This document shows positions 1 through 40,907 of a stretch of DNA of 40,907 bases, in pieces. Source of the stretch: Holophagales bacterium. GTDB lineage: Bacteria; Acidobacteriota; Thermoanaerobaculia; Multivoradales; Multivoraceae. The stretch spans positions 110,662-151,568 of the forward strand of contig VXUF01000048.1 in NCBI GenBank assembly GCA_009837085.1. Direction: 5' to 3'. Position 1 is the stretch's first letter; every line of letters begins with the position of its first letter. A model generated the notes under the pieces. That model did not search any database, was not told the origin of the DNA, and saw nothing but the letters and a program-made list of their open reading frames with translations. The position numbers and the translations under genes were made by a program.

Positions 1-1
1 G

Positions 2-1177
2 GTACCGCGGACGAACCCGGAGGCCGTCGCGACGGAAGAACTCGGCCTGCCGCGGCTGTCGATGCCCAAAGCGCTCGACCGATTCGTCCTCCGCGACCGC
101 CGGCCGCTGGTCGTCGCCGGCAGCCACGGCAAGACGACCACGACCGCGATGGCCGCCTGGGTCTACTCCCGCGCGGGTGCCGATCCCGGCTATCTCATCG
201 GCGGCGCGCCGATCGGTCTGGCCTCGGGGTTCGCTCTCGGCGGCGGTTCGCGCTTCGCGATCGAGGGCGACGAGTACAACGCCTCCTACTTCGACCGCGG
301 ACCGAAGTTCTGGCACTACCGGCCGGAGACCGCGATCCTGACCAGCCTGGAGCACGATCACGTCGACCTCTATCCCGACTTCGAGGGGCTGGAGCGGGCC
401 TTTCTCGGACTCGTCGAGCGGCTGCCGCCGACCGGGCTGCTGATCGCCTGCGCGGACTATCCGACGGTGGAGCGGCTGCTCCCGGCGAGCCCGTGCCGGG
501 TCGTGACCTACGGCGCCGGGGCGGGCGACATCCGGCTGGCGGGCCCCGTCGAGAGCGGTGAGCGCGGGATCGCCTTCGAGCTGGAGGAAGTGGGCCGGCG
601 GCAGCGGGTCGACCTCGGCGTCTGGGGCGAGCACAACGCGCTGAACGCGATGGCGGTGTGGGCGGCGGCTCGCGCCGACGGGCTGGAGCGGGACGCCGTG
701 CTGGACGCGCTCGCCACCTTCCGGGGCGTCAAGCGGCGGCTCGAGGTGATCGGCGAGAAGGCCGGGGTGATCGTCATCGACGACTTCGCCCACCATGCCT
801 CGGAGGTCGCGGCGTCGCTCGCGGCGCTCCGGCAACGGTTTCCCGCCCGCCGGCTGGTCGCCCTGTTCGAGCCGCGAAGCCTGAGTGCGGGCAGGCTGCA
901 GTTCGCCGCCGACCTGGCGGCGTCGCTGGCCTCCGCCGACCGCGTGTTCCTGGCGCCCGTGTTCCACCGCGAGCGGCTGGGCGAGGAGGGGTTCGACCCG
1001 GAGGAAGTGGCGGCCGAGATCGAACGCCTCGGTGCGGCGGCCACCGCCTGCAGCTCGAACGACGAACTGGCCGCGGCGGTCCTCGGGGAGGCCCGGCCCG
1101 GCGACGTCCTGGTCACCATGTCGTCGGGATCGTTCGATGGCATGCCCCGCCGCCTGGCCGACGGCCTGGCGAGCTAG
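2..1177 (+). CDS. mpl: UDP-N-acetylmuramate:L-alanyl-gamma-D-glutamyl-meso-diaminopimelate ligase, 5' truncated by window edge
   Basis: Mur-ligase family enzyme that reattaches the recycled tripeptide to UDP-MurNAc in the cytoplasm, using ATP. The frame is open from base 2, before the first ATG at 62, and the residues there (V-P-R-T-N-P-E-A-V) fit the Mpl segment just ahead of the ATP loop, so the gene begins outside the window. Visible motifs are the P-loop G-S-H-G-K-T-T-T-T, the E-G-D-E-Y-N substrate segment followed by F-W-H-Y-R-P, L-E-H-D-H-V-D, and the C-terminal ligase domain with I-D-D-F-A-H-H. These are more typical of Mpl than of MurC. The gene ends normally at TAG 1175-1177 and faces ftcD. 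Family assignment is firm; the missing N-terminal part cannot be judged. Confidence 0.93.
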   Translation, partial: VPRTNPEAVATEELGLPRLSMPKALDRFVLRDRRPLVVAGSHGKTTTTAMAAWVYSRAGADPGYLIGGAPIGLASGFALGGGSRFAIEGDEYNASYFDRGPKFWHYRPETAILTSLEHDHVDLYPDFEGLERAFLGLVERLPPTGLLIACADYPTVERLLPASPCRVVTYGAGAGDIRLAGPVESGERGIAFELEEVGRRQRVDLGVWGEHNALNAMAVWAAARADGLERDAVLDALATFRGVKRRLEVIGEKAGVIVIDDFAHHASEVAASLAALRQRFPARRLVALFEPRSLSAGRLQFAADLAASLASADRVFLAPVFHRERLGEEGFDPEEVAAEIERLGAAATACSSNDELAAAVLGEARPGDVLVTMSSGSFDGMPRRLADGLAS

Positions 1178-1183
1178 ACGCCC

Positions 1184-1275
1184 CACACTGGGTGCGCCGG
1201 CGTCCCCGCCGGCATGTAGCCGCGGGTCTTCTGACCCGCGGACAACACGCGCCGCGAAGCGGCGACGATACTGCC
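1184..1275 (+). repeat. Modular palindromic repeat, copy A (three hairpins)
   Basis: Intergenic element between the convergent mpl and ftcD genes. Its 30-base head (1184-1213) reads CACACTGGGTGCG followed by a hairpin CGCCGGC / GCCGGCG with a 4-base loop. A second hairpin, CCGCGGGT / ACCCGCGG, lies at 1220-1241, and a third module, GCCGC-GAA-GCGGC, at 1251-1263. The same head recurs at seven other places in the window. It may also end transcription of the two converging genes. Confidence 0.8.
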
Positions 1276-1279
1276 CGCG

Positions 1280-2161
1280 CTACAGATGGCTCTCCAGAAT
1301 CTGCCGCTCCGAAAACTCAGGCAACCGCAACGCTTCAGCGCCGCCCTCCGGCAACACACGGCGCGGCGCGAGCCCGACGAGTTCCGTCTCCACCACGCGC
1401 ACCCCGGCTGCGGCCGCCAACTCATCGGCCCTCCGGACCACGTCCGGCAGCGACGTCCGGTCGCAGTCCGTCAGGTTCACGCTGACCTGGGCCTGCCCGC
1501 GACTCTCAAGGAAGAAGCCGAGCGCGCGCACGCCCGGCAAGCCGCCGCCGGACTCGCGCAGCGCCGACGCGATCCGTTTCGCCGCGGCGATCTGGTCCGT
1601 GTCGAGCAACAGGTTGAAGGCGACCAGTGGTGGCCTGGCGCCGACGCACACCGCGCCGGCGGTCGTGTGCAGCCGGTTCGGGCCGCGGTCCGGCAGCCAC
1701 TCGCCGCTCGCCATCCGTTCGCCGAGCCGCGCGAGACCGCCGCGGCGATGGTCGGCAAGAACGGCTCGCGACGGTGTCGAGGAGGCCTCGCCGTAGAGGA
1801 ACACCGGCAGATCGAGCGGGGCCAACTCGTCCGCGGCGCGCAGCGCGGCGTCGACCGCCGCGGGCATTTGCTGCGCCTCCAGTGGCACGAATGGAGCGAC
1901 GTCGAGGGCGCCGAGAAACGGGTGCACGCCGGAGTGCCCGGCCACGTCGATGCGCTCGATCGCCGCTGCCGCCAAGGCCGTCACGGCCCGCACCAGATCG
2001 CCGCCCGCACCCAGCAACGTCAACACCGTCCGGTTGTGGTCCGGGTCCGAAGACACGTCGAGCACCCGCACGCCGCGCGTCGAAGCCGCCTCCACACAGG
2101 CGTCGATGACATCGCGGCGCCGGCCCTCGCTGATGTTCGGGACGCACTCCAGGCGGACCAT
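1280..2161 (-). CDS. ftcD: Glutamate formimidoyltransferase
   Basis: Predicted formiminotransferase that moves the formimino group between formiminoglutamate and tetrahydrofolate, linking histidine breakdown to one-carbon metabolism. The 293-residue protein opens with L-E-C-V-P-N-I-S-E-G-R-R, the hallmark start of the formiminotransferase N-terminal domain, and continues with S-S-D-P-D-H-N-R-T-V and a G-H-S-G-V-H-P-F-L-G-A-L-D motif. Length fits the transferase domains alone, without the cyclodeaminase half of the animal enzyme. ATG at 2161-2159; I see no strong Shine-Dalgarno. No hut genes are adjacent, so its pathway partners lie elsewhere. It converges on mpl with a repeat element between them. 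Confidence 0.9.
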   Translation of the reverse strand: MVRLECVPNISEGRRRDVIDACVEAASTRGVRVLDVSSDPDHNRTVLTLLGAGGDLVRAVTALAAAAIERIDVAGHSGVHPFLGALDVAPFVPLEAQQMPAAVDAALRAADELAPLDLPVFLYGEASSTPSRAVLADHRRGGLARLGERMASGEWLPDRGPNRLHTTAGAVCVGARPPLVAFNLLLDTDQIAAAKRIASALRESGGGLPGVRALGFFLESRGQAQVSVNLTDCDRTSLPDVVRRADELAAAAGVRVVETELVGLAPRRVLPEGGAEALRLPEFSERQILESHL

Positions 2162-2192
2162 GCGGTCAGGCTAACGCGCCAGAAGGTCGCCG

Positions 2193-2216
2193 CACAGTGG
2201 GTGCGCCGGCGTCCCC
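2193..2216 (+). repeat. Modular palindromic repeat, degenerate copy B
   Basis: Partial head of the repeat family in the divergent gap between ftcD and the antitoxin gene. It matches the first 24 positions with one change (CACAGTGGGTGCG instead of CACACTGGGTGCG), then decays, and the second arm of the hairpin is lost. Confidence 0.6.
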
Positions 2217-2268
2217 CGCAGGGTGCCGCCTCTCCTCGGCGTACCTTGACTAAGGCGGCTACGGAAAG

Positions 2269-2282
2269 CCACCATTTGGTGG
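2269..2282. promoter_or_regulatory. Inverted repeat at the antitoxin start, possible autoregulatory operator
   Basis: CCACC-ATTT-GGTGG lies two bases before the antitoxin ATG at 2285. Phd/YefM-type antitoxins normally repress their own operon by binding palindromes at this place, so an operator role is plausible. A TTGACT hexamer at 2246-2251 could be a -35 element, but I see no convincing -10. The hairpin could alternatively act on translation. Confidence 0.35.
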
Positions 2283-2284
2283 TG

Positions 2285-2578
2285 ATGAGGTCGGTGGATC
2301 TGGAGACGCTGAGCAGTCGGCTCAGTCGCTATGTGCGGCTGGCGGCCGCAGGCGAGACCGTTCTCATCACAGATCGTGACCGCGTAGTCGCCGAGATCGT
2401 GCCGCCGCGGCCCGAACGGAGTCCCCTTGTCACGGATGCCCTGCTGGCCGAAGCCGTGCGCAACGGCTTACTGGCACCGCCGGCTATCAGGGGCAAAGGT
2501 CCGCCTTCCAAGCCGCCGCCCATCATGTCACTGAACGAGCTTCTCGTCGGGCTGGACGCAGACCGAGAGGATCGGTGA
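2285..2578 (+). CDS. Phd/YefM-like type II antitoxin, apparently orphan
   Basis: Small DNA-binding antitoxin of 97 residues. The N-terminal half reads V-D-L-E-T-L-S-S-R-L-S-R-Y-V, then A-A-A-G-E-T-V-L-I-T-D-R-D-R-V-V-A-E-I-V-P, the usual beta-hairpin signature of the Phd/YefM family. The C-terminal half is Pro-rich with a short acidic tail, as expected for a disordered toxin-neutralising segment. The open frame extends far upstream, but that part is antisense to ftcD; ATG 2285 is the sensible start. A GTG overlaps its stop codon (GTGA, 2575-2578), the usual coupling with a toxin gene, yet only an 18-codon ORF follows. No intact toxin is present. Confidence 0.75.
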   Translation: MRSVDLETLSSRLSRYVRLAAAGETVLITDRDRVVAEIVPPRPERSPLVTDALLAEAVRNGLLAPPAIRGKGPPSKPPPIMSLNELLVGLDADREDR

Positions 2579-2631
2579 CTTACGCAGCCAGGGCGATGGG
2601 GATTCCCGTCCTGGAGCGCGGAGGCGCATGA
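2575..2631 (+). pseudogene. Possible internally deleted PIN-type toxin remnant (18 codons)
   Basis: A GTG overlapping the antitoxin stop starts an 18-codon frame ending at TGA 2629-2631. It would read M-T-Y-A-A-R-A-M-G-I-P-V-L-E-R-G-G-A. The beginning resembles a VapC/PIN toxin start, and A-A-R-A-M-G-I-P-V-L resembles the extreme C-terminus of PIN domains (A-A-R-A-L-G-x-x-V-L). This suggests a toxin whose middle has been deleted in frame. The match is short and the interpretation is inference; it might instead be only leader sequence carrying the GGAGG (2620-2624) of the next gene. Confidence 0.4.
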
Positions 2632-3434
2632 TCGAAGGCCGCCACTTCGCGGCGGCTACCATGATCGGCGCGCGCAAGCGTCAGGAGGACGGCTGGAGCG
2701 TCCAGCTCGTGGCTGGAGACGGCACAGGCGAAGAGCTTCTGCTGGCAGCGGTCGCCGACGGCATGGGCGGCCTGCCCGCGGGCGACCAGGCGAGCCGGAT
2801 CACGATCCGGAGCTTCGTCGGCAGCTATCCGCTGATCACGAAGCCTCCGCCCGAGCGCCTGCGGCCCGCGCTGAACCACGCGAACCAAGCGATGAGGGAG
2901 GCGATCGAAGCCGACCCGTCACTTCGGGGAATGGGCTCCACGCTGGTGGCGACGTTGTTCTTCGAAGACCGCTTCCAGTGGCTCAGCGTCGGCGACTCGC
3001 ACATCTTCCATTGGCGCGGCGGTGCATTGGAGCGCGTCAATCCGCTCCACACCTACGGTCGGGAACTCGACGCCCGGGCCGGCCGCGGCGAGATCAGCGC
3101 GATGCACGCCGCCCTGCATCCGGAGCGCGCCGCCATCACCAGCGCCGTGATGGGCCTGCCACTCGAAGAGGTGGCCGAGGGCCAAGTCGATCTCGCCGAC
3201 GGCGACGTCGTCGTTCTCGCCAGCGACGGCATCGAGACGCTTTCCGACGAGGAGACCGCCGCGATCTGCGGCGGCCACCGGTCAGCGGGAGCGTCGCGGA
3301 TCGCCGCCGCAATCATCCGGCGGATCGAACAGCGGGCGACTCCCTGGCAGGACAACGCGACGGTCGTGGTTGTGTGCCCGAGCCAGAGGTCGCCTGCGAA
3401 CCAGGGCGGGGGAGCGGCCGCTGGGGTAGATTGA
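2628..3434 (+). CDS. PP2C-family serine/threonine protein phosphatase
   Basis: Metal-dependent phosphatase that removes phosphate from Ser/Thr of proteins, usually opposite a Hanks-type kinase. The 268-residue protein is essentially one PP2C domain: R-K-R-Q-E-D at 16-21, the metal-binding A-D-G-M-G-G (Asp44), G-M-G-S-T-L, V-G-D-S-H-I-F, L-A-S-D-G-I-E-T-L and the final Q-D-N (Asp242-Asn243). All core metal ligands are present, so it should be active. There is no membrane segment or sensor domain. GGAGG sits three bases before the ATG. No kinase gene is in the window; the next gene encodes an exported FGE-fold protein. Confidence 0.9.
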   Translation: MIEGRHFAAATMIGARKRQEDGWSVQLVAGDGTGEELLLAAVADGMGGLPAGDQASRITIRSFVGSYPLITKPPPERLRPALNHANQAMREAIEADPSLRGMGSTLVATLFFEDRFQWLSVGDSHIFHWRGGALERVNPLHTYGRELDARAGRGEISAMHAALHPERAAITSAVMGLPLEEVAEGQVDLADGDVVVLASDGIETLSDEETAAICGGHRSAGASRIAAAIIRRIEQRATPWQDNATVVVVCPSQRSPANQGGGAAAGVD

Positions 3435-3474
3435 CTTGGTTCCGAGCGTTGATGTGACGGGGAGGATGCAGCCG

Positions 3475-4305
3475 ATGAAGAGGACCTGTGTTCACGTCGC
3501 GTTCCTGTCCGTCCTGCTGGCGGCAGGCGCTGCGGGCTTCGAGGCCAGGCCCGCAAGTCAGGAGCGCGCCGCGCTGGAGTCGGGCGACACGTTCTCGGAC
3601 ACCCTGAGATCCGGCACTGCCGGGCCGGAAATGGTCGTAGCTCCGGCAGGCACTTTCCGAATGGGGTGCCTCTCCGATCAAGGATGCACCGAGTACGAGC
3701 TTCCGGTTCGCGAAGTCACGATCAAGCAGCCGTTCGCGGTTTCGAAGTACGTCGTCACGCTCGACCAGTTCCGCTTCGCGCGGGGTCGAGCTCAGGTCAG
3801 CTACAAGTTCGAAGGTCCAGGCACCAGTCCGGCGAGTTGGGTGTCCTGGGACGATGCCCGCGCCTACACGGAGTGGCTGTCCGAGGAGACGGGCGAGAAG
3901 TACCGCCTCCTGAGCGAGGCCGAATGGGAGTACGTTGTGCGGGCGGGCTCGACGACCGCATATCCGTGGGGCGATGAGCTCGGCGCCAACCACGCGAACT
4001 GCTGGGTTTGTGGCGACGAGTTTCAGTTCGCGGCGCCGGTCGGCCAGTTCGCGCCCAACGCGTGGGGCCTCCACGACGCGGTTGGCAACGGTTGGGAGTG
4101 GGTCGAGGACTGCTGGAACGATAATCACGAAGGCGCTCCCTCCGACGGAACCGCCCGGCAGGAAGGCGATTGCTCGTACCACGTCATCCGCGGCGGTTCC
4201 TGGCGGGATGGCCCGAGGGAACTGCGATCGGCCTTTCGTCGCCCAGTGGAGTATCGGAGGTTCAAGGGCGCGAACTTCCGCGTCGCCCGCGAGTTGGCTC
4301 CCTGA
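3475..4305 (+). CDS. Exported FGE/SUMF-fold protein lacking the catalytic cysteine pair
   Basis: The 276-residue protein has a signal peptide (M-K-R-T-C then a hydrophobic stretch) and a full formylglycine-generating-enzyme-like (SUMF) domain: M-V-V-A-P-A-G-T-F-R-M-G, V-S-W-D-D-A, Y-R-L-L-S-E-A-E-W-E-Y, Y-P-W-G-D, V-G-N-G-W-E-W-V-E-D-C-W and I-R-G-G-S-W. True FGEs carry two active-site cysteines soon after R-G-G-S-W/Y; here the segment is R-D-G-P-R-E-L-R-S-A-F, with none. It is therefore probably a binding or structural member of the family, not a sulfatase maturase. The start is ATG 3475, nine bases after GGAGG at 3461-3465; an earlier TTG at 3436 would spoil the signal peptide. Confidence 0.85.
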   Translation: MKRTCVHVAFLSVLLAAGAAGFEARPASQERAALESGDTFSDTLRSGTAGPEMVVAPAGTFRMGCLSDQGCTEYELPVREVTIKQPFAVSKYVVTLDQFRFARGRAQVSYKFEGPGTSPASWVSWDDARAYTEWLSEETGEKYRLLSEAEWEYVVRAGSTTAYPWGDELGANHANCWVCGDEFQFAAPVGQFAPNAWGLHDAVGNGWEWVEDCWNDNHEGAPSDGTARQEGDCSYHVIRGGSWRDGPRELRSAFRRPVEYRRFKGANFRVARELAP

Positions 4306-4321
4306 GCGCGGAGATTCTCGA

Positions 4322-4359
4322 CCGCAGTCGAAAACCTCCACGGACATTTTCGACTGCGG
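4322..4359. terminator. Perfect 13-bp inverted repeat, likely terminator
   Basis: Arms CCGCAGTCGAAAA (4322-4334) and TTTTCGACTGCGG (4347-4359) pair perfectly around a 12-base loop. It lies just after the FGE-like gene and before the atp promoter. The A/T-rich inner ends are unusual for a classical terminator, where the T-run follows the stem; a protein-binding site is the alternative. Confidence 0.55.
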
Positions 4360-4456
4360 TGGAAAACGTCCGCGCCGATTCCGGGTCCTTCCGAGCGCCG
4401 GTCTCCGCTCGCGAAACTCGCCATTCTTGAAGCCCGGCGCAAGCCCGCAACGGCCG

Positions 4457-4485
4457 TTGACCACCCCTGACAGCCGTGTTACGTT
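4457..4485 (+). promoter_or_regulatory. Sigma70-type promoter of the atp operon
   Basis: TTGACC (4457-4462) and TACGTT (4480-4485) are spaced by 17 bases, about 57 bases before the first atp gene. The -35 is near consensus and the -10 keeps the TAnnnT frame. It is the only convincing promoter between the FGE-like gene and the operon. Confidence 0.5.
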
Positions 4486-4542
4486 TCCGCCGCTTTCAGG
4501 CCCGGGTGAAGGTGCGCCCGGACGACCGCGGGACGAGTAGCT

Positions 4543-4965
4543 GTGGACTTCGACGCCAGCCTCCTGGTCATCATGGCGATCTTCTGGGCCACCTATGTGG
4601 TGGTTCGGTTCTACCTCGTCCGGCCGATCATGCGCATGCTCAAGGAGCGCGACAGCGAGATCGTGACCGCGCAGGAGACGTTCGACCGGGCCCAGGCCGA
4701 GGTCGAGGCGCGGATCGAGGCGCAGCGCGAGAAGCTGAAGGAAGCTCGCGCCGAGGCCGCCGCGCACCGCGACCGGATGCGGAAGGAGGCCCAGCAGGCC
4801 CGCGAGACGCTTGTCGCCGAAGCCCGCCAGGAGGCGGATGCCGAACTCCAGCAGGCGATCGCCACGCTCGACGCCGAGACCGCGGAACAGCGCCGATCGC
4901 TTGAAGCCCGCGCCGAGCGGCTCGCGGCCGACATGACCGCGAAGCTGATGGGAGCCCCCTCGTGA
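4543..4965 (+). CDS. atpX: ATP synthase F0 subunit b' (first b-type subunit)
   Basis: One of two b-type peripheral-stalk subunits that hold the F1 head to the membrane. The 140-residue protein has an N-terminal membrane helix (residues about 6-26), the family's short V-R-P-I-M turn, and then a long charged helix rich in Ala, Glu and Arg, typical of the stalk. It starts with GTG at 4543; no strong Shine-Dalgarno is seen. Its stop overlaps the start of the next gene by four bases (GTGA). Two b-type genes in tandem resemble the atpX-atpF pair of Geobacter and the b'-b pair of phototrophs. No atpB or atpE precedes it. Confidence 0.85.
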   Translation: MDFDASLLVIMAIFWATYVVVRFYLVRPIMRMLKERDSEIVTAQETFDRAQAEVEARIEAQREKLKEARAEAAAHRDRMRKEAQQARETLVAEARQEADAELQQAIATLDAETAEQRRSLEARAERLAADMTAKLMGAPS

Positions 4966-5579
4966 GGCGCTCCACGGTCCTGAGAGTCGCCTCGCTGGCG
5001 CTGCTCTGGACGCTGTTCGCCGGCGTGGCCGCCGCGTTCGGTGCCGAAGTGGGCGAAGCGACTCACTTCCTCGGCCTGCCGCGCTGGGTCTTCTCCTGGT
5101 TCAACATGATCGTCTTCTTCGGTGGTCTCGGCTACCTGGTCGGGCCGATGGCAATGCGTGCGCTCGAGTCGCGCCGGGACCAGATCCGGGACAGCCTGAT
5201 GACCGCACGACGCCAGCGCGCGGACGCGGAAGAGCTGCACGCCGGCCTCGACGACCAGCTCGCCGCCCTGGAAGCGGAAGTCGCCCAGGCAGCCGAGCGG
5301 TCCCGGCAGGAGGGCGAACGCGACGCGCGCGAGATCGCGGCCCTGGCCGACAGAGAACGCGAGCGGATGCTGGAGCAGGCTCGCGCCGAGATCCGGAACC
5401 GTACGGCGCGCGCCCGGGTCGAGCTGGCGCAGCACGCGGCCCGGCTCGCCACCTCGCTCGCGGCCGAGCGGCTGGAGCGCGAGGTCGACTCGGCCGCCCG
5501 CCGCCGGATTCTCGACCGCGGACTGCTCAGCCTGGAGAGCCGCGCGGACGACGCGTCTACCGGAGCCGACGCGCGATGA
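4962..5579 (+). CDS. atpF: ATP synthase F0 subunit b
   Basis: Second b-type stalk subunit, 205 residues. An N-terminal hydrophobic stretch (about 7-27) that resembles a signal sequence is followed by a second membrane helix (about 43-68, with V-F-S-W-F-N-M-I-V-F-F-G-G-L-G-Y-L), then an amphipathic Glu/Arg/Ala-rich helix to the end. A cleaved or extra N-terminal hydrophobic segment is common in the longer b subunits of deltaproteobacterial and acidobacterial type. GTG start, coupled to the preceding gene through GTGA; its own stop overlaps atpH in ATGA. Confidence 0.87.
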   Translation: MRRSTVLRVASLALLWTLFAGVAAAFGAEVGEATHFLGLPRWVFSWFNMIVFFGGLGYLVGPMAMRALESRRDQIRDSLMTARRQRADAEELHAGLDDQLAALEAEVAQAAERSRQEGERDAREIAALADRERERMLEQARAEIRNRTARARVELAQHAARLATSLAAERLEREVDSAARRRILDRGLLSLESRADDASTGADAR

Positions 5580-6139
5580 TCTATCGCTACGCAAGGCCCT
5601 ACGCCCAGGCCCTGATGGGCGCCGCCGGCTCGCTCGAGGTGGCGCAGGCGACGCGCGATGAACTCACCGCCTTCGCGGAGGCGATGCGGGTCGTGCCGCG
5701 GTTGGGCCGCATGGCCTCGAATCCCGGCGTACCGCCGGCGACCAAGCGTGCCGTGGTCGACGAGATCGCCGGCATGCAGGGCGCGGGCGCGTTGGCCCAG
5801 CGGATGCTGCGGCTGCTGCTCGACAACTACCGCCTGGTCCACCTGCCGGCGATCCTGGAGGCGATCGACGAGCTGCTCGACCGGGCCCACGGCGTGGTCA
5901 GCGCCACGGTGACCGCGGCCGAGGAACTCGACGAGGAGCAGCGTGCGCGGCTGGAGAGGGCGCTCGAGCAGCTGTCCGGCGCCGAGGTCCGGCTGGAAGC
6001 CCGGGTCGATCCAAGCCTTATCGGCGGCTTCGTCGCCCAGTTCGGGAGCTACCGCTACGACGCGAGCGTTCGGGGCCAGTTGGCCGTACTGGAATCCAGA
6101 TTGACCACCGAGTCGGCGACGGCGGCGGCGGAAGCCTAG
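5576..6139 (+). CDS. atpH: ATP synthase F1 subunit delta
   Basis: OSCP/delta subunit that joins the top of the F1 head to the b stalks. The 187-residue protein begins [11 protein letters not shown], the family's R-Y-A-x-A-L start, and ends with the signature [15 protein letters not shown] and Y-D-A-S-V-R-G-Q-L. Length is normal. The ATG at 5576 overlaps the atpF stop. A gap of 65 bases to atpA contains a small hairpin, GCTCCG / CGGAGC at 6160-6177, and the atpA ribosome site. Confidence 0.93.
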
Positions 6140-6204
6140 AAACGAAACGACTTGGAGACGCTCCGCAGCCTCGGAGCGCCACCTATCAGGGGAGTGGAAC
6201 GAAC

Positions 6205-7743
<1,539 letters not shown>

Positions 7744-7781
7744 ACGAGACGAACGGGAAGGTTCCGAGGTAGGCCCGAACG

Positions 7782-10210
<2,429 letters not shown>

Positions 10211-10245
10211 GGCGGCGCAGAAGCGAACCAGCGGAGCGAACGAAC

Positions 10246-10650
10246 GTGGCCGGCTTGAACCTCATCCTCGTTACCCACGCCGAGAAGCTGCTCGAAATCG
10301 AGTGCTCGGACGTCGGTCTGCCCGGGCGCAAGGGCGACATGGGCATCCTGCCCGGCCATGCCGCGCTGATCAGCACGCTGCGCCCGGGCGAGCTCAGCTA
10401 CCAGCCGGTCGACGGCGGCGCGCGCCGCTTCGTCGCGGTGGCGCCGGGCTTCTGCGAGGTCGCGGACGACACGGTGACGGTGCTGGCCGAGACGGCCGAG
10501 CCGGCCGAGGACATCGACGCCGCTGCGGCCACGACCGAGCGCGACGAGTTGGCCGCGGAGTACGCGCGCGCCAGCTTCGAGGAGCAGGCGGGACTCAAGG
10601 ACCGCGTGGATACCGCGCAGGCGCGCGTAGACGTCGCGTCGCGGGCTTGA
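10246..10650 (+). CDS. atpC: ATP synthase F1 subunit epsilon
   Basis: Rotor-associated regulatory subunit, 134 residues. The N-terminal beta-sandwich shows G-R-K-G-D-M-G-I-L-P-G-H-A-A-L-I-S-T-L-R-P-G, the standard epsilon motif, and the C-terminus forms the usual helical hairpin (A-A-E-Y-A-R-A-S-F-E). GTG start at 10246, 35 bases after atpD. It closes the operon; a strong hairpin and T-run follow. Confidence 0.94.
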   Translation: MAGLNLILVTHAEKLLEIECSDVGLPGRKGDMGILPGHAALISTLRPGELSYQPVDGGARRFVAVAPGFCEVADDTVTVLAETAEPAEDIDAAAATTERDELAAEYARASFEEQAGLKDRVDTAQARVDVASRA

Positions 10651-10673
10651 CGTCAGGGCCGCCGCAGCAAGGT

Positions 10674-10704
10674 CGCCGGCCTCCGGCCGGCGGCTGTGTC
10701 TTTT
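10674..10704 (+). terminator. Rho-independent-type terminator of the atp operon
   Basis: Perfect 8-bp stem CGCCGGCC / GGCCGGCG with loop TCC (10674-10692), followed within a few bases by TGTGTCTTTT. It lies 23 bases after the atpC stop. Confidence 0.6.
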
Positions 10705-10733
10705 CGGGCTACGCCGCTCCGCGGCTTCGCCCG

Positions 10734-10841
10734 CACACTGAGTGCGCCGCCCTCGGCACGGCGCCCGCACACTGGGTGCGCCGGCGTCCCCGCCGGCTAT
10801 CGCCGCAGGCGGTCAGGAGAACGCGCCACGAAGCGGCGAAC
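10734..10841 (+). repeat. Modular palindromic repeat, copy C with an extra half head
   Basis: A complete 30-base head at 10768-10797 is preceded by a 16-base partial head at 10734-10749 (CACACTGAGTGCGCCG). Downstream come the second module (CGCCGCAGGCGG, 10801-10812) and a tail module resembling GCCGCGAAGCGGC with changes (around 10824-10837). The doubled head suggests local duplication. Confidence 0.75.
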
Positions 10842-10864
10842 GACACTGGTCCGCAAGCGCTCGA

Positions 10865-10966
10865 CTACCGTAGCCTCCGCTCGATCCGCTCCAGCACCGC
10901 GCGGAGCGCCGACAGTTGACGCGCGATCTCGTACAGGTTCCGTTCGATGCCCCGAGTGTCACTCAT
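10865..10966 (-). CDS. 33-residue leucine-zipper micropeptide (putative)
   Basis: A 34-codon minus-strand frame (ATG 10966-10964, TAG 10867-10865) preceded by an ideal GGAGG six bases before the ATG. The peptide begins M-S-D-T-R-G-I-E-R-N-L-Y-E and ends E-R-I-E-R-R-L-R. Ile7, Leu11, Ile14, Leu18, Leu21, Leu25, Ile28 and Leu32 fall at alternating 4- and 3-residue spacing, giving four complete a/d heptads flanked by charged residues: a stand-alone coiled coil. I do not recognise a named family. It lies between the atp operon repeats and tRNA-Ser, divergent from the tRNA. A weak TTGATC / TACGTC pair (11035-11009, minus) has only a 15-base spacer. Confidence 0.6.
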   Translation of the reverse strand: MSDTRGIERNLYEIARQLSALRAVLERIERRLR

Positions 10967-11082
10967 GCCTCACCTCCAACGCGCGGGTCGATTCCCGCCT
11001 GGCCCAAGGACGTAGCGAGTTCCATGCCGGATCAAGGTCGCGCAACCGGAGGTCCGCGCAGGCCCAGCAGCCACCCGCCGCT

Positions 11083-11090
11083 GCTACACT
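11083..11090 (+). promoter_or_regulatory. Extended -10 of tRNA-Ser promoter
   Basis: TGCTACACT contains a TACACT -10 (11085-11090) preceded by TGn. It lies 10 bases before the mature tRNA 5' end. The surrounding 21 bases (11078-11098) are identical to the region in front of the sulfotransferase gene at 14725-14745. No good -35 is seen. Confidence 0.55.
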
Positions 11091-11100
11091 CCGCCGTCCG

Positions 11101-11192
<92 letters not shown>

Positions 11193-11590
11193 GTAGACCA
11201 CTAGAAGCATCAGCCGCCAAGTAGTCAGGCCACGGCGGCGGGGATCCTCGGCGTAGGTTCCGTCGCCGTTGACACGCCACGCGTAGGCGGTCCGGAGCAT
11301 GGAACTGGCGAGCCGTGCGGGGCGGAACTGAGGGGGGCGAGTCAGTTCCACCCTGGCCGCCGTGTTCGGTCGGTGGCTGAACGACCTCAAGATCGACTGC
11401 GGCCCGCACGGCTCTGCCGTTGCGAGAAGGGGAACGATCAGCAGCGTGCCGCGTTGTACTGACAAAGACTGAAAGCGATGCGACGCGTCAGCCGCGAGTC
11501 GAACAGGTTCGTGAGCCACGACTCGCGAAGAGCTGCCGGCCAGGAGAACGTGAGTGTTCTGGACGAGCCGTTGAAGGGGGCCCCTTGCTG
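11193..11590. other. 398-base gap after tRNA-Ser; no convincing gene
   Basis: I see no supported gene here. An inverted repeat GGAACTGA / TCAGTTCC (11324-11331 and 11342-11349, 10-base loop) is the only clear structure. A minus-strand frame through 11190-11300 reads like protein but continues into antisense tRNA. A TTGACA at 11269-11274 has no -10 partner. The plus frame upstream of the TlpA-like gene is open, but without a credible earlier start. Confidence 0.4.
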
Positions 11591-13024
11591 ATGAAGACGA
11601 GATACGAGATGGCGGTTGGTAGGCGGCCTGGATCCGGCGCGGTGCTCGCGATGGTGCTGTCCTTCGGAGCATGCGAAGCCCTGAGCGGGCAGAAAGCCTC
11701 GGCCGCTGAGGAAACCTCAACGGCTTCCGCCGTTGCCGCGGATCCAGACTGGGAGATCGTAGAGGACTACCTCAAGCGCCAAGAGGAGTGGACGAAGCAG
11801 TTGATCCGCGGCGCGCTTGAAGGGGCCTCGGACGACGACCCATCCCCGAGCCTTGGAGGAGAAGCAAAGAAGTTGCCGTCACGGATCATGGTGGTGCGCG
11901 CGCCGGGGGACGGCTCGGCGTCGAGTGCCGATATCCAGGAACGGCTAGGACAGGCGATCGAGTCGAGGGATGACGCCGGCGTGGTCCGGCTAGGGGACAG
12001 TGAGTCGTTCCCGCCGGGCCTGCTGGACCAGGTACTGCGAGCGGCGGCCGCGACTGGAGGAACATCCGAACCTCCGTCCGAGGCCCCGGACGTCGGTCGT
12101 GCCGCCGCGGCGGCGCTGTCGATCCTTGACCAGGGCGGAGCCCACGAGAAGACGGTCAACGCCGCGGAGTTTCTCGTGGACCATGCGGCCGCGGCGCCAG
12201 GAGGTGCCGAGTATGCCTCCAAGGGTGCGAAGGCTCTGCTTGAGTTTGCTCCCGCCTATGAGGGGTGGCCACTCATGCTGCAGCGGCTCAGAGGCGCTGG
12301 GAGATTGGCGTTCCTGACCGGAGACGGGGGCGCGGCGAGAGCGGTCTTCGAGGCGTTGGCTTCCGAGGCCGAGGATCCCGTGTTGCGGGCCGCAGGGCGG
12401 TACTACCTGGCGCTTGAACGGAGGCAGTCCGCGGACGCCCCTGGCGTATCCGATGAAGAGCGTGCGGCCAACCGTCAGGACGCGCTTCAGGCGGCGCGGG
12501 GCCTGAGCCTCGGAGTCGAGGAGGAGACTCTCCCTGGAACCGCGCTGACGTTCGCGGAAGCGGAGGCCGACCTGATCCGCGGCATCCGTCACGGAACGGT
12601 TGGCGGCCAACTGGCGGACGTCGCCGGAAGGCGGCTGGATGGCGTCGAAGAACACCTGTCGGACTACCGTGGCCGTGTCGTGCTTCTCGATTTCTGGGCG
12701 ACGTGGTGCGTGCCGTGCATCGCGGCGTTGCCGCAGAAGCGGCAACTCGTCGCCGATCTGCCCGCGGACCGGTTCGCTCTGCTGTCAATCAGTGTCGACG
12801 CGAAGCTCGAAACCGTCACCGGGTTCATCGAGGACGAGCCGATGCCATGGTCGAACTGGCATGTCGGGATGACGAGCGAGATCACACGGGTCCTGAACGT
12901 CCACTCCTATCCCACGTACATTCTCCTCGACGAAGACGGCAAAGTTCTGGCCAGAACGAACCACCTTCCCGACGAGTTCGTGGCTCGCGTCAAGGAAGCG
13001 GTCGGCCGTGGCCCGGGCGCCTAA
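11591..13024 (+). CDS. TlpA-family thioredoxin-domain protein with a large N-terminal region, probable lipoprotein
   Basis: The 477-residue protein has an N-terminal export signal ending F-G-A-C, an acceptable though not ideal lipobox, then about 320 residues of helical, Ala-rich sequence I do not recognise. The C-terminal 130 residues form a TlpA/ResA-like domain: Y-R-G-R-V-V-L-L-D-F-W-A-T-W-C-V-P-C (Cys373 and Cys376), a P-T-Y-I-L-L-D-E-D-G-K-V strand with the cis-Pro, and an end in E-A-V-G-R. It likely works as an envelope thiol:disulfide oxidoreductase. Start chosen at ATG 11591, where the signal begins. Codon use is less GC-biased than in the atp genes. Confidence 0.82.
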   Translation: MKTRYEMAVGRRPGSGAVLAMVLSFGACEALSGQKASAAEETSTASAVAADPDWEIVEDYLKRQEEWTKQLIRGALEGASDDDPSPSLGGEAKKLPSRIMVVRAPGDGSASSADIQERLGQAIESRDDAGVVRLGDSESFPPGLLDQVLRAAAATGGTSEPPSEAPDVGRAAAAALSILDQGGAHEKTVNAAEFLVDHAAAAPGGAEYASKGAKALLEFAPAYEGWPLMLQRLRGAGRLAFLTGDGGAARAVFEALASEAEDPVLRAAGRYYLALERRQSADAPGVSDEERAANRQDALQAARGLSLGVEEETLPGTALTFAEAEADLIRGIRHGTVGGQLADVAGRRLDGVEEHLSDYRGRVVLLDFWATWCVPCIAALPQKRQLVADLPADRFALLSISVDAKLETVTGFIEDEPMPWSNWHVGMTSEITRVLNVHSYPTYILLDEDGKVLARTNHLPDEFVARVKEAVGRGPGA

Positions 13025-13269
13025 ACACGCCAGACGATCCAGCAGAAACGCAACAGTGTGAACAGCCCTGCCGCTACGCCCAGCGGGATGATCAGGTTGG
13101 TCGCTTGCACGGAACCGAAACCCCGAGTGGACAGGAAGACGGTAAGCAGCGCGGCCGCGAACACCGTGAAACCGATCGTTTCCCATCGGTCGAGCCGGAA
13201 GGTCGGGACGTCGGTCAGACGTCCAGCGGACGAGTCGTCAGGATACTCCGCAGGCGGTGGTAGTCCCAT
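13021..13269 (-). CDS. Small two-helix membrane protein (start uncertain)
   Basis: Up to 82 residues, with two hydrophobic helices: W-E-T-I-G-F-T-V-F-A-A-A-L-L-T-V and N-L-I-I-P-L-G-V-A-A-G-L-F-T-L-L. I do not recognise a family. The ATG at 13269 lies inside the 3' end of the DoxX-like gene, so the two genes would overlap by about 55 bases. The only later candidate is a CTG overlapping the DoxX stop. Its 3' end overlaps the stop of the TlpA-like gene on the other strand by four bases. It is probably co-expressed with the DoxX-like protein. Confidence 0.5.
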   Translation of the reverse strand: MGLPPPAEYPDDSSAGRLTDVPTFRLDRWETIGFTVFAAALLTVFLSTRGFGSVQATNLIIPLGVAAGLFTLLRFCWIVWRV

Positions 13270-13688
13270 AGAAGCAGATAGAGCGCCGCCAGTGCCATCA
13301 GGAAGGTGACAGCTGTGGTCAGGCCGAAGCCCACCGCGATGTTGATGACGTTGATCGACACGATGATCGGCAGGAAGCACACGGCTCCAACGTGGGCGAA
13401 CCGGGGCACCAGCAAGAGAGCGCCTGCGGCGACCTGCGTGGCCCCGATGAAGTTCCAGAACATGCCCGTCTGGTACATCGCCTCGAAGAACGCGCCAATC
13501 GGCTCGTCCACCGGAATCGTCGTGAACCGCCGGCCGAGTAACTTGACAAGCCCGGTCGGAATGAAGCCGGCCGCGAGCAGGATCCGCGTGAACACCGTGA
13601 AGCGCAGGAGCAGCCTCTTCGACCGAACCCAGAGAAAGAGGTGGTCAAGCGCAGTTACGAACGCTCCGTCGCGTCCTTCAGGAGGCAT
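13215..13688 (-). CDS. DoxX-like membrane protein
   Basis: About 157 residues from ATG 13688. Four predicted membrane helices: F-T-R-I-L-L-A-A-G-F-I-P-T-G-L-V-K-L-L, then M-F-W-N-F-I-G-A-T-Q-V-A-A-G-A-L-L-L-V, V-G-A-V-C-F-L-P-I-I-V-S-I-N-V and L-M-A-L-A-A-L-Y-L-L-L. The first-helix F-x-x-x-G-x-x-K pattern and the M-F-W-N-F-I-G-A-T-Q-V-A-A-G motif suit the DoxX/SURF4-like family, whose members are often linked to respiratory or redox functions. The frame is open further upstream to a GTG at 13859, but that extension is not membrane-like. No clear ribosome site. Confidence 0.72.
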   Translation of the reverse strand: MPPEGRDGAFVTALDHLFLWVRSKRLLLRFTVFTRILLAAGFIPTGLVKLLGRRFTTIPVDEPIGAFFEAMYQTGMFWNFIGATQVAAGALLLVPRFAHVGAVCFLPIIVSINVINIAVGFGLTTAVTFLMALAALYLLLWDYHRLRSILTTRPLDV

Positions 13689-13899
13689 ACAGGAGAAGAC
13701 GCTGGCGCGACTCCGGAAGTTACGACGGACCACTGAGTCGACGGACGAGATGCTGATCGGCTTCGTGATCACTGGCACTCCAGCCGAGAACGGGGCGGTG
13801 GAGCCCCGACTGTCAGCCGTGGCCGCGCCCAGGCCCTCAAACGGCTCATCCTGTGACACGAGGGGCGCGAAAGAGCTGCGCGGTGCGATGCGGGGGCGA

Positions 13900-14628
13900 T
13901 CAGAAAAGGAAGGGCTCCAGCAGTAGGTGGATCCCGTTTGCCGCGCTGTGGCAAACGATCGCGAAAGGAAGGCCCCATCGCCAGAACATCCAGCCGAGCA
14001 AGAGGCCCGCGATGCTGCTCTTCAAGGCCATGCCCGTCATGTAGGTCGGCCCCGCTACGCCGCCGTAGAAGATGTGCGCAATGCCGAACGTCAACGCCGA
14101 TACGCCCACGGCCACACGGAAGATGGTGCGGGGGTTGTCTGTGAAGCGAGCGGTGAGCCAAGCCAGGCCACTCAGCAGGCCGAGCCGGAAGACAATCTCC
14201 TCCATGATCGGCCCCTTGACGACAGCTGACAGAGGAGAGAACTGAGACCAACGCGCGACCATCTGCTCGTAGATGGCCGAATTCGCTATTGCCATGCCGT
14301 AGTTGGCACCCAGATTCGCAACGCCGAAAGCGACGCCCAGCCCGAGCGAGAGAATCGCGAGTCGGAGGTGCTCGGCCGATGTCCGATGGGGAACTGGCCG
14401 GCACTGAGCCAACGCGGCCAAGCCCAGCATCGACGCGATGAGCGCCGAAAGCCCGCCCAACATGGCTCCGCTACCGTCGTCTCGGTCGGGGAAGTACAGG
14501 AGCAGCAACACGGCGAACGCGATCGCGCCAGCGGCGAGGAGATTCGTCCACCAGGGTCGGGCCACGGTCGCCTCGCCCATCGGTCCCGTGGACAAGCCGC
14601 CCTGCGTGCTTTCGACCTCTTCGCTCAT
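13900..14628 (-). CDS. CPBP-family intramembrane metalloprotease
   Basis: A 242-residue, multi-helix membrane protein of the CAAX protease/bacteriocin-processing (CPBP, Abi) family. All three active-site motifs are visible: E-E-I-V-F-R (Glu143, Glu144, Arg148), F-G-I-A-H (His185) and H-S-A-A-N (His227, Asn231). It should be an active metal-dependent intramembrane protease; the substrate is unknown. The ATG at 14628 follows a GAAGGGAAG stretch. It diverges from the sulfotransferase gene across 136 bases. Confidence 0.88.
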   Translation of the reverse strand: MSEEVESTQGGLSTGPMGEATVARPWWTNLLAAGAIAFAVLLLLYFPDRDDGSGAMLGGLSALIASMLGLAALAQCRPVPHRTSAEHLRLAILSLGLGVAFGVANLGANYGMAIANSAIYEQMVARWSQFSPLSAVVKGPIMEEIVFRLGLLSGLAWLTARFTDNPRTIFRVAVGVSALTFGIAHIFYGGVAGPTYMTGMALKSSIAGLLLGWMFWRWGLPFAIVCHSAANGIHLLLEPFLF

Positions 14629-14729
14629 GGCTTCCCTTCGAGTCTGGAGTTGCCCGTTCCTGTGACCTCTACACGAATGCGAGCCGCCTTTGGTTACGGA
14701 TCGTGCCGAGCCAGCGGCCCCCCTCCGCT

Positions 14730-14737
14730 GCTACACT
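14730..14737 (+). promoter_or_regulatory. Extended -10 of the sulfotransferase gene
   Basis: TGCTACACT, with TACACT at 14732-14737, inside a 21-base stretch (14725-14745) identical to the tRNA-Ser promoter region at 11078-11098. The predicted start of transcription near 14744 would leave a leader of about 20 bases. Confidence 0.5.
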
Positions 14738-14764
14738 CCGCCGTCTGGGACAGGCAGCGGAGTG

Positions 14765-15541
14765 ATGGACCACGTCGATTCCTACTTGATCTGCACCACT
14801 CCACGCACTGGCAGTACCCTGCTGTGTGGACTGATGGCGTCCACGAAAGTCGCGGGTCAACCCGAGTCGTACTTCCGCGAACCGGACGAGCAGTTGTGGG
14901 CTGCCCGATGGGACATTGTCCCCTCGTTCGATGGGCTCCTTGATCACGCCGAGTTCGTTCGAGCCGCCCTTGCCGCAGGTAGGACCGCCAACGGTGTGTT
15001 TGCCGCCAGGATCATGTGGGGAACCTTGGGCCATTTGGTCGACAGGTTGCGTTCCGTCTACCCTGCTTCCGCTCATGGCGATTTCGACCTGTTGAACCTA
15101 GCCTTCGGCAATACGGGCTTCATCTATCTGCGTCGAGACGACGTTCTGGCGCAGGCTGTGTCGTGGCACCGAGCTGAGCAAACCAATGTCTGGCACGAGA
15201 CGGATCAGGAGGAGTCGAAGCAGCCGGAACAGCGGCCACGCTTCGACTTCAATCAGATCTGGAAGTTGGTGCAAACGATAGAAGAGCACAATGCAGCCTG
15301 GCGGGCTTGGTTTGCTTCCGTGGGGGTTCAGCCGCACATAGTGCGGTACGAAGACCTTGACGCGGACCACGTCGGTGTAGCTCGTGAAGTCCTTGACTTT
15401 CTCGGCCTCAAGCTACCGCCCGGGCGCCTGATCAAGGCGCGCAACAGGCGTATGGCTGACGAGCTCAACGGCCGATGGATCGAGCGTTACCGAGCCGAGT
15501 CGAGGTCGCGACGAGTCGCCCCAGCCTCGATGCCCGGTTGA
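14765..15541 (+). CDS. Stf0-like sulfotransferase
   Basis: PAPS-dependent sulfotransferase of about 258 residues, close to the length of mycobacterial trehalose 2-sulfotransferase Stf0. The N-terminal 5'-phosphosulfate loop reads I-C-T-T-P-R-T-G-S-T-L-L-C, then G-Q-P-E-S-Y-F-R-E-P, F-A-A-R-I-M-W, Y-L-R-R-D-D-V-L-A-Q-A-V-S-W and, towards the end, I-V-R-Y-E-D-L. The acceptor cannot be told from sequence; a sugar or glycolipid is the family expectation. ATG 14765 is chosen because the conserved loop starts nine residues later. The lower-GC codon use stands out from the esterase gene that converges on it only 13 bases away. Confidence 0.85.
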   Translation: MDHVDSYLICTTPRTGSTLLCGLMASTKVAGQPESYFREPDEQLWAARWDIVPSFDGLLDHAEFVRAALAAGRTANGVFAARIMWGTLGHLVDRLRSVYPASAHGDFDLLNLAFGNTGFIYLRRDDVLAQAVSWHRAEQTNVWHETDQEESKQPEQRPRFDFNQIWKLVQTIEEHNAAWRAWFASVGVQPHIVRYEDLDADHVGVAREVLDFLGLKLPPGRLIKARNRRMADELNGRWIERYRAESRSRRVAPASMPG

Positions 15542-15554
15542 CGAAGCTCGCCGC

Positions 15555-17012
15555 CTAACTCAACCCGTACGCCCGCCGCACCTCGTCGCCGTCGGGGTCC
15601 GCGGCAACGTGCGGATCGTCATCGAAGATCAGACACGACCGGCTCGCGCCGTCATAGCGCGGCCACTCCGGCAGGCCGGCGCCGTTCGGATCGCCCGTGC
15701 GGGCGAACTGGACCAGCGAGGCGCCCCAGAGCGTGGCGATCGCGCGGTTCTCGTCCGTGCTCTCGTGGAATGACACGAGGCCCGGCTTCGCCATGGCGAA
15801 CTGGTTGAAGGTGAAGGCGATGTCGCATCCGTGGGTGATGCCGAGAGGGTGATCGGTGGGCACCTCGAAGTTGTAGACCCAGCCGCCGGCGCCCGCGTTG
15901 GTCGCCGCCTCGGCGTTCCGCAGCGACGCCGAACGGAACAGGTCGCACCAGACCTGGGCCACCCTGGCCACCTCGTCGGCGCCCGGGAGCAGTCCGTCGA
16001 AGTGCGAGACGTAGTCCTCGGGGCTGTGCGGGTTGATGAGCGGCAGAAACAGGGCCATCACGATGTCGAGCCCCATCGGCGCCGGCCCGCCGAGATCGGC
16101 CAGGTAGCTTCCCTCGTCCCGGTTGCTCCCGGCGATGAGCGGCGGTCCGCCGGCGTCCTTGCGTGCGACCGCCTCGGCCGTCGGTTGCGTGATCACGGTG
16201 CCGTCCACCGTCTGCGCGGTTGGCGCGGCACCCTGCAGGTAGAGCGCGAAGAGTTCGTCCGCCGAGAGCGCCTGGAGCCGCGCCTCGAGATCGCTCTCGA
16301 TCCCGAGATGCGCGGCCAGCGCGCCGGCCGCGTCGGGCACGGGCAGAATCCCGATGTCGATGTCGCCGGGACTGAAGGCGACGGACCGGTGGAACAGCCC
16401 TTCGGCCGCCGGTGCACCCTGCAGGGCGAGCACGGAGCCGGCGCCGCCGCTCTCGCCCCAGATGCTGACGCAGCCTGGGTCGCCGCCGTAGTCGGCGATG
16501 TTGTCGCGGATCCAGCGGAGCGCCGCGATCTGGTCCTCGAAGCCCCGGCTGACGCTGCCCGCGTAGGCGTCGCCAAGGGCGCTGACGTCGCAGAAGCCGA
16601 AGACGTTCAGGCGGTAGTTGATGGTGACGACGACGCAATCCTGCTCGCGGGCGAGCACGCTGCCGTCGTACTCGTTGGCGGAGCCCTGGAGGTAGCCGCC
16701 GCCGTGGATCCAGCAGATCACCGGCCGGCCCGCGCGGTCCGCGGCCGGCGTGTGCACGTTCAGGTAGAGGCAGTCCTCCGACTGTTGGCCCGGAATCTCG
16801 GGCCCGGCCAGCACCTCGGGATAGGGCGGCTGCGGGCAGCGGTTGGGGTGGCGCGTCGCGTCGAGCGTGCCGCTCCAGGGCGGCGCGGGCTGGGGCGAGC
16901 GCCACCGCAGGCCGCCGGTCGGTGGCGCGGCGTACGGCAGGCCCAGGAAGACGGACACGCCGTCGCGGTCGATGCCCCGCACGGTGCCGAGCCGTGTGCG
17001 AATCGTCGTCAT
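15555..17012 (-). CDS. Type B carboxylesterase/lipase
   Basis: Alpha/beta-hydrolase of the carboxylesterase type B family, 485 residues. Visible motifs: F-L-G-L-P-Y-A-A-P-P near residue 22, S-E-D-C-L-Y-L-N-V, the oxyanion-hole W-I-H-G-G-G, the nucleophile elbow G-E-S-G-G (Ser188), G-S-N-R-D-E-G (acid) and I-T-H-G-C-D-I (likely catalytic His). No signal peptide is seen. The frame is open beyond ATG 17012, but that part overlaps the tannase gene. It starts 11 bases after the tannase stop and has no ribosome site, so the two are probably one transcript acting on related ester substrates. Confidence 0.92.
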   Translation of the reverse strand: MTTIRTRLGTVRGIDRDGVSVFLGLPYAAPPTGGLRWRSPQPAPPWSGTLDATRHPNRCPQPPYPEVLAGPEIPGQQSEDCLYLNVHTPAADRAGRPVICWIHGGGYLQGSANEYDGSVLAREQDCVVVTINYRLNVFGFCDVSALGDAYAGSVSRGFEDQIAALRWIRDNIADYGGDPGCVSIWGESGGAGSVLALQGAPAAEGLFHRSVAFSPGDIDIGILPVPDAAGALAAHLGIESDLEARLQALSADELFALYLQGAAPTAQTVDGTVITQPTAEAVARKDAGGPPLIAGSNRDEGSYLADLGGPAPMGLDIVMALFLPLINPHSPEDYVSHFDGLLPGADEVARVAQVWCDLFRSASLRNAEAATNAGAGGWVYNFEVPTDHPLGITHGCDIAFTFNQFAMAKPGLVSFHESTDENRAIATLWGASLVQFARTGDPNGAGLPEWPRYDGASRSCLIFDDDPHVAADPDGDEVRRAYGLS

Positions 17013-17023
17013 CGGAGGCGTCG

Positions 17024-18586
17024 TCAGTCCGCGACGCAGGCGTAGTTCGCGGCGTCGTTCACGTCGCCGGACCCGTTGTACCGCGCGTACTGCGGATAGG
17101 GGCACAGCGGGCGGGAGAAGCGCTTCCGGTCTTCCAGCGCCTCGCCCGCTTCGAGCATCGCCTCGCTCCAACTGACCGTCCTGTCGCCAAGGGCCACCTG
17201 GCCCTCCAGGAACGTGAAGTTCCCGGGGTGCTCCGCGAGGATCCGGTCGGGCGCTTCGCCGTTCTCCACCCAGTCGACGATCGCCTGGATGTAGTCGGCG
17301 GCCCAGGCGCCGTTTCCGCCCAGGCAGTGGATCATGCCCGGAACCATGAAGGTGCGCAGGTAGTCGCTCATCTCCCCGTTCAGTTCCCCGGCCTCGACCA
17401 GGAACCTCTCCAGCGCCCCGGCGCGGCAGGGGAAGTCGTGCCAGCCGTTGTAGATGATCAGCTTGCCGCCCCTCTCCTGGAACCTGCTGAAGTCGGGCGC
17501 CGGGAGGTCGACCGCGACCATGGCGTCTCTCAGCGCGGGCAGGTCCTTCACGGGGTCGAACGCGTCGATGTCGAAGCCTGGCGTGCGGTGCATTGCCGCC
17601 ACGATCAACTCGACCGTGACGTCGGACGCGGTCCCCTCGAGGAACGGCACGGGACCCGTCGCCCAGAGCTGGAAGTCGCCGTTCAGTTCCGCGCCCGGAT
17701 AGACGCCCGGCACGACGACGGCGCCCGAGTCGTCCGTGATCCCGGTGTAGAGGAAGCGCGCCGTCTCGATCTGGCCGGCCGTGAGGCAGTCGGCGGCGGG
17801 ACCGTCCTGGCATTCGAGAGCGTCGAGTTCGAGCAGCTCGACGGCGCACTTGCGGGGGTCGCCGACGATGCCGTCCGCAACGCCGTCCAGCATGTCGCAG
17901 GCTCTCCGGGTGTTCGCGTCCAGTAACGCCACGGATTCTGCGGAGAGGGGGTTCCGCTTCTGGTGACGGCTCGTCTCGAGCGCGAACGTCAGCAGGCCGA
18001 ACCCGTAGTCGACGGCCGGCGCCCCGGCGATGATGCCGTCGTAGTCGTCCGGATACCGCAACGCCTCCATCAGCGCGGCGCGCCCGCCGTTCGAGCAGCC
18101 CCAGAGGTACGCGTGTTCGACGGGCCGGCCGTAGAACTCCTGGATGATCCGCTTCGCCAGCACCGTCGTCAGGTGATTCGCGCGGAAGCCGAAGTCCAGT
18201 TGCGCGTGATCGTTCCGGTAGAAGGACGGGTCGTTGTCCGGCTCATGGCCGGTGTCGGTCGTCGCCATGGCGAAGCCGTCGTCGAGCAGGCTGCTCGTGT
18301 CTCCGATCACGCCGGCCAGGCCCCCGGGCGCGTGGAACATGAACCGTCCCGTCCAGCCTTCGGCCGGCATGCGGACCTCGAAGCGGATCGTCGCGTCGAT
18401 CGTGCCGCGGACCCGGCAATGCTCCGGGACCTCGCCCGCGGCGGGGACCAGTACGCCCGGTCCCACCGCGTGGTCCGAGTCGGTCAGGAGGTAGAGCGCG
18501 TCGCATCGGTCCGCGGGCGAATCCGCCGCGAGGACGATGCCCGGAAGGGTGAGGCAGACCGAGGTCAGCAGGGCGGGAAAGCGCAT
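17024..18586 (-). CDS. Tannase/feruloyl esterase family protein, exported
   Basis: A 520-residue secreted esterase that would release phenolic acids such as gallate or ferulate from esters. Signal peptide at 1-20, ending V-L-A-A. Family features: nucleophile W-G-C-S-N-G-G-R with Cys164 beside Ser165, the calcium-site-like L-D-G-V-A-D-G-I-V-G-D-P-R-K-C, the acid in I-I-Y-N-G-W-H-D, and the H-C pair in G-M-I-H-C-L-G-G. Together these are the C-S/D/H-C arrangement of tannases. AGGAGA precedes the ATG at a good distance. It heads a two-gene unit with the carboxylesterase. Confidence 0.93.
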   Translation of the reverse strand: MRFPALLTSVCLTLPGIVLAADSPADRCDALYLLTDSDHAVGPGVLVPAAGEVPEHCRVRGTIDATIRFEVRMPAEGWTGRFMFHAPGGLAGVIGDTSSLLDDGFAMATTDTGHEPDNDPSFYRNDHAQLDFGFRANHLTTVLAKRIIQEFYGRPVEHAYLWGCSNGGRAALMEALRYPDDYDGIIAGAPAVDYGFGLLTFALETSRHQKRNPLSAESVALLDANTRRACDMLDGVADGIVGDPRKCAVELLELDALECQDGPAADCLTAGQIETARFLYTGITDDSGAVVVPGVYPGAELNGDFQLWATGPVPFLEGTASDVTVELIVAAMHRTPGFDIDAFDPVKDLPALRDAMVAVDLPAPDFSRFQERGGKLIIYNGWHDFPCRAGALERFLVEAGELNGEMSDYLRTFMVPGMIHCLGGNGAWAADYIQAIVDWVENGEAPDRILAEHPGNFTFLEGQVALGDRTVSWSEAMLEAGEALEDRKRFSRPLCPYPQYARYNGSGDVNDAANYACVAD

Positions 18587-18679
18587 GGGAATCTCCTGGC
18601 AGGTCGCTGCCGTGGTCGACGCGACAGGGGAGCGTTTCAGGAATCCGGAGGCTCGGCGAGGAGTTCCTGGACCTAATCG

Positions 18680-19276
18680 TCAGCGGTCTGACGCGGGCTT
18701 GATCTCCCCCCGCTGCAACACCGGATAGAACTGCGTGAACACGTTGTCCGTCGCAGCATGCTCGGCATGGCAGTCGTAGCACCGTTCCTTCGGGAACGCT
18801 GAGGCCGACTCCCTCAACCCACCCGACCGGTCGCGGAAGCTGAGGTAGGCCCAGCCTTCGGGGTAGCGCTTGCTGTCCTTCACTGCGACCTCCATACCCA
18901 GGAAGTCCTTCTCGAAGTAGCCGGCCTGGTTGATGGACTCGCGGGAGCCCGGCCGGAAGACGTCCATGGGGAGCATGGTTCCCTCGGGGAACTCGCCGGT
19001 CTCGATGAAGTAGCGGTATGCCTCGGGCTGGATGTAGACGTTGGTGAAGGCGCCCGGGCCTTCGCGCTCGGCGGCGTCTTCGTCGTAGCTGAGGCCGAGC
19101 GAGGCTCCGACGAAGACCCAGGTGCGATAGCCGTCGGGGCGGAGGAGGTCGCCGTCGGCGGTGTAGGCGGGGAGGGCCATGCCTTCGACGGAGGGCTTGG
19201 CGTCCGACTGTTGGGCGACGGCAACGAAGGTCGCGATCAGGAGGATGAGGGCTGCTGCTATGGCGATGTTGCGCAC
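18680..19276 (-). CDS. Cytochrome P460-family c-type haem protein
   Basis: A 198-residue exported protein with an N-terminal signal helix (4-20) and one haem-binding C-Y-D-C-H (Cys166, Cys169, His170) near the C-terminus, followed by A-T-D-N-V-F-T-Q-F-Y-P. The body (Y-R-T-W-V-F-V-G-A-S-L-G, V-Y-I-Q-P-E-A-Y) matches the cytochrome P460/cytochrome c'-beta fold. Known members oxidise hydroxylamine or bind NO. Here it lies downstream of the molybdenum hydroxylase genes, so it may serve as their electron acceptor, which is inference. Confidence 0.85.
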   Translation of the reverse strand: MRNIAIAAALILLIATFVAVAQQSDAKPSVEGMALPAYTADGDLLRPDGYRTWVFVGASLGLSYDEDAAEREGPGAFTNVYIQPEAYRYFIETGEFPEGTMLPMDVFRPGSRESINQAGYFEKDFLGMEVAVKDSKRYPEGWAYLSFRDRSGGLRESASAFPKERCYDCHAEHAATDNVFTQFYPVLQRGEIKPASDR

Positions 19277-19313
19277 GGGTGGATTCTACGCGGCAGGATG
19301 GTCGCCGCTTCGC

Positions 19314-19396
19314 GGCGCGTTCTTCTCAGAAGCCGGCGGGGACGCCGGCGGACCCAGTGTGTGGCGCCGTCACCCAGTGTGGGGCGCACCCAGTGG
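19314..19396 (-). repeat. Modular palindromic repeat, copy D with tandem half heads
   Basis: Full head on the minus strand at 19332-19361 with one change. Two further partial heads (CACCCAGTGTG at 19371-19381 and GCGCACCCAGTG at 19384-19395) follow, so three head pieces lie in tandem. The tail module CGCCGCTTCGCGGCG begins just upstream, near 19303-19317. It fills the gap between the cytochrome P460 and iorB genes. Confidence 0.75.
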
Positions 19397-21619
19397 TTAG
19401 GTCCAGCTCAGGTCGTGCTTCGAGATCGGCAGCGAGCGGATCCGCTTGCCGGTGACGGCAAAGATCGCGTTGCACAGGGCCGGCGGCACTGGCGGCAGCG
19501 CGGGCTCACCCAGACCGGTGGGCTGGTTGTCGCTCATCACCCAGTGGACTTCCACCGGCGGCGCCTGGTCGATGCGGAGCAGCTTGAAGTTGTGGAAGTT
19601 GCTCTCGTTCGTGCGGCCGCCGTCGAAGGTGATCTCCTGGTCGAGCGCCTGGCCGAGGCCGTCGAGGGCCGCGCCCTGGACCTGGTTGACGGCGTTGCTC
19701 GGGTTGACGAGCTGTCTGCCGACGTCGCCGGCGACCCAGATCCTGTCGACGCCGAGTTCGCCTTCCTTGCTGACCGTGGCCTGGACGACTTCGGCGAAGT
19801 AGCCGCGGTGGCTGAAGTGGAACGCGACGCCCTGGGCGGTGCCCTCGGGCAGGTCCGCCTTGCCCCAACCCGACTTGTCGCGCACGAGTTCGAGCACGGC
19901 CTTCATCCGCTTTGGGTCGAAGGCTGTCCTGGTCCCGGCTGGCGCCGAGTCGAGCAGGTCGAGCCGGAACTGGAGCGGATCCTTTCCGGCTTCGGCCGCG
20001 AGCTCGTCGATGAACGACTGGACGACGAACGAGATCGCGTTGCTTGTCGGAGCGCGCAGCGCCCCGGTCGGGATGCCGAGCGGCATCTTCGACGCCTGGA
20101 GGGCGAAGTTCGGCACGAAGCCCTGGGGGAACTCGTTCGGCATCATCTCGGCGCTCGGGGCGAATCGCCGACCCTCGCCGAAGCTGACGAAGTGGTCGCG
20201 CCACGCTGTCAGGTTGCCGGCCTCGTCGAGACCGCCCTGCAGATAGTGGTAGCCGCCGGGGCGGAAGTAGTCGAAACGGGTGTCGTCCTCGCGGTTCCAC
20301 ACCAGCTTGACCGGAACTCCCGCCTGCCGCGCGATCAGCGCCGCCTCGAGCATGTAGTCCCAGTACAAGCGCCTCCCGAAGCCCCCTCCCATCCGGGTCA
20401 GGTGGATCGTGATCTGATCCTCGGGAATGCCCAGCGCCTTGGCCAGGTCTCCGCGCGCGAACTGTGGAGTCTGGATCGGCGCCCACATCTCGAGCCCGCC
20501 ATCGTGGAAGTGTGCGGTGGTGTTCTGCGGTTCGAGCGGCGCATGGGCGAGGAAGGGGTACTGGTAGGCGGCCTCGAGCGTCTTCGCCGCGGAGGCCAGG
20601 GCGCCCGCCGCGTCGCCGTCGTTCCTGAGATCCTGTTCCGGCGCCTGCTTCGACAGCTCCTCGGCCCGCCGGTCGAAGGCTGCGGTGCTCTGGGACGCGG
20701 TCGGCCCCTCGTCCCAGGTGACCTCCAGCTTGCTTCGGGCCTCGTTGATCAGCCACCAGGAGTCGCCGACGATGGCGATGCCGTTGGGCGGCGCGACCTG
20801 AAACATCGAGGGCCCGGCGCTTCCGGCCTGAGCGGCCGAGTCGACGACGAAGGCGTCGGTGACGCCGGGCGACGCCTTGACCGCGTCGAGGTTGGCGCTC
20901 TTCACCTTGCCGCCGTGGACCCGGCACTTCTCGAACACGGCGTACTTCATGCCGGGCACGGTGACGTCGATGCCGAAGAGGGGCTTGCCGGTGACGATCT
21001 CCGGGTTGTCGACGCCGGGGATCTCCTGGCCGATGATCCTGAAGTCCTTCGCGTCCTTGAGCGGGACGGTCCGGGGACTCGGCGGCTCGATGTCGGCCGC
21101 GGCGCTCGCTAGTTCGCCGTAGGACAGCGACTTGTTCTTGAAGTGGACGGCGCCGGCCTCGGTGGTGCACTTCTCGGGCTTGGTCTTCCACTCCTTCGCC
21201 GCGGCTTCGACGAGCATGGCGCGGGCGGCCGCGCCCACGCGGCGCATCGACTCGTAGTGCATCGGCGTGGCCATGCTGCCGCCGGCCATCTGGCCCCGGT
21301 ACTTCGTCGCGTCGAAGTCCGCCTGCTCGACGCGCACCTGGCTCCAGGGGATGTCGAGCTCTTCAGCGATGAGCATCGGCAGCATCGTCTTGACGCCCTG
21401 ACCGATCTCGGGGTTCTGGGCCATGATCGTCGCGATGCCGTTCGGCGTCAGGCGGATGAACGCGTTGAGCGCCGTCTCGGCGTCGGCGGTAGCGGCGAAG
21501 GCGCCGCGCGCGCCGTCCAGCGGGAAGCGGGCTCCGAGGAGCATGCCGCCGCCGGCCAGGGCGGTGACGTGAAGGAAGCCGCGCCGGGAGAGGTTGCCTG
21601 TCTTGTCCACGGCGTTCAT
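19397..21619 (-). CDS. iorB: Molybdopterin-binding aldehyde/xanthine-type hydroxylase, IorB-like large subunit
   Basis: Catalytic molybdenum subunit of a two-subunit hydroxylase resembling isoquinoline 1-oxidoreductase; the true substrate is open. The 740-residue protein has a twin-arginine signal ([16 protein letters not shown]), so the folded complex is exported to the periplasm. Characteristic stretches include [35 protein letters not shown] and the C-terminal [11 protein letters not shown]. The fused two-domain layout without FAD or FeS parts is IorB-like. ATG 21619 overlaps the end of the small-subunit gene by four bases. Confidence 0.9.
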
Positions 21620-22128
21620 GCCTCACTCCCTCCCGCGCCCGTGGCCGTTTCGTGACTGGTGGCCGATGGAGCCTGTGCGATGTCCGCGGCGCGATGGATG
21701 GCCGTCCGGATGCGGCTGTAGGTCGCGCAGCGGCAGATGTTCCCGCTCATCGCTTCGTCGATGTCGTCGTCAGTGGGCGCCGGGTTGCTCGCGAGGAGCG
21801 CCGAGGCCGACATGATCTGGCCGGCCTGGCAGTAGCCACACTGGGGTACGTCGATTTCTTGCCAGGCGAGCTGCACGGGATGGGCGCCGTCCTCGGACAG
21901 GCCTTCGATCGTCGTGACCTCCTTGCCCTCGGCGCGCGAGACCGGCATGCGGCAACTGCGCTCCGGCTCGCCGTCGACGTGCACCGTGCAGGCCCCGCAG
22001 AAGGACCGGCCGCAGCCGAACTTGGTGCCCTTGAGGTCGAGTTCGTCGCGGAGAACCCACAGCAGGGGCATCTCCGGCGGCGCGTCGACCGTCGTCGACT
22101 TGCCGTTCAGCGTGAAGGCGATTGCCAT
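21616..22128 (-). CDS. iorA: (2Fe-2S) electron-transfer subunit, IorA-like
   Basis: A 170-residue iron-sulfur subunit partnering the IorB-like protein. The plant-ferredoxin-type cluster ligands are Cys39, Cys44, Cys47 and Cys59; the C-terminal helical cluster ligands are Cys97, Cys100, Cys132 and Cys134 (C-G-Y-C-Q-A-G-Q and I-C-R-C). All eight cysteines are present. GAGGAG lies nine bases before the ATG. It lacks its own export signal, as usual when the TAT signal sits on the large subunit. Confidence 0.93.
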
Positions 22129-22232
22129 GAGTTCATTCTCCTCGAGGGCCGTTGCGGGGCGGCGACTTACTGGCTGGTCATACAGTGAATGAAACGCGGA
22201 GAGAGGTCAAGGGCTCGCCCGCGATATGGCGC

Positions 22233-23777
22233 TCAGTTCTGAAATGCCTCCAGCTTTCGCCGGAGGGACCGGCAGAGGCTGGAACCGTCGCCGCCCGTCT
22301 CGTAGACGTAACGGTCGGGCCGAATCAACACGCTGGACGCGTTGTTCCGGCCAAGCCAGCGGGTGAGTTCGCCATTCGCGTCGGACAGGTCGCGGCCGAG
22401 CTGGAGGACGGTGCCGCCGAGAACCTCCGTGAACCAGTCCATGTCGTCGCCGGTGGTCGGGGAACTCACGATGAGAGAGAACTCCGGACCCAGCAGGTCG
22501 TCGAGCCAGGTTTCGCCGCCGGCGGTCGTCACGCGGGGCCTGATCATGCGTGCACCGGAGGCCTCCGAGCTCCCGATCAGCCCCCGTTGGTAGGGCTGCC
22601 GGTTCGTCATGCGCCGCATCAGGGAGAAGCCGGTCTTTCTCTTCCTGCGGCCGCGGAAGAAGGAGTAGTTGCGGTTCGCGATGGCGAGCGGAGTCGAGGC
22701 GCTGATCATCCGCCCCCGCTTCGATGCGCCCTCGATCAGGCGCGCGCAGTGATCCCAGCACTCTTCCTGGTAGGTGTCCAGAAGCGCCGGTCCGGCGAGC
22801 CCCCGAAACAGGAGTTCGAACTTGAAGGCCACGTTCAGGGCGTCGCGGATGCCCATGTTGAGACCCTGGCCGGAGAAGGGCGGCGACTGATGGGCGGCGT
22901 CTCCGGCCAGCAGCAGTCGACCGGCGCGCCACGCCTTCGGCATCGAGCCATGGAAGAGGAATGGCTGAACACGAAGGATCTCGCACGAAGACGGGTCGAA
23001 GTACTCGGAGATCGCCTCGAGGGAATCTTCGGCGGTGAAGTTCCGGGCGAGCGCTTCACCGGCCTCGAAGTCGAAACGGACGTGCTTGTGGTGCCCCTTG
23101 AAGTACACGACGGAACGGTTGCGCCGGCACCTGATCTCGGAGCCGTCCGGAAGGGAATCGAAGAGCTTCTGGTCGTGGACCACGAGGTCGACGACGATCC
23201 ACTGGCGCCGGTAGCCGAAGTCGACCCGTTCCGACCCGATCGCCGAGCGGCAGAAGCTGCCGCCGCCGTCAGCTCCGACGGCGTAGCGTCCGGTGAACTC
23301 ATGGCGCTCGCCGGTGTCGCGGTGCGTCGCGACCACTTTCGCGGCTTCGCCCGAACCGTCGACCGCGCACACGTTGTAGCCGAGGAACGCGTCGACTGCG
23401 ACGCCCTTCGGGAAGTCGTCGCGCAGCAGGCGCTCGAGCGCGGGCTGGTGGAACACCATGCCGCCCATCGGGAAGCCGAACCGCTTCCGGGCTTGCAGAA
23501 AGTCGAGCGTCATGAGGGGCCGGCGTTTCGCGTCGACGAACTCGTTCCGCGCGTAGGGCGACGCGTCGTCGGGGATCAGCCTCTGGAGGATTCCCATGGA
23601 CGTGTAGATGCGGCAACTCTCCGGGTCGAGGACCATCGCCCGGGGCGTGGGATAGACATCCGGCTCTCGGTCGAAGATCGCCACCGACCGGCCGCGCGCC
23701 CGTAGCAGGTTGGCGAGCGTGGCGCCCGTCGGCCCGCAGCCGATGATCAGTACGTCGTACTTCGTGTTCTCGCTCAC
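22233..23777 (-). CDS. MhpA-like FAD-dependent aromatic-ring monooxygenase
   Basis: Class A flavoprotein hydroxylase of 514 residues, closest by motif to 3-(3-hydroxyphenyl)propionate hydroxylase and related phenol hydroxylases. N-terminal dinucleotide fold G-C-G-P-T-G-A-T-L-A (13-22), the D-G motif V-G-A-D-G-G-G-S-F-C-R, and the second FAD motif A-G-D-A-A-H-Q-S-P-P-F-S-G-Q-G-L-N. It would use NAD(P)H and O2 to hydroxylate an aromatic ring. The substrate cannot be assigned, and no ring-cleavage dioxygenase follows. GTG start at 23777, diverging from the TIGR03084-like gene across 92 bases. Confidence 0.88.
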   Translation of the reverse strand: MSENTKYDVLIIGCGPTGATLANLLRARGRSVAIFDREPDVYPTPRAMVLDPESCRIYTSMGILQRLIPDDASPYARNEFVDAKRRPLMTLDFLQARKRFGFPMGGMVFHQPALERLLRDDFPKGVAVDAFLGYNVCAVDGSGEAAKVVATHRDTGERHEFTGRYAVGADGGGSFCRSAIGSERVDFGYRRQWIVVDLVVHDQKLFDSLPDGSEIRCRRNRSVVYFKGHHKHVRFDFEAGEALARNFTAEDSLEAISEYFDPSSCEILRVQPFLFHGSMPKAWRAGRLLLAGDAAHQSPPFSGQGLNMGIRDALNVAFKFELLFRGLAGPALLDTYQEECWDHCARLIEGASKRGRMISASTPLAIANRNYSFFRGRRKRKTGFSLMRRMTNRQPYQRGLIGSSEASGARMIRPRVTTAGGETWLDDLLGPEFSLIVSSPTTGDDMDWFTEVLGGTVLQLGRDLSDANGELTRWLGRNNASSVLIRPDRYVYETGGDGSSLCRSLRRKLEAFQN

Positions 23778-23869
23778 GACGCGGCGCCAGGAGCCCGAAA
23801 ACGGGGCAGGCTAGCAGAGGGAAGACGGGGCGGCGCGAGAGGGACGGTAGGCTTCGCCCGCGCGACGAG

Positions 23870-24670
23870 ATGAGCAGCTTCCAGCAGATCGCCGACTTCC
23901 GGGACGAGTGCGACTGCCTCGCCGACGTCCTGGACCCCCTCGCGGAGGCCGACTTCGAGCGGGCCACCCTGTTCAAGGGGTGGACGCTTCACGACGTCGT
24001 CGCGCATCTCCACATCTTCAACTACGCCGCCGACGCCTCCTACCACGATCAGTCCGCCTTCGACGGCTTCAGGCAGTTCATGGCCGAGCGTCGCGGTCGG
24101 CTCACCCTCCGCGAACTGACCGACGAGTGGTTCGAGGGCAAGCGGAACCGCGCGGTCTACGACGTCTGGCGCGAGTACTACCCGAAGATGTGCGATCGGC
24201 TGGAGGGGCTCGACCCGAGGAAGCGCGTGGAGTGGTTCGGACCGCCGATGAGCGTGCGCAGCTCGGTGACCGCCCGGCAGATGGAGACCTGGGCCCATGG
24301 CCAGGAGGTCTTCGACGTGCTGGGACTCGACCGCGCCGAGTCGGACCGGATCAGGAACATCGCCTTCCTCGGGTTCAACACCTTCGGCTGGACTTACGTG
24401 GTGCGCGGCCTCGAAGTGCCGGGCGTCGTTCCGGCGCTCGAGCTGACGGCGCCTTCCGGCGAGGTCTGGACCTGGAACGCGGACGAGACGACCAACCGGA
24501 TCACCGGCGCCGCGGTCGAGTTCGCCCAGGTGGTGACACAGGTCCGCAACGTCGCGGACACGTCGCTCGACGTTGTGGGGCCGGTCGCCACCGAGTGGAT
24601 GGGGATGGCGCAGTGCTTCGCCGGCGGGCCTGAAGAGCCGCCGGCGCCGGGCACGCGGCACAAGGCGTAG
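23870..24670 (+). CDS. TIGR03084-family (DinB/maleylpyruvate isomerase-like) metal-binding protein
   Basis: The 266-residue protein starts with a four-helix DinB-like domain: G-W-T-L-H-D-V-V-A-H-L-H (first metal histidines) and M-E-T-W-A-H-G-Q-E-V-F-D (third histidine). This matches the metal-binding family described as TIGR03084, related to mycothiol-dependent maleylpyruvate isomerase. Members occur near acyl-CoA and aromatic-compound genes; the reaction is not established. ATG 23870 follows GACGAG. The position opposite an MhpA-like hydroxylase supports a role in the same catabolic programme. Confidence 0.8.
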   Translation: MSSFQQIADFRDECDCLADVLDPLAEADFERATLFKGWTLHDVVAHLHIFNYAADASYHDQSAFDGFRQFMAERRGRLTLRELTDEWFEGKRNRAVYDVWREYYPKMCDRLEGLDPRKRVEWFGPPMSVRSSVTARQMETWAHGQEVFDVLGLDRAESDRIRNIAFLGFNTFGWTYVVRGLEVPGVVPALELTAPSGEVWTWNADETTNRITGAAVEFAQVVTQVRNVADTSLDVVGPVATEWMGMAQCFAGGPEEPPAPGTRHKA

Positions 24671-24676
24671 CGCCGC

Positions 24677-24685
24677 TGCTAAACT
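24677..24685 (+). promoter_or_regulatory. Extended -10 of tRNA-Gln promoter
   Basis: TGCTAAACT, with TAAACT at 24680-24685, lies 20 bases before the tRNA and just after the stop of the TIGR03084-like gene. It is the same GCTAnnnT pattern seen at tRNA-Ser. Confidence 0.5.
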
Positions 24686-24705
24686 GCCCGGCTTGCCGCT
24701 ACCGC

Positions 24706-24779
24706 TGGGAGGTCGTCTAACGGTAGGACATGCGGCTCTGGACCGTAGAATCGGGGTTCGAATCCCTGCCTCCCAGCCA
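24706..24779 (+). tRNA. tRNA-Gln(CUG)
   Basis: Acceptor TGGGAGG (24706-24712) pairs with CCTCCCA (24769-24775), then G73 and encoded CCA (24777-24779). The anticodon stem TGCGG / CCGTA encloses CTCTGGA, giving anticodon CTG. U1-A72 and G73 are glutamine identity features. The T-loop TTCGAAT is present. Confidence 0.95.
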
Positions 24780-24814
24780 CATCAGAGCGCCTGAGCCGCG
24801 TTGCTCCGGAAGGC

Positions 24815-25102
24815 CTACACGCCCTCGACGATTACGACATCCGTGTCGGTCGACTGGCTGAGCTTCTCTCTCAGGTCAGCGAAGGCGGCCCCGTCCTGCC
24901 ATTCCTTGGCCTGTTCGACGCTGTCGAACTCGACGATGACGAGACGATCGGGCTTCCAGTCGCCACGGATGGCCTCGGCGGCGCCGCCGCGCACCAGGTA
25001 GCGGCCGCCGTGGGCCTCGACGACCGCCGGCACCTCCTCCAGAGCGCGGTTGTAGGCGGCTTCATCTTTCACTTGAACACTGATGATCGCGTATCCAGCC
25101 AT
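24815..25102 (-). CDS. DUF1330 family protein
   Basis: A small cytoplasmic protein of 95 residues with a ferredoxin-like (dimeric alpha/beta barrel) fold. It shows G-Y-A-I-I-S-V-Q-V-K-D-E-A-A-Y, G-G-R-Y-L-V-R-G-G and L-V-I-V-E-F-D-S-V-E-Q-A-K-E-W, the usual DUF1330 pattern. No biochemical role is established for the family. A strong AGGAGG lies seven bases before the ATG. Convergent with tRNA-Gln and next to the PQQ dehydrogenase gene. Confidence 0.9.
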   Translation of the reverse strand: MAGYAIISVQVKDEAAYNRALEEVPAVVEAHGGRYLVRGGAAEAIRGDWKPDRLVIVEFDSVEQAKEWQDGAAFADLREKLSQSTDTDVVIVEGV

Positions 25103-25131
25103 GGTGGGGCCTCCTAGCCGTGGGTTGAGTG

Positions 25132-26904
25132 TCAGGGTAGCGCGAACACGAACAGGTTGTTGCCCGAGCTGGGACGCAGCTCCGGTGTGAGCCCGGACAG
25201 CAGGGCCGCTGACCGGTTGCCCGTGCTGGCCGCGACGTACTGGCGTCCGTCGACGGCGTAGGTGATCGGGAAGCCGGTCACGGGCGAGCCGAGGTTGATC
25301 TCCCAGAGGCTCTCGCCGGTCTCATCGTCCAGGGCCCGGAACCGGCCGTTGCCGTCGCCGACGAAGACCAGGCCGCCACCGGTCACGAACAGGGACATCA
25401 GGCCCGCGCGCTGCTCGTAGATCCAGAGCGACTTGCCCGTTTCGGCGGACACGGCGTGGACGGATCCGCTCAGGTCGGTGCCGGGCGCGATCTGGTGCTC
25501 GGCGTCCAGGGCGTAGATCTGGAGCCGGCCGGAGCGGGTCGCCGTCATCAGGGCGCAGGAGTTGCGCATCGGCACGTACATCGCGTTCGTCAGCGGGCTG
25601 TAGGCGCCCGCCTGCCAGTCCTTGCCGCCGATGTAGGTGGGGCAGACGTAGGCCTCCTGGCCCAGCTCGCGGAACACGACTTCCGAGTTCTCGGTGACCG
25701 CGCCGCTGGCGCCGTCGATCGTGCTGATCACGTTCTGGCGGATCGTCGGCCGCGCCCACAGGAACTCGCCGGTCTCGCGGTTGAGGGTGTAGACGACGCC
25801 CGTCTTGCCGGGGATGCCGGTGATCACCTTGCGCGTCTCGCCCGATTCGAGGCGGGGGTTGATCCAGTCGACTTCGTCGGCGTCGGGGGCGACCGCCGTA
25901 TCGACGAGCATGCGCTCGAAGGGATGGTCGAGGTCCCAGTGGTCGTTGAGATGCTGGTAGTGCCAGGCGATCTCGCCTGTGTTCGCGTCGAGTGCGAGGG
26001 TCGAGTTGTGGTACAGGTGCCGGAGGTCGCGGCCGCCGAGCAGGAACTTCGGCGCCGGCGAGGTCACCGACGTGCCGATGTAGATGAGTTCCAGGCCCGG
26101 GTCGTAGCTCGGCACCATCCAGGTGCCGACGTGGGTGCGGTCCTCGAACGGGATGTCGCCCCAGGTTTCGTCGCCCGGTTCCCCCGGTGCCGGGACCGTG
26201 CGGCGCCGCCAGAGCTCGGCCCCGGTCTCCGCGTCGTGAGCGACGATGACGCAGGAGTCGGGCCCGCCGCGGGGCAGGCAACTGCGGCCCGAGATCACCT
26301 TGCCATCGGCGATGATCGGGCCGGAACTGTGCATGGCCGGCTGCGTCTTGTAGTCGAGGATCATCGTCTCCCAGACCAGCTCGCCCGTCACGGCATCGAG
26401 CGCGAAGACGAAGTTGTCGACGCTGGTGTCGATGATCAGGCCGCCGTGGATCGCGATGTTGCGGTTGTTCGCGGCGAGGCCTCCGACCTGCTGGAGGATG
26501 TTGTCCGGGTGCTCCCGGCGGTACTCCCAGATGAGGTCTCCGCTCACCGCGTCGATGGCCTGGATGACGTCGATGGGGTTCGGCATGTACATCACGCCGT
26601 CGTAGACGAGCGGCGTTCCCTGCTGGCGGCCCTCGCTCATGCCCCTGGACCAGACCAGCCGCAGCTTGCCGACGTTCTCGGCCGTGACCTGGTCGAGCGG
26701 ACTGTAGGCCCAGCCGTCGAGCGTCCGGCGCCACATCAGCCAGTCGTCGTCGCTCGGGTTCTGGAGCATGGCGTCCGTGACCGGGACGATGTCGCCGCGT
26801 TCGGGTGACTGCGTCGGTTGGGCTTCGGCGACCCGAACGCTCGGGACAGCGACGAGAACGGCGGCGAGGAGCGCCGCCCGGGGGAAGAGGTCACGCTGAG
26901 TCAC
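25132..26904 (-). CDS. PQQ-dependent dehydrogenase (quinoprotein), exported
   Basis: An eight-bladed beta-propeller dehydrogenase of about 590 residues, probably oxidising an alcohol or sugar in the periplasm. A signal peptide (A-A-L-L-A-A-V-L-V-A-V) is followed by repeated tryptophan-docking blades such as A-L-D-A-V-T-G-E-L-V-W, A-H-D-A-E-T-G-A-E-L-W and T-L-N-R-E-T-G-E-F-L-W. H-W-D-L-D-H-P carries the likely catalytic Asp. I see no adjacent cysteine pair of the methanol-dehydrogenase type and no haem motif, so a separate electron acceptor is needed. GTG start at 26904, with TAGAGT only nine bases upstream, giving an almost leaderless transcript. Confidence 0.87.
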   Translation of the reverse strand: MTQRDLFPRAALLAAVLVAVPSVRVAEAQPTQSPERGDIVPVTDAMLQNPSDDDWLMWRRTLDGWAYSPLDQVTAENVGKLRLVWSRGMSEGRQQGTPLVYDGVMYMPNPIDVIQAIDAVSGDLIWEYRREHPDNILQQVGGLAANNRNIAIHGGLIIDTSVDNFVFALDAVTGELVWETMILDYKTQPAMHSSGPIIADGKVISGRSCLPRGGPDSCVIVAHDAETGAELWRRRTVPAPGEPGDETWGDIPFEDRTHVGTWMVPSYDPGLELIYIGTSVTSPAPKFLLGGRDLRHLYHNSTLALDANTGEIAWHYQHLNDHWDLDHPFERMLVDTAVAPDADEVDWINPRLESGETRKVITGIPGKTGVVYTLNRETGEFLWARPTIRQNVISTIDGASGAVTENSEVVFRELGQEAYVCPTYIGGKDWQAGAYSPLTNAMYVPMRNSCALMTATRSGRLQIYALDAEHQIAPGTDLSGSVHAVSAETGKSLWIYEQRAGLMSLFVTGGGLVFVGDGNGRFRALDDETGESLWEINLGSPVTGFPITYAVDGRQYVAASTGNRSAALLSGLTPELRPSSGNNLFVFALP

Positions 26905-26913
26905 GAAGGTGCG

Positions 26914-26921
26914 ACTCTAGC
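26914..26921 (-). promoter_or_regulatory. -10 element of the PQQ dehydrogenase gene
   Basis: On the minus strand GCTAGAGT, with TAGAGT at 26919-26914, ends nine bases before the GTG start. It fits the GCTAnnnT pattern and predicts transcription starting at or next to the start codon. Confidence 0.45.
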
Positions 26922-26933
26922 GCGGAAGAATGG

Positions 26934-26992
26934 TCGCCGCTGCGCGGCGCGTTCTTTCCGTAGCCGGCGGGGACGCCGGCGCACCCAGTGTG
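26934..26992 (-). repeat. Modular palindromic repeat, copy E
   Basis: Perfect head on the minus strand (26963-26992) plus the tail module CGCCGC-TGC-GCGGCG at 26935-26949. It separates the PQQ dehydrogenase start from the htrA stop. Confidence 0.8.
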
Positions 26993-27003
26993 TAGCGGCC
27001 GTG

Positions 27004-28140
27004 CTACTGAGGAGCCGAGAGCCGCACTTCCGCTTCGGTCTCCTCTTCGCCGCGGAGCAGGCTTACGGTGACCGAGTCGCCCGGCTGTTGCCCTTCCAAC
27101 ACCGCGCGGATATCGGGGACCGACCGAACCGGTTCGCCCTCGATCGCGGTGATCACGTCGCCGAGAACGACGCTGCCGCGGCGCGTCTGGCGAACGCCAC
27201 GGAGACCGGCGCGGTCGGCGCCTGAGTTGCGCGTAACCTCCAGAACGACGACGCCGTCCACTCGGGGCCGGACGCGTGAGCCCTCGACGAGGGTGACTCC
27301 GAGCTGTGGACGGTTGACTCGACCGTGGGCGATCAGTTCCGGGACGACCCAGTTCACGGTGTCGACCGGAATCGCGAAGCCGATACCGGCCCAGGCGCCG
27401 CCAGACGACACGATCTGCGTGTTGACGCCGATCAGCCGTCCGCTCGAGTCGAGGAGAGGACCGCCGGAGTTGCCCGGGTTGATCGCGGCGTCGGTCTGGA
27501 TGACGCCCTGGAGTTCGCGTCCACCGATCGACTGAACTTCCCGGTCGAGGGCGCTGATGACCCCGGTGGTCAGCGTGTAGTCGAGTCCGAAGGGATTGCC
27601 GATCGCCAGCACGGACTGGCCGACCTGGAGGTCGTTCGACGACCCGACGGGGATCGGCCGCAGCTTCTCCGGGGGAGCCTCGATCCGGAGCACGGCGAGG
27701 TCCATGTCCTGGTCGCTGCCCACCGGGGAGGCCGGCCAGGTGGTCTGGTCGTACAGTGTGACTTCGGCGGCCTGAGCGTTCCGAATCACGTGGAAGTTCG
27801 TGACGATGTGGCCCCTGTCGTCCCACAGGAAGCCGCTGCCAGTGCCGTCCTGAACGCGGTCGAAGCGACGCCCGAAGAAGCTGACCCGCTGCTCCCGCAG
27901 TGTCGTGATGTAGACGACCGACGGCTGCGTCTCGCGGAACAGGTTGACCGTTGCCCGTTCTTCGGGGAGCAGGCCCGAACTCGGCGTCACCGGCCGTGGT
28001 TCGCCCTGACTCTCCGCCTGAAGCACGTTGCCCTGCCAGCGCGAGCCCACGAGGAAGGCAAGCCCGGCAAGCACGAGCAGTCCCGCCGTGGCGGCGATCC
28101 GCGGCCGTTCGGTGGCGCCGTTTGAGGTGGGATCGAGCAT
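27004..28140 (-). CDS. HtrA/Deg-family serine protease with one PDZ domain, membrane anchored
   Basis: Envelope quality-control protease of 378 residues. One N-terminal membrane helix (about 16-32) is followed by a trypsin-like domain with the complete triad: T-N-F-H-V (His117), D-M-D-L-A-V (Asp147) and N-P-G-N-S-G-G-P-L (Ser225). A single PDZ domain (about 270-375) ends the protein. This is the DegS/HhoA-like layout, not the two-PDZ DegP one. ATG at 28140, diverging from the selenoprotein gene. A repeat copy follows its 3' end. Confidence 0.93.
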   Translation of the reverse strand: MLDPTSNGATERPRIAATAGLLVLAGLAFLVGSRWQGNVLQAESQGEPRPVTPSSGLLPEERATVNLFRETQPSVVYITTLREQRVSFFGRRFDRVQDGTGSGFLWDDRGHIVTNFHVIRNAQAAEVTLYDQTTWPASPVGSDQDMDLAVLRIEAPPEKLRPIPVGSSNDLQVGQSVLAIGNPFGLDYTLTTGVISALDREVQSIGGRELQGVIQTDAAINPGNSGGPLLDSSGRLIGVNTQIVSSGGAWAGIGFAIPVDTVNWVVPELIAHGRVNRPQLGVTLVEGSRVRPRVDGVVVLEVTRNSGADRAGLRGVRQTRRGSVVLGDVITAIEGEPVRSVPDIRAVLEGQQPGDSVTVSLLRGEEETEAEVRLSAPQ

Positions 28141-28186
28141 GGGCTGAAGCTAACAGGCAGTAGGGCGGGTTTGTTCCAAAGCGGAG

Positions 28187-28260
28187 CCGGTCTGACGACC
28201 GGCAGGTTTCCCCGGCCGCCTGCGGCGGCAGCCGGCGGGGACGCCGGCGCACCCGGTGTG
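28187..28260 (-). repeat. Modular palindromic repeat, copy F, in a divergent promoter gap
   Basis: Head on the minus strand at 28231-28260 with one change (ACCCGGTGTG). A second hairpin GGCCGCC-TGC-GGCGGC lies at 28214-28228, and a third, GCCGGTC / GACCGGC, around 28187-28203. The head reaches the expected -35 zone of the selenoprotein promoter. Confidence 0.8.
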
Positions 28261-28271
28261 GGTCGCTGAAA

Positions 28272-28279
28272 GCTAGACT
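28272..28279 (+). promoter_or_regulatory. -10 element of the selenoprotein gene, leaderless start
   Basis: GCTAGACT, with TAGACT at 28274-28279, ends six bases before ATG 28286. Transcription would begin at about the A of the start codon, and there is no ribosome-binding site. Confidence 0.5.
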
Positions 28280-28285
28280 GGCCGC

Positions 28286-29389
28286 ATGATTCTCACAGAC
28301 AGGACAGTGTCCAGGACGGAGTTCGAGGCCGGTACCGGTTGGGCCCTCAAACCGGAGGGCGCCTGCAAAGGCTCGGCGTGTGTGCCTCTCTTCGACCGTG
28401 CCCCGGCGTCGTCGGGCCCGATCGACGGGCTTGCCATTGCCGAGGCGATCGGTCTGCCGCTCGTGCACGACGAGGAGCACGGTGTGTGGGCACTGGGCCC
28501 CGAGTCGATCGGTTCCCGAGCGCTCGTGTCGGCCGGGGAAGCCGACTTCGAGCTGCCGGATCTCGACGGGAAGCCGTTCCGGCTCTCGAGCCTGCGCGGG
28601 CGCAAAGTCGTCGTCTACGCCTGGGCGCCCTACTGAGGGTGCTCGGCCCACCTGCCCGGGTGGCAGGCGTTGCGCGACGAGCTTCATCCGCAGGGCTTCG
28701 AACTGGTCACGGTCGGTCTCGACACCTTGGGAGCCGAGGGCTGCCGCGCCTTCATCGAGGCGGCGCAGCCGAAGCATCCCTCGCTGGTCGACCGTCACCA
28801 CCTGCTGGCCAGGGTCTTCGGCGTGATCAACATCCCCAGCTCGGTCTGGATCGACGAGTCGGGCACGATCGTCCGGCCGGCCGAGAACGCGCCGGCGCCG
28901 CCGACGGGCGCCCCGCCGAAGCTGGGGTCTCGTTCCCCGATTCCCGGTCGCTTCGGCGAGATGCTGCAGGAAGCGGCGAAGATCCCGGCCGACACCGATG
29001 CCTACCACCTTGCGCTGCGCGACTGGGTGGAGAAAGGCGCGGCGAGTCGATTCGCGCTGTCGCCGGAAGAAGTCGTTGAACGATCGCGTCCGCGCGACGC
29101 GGACGTGTCCCTCGGACACGCCCACTTCGAACTCGCTTCGCACCTGGAGCTCGAGGGTCACCACGAGGCAGCCGTCCGTCACTTCCGCGAAGCGCACCGT
29201 CTGGTCCCCGACAGTTGGTCCTTCCGACGCCAGGCCTGGTCGCTCGAGGGCGGCGCCGAGGGTCCATTCGCGCGCTTCTGGCAGGGCCCGAGTGAAGACG
29301 ACCCCGAGGCATGGCCCTACGAAGGGGATTGGCTCAGCGACATTCGCGAGGAGGGGCCGGAGAACTACGCCGAGCGCTTCGAACCGTAA
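28286..29389 (+). CDS. Selenocysteine-containing redoxin, ResA-like with a W-A-x-x-U-G-C motif
   Basis: Read with TGA 28634-28636 as selenocysteine, the frame runs 367 codons without another stop. Residues 85-117 are a thioredoxin/AhpC-TSA-type start: F-E-L-P-D-L-D-G-K-P-F-R-L-S-S-L-R-G-R-K, a hydrophobic strand, then Y-A-W-A-P-Y-U-G-C. Sec117 takes the place of the reactive cysteine and Cys119 is the partner. Past the TGA the fold continues: L-P-G-W-Q-A-L-R-D-E-L, then V-I-N-I-P-S-S-V-W-I-D-E-S-G with the cis-Pro. The C-terminus contains a TPR-like helical pair (about 275-320). The N-terminal 80 residues hold A-C-K-G-S-A-C. From memory, a family named for a WAxxUGC motif is known in sequence databases. 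Probably a thiol oxidoreductase or peroxide-reducing enzyme. No signal peptide is seen. Confidence 0.88.
28651..28667 (+). promoter_or_regulatory. Candidate bacterial SECIS hairpin
   Basis: CCTGCC-CGGGT-GGCAGG forms a perfect 6-bp stem with a five-base loop having G in its second position. The loop starts 21 bases after the last base of the TGA. Both the spacing and the early loop G fit the usual bacterial SECIS rules for SelB recruitment. An alternative fold, CCACC-TGCCCG-GGTGG, also has G second in the loop. Confidence 0.65.
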
Positions 29390-29413
29390 CTGGGTGCGCC
29401 GCCCTTCCGGCGC
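29389..29413 (+). repeat. Partial repeat head (copy I) with hairpin before the pgi -10
   Basis: ACTGGGTGCGCCG (29389-29401) is a fragment of the repeat head. It continues into its own hairpin, GCGCCG-CCCTTC-CGGCGC (29396-29413), that abuts the pgi -10 element. Confidence 0.5.
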
Positions 29414-29419
29414 TACCAT
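29412..29419 (+). promoter_or_regulatory. -10 element of the pgi gene
   Basis: GCTACCAT, with TACCAT at 29414-29419, lies eight bases before GTG 29428 and eleven before ATG 29431. The transcript would be leaderless or nearly so. It fits the local GCTAnnnT pattern. Confidence 0.4.
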
Positions 29420-29430
29420 CCGCCACCGTG

Positions 29431-30993
29431 ATGCAAGTCGAGGCGGAGTCCGGTCTCACCGCAGCGTTGGAGCGCCGCCGCCGGCAATGGCGCGACTTTG
29501 ACGGCACTGCCCGTCTCTGGGCCCGTGACGCCTCGCTCTGGACCGACTCGGGCGAGGAGGAGTGGCTCGGCTGGCTGGATGTCGAACACCTGGGCGATCT
29601 GACGTTCGCCAACACCGACGGCAAGCGCGTCGCAACGGGGGCGGCCGCGCTCGCCGAGCACCTCGCCGGACCGCCGTTCGAGCGCTGCCTGCTGCTTGGC
29701 ATGGGCGGCTCCGCTCTGGGTGCCGGTCTGCTGTGGTGGGCGCTGCCCCGGCAGGTCGACGCGGAGTTCATCGTCCTCGACACGACGGACCCTCGCGAGA
29801 TCACCCGCGCCCTTGAGGGAGTTGATCCGTCGGCGCTGCGGGTCATCGCCGCGTCGAAGTCGGGCGGCACGCTCGAGACCCGGCTGGCGTTCGAGTTGCT
29901 GCTCGACCGGTTGGGCGAAGCCGCGCCGCGGGCCGCCCTGGCGATAACCGACCAGGGTTCGGCACTGGAGGCACGAGCCCGAACTGCCGGAGTCCCGGTC
30001 GTCTTCGGCCAGCCTGACATCGGCGGCCGGTTCTCCGTGCTCTCAGCGTTCGGCCTGGCTCCGGCCGCGGTCGCCGGAATCGATGTCGAACCGCTGCTTC
30101 TGAGCGCGCGGCGAATGGCCGCCGTGTGCCGCCGGCCGGACGATGGTGAAGAGACGAACCCGGGCCTCGAACTGGGCCTGCTGCTCGCCGCGGCCCACGA
30201 CTGCGGCCGCGACAAGCTCTACCTTCATGCGCCGGACGGCTGTGCGGAGATGGTGGCCTGGGTCGAACAGCTCATCGCCGAGTCGCTCGGCAAGGGAGAC
30301 GTGCTGCTGCTGCCGGTAGCGGCGGCGGGCCTGCCCGCGGAGTCCGCGCCTGACCGACTCGACATCGAACTCGTTCCAGCCGACCTCGGCGGCGAGTTCT
30401 TCCGCTGGCAGTTCGCCACGGCAGTGGCCGGCGCACTGCTGGGCGTCAACCCCTTCGACCAGCCGGACGTCGAGTCGTCCAAGGTCGTCACCCGGCGCTA
30501 CGTCGAGCGGATGACAGCCGGCGATACTCCGGCGCCTGCCGGCGTTGTACGGCTGAGCGAGGTCAGCGAGCTTGGGCTGGCCCAGCTCCTGGGCACCCAC
30601 TTGGCGACGTTCCCGGATCGCGGCTACGCCGTCATTTCGGCCTACCTGGACCGCAGTCACCGCAACCGCGAGCTGCTCGACGCGCTGCGCCGCGGCGTCG
30701 CGGGGCGCACCAGCGGCGCGTCCGTTCTCGGTTTCGGGCCAGGTTTCCTTCACTCGACCGGCCAGGCCCACAAGGGCGGCCCTAACCGCGGCCTGTTCCT
30801 GCAGATCACCGCCGATCCACCGGCCGCCGACGTTCCGATACCGGGCGAGGGCCTGACCTGCGGCCAGGTTCAGCTCGCCCAGGCGTGGGGCGACTACGAG
30901 GTGCTGGTCGAACGGAACCGCCGGGTGCTGGCAGTCCACATCGACGGCGCTGTCGAAGCGGGCCTGCGCCGCTTGATCGAGGCTCTCAGCTAG
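29431..30993 (+). CDS. pgi: Glucose-6-phosphate isomerase
   Basis: Interconverts glucose 6-phosphate and fructose 6-phosphate in the cytoplasm. About 520 residues with two SIS-type sugar-phosphate domains: L-L-G-M-G-G-S-A-L-G, A-A-S-K-S-G-G-T-L-E-T, G-G-R-F-S-V-L-S and F-L-H-S-T-G-Q-A-H-K-G-G-P-N. The C-terminal motif and length resemble the isomerase half of bifunctional transaldolase/phosphoglucose isomerase proteins, but here it stands alone. The start is ATG 29431 or GTG 29428; the frame further upstream overlaps the selenoprotein gene and should be ignored. It ends in a cluster of hairpins facing the XRE gene. Confidence 0.88.
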   Translation: MQVEAESGLTAALERRRRQWRDFDGTARLWARDASLWTDSGEEEWLGWLDVEHLGDLTFANTDGKRVATGAAALAEHLAGPPFERCLLLGMGGSALGAGLLWWALPRQVDAEFIVLDTTDPREITRALEGVDPSALRVIAASKSGGTLETRLAFELLLDRLGEAAPRAALAITDQGSALEARARTAGVPVVFGQPDIGGRFSVLSAFGLAPAAVAGIDVEPLLLSARRMAAVCRRPDDGEETNPGLELGLLLAAAHDCGRDKLYLHAPDGCAEMVAWVEQLIAESLGKGDVLLLPVAAAGLPAESAPDRLDIELVPADLGGEFFRWQFATAVAGALLGVNPFDQPDVESSKVVTRRYVERMTAGDTPAPAGVVRLSEVSELGLAQLLGTHLATFPDRGYAVISAYLDRSHRNRELLDALRRGVAGRTSGASVLGFGPGFLHSTGQAHKGGPNRGLFLQITADPPAADVPIPGEGLTCGQVQLAQAWGDYEVLVERNRRVLAVHIDGAVEAGLRRLIEALS

Positions 30994-30997
30994 TGGA

Positions 30998-31014
30998 GCC
31001 GGCCGTTGGCCGGC
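30998..31014 (+). terminator. Hairpin after pgi
   Basis: GCCGGCC-GTT-GGCCGGC, a perfect 7-bp stem four bases after the pgi stop, followed by GCATCTTCT. It is continuous with repeat copy G and may end transcription from both sides. Confidence 0.5.
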
Positions 31015-31024
31015 GCATCTTCTG

Positions 31025-31070
31025 GCCGCCTTCGGCGGCAGCCGGCGGGGACGCCGGCGCACCCAGTGTG
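31025..31070 (-). repeat. Modular palindromic repeat, copy G
   Basis: Perfect head on the minus strand (31041-31070) plus a second module GCCGCC-TTC-GGCGGC (31025-31039). With the hairpin at 30998-31014 there are three stems in a row between the convergent pgi and XRE genes. Confidence 0.8.
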
Positions 31071-31078
31071 AGAGGCCT

Positions 31079-31336
31079 CTAGCTCTGGCGGCGGCCGCGT
31101 GGCCGGCCGGCCGGCTTGCCCATCAGCTCGTCGAGACCGACGTTGAACTCGGCGACGATGCGGATCAGGACGTCCAGACTGACGCGGAGCTCGTCCCGCT
31201 CGATCCGCGAGAGGTCCGACGCCGGAATCCCGACCCGTTCCGCCAGCGCCGGCTGCGTCAGCTTGTTCTTCCGCCGCAGGCGTCGGATCCGGTGGCCCAT
31301 GAGCTGGACCTGCTGGACTGTGGCTTCCTGGTTCAT
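31079..31336 (-). CDS. XRE-family helix-turn-helix regulator
   Basis: An 85-residue DNA-binding protein that is nearly all Cro/C1-type HTH: I-R-R-L-R-R-K-N-K-L-T-Q-P-A-L-A-E-R-V, then I-P-A-S-D-L-S-R-I-E-R-D-E and I-V-A-E-F-N-V-G-L-D-E-L. A basic tail (G-R-P-R-G-R-R) follows. No toxin or phage partner is adjacent, and its targets are unknown. A GCTAGAAT -10 lies upstream on the same strand; no Shine-Dalgarno is visible. Confidence 0.9.
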   Translation of the reverse strand: MNQEATVQQVQLMGHRIRRLRRKNKLTQPALAERVGIPASDLSRIERDELRVSLDVLIRIVAEFNVGLDELMGKPAGRPRGRRQS

Positions 31337-31361
31337 CGCTGGCTCGGTCCGAGAGTCGAGA

Positions 31362-31369
31362 ATTCTAGC
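31362..31369 (-). promoter_or_regulatory. -10 element of the XRE gene
   Basis: On the minus strand GCTAGAAT, with TAGAAT at 31367-31362, is five out of six to consensus. It lies 25 bases before the ATG at 31336. Confidence 0.5.
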
Positions 31370-31375
31370 GCGGCA

Positions 31376-31425
31376 GCAACTGGGTGCGTCGGCGTCCCCG
31401 CCGGCATCCGGCGCGAAGCGCCGGC
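31376..31425 (+). repeat. Modular palindromic repeat, copy H
   Basis: Head with a few changes at 31376-31405, followed by the hairpin CCGGCGC-GAA-GCGCCGG (31408-31424), a variant tail module with a perfect 7-bp stem. It lies between the XRE start and the GST stop. Confidence 0.75.
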
Positions 31426-31473
31426 TGCTGGGCTTTCTGCCGCGCTAGCGGTACGGGTGTTCCGGATCTGAGA

Positions 31474-32205
31474 TCAGATCGAGGTCCGGAGATTCTCGTT
31501 GGCGGCGATTTGCGCGCCGCGTGCCTTGTAGCGTTCCCGGCGCTCCTTGCTGAAGCTGTCGACCTCGTCCTTCGGCACGCCGTAGGCGACTCCGCGATCC
31601 ACGCCCGGGCGCGCACGAACGCGCTTCAGCCAGTCCACCACAGTCGGTTGGGTCGTGATGTCGACCTTGGCCCACTTGTACGCACGGATCCAGGGGAACA
31701 CGGAGATGTCGGCAACCGTGAAGTCGTCGCCGCAGATGTAGGGATGCTTCTCGAACCGGCGGCCGAGAATCGCCACCAGCCGAAGCGACTCCCTGCCGAA
31801 TCGTTCCAGCGGATGCGCCTTGGCGTCCTCGGGCACATCGATGTAGCGCGTGTAGCTGAGCTTGTTGCCGAAGGCCGGGCCCAGATTGGCGGCCTGCCAG
31901 TAGAGCCAGGGAAGCACGTCCCAGCGTCGCTCGTCCGTCGGGTAGAGCGGGGTCGGGTACTTCTCCCCGAGGTACTGCAGGATCGCGCAGCTCTCCATGA
32001 CGGCGCGACCGTCGTCTACCAGGGCCGGCATCTTCTGGTTCGGATTGATGGCGGTGAACTCGGGCGTGAACTGATCGCCGGCCGAGAGATCGACCATGTG
32101 GACGCGCGTCTCGGGCAGTTCGACTCCGGCCTCGCGCAACTCCTCGAGCATGATCGAGATCTTCCACCCGTTGGGCGTCGCGCTGAAGTAGACGTCAAGA
32201 GCCAT
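31474..32205 (-). CDS. Glutathione S-transferase, Nu-class/YfcG-like
   Basis: A 243-residue thioredoxin-fold plus helical-domain protein. The start, Y-F-S-A-T-P-N-G-W-K-I-S-I-M-L-E-E-L, carries the T-P-N-G motif of YfcG/YghU disulfide-bond oxidoreductases, which use glutathione disulfide rather than a catalytic Ser or Cys. It continues with I-N-P-N-Q-K-M-P-A-L and E-S-C-A-I-L-Q-Y-L-G-E-K-Y, the usual cis-Pro and glutathione-binding segments. The gene overlaps the 3' end of the crotonase gene by 11 bases, so the two are co-transcribed. Confidence 0.92.
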   Translation of the reverse strand: MALDVYFSATPNGWKISIMLEELREAGVELPETRVHMVDLSAGDQFTPEFTAINPNQKMPALVDDGRAVMESCAILQYLGEKYPTPLYPTDERRWDVLPWLYWQAANLGPAFGNKLSYTRYIDVPEDAKAHPLERFGRESLRLVAILGRRFEKHPYICGDDFTVADISVFPWIRAYKWAKVDITTQPTVVDWLKRVRARPGVDRGVAYGVPKDEVDSFSKERRERYKARGAQIAANENLRTSI

Positions 32206-32887
32206 TGGACGGCGCCTCCCCGAGACCGGCCAGGACGGCGTCGATGCCTTCGCCTCTCAGGCCCTGCTTCATTGCCGAGAACGTGTTGGTGTCGAACTCG
32301 GCCAGTTGCGCGGCCCGCTCGAGGGCGACATCGCGCAGCTCGTCGGCCGTGGCGACCTCGTCCACGAAGCCTGCATCCCGCGCGCCCTCGGGGTCGTACA
32401 TCTGCGCGGTAAGCGCGGCCTGCGTCAGAGCGCGCTTGGAGAGCCGTTCCCTGGCCAGCAGCCAGGCGAAAGGCGGCAGCGTTCTGCCGATGGCGACCTC
32501 GTTCAGGCCCAACCGGAATTCACCGTCCGCGGCCAGACGATGATCGCCCGTGAGCACGCAGAGCGCGCCGAGAGCGATGGCGTGTCCGCTGGCCGCGACG
32601 ACCAGAGGTTGCGGCCATCCGTACAGGCGCATCATCAGACGCGCTCCGGCGAGGCCCATGGCGCGGGCCTCCGCCGGACCGCCGTCCCGAAACACGTTGA
32701 GGTCGAACCCGCCCGAGAACAGGCCGGGCCGGCCAGTCAGGACGACGGCCTTCGCCTCGTCCGCGGCACGGTCGAGCATGGCGTTGACGGCAGCGATCAT
32801 GGGCGGTCCGAAGACGTTCGCCTTGCCGTCGTCCATCGTGATCAGGGCCACGTCGCCGACCTGATCGTAGGTGGTGGGTTCAGTCAT
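32195..32887 (-). CDS. Enoyl-CoA hydratase/isomerase (crotonase) family protein
   Basis: A 230-residue crotonase-fold protein. The oxyanion-hole segments F-S-G-G-F-D-L and G-H-A-I-A-L-G-A-L are present. Of the two usual catalytic glutamates, the second appears kept in L-G-L-N-E-V-A-I-G, but the position of the first (in the G-A-L-C-V-L helix) is not acidic. It may therefore be an isomerase-like or otherwise specialised member, not a standard hydratase. GGGAG lies seven bases before the ATG. First gene of a pair with the GST. Confidence 0.87.
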   Translation of the reverse strand: MTEPTTYDQVGDVALITMDDGKANVFGPPMIAAVNAMLDRAADEAKAVVLTGRPGLFSGGFDLNVFRDGGPAEARAMGLAGARLMMRLYGWPQPLVVAASGHAIALGALCVLTGDHRLAADGEFRLGLNEVAIGRTLPPFAWLLARERLSKRALTQAALTAQMYDPEGARDAGFVDEVATADELRDVALERAAQLAEFDTNTFSAMKQGLRGEGIDAVLAGLGEAPSNGS

Positions 32888-32911
32888 CGATCAGCTCCCT
32901 AAGTGGTTGCC

Positions 32912-34081
32912 TCAGATCGTGCGTCCGACGATCCACGCGCCGGCGACGAAGGTGGCCAGCACGCTGCCCAGATTGCACAGGACGACGACCAGGAGAATGC
33001 GAGTGAGGCGGTTGCTCCAGAAGCCGCGGACGGAGCCAAGGCTGTCGGCCAGGTTCTCCATGTCGGCAACCAGGGGTTTGCGGAGCAGGGCCTGGACCAG
33101 TCCGGCGACCCAGCCGGCCGCCATCAGGGGGTTCAGACTGGTCAGGGGCGCGGCGGCGAACGCGGTCAGAATGGTGACCGGGTGGGCGAGGGCGATGGCG
33201 GCGCCCAAGGCGGCCAGGCCGCCGTTGAGCGCGACCCAGATGTACACCGATTCGACGGTGCGGTCCCGGTCGCCCCAGACGAGGCCGTAGGCGAAGAGGG
33301 CGACGATCAGGATCGGCACCAGCCAGGCGACGACGCGCGGCCACACCGGCGGGTCCGGCACATGTTCGAGCTCCTCGAGATCGCACGAAGAGTCGGCGAG
33401 GCCGGTGATGCCGGGCAGGTGCCCGGCGCCGACGACGGCGACCGTCCGCGGCCCCGCTGACTGGCGGAGCTTCTCGGCCATGTAGGCGTCCCGTTCGTCG
33501 ATCAGCGCACCCTTGACGCTGGGCAGGGCCTCGGCGAGGGCGCTCATCAGGTCCGTGAGGTTGGCGCTGTCGCGCAGCTTCTCGATGTCCTCTTCCTTCA
33601 GGTCGTCGCCGACGAAGATGCTGCCGGTCAACTGGGTCATCACCTTCGCCCGCTGCCAGAAGCCGAGCGAGGCCCACGTCCGCTTGAGCGAGATCTGGAT
33701 GTCGCGGTCGATCAGCTCCAGCCGGGCGCCCCTGTCCTTCGCCTGGGCGATGGCCGCCCGCATCTCGGCGCCGGGTTCGATGCCGAAGCGCTGGGCGATA
33801 CGGCGCTGGAAGGAGTGCATGAGGAAGGAACTCAGCAGAAGCGCCGCCTTGCCCTCGCGCAGGACCTGGAAGATGTCGAGCTTGCGCCAGGACTCCTGGT
33901 TCTCCAGGTTCTGGTAGCGGGCTTCGCAGAGTTCGACGCAGACGGTGTCGGGCTCGATCGCCTCGATCGTCTCGTTCGTGTCGCGGACGCTCTGGGGCGA
34001 GACGTGGGCAGTGCCCACCAGGAAGACCTCGCGGTCTTCGAGCTCGAGGCGCTGGACCGAGGCCGGAAGTTCGGAGGTCAT
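32912..34081 (-). CDS. TraB/GumN-family membrane protein
   Basis: A 389-residue protein of the family named after the enterococcal pheromone-shutdown protein TraB. The N-terminal soluble domain has V-F-L-V-G-T-A-H-V-S, V-C-V-E-L-C-E-A-R-Y and V-A-V-V-G-A-G-H-L-P-G-I, the conserved Gly-His and Glu motifs of the putative hydrolase domain. The C-terminal third has four or more membrane helices. Function in most bacteria is unknown; a metalloprotease-like role has been suggested for relatives. The open frame continues well upstream, antisense to the sulfatase; ATG 34081 begins the conserved part. Confidence 0.88.
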   Translation of the reverse strand: MTSELPASVQRLELEDREVFLVGTAHVSPQSVRDTNETIEAIEPDTVCVELCEARYQNLENQESWRKLDIFQVLREGKAALLLSSFLMHSFQRRIAQRFGIEPGAEMRAAIAQAKDRGARLELIDRDIQISLKRTWASLGFWQRAKVMTQLTGSIFVGDDLKEEDIEKLRDSANLTDLMSALAEALPSVKGALIDERDAYMAEKLRQSAGPRTVAVVGAGHLPGITGLADSSCDLEELEHVPDPPVWPRVVAWLVPILIVALFAYGLVWGDRDRTVESVYIWVALNGGLAALGAAIALAHPVTILTAFAAAPLTSLNPLMAAGWVAGLVQALLRKPLVADMENLADSLGSVRGFWSNRLTRILLVVVLCNLGSVLATFVAGAWIVGRTI

Positions 34082-34177
34082 GGCAGCGCGGAGCGTAGCC
34101 CACGAACCGCACCCGCGGGGCCTGCTTCCGGTACGCTCTTTGATCCAGAGCGGTTTGAACCAACAGGGAGGTTCCCA

Positions 34178-35698
34178 ATGGAGATGCGGACCCGAAGCTC
34201 CAGGATCATTGCCTTGGGAGCGGCCGCCGCGCTCGCGTGGGCCTGCGGAGCGCCCGAGGCCGACGCCCCTGCCGCGGACGCCGGCGACGGCCGCCCGAAC
34301 ATCGTCCTCATCCTCGCCGACGATCTCGGCTACGCCGACATCGGCATCTACGGCAGCGAGATCATCTCCACGCCGCACATCGACGCTCTGGCGGCAAGCG
34401 GCGTGCTCTTTACCGACGGCTACGTCAGCCACCCGGTGTGCAGCCCGTCGCGGGCCGGGCTGATCACCGGCCGCTATCAGCAGCGTCACGGCTGGGAGTT
34501 CAACCCGGCCGGCCGCGACGTGAATGCCGGCATGAGCCTCGACGAGGCGACCCTCGCCGACCGTCTGAAGGGTCTGGGCTACCGGACCGGCATGGTCGGC
34601 AAGTGGCATCTCGGTCACCAGGATCCCCACCACCCGATGAGCCGCGGCTTCGACGAGTACTTCGGTGTGCTCGAAGGCGGCAGCATCTTCATCGACTCCA
34701 GCCTGCCGGGCGTCGAGTACGGCTCGCTTCGCGGCGAGGACGGGCCGACCACCCGCCGGAACAAGGTCCTGCGCGGCTTCGAAGAGGAGAAGGTCGAGCG
34801 TTACCTGACCGACGTCTTCACCGACGAGGCGACAGGCTTCATCGAGCGCAGCGCGGCCGGGGACGAGCCCTTCTTCCTCTACCTCAGCCACACCACGCCG
34901 CACACGCCGCTGCAGGCGACGGCCGAGTACGTCGACGGCTACCGTCACATCGAGGACCCGCGCACCCGGGTCTACGCGGCGATGGTCGCGTCACTCGACG
35001 AGAGCGTGCGCCGCGTGGTCGAGACGCTGAAGGCCCAGGGCGTGTACGAGAACACCCTGATCGCCTTCGCCAGCGACAACGGCTGCGCGGGCTACATCGG
35101 CCACGCCTGCTCCAACGGGCCGCTGTTCGGCTTCAAGCGGTATCACCACGAGGGCGGCGTGCGCGTTCCCTTCATCATCAGTTGGCCGGCGGAGGTCGAA
35201 GGCGGGCAGACGATCGGCCATCCGGTGATCACGCTCGACTACCTGGCGACGTTCACCGCGGCGGCGGGCGGAGAGGCGGAGACCGAAGACAGCGTGAACC
35301 TGCTGCCCTACATGACGGGAGAAGCCGACGGCGCGCCGCACGAGTACCTCTACTGGCGGGCCGGCGCGAGCCGGGCGATCCGGGACGGGCGGTACAAGCT
35401 GATCAAGCTGAACCGGACGGACTTCCGGCCCGACGACCTGCGCGGGGACGGCCGCCTGCAGCCGCCGGAGGGCGGCTGGCCGACCGACTCGCCCCACGGC
35501 CAGCTCACCCTGCTCTACGACCTCGACGCGGACGTCGGCGAAACGAACAACCTGGCCGCGGAGCAGCCGGACGTCGTCGCGCGGCTGGAAGCCGAACTCG
35601 ATTCCTGGCGCGCCACTCTGCTTGAGGAGTCGATCCTGCCCGGCGTGCGCTCGACGATCACCCAGATCGATGGAGAGTGGGTGCAGTTGGTATTCTGA
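34178..35698 (+). CDS. Arylsulfatase-type sulfatase, probable lipoprotein
   Basis: A 506-residue exported sulfatase. The signal ends L-A-W-A-C, a good lipobox. N-I-V-L-I-L-A-D-D-L-G-Y carries the calcium aspartates, and C-S-P-S-R-A-G-L-I-T-G-R (Cys88 to Arg92) is the C-x-P-S-R site whose Cys becomes formylglycine. V-G-K-W-H-L-G-H and A-S-D-N-G-C follow as expected. It needs a formylglycine-generating enzyme, which the FGE-fold protein at 3475 probably is not. AGGGAGG lies six bases before the ATG. A TACGCT at 34132-34137 may be the -10. First gene of the tight run to the window end. Confidence 0.93.
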   Translation: MEMRTRSSRIIALGAAAALAWACGAPEADAPAADAGDGRPNIVLILADDLGYADIGIYGSEIISTPHIDALAASGVLFTDGYVSHPVCSPSRAGLITGRYQQRHGWEFNPAGRDVNAGMSLDEATLADRLKGLGYRTGMVGKWHLGHQDPHHPMSRGFDEYFGVLEGGSIFIDSSLPGVEYGSLRGEDGPTTRRNKVLRGFEEEKVERYLTDVFTDEATGFIERSAAGDEPFFLYLSHTTPHTPLQATAEYVDGYRHIEDPRTRVYAAMVASLDESVRRVVETLKAQGVYENTLIAFASDNGCAGYIGHACSNGPLFGFKRYHHEGGVRVPFIISWPAEVEGGQTIGHPVITLDYLATFTAAAGGEAETEDSVNLLPYMTGEADGAPHEYLYWRAGASRAIRDGRYKLIKLNRTDFRPDDLRGDGRLQPPEGGWPTDSPHGQLTLLYDLDADVGETNNLAAEQPDVVARLEAELDSWRATLLEESILPGVRSTITQIDGEWVQLVF

Positions 35699-35722
35699 GC
35701 CGCCTGCAGGCGCGGCGAGGAG

Positions 35723-37468
35723 ATGAGCGGTAACCGGAAGAACGCTGGGCGCGGCGTCGCGGAGACGAGGCGGCTTCTGTGGCCTCCGCGCCGCCGGGTA
35801 CAGGCGGTGCTGGTGCTGGCGCTCGCGCTGGCAGCCGTCCTTCTGTTCCGGGTCCGGCAGGACGTGCGTCAGGCGCGCATCGACCTGCGGATGGCGGAGG
35901 CGGCGATCGCGGGCGAGGACTTCGAAGGCCTCGCCGAGAGGGCGCCGCAACTGCTCGGCCTGGCTGCCCGTCAGGCCGCCGGAGAGAGTCGCTGGCGGGA
36001 GGTGGCGGATCTTTACGACGAGTACGCCGAGCACTTGCCGCCGGCACTGCTGGAGGCCGCCGAAGTCGAACTTGGGCTGAACCGTGTGGTCGCCGAGGAG
36101 GCGTCGGCCGGCGCCGGCGATGCCGCGGCGGAGTCCCTGCCCGAACCGCCCGCGTCGGCCTTCGAGCAGCGGCTGCGCCGGGCGCAACTCGTCGACGCCT
36201 CGGGCATCCAGCAACTGCTCTTCGACCGTCGGGGCCGGCCGCTCGGATCGATCGGCGATGACCGGTCGTTGACCCTGGAAAAGGATCTGCCGGCGGGACT
36301 GGTCCCGCCCGAACTGGCGACTCACCTGCTTCCTCCAGCGCTTCAGCCGCCCGGTCTGGCCGCCGCCGGACCGGGGGCGATGGCCGCCTCCACGGCCGGT
36401 GCGAGGGCGCTGAGGCTGACGATCGACCGGGCCTGGAGCGAGGCGGCTGACAGGGCTCTGGGACGGGAGGAGGGAGCGATCACCGTTCTCGAGATCCCGT
36501 CGGGCGCCGTGCTGGCAGCGGTCAGCAACCGGAATCGACGAAGCCGCTGGCGGGCCCGCGGCGACAGCGTGCTCGATCCGCGCGAGCCGGCCTCGATCGC
36601 CAAGCTGATCACGACGACGGCCGCGATGCGGGCCGGCCTCGATCCGGATAGCGAGATCGCCGACATGACCTGCCGCGGCTCGGTGCTGATGGACGGCGAG
36701 CGTCTGTACTGCGCCGCGATCCGCGGGCGGCTCAGGGGGCTCACCGACGCGATGGCGAGCAGTTGCAACGTCTCCTTCGCCAGGCTTGCGATGGCCGTTG
36801 GAGATCGGGCTTTGGTGGAGGAGTACGAGCGCTACGGCTTCGTGATCGGCGGCCCTCAGGGTGCCGCCGTGCCGAGGAACGCGGTCGGCGTGGTGCATGA
36901 GTACCGCCATCCCGGCAAGCGGCTCGGCGATCTCTCGATCGGCCTGGAGGAGGCTTCCATCACGCCCCTCGGCGCGGCCGTGTTCGCCGCTACGCTCTCG
37001 GATGGGCTGCGACGGGAGCCCAGGTTCGTGCTGCAGGCGGACGGCCTGCTCGGCATCTCGCCACGGACGCCGGTCGCCAACGACCCGGAGGCGGTCGCGG
37101 TCCTGGACCCGTCCTGGCTGGCGCCGCTCCACGAGTCGATGCGAGCCGTCGTGTCGCCGGGCGGTACCGCGAACCGCGTGGCGCCGCGGCGTCTGCGGGT
37201 GGCGATGAAGACGGGGACCGCACGCGGTCCGGACAAGCCCTTCCACGTGAACTACGTCGGCTTCTTCCCCTCGGGCGGGAGCCAGCCGCCACGCTACGCC
37301 TTCGCGGTGCGGGTAACCGGGCAGCCGACCTCGTCTCGCATTCGGCGCGCGGGCTACGCCGTGACGAATCGCCTGCTGCGGGCTCTCGACGGGCTGGTCG
37401 GCGACGAGATCGAGGCTGCCGCCCGCGAGGCGGTGCGGATTACGGGAGCGACCGGAGCGGGACCGTGA
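35723..37468 (+). CDS. Penicillin-binding transpeptidase-domain protein, membrane anchored
   Basis: A 581-residue protein with a basic N-terminus, one membrane helix (about 25-42), an unrecognised periplasmic region of about 180 residues rich in Ala, Glu and Arg, and a transpeptidase domain with all three motifs: S-I-A-K (291-294), S-C-N (347-349) and K-T-G (496-498). It should acylate with beta-lactams and cross-link or edit peptidoglycan. There is no glycosyltransferase, PASTA or clear PBP dimerisation domain, so it is not a plain FtsI or MrdA. It begins 24 bases after the sulfatase and overlaps the multiheme gene in GTGA. A GAGGAG abuts the ATG. Confidence 0.85.
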   Translation: MSGNRKNAGRGVAETRRLLWPPRRRVQAVLVLALALAAVLLFRVRQDVRQARIDLRMAEAAIAGEDFEGLAERAPQLLGLAARQAAGESRWREVADLYDEYAEHLPPALLEAAEVELGLNRVVAEEASAGAGDAAAESLPEPPASAFEQRLRRAQLVDASGIQQLLFDRRGRPLGSIGDDRSLTLEKDLPAGLVPPELATHLLPPALQPPGLAAAGPGAMAASTAGARALRLTIDRAWSEAADRALGREEGAITVLEIPSGAVLAAVSNRNRRSRWRARGDSVLDPREPASIAKLITTTAAMRAGLDPDSEIADMTCRGSVLMDGERLYCAAIRGRLRGLTDAMASSCNVSFARLAMAVGDRALVEEYERYGFVIGGPQGAAVPRNAVGVVHEYRHPGKRLGDLSIGLEEASITPLGAAVFAATLSDGLRREPRFVLQADGLLGISPRTPVANDPEAVAVLDPSWLAPLHESMRAVVSPGGTANRVAPRRLRVAMKTGTARGPDKPFHVNYVGFFPSGGSQPPRYAFAVRVTGQPTSSRIRRAGYAVTNRLLRALDGLVGDEIEAAAREAVRITGATGAGP

Positions 37469-40305
37469 CCGCGGGCGCGGGCTCCGCTCGGCGGCCCCCG
37501 CGACGTCGCTACCGGCCGGTCATCGGGCCCCGGTTGAAGCCGCTCCTGTGGGTGGTCTTCGGGCTCTTCGCGCTGCTCGCGGTCAACTCGTTCTATCTCT
37601 CGGGTGTCCGCGTGGCCGAGGCGGCGACGGGCGAGACGTACCAGAACTGGTTCTACATCTCGATGTTCCTGTTGCACCTGGCGGTGGGGGCGCTGTTCGT
37701 GCTGCCGGTGATCTGGTTCGGCCTGGCCCACATGCGGAACGCGCGGACGCGGCCGAACCGGCGCGCGGTCAAGGTCGGCTACGCGCTCTTCGGTACCGCC
37801 CTGGTCCTTCTGTTCAGCGGCATCGTGCTGACCCGGATCGAGGGCGTGATCACGGTGAACGATCCGACGGTCCGCGGCGTGGCCTACTGGCTCCACGTGC
37901 TCGCTCCCCTGGTGGCGGCCTGGCTGTTCGTGCTCCACCGGCTCGCGGGCAAGCGGATCAACTGGCGGATCGGCGGCCGAGTGGCCGCGGCGGCCGTGGT
38001 GCTGGTCGGCGTCGCCCTGGTGCTCCAGTTCCAGGATCCGCGGGCCTGGAACGTGGAGGGTCCGGAGTCGGGCGAGCAGTACTTCTTCCCGTCGCTGGCG
38101 CGCACCGCTAGCGGCGGTTTCATCCCGGAACACGCGCTGAGCAACGATGCCTACTGCGTGGACTGCCACGCCGACGTTCACGGCCGCTGGGCCTACAGCG
38201 CGCACCGGTTCAGTTCGTTCAACAATCCGGCGTACAGCTTTTCGGTGCAGCAGACGCGCGACAAGGCCTACGAGCGCTCGGGCGACGTCCAGGCGTCCCG
38301 CTTCTGCGCCGGCTGCCACGACCCGGTCGTCTTCTTCTCGGGCGCCTTCGACGATCCCGACTTCGACATCGACCAGCCGGCGGCCCACGCCGGGATCACC
38401 TGCACGTCCTGCCACGCGATCACCCACATCAACAGCCCGCGCGGCAACGCCGACTACACGATCGAGGAACCCCAGCACTACCCGTTCGCGTTCTCGGACT
38501 CCGCAATGCTCCGTTACGTCAACCATCAGCTCGTCAAGGCCAAGCCGGAACTGCACAAGCGGACGTTCCTCAAGCCCCTGCACACGACCTCCGAGTTCTG
38601 CGGCTCCTGCCACAAGGTCCACCTCCCGGAGGAGCTGAACCACTACAAGTTCCTGCGCGGGCAGAACCACTACGACTCGCACCTGCTCTCCGGCGTCTCC
38701 GGACACGGCGTGGCGAGCTTCTACTACCCGCCCAAGGCCGAGCCGAACTGCAACGGCTGTCACATGGAGCTGCTGCCGTCGGAGGACTTCGGTTCCCGGC
38801 GCTACCCGGAGAGTGAGCAGCCGAACCTCACCCAGGTCCACGACCACCTGTTCCCCTCCGCCAACACCGGCATTCCGCATCTGCTGGACTTTCCGGACTG
38901 GGTGATCGAGGCGCACCGGGAGTTCAACGAGGGCGTGGTCGACGTCGACATCTTCGGTGTCAAGACGGGCGGCACGATCGAGGACGAGCTGATCGCGCCG
39001 CTACGGCCGGAGGTGCCCGCACTCGAGCCGGGGGAGGACTACCTGCTGGAAGTCGTCGTGCGCACCCTGAGCCTGGGTCACCATCTGACCCAGGGCACGG
39101 CGGATTCGAACCAGCTCTGGCTCGATGTCGAGGTGCGCGACGAGCACGGCGAGCTGGTCGGCCGCAGCGGCGGCCTGGGCGAGGGCAACCGGGTCGATCC
39201 CTGGTCGCACTTCATCAACGTCTACATGCTCGACCGGGACGGCGCGCGAATCGACCGCCGCAACGCGGAGGACATCTTCGTGCCGCTCTACGACCACCAG
39301 ATCCCGCCGGGAGCGGGCGACGTGGTCCACTACCGGCTGGAGGTGCCGCCGGCGGGCGCCGTCACGGCGCTGACGGTGGAGGCGGCGCTTCGCTACCGCA
39401 AGTTCGACACGACCTACCTGCGCCACATCTACGGTCCGGAGACGGCGAACGAGCTGCCGATCCTCGACCTGGCCCGGGACTCGGTGACGTTTCAGGTGGG
39501 CGGCGCGGCGGCTCCCGAGCCGCCGGCCGCGTCGGTTCGCCAGCCGGCCAAGCCGCCATGGCAACGCTGGAACGACTACGGCATCGGCCTGCTGCGCAAG
39601 GGCGGCACAGGCCTTGGCGAGCTGCGCCAGGCGATCGAGGCCTTCACGCGGGTCGAGGAGCTGGGCCGCCCGGACGGTCCGCTCAACCTGGCGCGCGTCT
39701 ACCTTGCCCAGGGCACGGTGCGGGACGACGCCATCGCGGCGCTGGAGCGCGCGGCGGCCTTCGATCCGCCGGCGCCGAGCTGGTCGGTCGCCTGGTTCTC
39801 GGGCCTGGTGAACCTGCAGAACGGCGCGATCGACGACGCGGTCTCGAACTTCCGCTCGATCCTCGAGGCGGACAGCGAGGAAATGCGCCGGCGCGGTTTC
39901 GACTTCAGCCGCGACGTGCGGCTGCACAACGAACTCGGACTGGCCCTGTTCGAACGCGCCAAGCGGGAGCGCGGCCCGGCCCGGGCCGATGCGCGGGCGG
40001 ATCGGCTGCACGAAGCCCGCGAGTCGTTCGAACGGGCGCTCGTCATCGACCCGGAGAACGTGACGGCGCACTACAACCTCGGCCTGATCCACGCCCAGCT
40101 CGGCGACGCGGACAGCGCAGTCCGGCACCGCGAGCTTCACGCGCGCTACAAGCCCGACGACAACGCCCGCGACCGGGCGATCGGCATCGCCAGGCGCGCC
40201 GACGCCGCGGCCGATCACGCCGCGGAGGCGATCGTCATCTACGACCTGCACCGGCCCGAGCGTTTCGAGGGTAGCCGGGCAGCAGTTGCCGGAGGCGGCG
40301 GTTGA
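37465..40305 (+). CDS. Membrane multiheme cytochrome c with C-terminal TPRs
   Basis: A 946-residue fusion. About five membrane helices (roughly 27-46, 64-88, 104-122, 135-157, 168-188) with histidines in helices 2 and 4 form a cytochrome-b-like anchor. Then come five haem-binding motifs: C-V-D-C-H (231), C-A-G-C-H (281), C-T-S-C-H (313), C-G-S-C-H (379) and C-N-G-C-H (429), in a cytochrome c554-like segment. A beta-rich region of about 230 residues follows, then tetratricopeptide repeats from about 690 (A-H-Y-N-L-G-L-I-H-A-Q-L-G-D is one). It probably carries electrons between the quinone pool and the periplasm or surface. The GTG start overlaps the PBP stop. Confidence 0.88.
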   Translation: MTAGAGSARRPPRRRYRPVIGPRLKPLLWVVFGLFALLAVNSFYLSGVRVAEAATGETYQNWFYISMFLLHLAVGALFVLPVIWFGLAHMRNARTRPNRRAVKVGYALFGTALVLLFSGIVLTRIEGVITVNDPTVRGVAYWLHVLAPLVAAWLFVLHRLAGKRINWRIGGRVAAAAVVLVGVALVLQFQDPRAWNVEGPESGEQYFFPSLARTASGGFIPEHALSNDAYCVDCHADVHGRWAYSAHRFSSFNNPAYSFSVQQTRDKAYERSGDVQASRFCAGCHDPVVFFSGAFDDPDFDIDQPAAHAGITCTSCHAITHINSPRGNADYTIEEPQHYPFAFSDSAMLRYVNHQLVKAKPELHKRTFLKPLHTTSEFCGSCHKVHLPEELNHYKFLRGQNHYDSHLLSGVSGHGVASFYYPPKAEPNCNGCHMELLPSEDFGSRRYPESEQPNLTQVHDHLFPSANTGIPHLLDFPDWVIEAHREFNEGVVDVDIFGVKTGGTIEDELIAPLRPEVPALEPGEDYLLEVVVRTLSLGHHLTQGTADSNQLWLDVEVRDEHGELVGRSGGLGEGNRVDPWSHFINVYMLDRDGARIDRRNAEDIFVPLYDHQIPPGAGDVVHYRLEVPPAGAVTALTVEAALRYRKFDTTYLRHIYGPETANELPILDLARDSVTFQVGGAAAPEPPAASVRQPAKPPWQRWNDYGIGLLRKGGTGLGELRQAIEAFTRVEELGRPDGPLNLARVYLAQGTVRDDAIAALERAAAFDPPAPSWSVAWFSGLVNLQNGAIDDAVSNFRSILEADSEEMRRRGFDFSRDVRLHNELGLALFERAKRERGPARADARADRLHEARESFERALVIDPENVTAHYNLGLIHAQLGDADSAVRHRELHARYKPDDNARDRAIGIARRADAAADHAAEAIVIYDLHRPERFEGSRAAVAGGGG

Positions 40306-40907
40306 GGCCGGATCGTCCGGACGAGGAGCCGGAGGAGTTCGGGGAAGGGCCGGGGGCCGGGGAACCGGTCCCCGAGGAGGAACTCGCGCCGGAAGACGAT
40401 GCGGTCATCGGCCGCGTCTTCACGCGTTCCCTCAAGGTCCTGGCGGCCCTGGCGGCCGCCGCGCTCATCGTCGTGGCGCTCCGCTACGTGTTCCGGTCCG
40501 GGCCGGAGGAAGCGGTCGAGATTCCCGTGGCCGCGCCGCGCGCCGTCGAGGCGGCGCCGCGGGACGTGCCCGTCGTGCCCTTCACGGACATCACCGCGGA
40601 GGCCGGCATCGACTTCGTCCATGTCAACGGCGCCGCGGGTGAGGCCCTGCTGCCGGAGACGATGGGCGCCGGCGGGGCCTTCCTCGACTTCGACCGCGAC
40701 GGCGACCAGGACCTCCTGCTCGTCAACTCGACGACCTGGGACGCAGTTCTCCCGGACGGGGAGGTTGGGCCGAACACCGGACCTACGATGTCACTGTATG
40801 AGAACGATGGCGCCGGCAGGTTCGCGGACCTCACGGCGGGCTCGGGCCTGGAGGTCAGCTTCTACGGCACGGGCGTCGCGGTCGGCGACGTCGACGGTGA
40901 CGGCTGG
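40302..40907 (+). CDS. FG-GAP/ASPIC-UnbV (CRTAC1-type) protein, 3' truncated by window edge
   Basis: The frame starts with TTG 40302 inside TTGA, overlapping the multiheme stop, and has an ideal GGAGG at 40291-40295 six bases ahead. The 202 visible residues are an acidic, Pro-rich cytoplasmic tail, one membrane helix (about 44-62), then P-F-T-D-I-T-A-E-A-G-I-D-F and F-L-D-F-D-R-D-G-D-Q-D-L-L-L-V-N, the calcium-binding D-x-D-x-D-G-D loop of FG-GAP/VCBS propellers, and another at the window end (D-V-D-G-D-G). The start of CRTAC1-family proteins looks like this. Full length and the ASPIC domain cannot be seen. Confidence 0.82.
   Translation, partial: MRPDRPDEEPEEFGEGPGAGEPVPEEELAPEDDAVIGRVFTRSLKVLAALAAAALIVVALRYVFRSGPEEAVEIPVAAPRAVEAAPRDVPVVPFTDITAEAGIDFVHVNGAAGEALLPETMGAGGAFLDFDRDGDQDLLLVNSTTWDAVLPDGEVGPNTGPTMSLYENDGAGRFADLTAGSGLEVSFYGTGVAVGDVDGDGW

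Follow-up and report, generated by a model that had tools for sequence, protein, structure and literature searches.

A conserved in-frame TGA, very probably read as selenocysteine, in a ResA-like WAxxUGC gene of an Acidobacteriota genome

The TGA at codon 117 of the gene at 28286-29389 (+) is very probably read as selenocysteine (Sec), so that the gene makes a selenoprotein of the ResA-like WAxxUGC family (NF041054); we put the probability of this reading at roughly 0.93. The gene lies in a 40,907-nucleotide stretch of Acidobacteriota DNA (hereafter, the window) and is a single frame of 367 residues, in which the TGA (28634-28636) is the sole in-frame stop before the terminal stop codon at 29387-29389. 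Because an in-frame stop occurs 12 bases upstream of the ATG (28274), 28286 is the first start in the frame. The first-pass annotation had described two open reading frames in the same frame, joined by one TGA; its frame, coordinates and codon number were all reproduced. It had also proposed that protein similarity runs unbroken across the TGA (WAPY-U-GCSAHLPGWQ). This was borne out when the whole protein, with the TGA translated as Sec, was compared with NF041054: the match scored 489.8 bits (curated cut-off, 300 bits) and joined residues 1-366 to positions 1-353 of the 354-position profile.

Among homologues covering the site, the codon was TGA in 63 distinct sequences and TGC (Cys) in two, with no other codon found; the expected presence of Cys or Sec at residue 117 was thus seen throughout. 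The TGA-containing homologues span several phyla, with identities to the window protein as low as 29%. In a scan of one genome per species, 52 loci were found, and their record names include Acidobacteriota, Pseudomonadota, Actinomycetota and Chloroflexota. Rates of substitution were compared with seven close relatives, giving dN/dS values of 0.15-0.21 for the part upstream of the TGA and 0.10-0.15 for the part downstream. Both sides are under purifying selection, and the latter value indicates that the part beyond the TGA is translated and useful.

The genome that contains the window (4.32 Mb, 164 contigs, 96.6% complete) was searched for the Sec machinery that the first-pass annotation had named as a check, and all four components exceeded their cut-offs: tRNA-Sec (73.5 bits; anticodon tca according to ARAGORN), SelA (440.8 bits), SelB (361.6 bits, with its two stretches) and SelD (245.4 bits). 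The NF041054 family was present in 23 of 396 sampled genomes of the phylum. SelA was present in all 23 of these, compared to 252 of the 396 overall, a comparison that does not amount to a probability, as the genomes are related. In nine genomes picked through the loci, SelA accompanied the Sec (TGA) form in 8/8 cases and was absent from the genome (G396) with a Cys form (L091). Neither SelA nor tRNA-Sec was found in G396, a metagenome bin that may be incomplete. The genome of the second Cys form (L032, genome G183) has both SelA and tRNA-Sec; a Cys form can therefore coexist with the machinery, and its appearance is not always coupled to machinery loss. The two Cys forms are separate changes on the tree. 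Two genomes of the window's genus (G184 and G334) have SelA and no family match, and the gene is accordingly not universal in the genus. The SelD match (L016; G000:C24:669-1592) lies inside a 565-aa open frame, compared to the 311 positions of the model. This SelD is possibly part of a fusion; an Ndh-SelD fusion is known (PMC2398784).

A nonsense mutation or miscall in a former Cys gene would look alike in one genome, where a single stop interrupts an otherwise intact frame, but this reading is already refuted by conservation, as 63 distinct homologues, drawn from separate assemblies and belonging to several phyla, share this TGA, the sequence after it is under strong purifying selection, and the Sec machinery is intact. 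In particular, a misread TGC or TGT is excluded, since dozens of assemblies made independently show the identical TGA. It is just as improbable that suppression, or a genome-wide reassignment, inserts Trp or another amino acid at the TGA. Such read-through would give the same frame, but TGA is an ordinary stop here (it ends 11 of the 14 window frames with a Pfam match), only TGA or a Cys codon occurs at the site, and a tRNA-Sec with the anticodon tca is present. A further alternative, hardly more probable, is that of two separate proteins, i.e. a truncated N-terminal product of 116 residues and a second product from the downstream frame that begins at 28670 (TTG). Both frames are indeed listed mechanically. 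However, a stop here would fall within the active site and divide the redoxin domain, neither the TGA/TGC codon nor the U/C-G-C motif varies, and the Cys homologues are single frames. Selenocysteine, rather than a nonsense mutation as the first-pass annotation had put it, is supported by the conserved TGA, the purifying selection and the Sec machinery; the decoding itself of the UGA as Sec is inferred. The analysis confirms that a codon which looks like a stop in an Acidobacteriota genome is a sense codon.

A candidate SECIS was located at 28651-28667 (+), i.e. at a distance of 15-31 bases from the final base of the TGA, on its downstream side. It is a hairpin with a 6-bp stem and a 5-base loop (CCUGCC-CGGGU-GGCAGG). 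In the proposed mechanism, SelB with Sec-tRNA(Sec) would read the UGA at codon 117, guided by this hairpin. Across 44 homologues (43 distinct), 97.3% of the cells pair, and sliding the stem partner drops the pairing to 24-70%. Cells changed on both sides numbered 7, where shuffles averaged 1.8, and covariation scored 0.175, compared to 0.135 in shuffles; neither observed value was reached in 500 shuffles, which do not keep the relatedness of the homologues. Because the L-P-x-W-Q peptide dictates part of the stem, free codon choice was also examined in divergent Sec forms, with each codon compared to sites of the same amino acid. Asp122, Leu123 and Pro124 had the lowest synonymous variation (rank 1 of 6, 1 of 11 and 1 of 11, respectively), while just outside the stem Leu129 was the most variable of 11 and Gly118 ranked towards the variable end (8 of 10). 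At position 123, each of the 62 Sec rows with Leu has a codon ending in G, compared to a gene-wide mean of 58%. In both Cys forms, the stem and the L-P-x-W-Q peptide are both broken, and on the basis of these two forms the hairpin probably also helps to hold the peptide motif in place. Fold energy did not single out the hairpin, either against dinucleotide shuffles (z = 0.23) or against synonymous recodings (mean z = -0.5, an ordinary value), and no Rfam family exceeded its cut-off over 28100-29500. The case for a SECIS thus rests on the paired changes and the codon constraint, which make this assignment a credible one.

The window gene is very probably a real selenoprotein gene, but UGC-type selenoproteins have been known since 2008, and the family is already curated. 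A “Prx-like (UGC-containing)” selenoprotein was reported in that year from Global Ocean Sampling data (PMC2398784), a UGC-containing Prx-like protein is listed in a 2022 review (PMC9312934), and a “UGC-containing TlpA disulfide reductase family protein” appears in a 2026 review (PMC13188914). These proteins have a pfam00578/cd02966 domain and a UGC motif, as does the window protein, which is likened to them by domain and motif only. The expectation that automatic annotation would yield fragments or a pseudogene must be tempered: the family has not been overlooked, as the curated NCBIfam model (“WAxxUGC_long”, titled “ResA-like WAxxUGC motif-containing protein”) names the motif. The window protein contains it as WAPYUGC, with TGA as the Sec codon, and shares with the family the Sec at the named position and the N- and C-terminal parts. 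It differs in that the window's genus has His in place of Asp in the S-x-D-L-P stretch, and otherwise in nothing that matters. In the literature searched, the NF041054 accession and the motif name were in no paper, and no experiment on the family was found. The present analysis adds the hairpin, with the evidence for it, a check of the genome for the Sec machinery, and the arrangement of the domains; RNA-level evidence for a SECIS is now given for this family.

For structural analysis, a model was built with Cys in place of Sec (mean pLDDT 92.4; pTM 0.91). Three parts can be distinguished in it, namely a small domain at the N-terminus, a domain of the thioredoxin type and a helical tail. The N-terminal domain carries the pair C27-x4-C32 (28364-28381, +) that the first-pass annotation had noticed, with both Cys present in 45 of the 45 homologues covering them; this region alone (residues 1-81) had no Pfam match. 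The Redoxin/AhpC-TSA domain comprises residues 87-197 (28544-28876, +). The C-terminal tail (28946-29386, +) had been called TPR-like. One such stretch (residues 279-309) was found, and it is helical in the model, but it fell below the Pfam cut-off and its TPR character is therefore tentative. The extra N-terminal domain and the tail make the protein larger than a plain TlpA, as had been noted.

The best matches among solved structures were ResA and its relatives. Foldseek gave 2f9s as the best PDB match (E 3.5e-10), and VIA-align gave 3gl3 (Z 13.9, rmsd 2.2 Å over 139 residues) and 1st9 (Z 13.0); the VIA rows lie mainly over residues 76-255, so the fold matches concern the central region. The predicted model and these matches together assign a ResA-type thioredoxin fold. 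In a 46-row alignment, residue 117 (Sec or Cys), Gly118, Cys119 (28640-28642, +) and Pro184 are invariant. The TGA would occupy the position of the reactive Cys, with a resolving Cys two residues on, as had been proposed from the sequence. Pro184 presumably stands where ResA, TlpA and DsbE proteins have their cis-proline, and it is a likeness to those proteins along with the fold of the central domain. The differences lie in the active pair, which is U-x-C (UGC) rather than the usual UxxC, in the extra C-x4-C domain, in the helical tail, and in the lack of a signal peptide as judged by eye. The C-x-x-C active site of ResA and TlpA is replaced by U-G-C here and by C-G-C in the Cys forms, and the score against the ResA model was 49.7, under its cut-off of 170.

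In thioredoxin-fold enzymes, the first residue of the motif attacks and the second resolves. The product is most likely a thiol/selenol oxidoreductase in which Sec117 would be the nucleophile and Cys119 the resolving residue, with the central domain cycling between a selenol/thiol and an Se-S bond; it would most likely reduce a disulfide or a peroxide. The start of the protein looks soluble, and inspection by eye showed no signal peptide, in keeping with a product that is probably cytosolic. As to the main activity, we lean towards that of a disulfide oxidoreductase. A selenoprotein that is mainly a peroxidase of the peroxiredoxin kind is the less favored reading, though one of appreciable probability: AhpC-TSA is a further Pfam match of the redoxin domain, and the UGC type was called “Prx-like” in a review (PMC9312934). 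Weighing against it, the nearest structures and sequences are of the ResA, TlpA and DsbE types, and the TxxC/U signature of peroxiredoxins is replaced by WAPYUGC, which has no Thr at -3.

A role may also be proposed for the flanking parts. Electrons may travel between the Cys27/Cys32 pair and the Se-S bond, in one direction or the other, and the helical tail may serve to bind a partner. Closing a ring across Cys-x-Cys imposes more strain than across Cys-x-x-Cys, and such a strained ring would suit a fast-turning oxidoreductase. It is a speculative and rather unlikely extension that the C-x4-C domain serves as a built-in electron relay for the strained Sec-Gly-Cys center, so that the active site is recycled within the protein; if true, the protein would be a self-contained two-center selenoenzyme. 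Which way the reaction runs, what the substrate is and whether Cys27/Cys32 act as a relay are matters of inference.

The gene is flanked by a trypsin/PDZ protease (27004-28140, -) and a phosphoglucose-isomerase-like frame (29311-30993, +), with a glutathione S-transferase (GST)-like gene farther downstream (31474-32205, -). Clustering of the flanking frames revealed no operon partner common across phyla, and the selenoprotein gene therefore appears to stand alone; the neighborhood gives no hint of the substrate. The GST-like neighbor recurs, mostly in one genus and one group of close relatives. Outside the genus, seven loci have related frames close to the selenoprotein gene; several of these loci are close relatives of one another. 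A plasmid search gave no match.

By record name, the nearest genomes are Acidobacteriota bins labelled Holophagales, Thermoanaerobaculia and Candidatus Multivorans. On the tree, the window's genus groups with Gammaproteobacteria, apart from most of the other copies in Acidobacteriota, and the support is moderate (92/82, 84/88); the topology hints at a transfer of the gene between phyla. A genome of the same family (G152) has two copies (L031 and L042), one of the type shared with Proteobacteria and one of the type of the other Acidobacteriota. Three Sec forms (L062, L073 and L076) come from metagenome bins titled Klebsiella pneumoniae, Reyranella massiliensis 521 and Bordetella parapertussis; they cluster on the tree with Betaproteobacteria/Burkholderiales and Reyranella bins, and some, if not all, of these titles appear to be mistaken. 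Elsewhere in the window, molybdenum-cofactor-binding, [2Fe-2S] and FAD-binding proteins are encoded in a row at 19397-23777 (-), resembling an oxidoreductase cluster, and a tannase/feruloyl-esterase-like gene adjoins a cytochrome P460-like gene at 17024-19276 (-).

Follow-up and report, generated by a model that had tools for sequence, protein, structure and literature searches.

A class-B-like transpeptidase gene overlapping a five-haem cytochrome and CRTAC1-type gene pair in one genus of Acidobacteriota

Overview

In a 40,907-nucleotide stretch of the genome of a Holophagales bacterium (the window), the gene for a PBP-type transpeptidase (PBP) overlaps the gene for a five-haem cytochrome, which in turn overlaps a CRTAC1-type gene. 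The cytochrome and CRTAC1 genes form the older pair, and the transpeptidase stands in front of them in a single genus of uncultured Acidobacteriota. An accessory class-B-like transpeptidase has probably moved ahead of an existing redox pair, and this would have brought the three genes under co-expression. No description of an operon that joins a PBP to a multihaem gene was found in the open-access literature searched.

Gene arrangement of the locus

The features of the locus are given below. Genes were called with a simple ORF script and their starts are rough. The motifs, overlaps and ribosome site were read from the sequence.

34178..35698, + strand: type I sulfatase gene, the upstream neighbour (Pfam Sulfatase, 1.2e-59; CSPSR motif at residue 88; lipoprotein-like N-terminus)
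35723..37468, + strand: PBP-type D,D-transpeptidase gene, class-B-like (Pfam Transpeptidase, PF00905, 2.9e-25)
36593..36604, + strand: SIAK, the S-x-x-K motif with the catalytic serine, PBP residue 291
36761..36769, + strand: SCN, the S-x-N motif, PBP residue 347
37208..37216, + strand: KTG, the K-T-G motif, PBP residue 496
37465..37468, + strand: GTGA, overlap of the PBP stop and the cytochrome start
37465..40305, + strand: gene for a membrane-anchored five-haem cytochrome with C-terminal TPRs (Pfam Cytochrome_C554, PF13435, 1.1e-06, and TPR)
40291..40295, + strand: GGAGG, 6 nt before the TTG start of the CRTAC1-type gene
40302..40305, + strand: TTGA, overlap of the cytochrome stop and the CRTAC1 start
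40302..40907, + strand: CRTAC1-type gene, open at the window end (Pfam FG-GAP_3, 1e-07)

The gene names and both overlaps given in an initial annotation of this DNA are borne out by the sequence reading and the Pfam matches. The same is true of the three intact transpeptidase motifs, of the ribosome site placed at the TTGA overlap and of the gap of 24 nt between the sulfatase stop and the PBP start.

The window ends at position 40907, inside the CRTAC1-type gene, and a short run of unknown bases (a scaffold gap) lies just beyond, at about position 11570 of locus L006. Because the unknown bases directly follow the window end, the CRTAC1-type frame is apparently broken in the assembly. Two further groups of genes are seen downstream in L006. 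Positions 12928-15696 hold two consecutive related genes, and the one scanned is an amidohydrolase. Positions 15710-19553 hold a run of three genes that resemble one another and encode 416-452 residues, and the sole match of the one scanned is a C-terminal RTX-type calcium-binding repeat.

The transpeptidase is an additional PBP

Like the class B PBPs, which include FtsI/PBP3, PBP2/MrdA, PBPA and the solved enzymes of Atopobium parvulum and M. tuberculosis, PBP has an N-terminal membrane anchor, a transpeptidase fold that begins at about residue 158 and the three motifs of the transpeptidase domain. The anchor is a single TM-like segment (residues 26-44), and residues 23-62 form a helix in the AlphaFold2 model, which has a mean pLDDT of 81.6. 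Residues 158-561 were compared with class B PBPs by VIA-align, and 4r0q was matched with a Z of 36.7 and an rmsd of 2.9 over 359 residues. However, PBP differs from these enzymes in its N-terminal region, in lacking a dedicated SEDS gene and in forming a separate clade. The region before residue 158 is poorly conserved in the alignment, is predicted to be helical and is barely covered by the structural comparison. Transpeptidase is the sole Pfam family above the cut-off, and no match to the PBP_dimer (pedestal) domain was found up to E 0.1. The protein is termed class-B-like only, because a PBP_dimer match is missing.

The three motifs are kept in all 19 genus PBP sequences compared, with SISK as the S-x-x-K motif in three of them. 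The median dN/dS in the genus is 0.20 for PBP, 0.11 for the cytochrome and 0.14 for CRTAC1. The motif and dN/dS sets comprised 15 sulfatase, 19 PBP, 17 cytochrome and 18 CRTAC1 sequences; the window CRTAC1 was excluded, as was every row that had stops, Ns or low coverage. The intact motifs and the dN/dS of 0.20 show that PBP is under purifying selection, and they rule out that it is a pseudogene.

The initial annotation had noted that PBP could simply be the only PBP2/FtsI of the genome. This is rejected, as FtsI and PBP2 are separate genes and the window PBP is a fourth, extra one. Four PF00905 genes are present in the genome. The gene on C88 is FtsI and groups with the FtsI of relatives in the tree (97/97), the gene on C101 is a PBP2, MrdA-type by cut-off and followed by a SEDS gene, and the gene on C65 is PBP1A-type by cut-off. 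The best NCBIfam match of the window PBP is pbp2_mrdA, at 85.8 bits against a cut-off of 455. In the tree it falls with neither FtsI nor PBP2 and belongs to a clade of its own (100/100). The genus PBPs stand in the tree beside those of sister genera of the same family (97/93). The other 20 genus genomes have four or five PF00905 matches each.

Two SEDS genes are found in the genome, which is 96.6% complete. One lies beside PBP2 and the other, on C71, is taken as FtsW. There is no SEDS gene at the PBP locus. As the genome has only these two SEDS genes, the fourth PBP is left with no SEDS partner of its own.

The cytochrome and CRTAC1 form an older pair

The cytochrome has the features of a multihaem c-type protein, with a cytochrome domain and five CxxCH motifs at residues 231, 281, 313, 379 and 429. 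It also has five TM-like segments, and a PDB sequence search with it returned mostly TPR chains. A search of 60 genomes, own genome included, found cytochromes of this kind in 56. In two genomes, G016 and G020, the match is split into two pieces, by a frameshift or an assembly error. The window part of the CRTAC1-type gene, itself cut, contains FG-GAP, and its orthologue in another member of the genus (L121) has both FG-GAP and UnbV_ASPIC.

All 20 cytochromes examined outside the genus have five CxxCH motifs and similar lengths. CRTAC1 is directly downstream on the same strand at 14 of these 20 loci, one of which (L090) has a partial CRTAC1 match at a contig edge. The remaining loci vary. At L099 and L100 the CRTAC1 gene lies on the opposite strand, separated from the cytochrome by one called gene, at L087 it lies about 2 kb further on along the same strand, at L083 there are CRTAC1 copies upstream only, and at L081 and L086 no CRTAC1 was seen. 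PBP was found at none of the 20 loci (E 1e-3). These loci outside the genus identify the cytochrome and CRTAC1 genes as the older pair and PBP as the newcomer.

A related gene neighbourhood is known. In PMC12758564, a CRTAC1-family gene is reported beside multihaem genes near hydrazine-synthase-like genes in Planctomycetota and Desulfobacterota. The adjoining of a multihaem gene and a CRTAC1-family gene is common to those loci and the present one. The haem genes at those loci are homologues of hydrazine synthase subunits, whereas the gene here encodes a cytochrome c554-like protein that is anchored in the membrane and carries TPRs.

Origin of the arrangement

Relatives of PBP with about 38-45% identity occur at 12 loci outside the genus. 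The cytochrome was found at 0 of these 12 within the stretch examined, several of them having short flanks and seven (L139-L143, L148 and L149) apparently being the same contigs as L037-L043. One of the 12 has a weak CRTAC1 match about 4 kb away. In all three sister genera of the same family (L037, L041 and L043) PBP comes directly after the gene of a TPR protein, and this neighbour was not found at PBP loci outside the family. Two of the TPR proteins were read by eye and have lipoprotein-like N-termini. The PBP and the TPR lipoprotein-like gene of the sister genera are a possible regulator pair.

Where was PBP before it stood beside the cytochrome? In G021 two acyl-CoA dehydrogenase genes lie about 8 kb upstream of PBP, and in G022 and G023 they are close to it. 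The genus genomes G000, G010 and G019 have kept this dehydrogenase pair at 68-78% identity, with no TPR gene and no PBP next to it. A search for an orthologue of the TPR protein in the same three genomes gave best matches of 26-35%, and none in G010 (1e-15). In the sister genera a divergent gene precedes the cytochrome; these genes fall in a single cluster, represented in G022 by ClpS. An ancestral linkage of PBP and cytochrome that was lost elsewhere was considered and rejected, since G000, G010 and G019 keep the dehydrogenase pair with neither TPR gene nor PBP and the sister genera have all of these together.

Relocation within the lineage is the simplest account of the position of PBP, with the ancestral state set from the three sister genera only. 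The same pattern would be expected had PBP been acquired from a close relative and the old copy then lost, which may have happened instead. The initial annotation saw in PBP a dedicated partner of a redox complex. This does not agree with its absence from the 20 outside cytochrome loci or with its place behind a TPR protein in all three sister genera.

Coupling within the genus

All 21 genus genomes surveyed, among them the own genome and L025 (cut at a contig edge), place the cytochrome start at -4 relative to the last base of the PBP stop, an exact overlap of 4 nt. A contig scan found PBP, cytochrome and CRTAC1 together at all 18 genus loci. Many of the genus genomes are presumably of sponge origin. 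Gene order around the cytochrome in relatives had been proposed as the check on its link with PBP. The link stood within the genus, at every genome and locus surveyed (21/21 and 18/18), but not outside it (0/20 and 0/12).

Adjacency within the genus is by itself weak evidence, because the surrounding gene order is largely conserved, the diverged genome G019 included, and overlaps of 4 nt are common. A simple ORF caller placed them in 12 of the 90 pairs of neighbouring genes that share a strand in 180 kb of contig. These two observations would also suit a neutral history, in which a single rearrangement created the adjacency, slow change of gene order preserved it, and co-expression brought no benefit. 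Such a history is unlikely. The unvarying overlap is stronger evidence than adjacency, and it has stayed exact in all 21 genomes although PBP identity in the genus falls to 74% and the sequence at the PBP C-terminus is variable. In addition, the order sulfatase, PBP, cytochrome, CRTAC1 is intact in G019, the most diverged genome compared, although both flanks have changed there. That every one of the 21 genomes has the GTGA overlap makes co-translation of the unit credible within the genus.

The sulfatase was suggested as a further member of the unit, and this is not sustained. It is present at 17 of the 18 genus loci, with L134 cut at a contig edge. Its gap to PBP is 22-25 nt in most genus genomes and longer or unclear in several. 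At E 1e-20 the window sulfatase has 30 matches in its own genome (a count of matches, so that the number of genes may be lower), 16 in G019 and 0 to 9 in six others. A relative with 67% identity in G023 is on a contig apart from both the PBP and the cytochrome contigs. Only position marks the sulfatase as a member, and the link is weak.

Proposed links between the transpeptidase and the cytochrome

PBP could be functionally tied to the cytochrome through TPRs. The TPR neighbour of the sister genera would then perhaps be an Lpo-like regulator that was lost here, and the TPR tail of the cytochrome would serve as a scaffold or regulator. The TPR protein directly upstream of PBP in the three sister genera and the lack of a clear orthologue in G000, G010 and G019 are consistent with this, as is the overlap kept in every genus genome. 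The TPR lipoprotein-like neighbour of the PBP relatives is also reminiscent of the Lpo-type regulators LpoA, LpoP and CpoB. We nevertheless regard the tie as quite doubtful. The TPR regulators known from elsewhere act on class A PBPs (PMC7267771), and in the window genus the TPR gene of the sister genera does not stand beside PBP. The cytochrome has five haems and a similar length in relatives in which PBP is not its neighbour, no TPR neighbour was found at PBP loci outside the family, and the cytochrome TPRs resemble the TPR lipoprotein only slightly (best E 0.002 over 28 residues). A bolder form would have the cytochrome TPR tail replace the lost TPR lipoprotein for a PBP that lacks a SEDS partner, and so physically couple cross-linking to respiratory electron transfer. 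This is very improbable.

It was also suggested at the outset that the transpeptidase locally opens peptidoglycan, or uses the wall as an anchor, for a large redox complex. PBP and the cytochrome are both membrane-anchored envelope proteins encoded by overlapping genes, in a unit conserved across the genus, but the suggestion finds no specific support and is highly unlikely, as a transpeptidase forms cross-links and wall opening requires a hydrolase, no such enzyme was found among the genes named by Pfam, and the two partners are apart outside the genus, where the cytochrome is kept with no PBP next to it.

Proposed history and implications

The explanation that we prefer remains the arrival of an accessory transpeptidase in front of a redox pair. 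In the ancestor of the genus, PBP would have left its place after a TPR gene and near acyl-CoA dehydrogenase genes, and landed directly upstream of a pre-existing pair of a five-haem TPR cytochrome and CRTAC1. The overlap would make translation of the cytochrome follow that of PBP, and with translation coupled in this way the three envelope proteins would be made together. Presumably PBP forms the cross-links of peptidoglycan through the usual serine mechanism, and does so with no dedicated SEDS partner. The cytochrome presumably moves electrons through the membrane to periplasmic haems, and CRTAC1 is presumably its anchored beta-propeller partner. Enzyme activity, electron flow and co-transcription are suggested here by the protein families and the gene layout.

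We infer that PBP and the cytochrome do not make up one machine. A purpose-built wall-plus-redox machine is unlikely because its two parts live apart in related bacteria. Two observations can be held against the preferred explanation. The exactness of the overlap next to a variable PBP C-terminus may mean that selection favours the making of a complex in balanced amounts, and the four-gene block has stayed together in G019, where both flanks changed.

If the TPR reading were true, it would link wall synthesis to respiration. On the conservative reading, the locus illustrates that an operon may seem functional in one genus and be dissolved in its sister genera, and it shows the need for gene-order checks beyond the genus. 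It also draws attention to Acidobacteriota transpeptidases that are class-B-like and form a family apart, with no match to the usual pedestal, a TPR lipoprotein-like neighbour in three sister genera and, in this genome, no dedicated SEDS partner.
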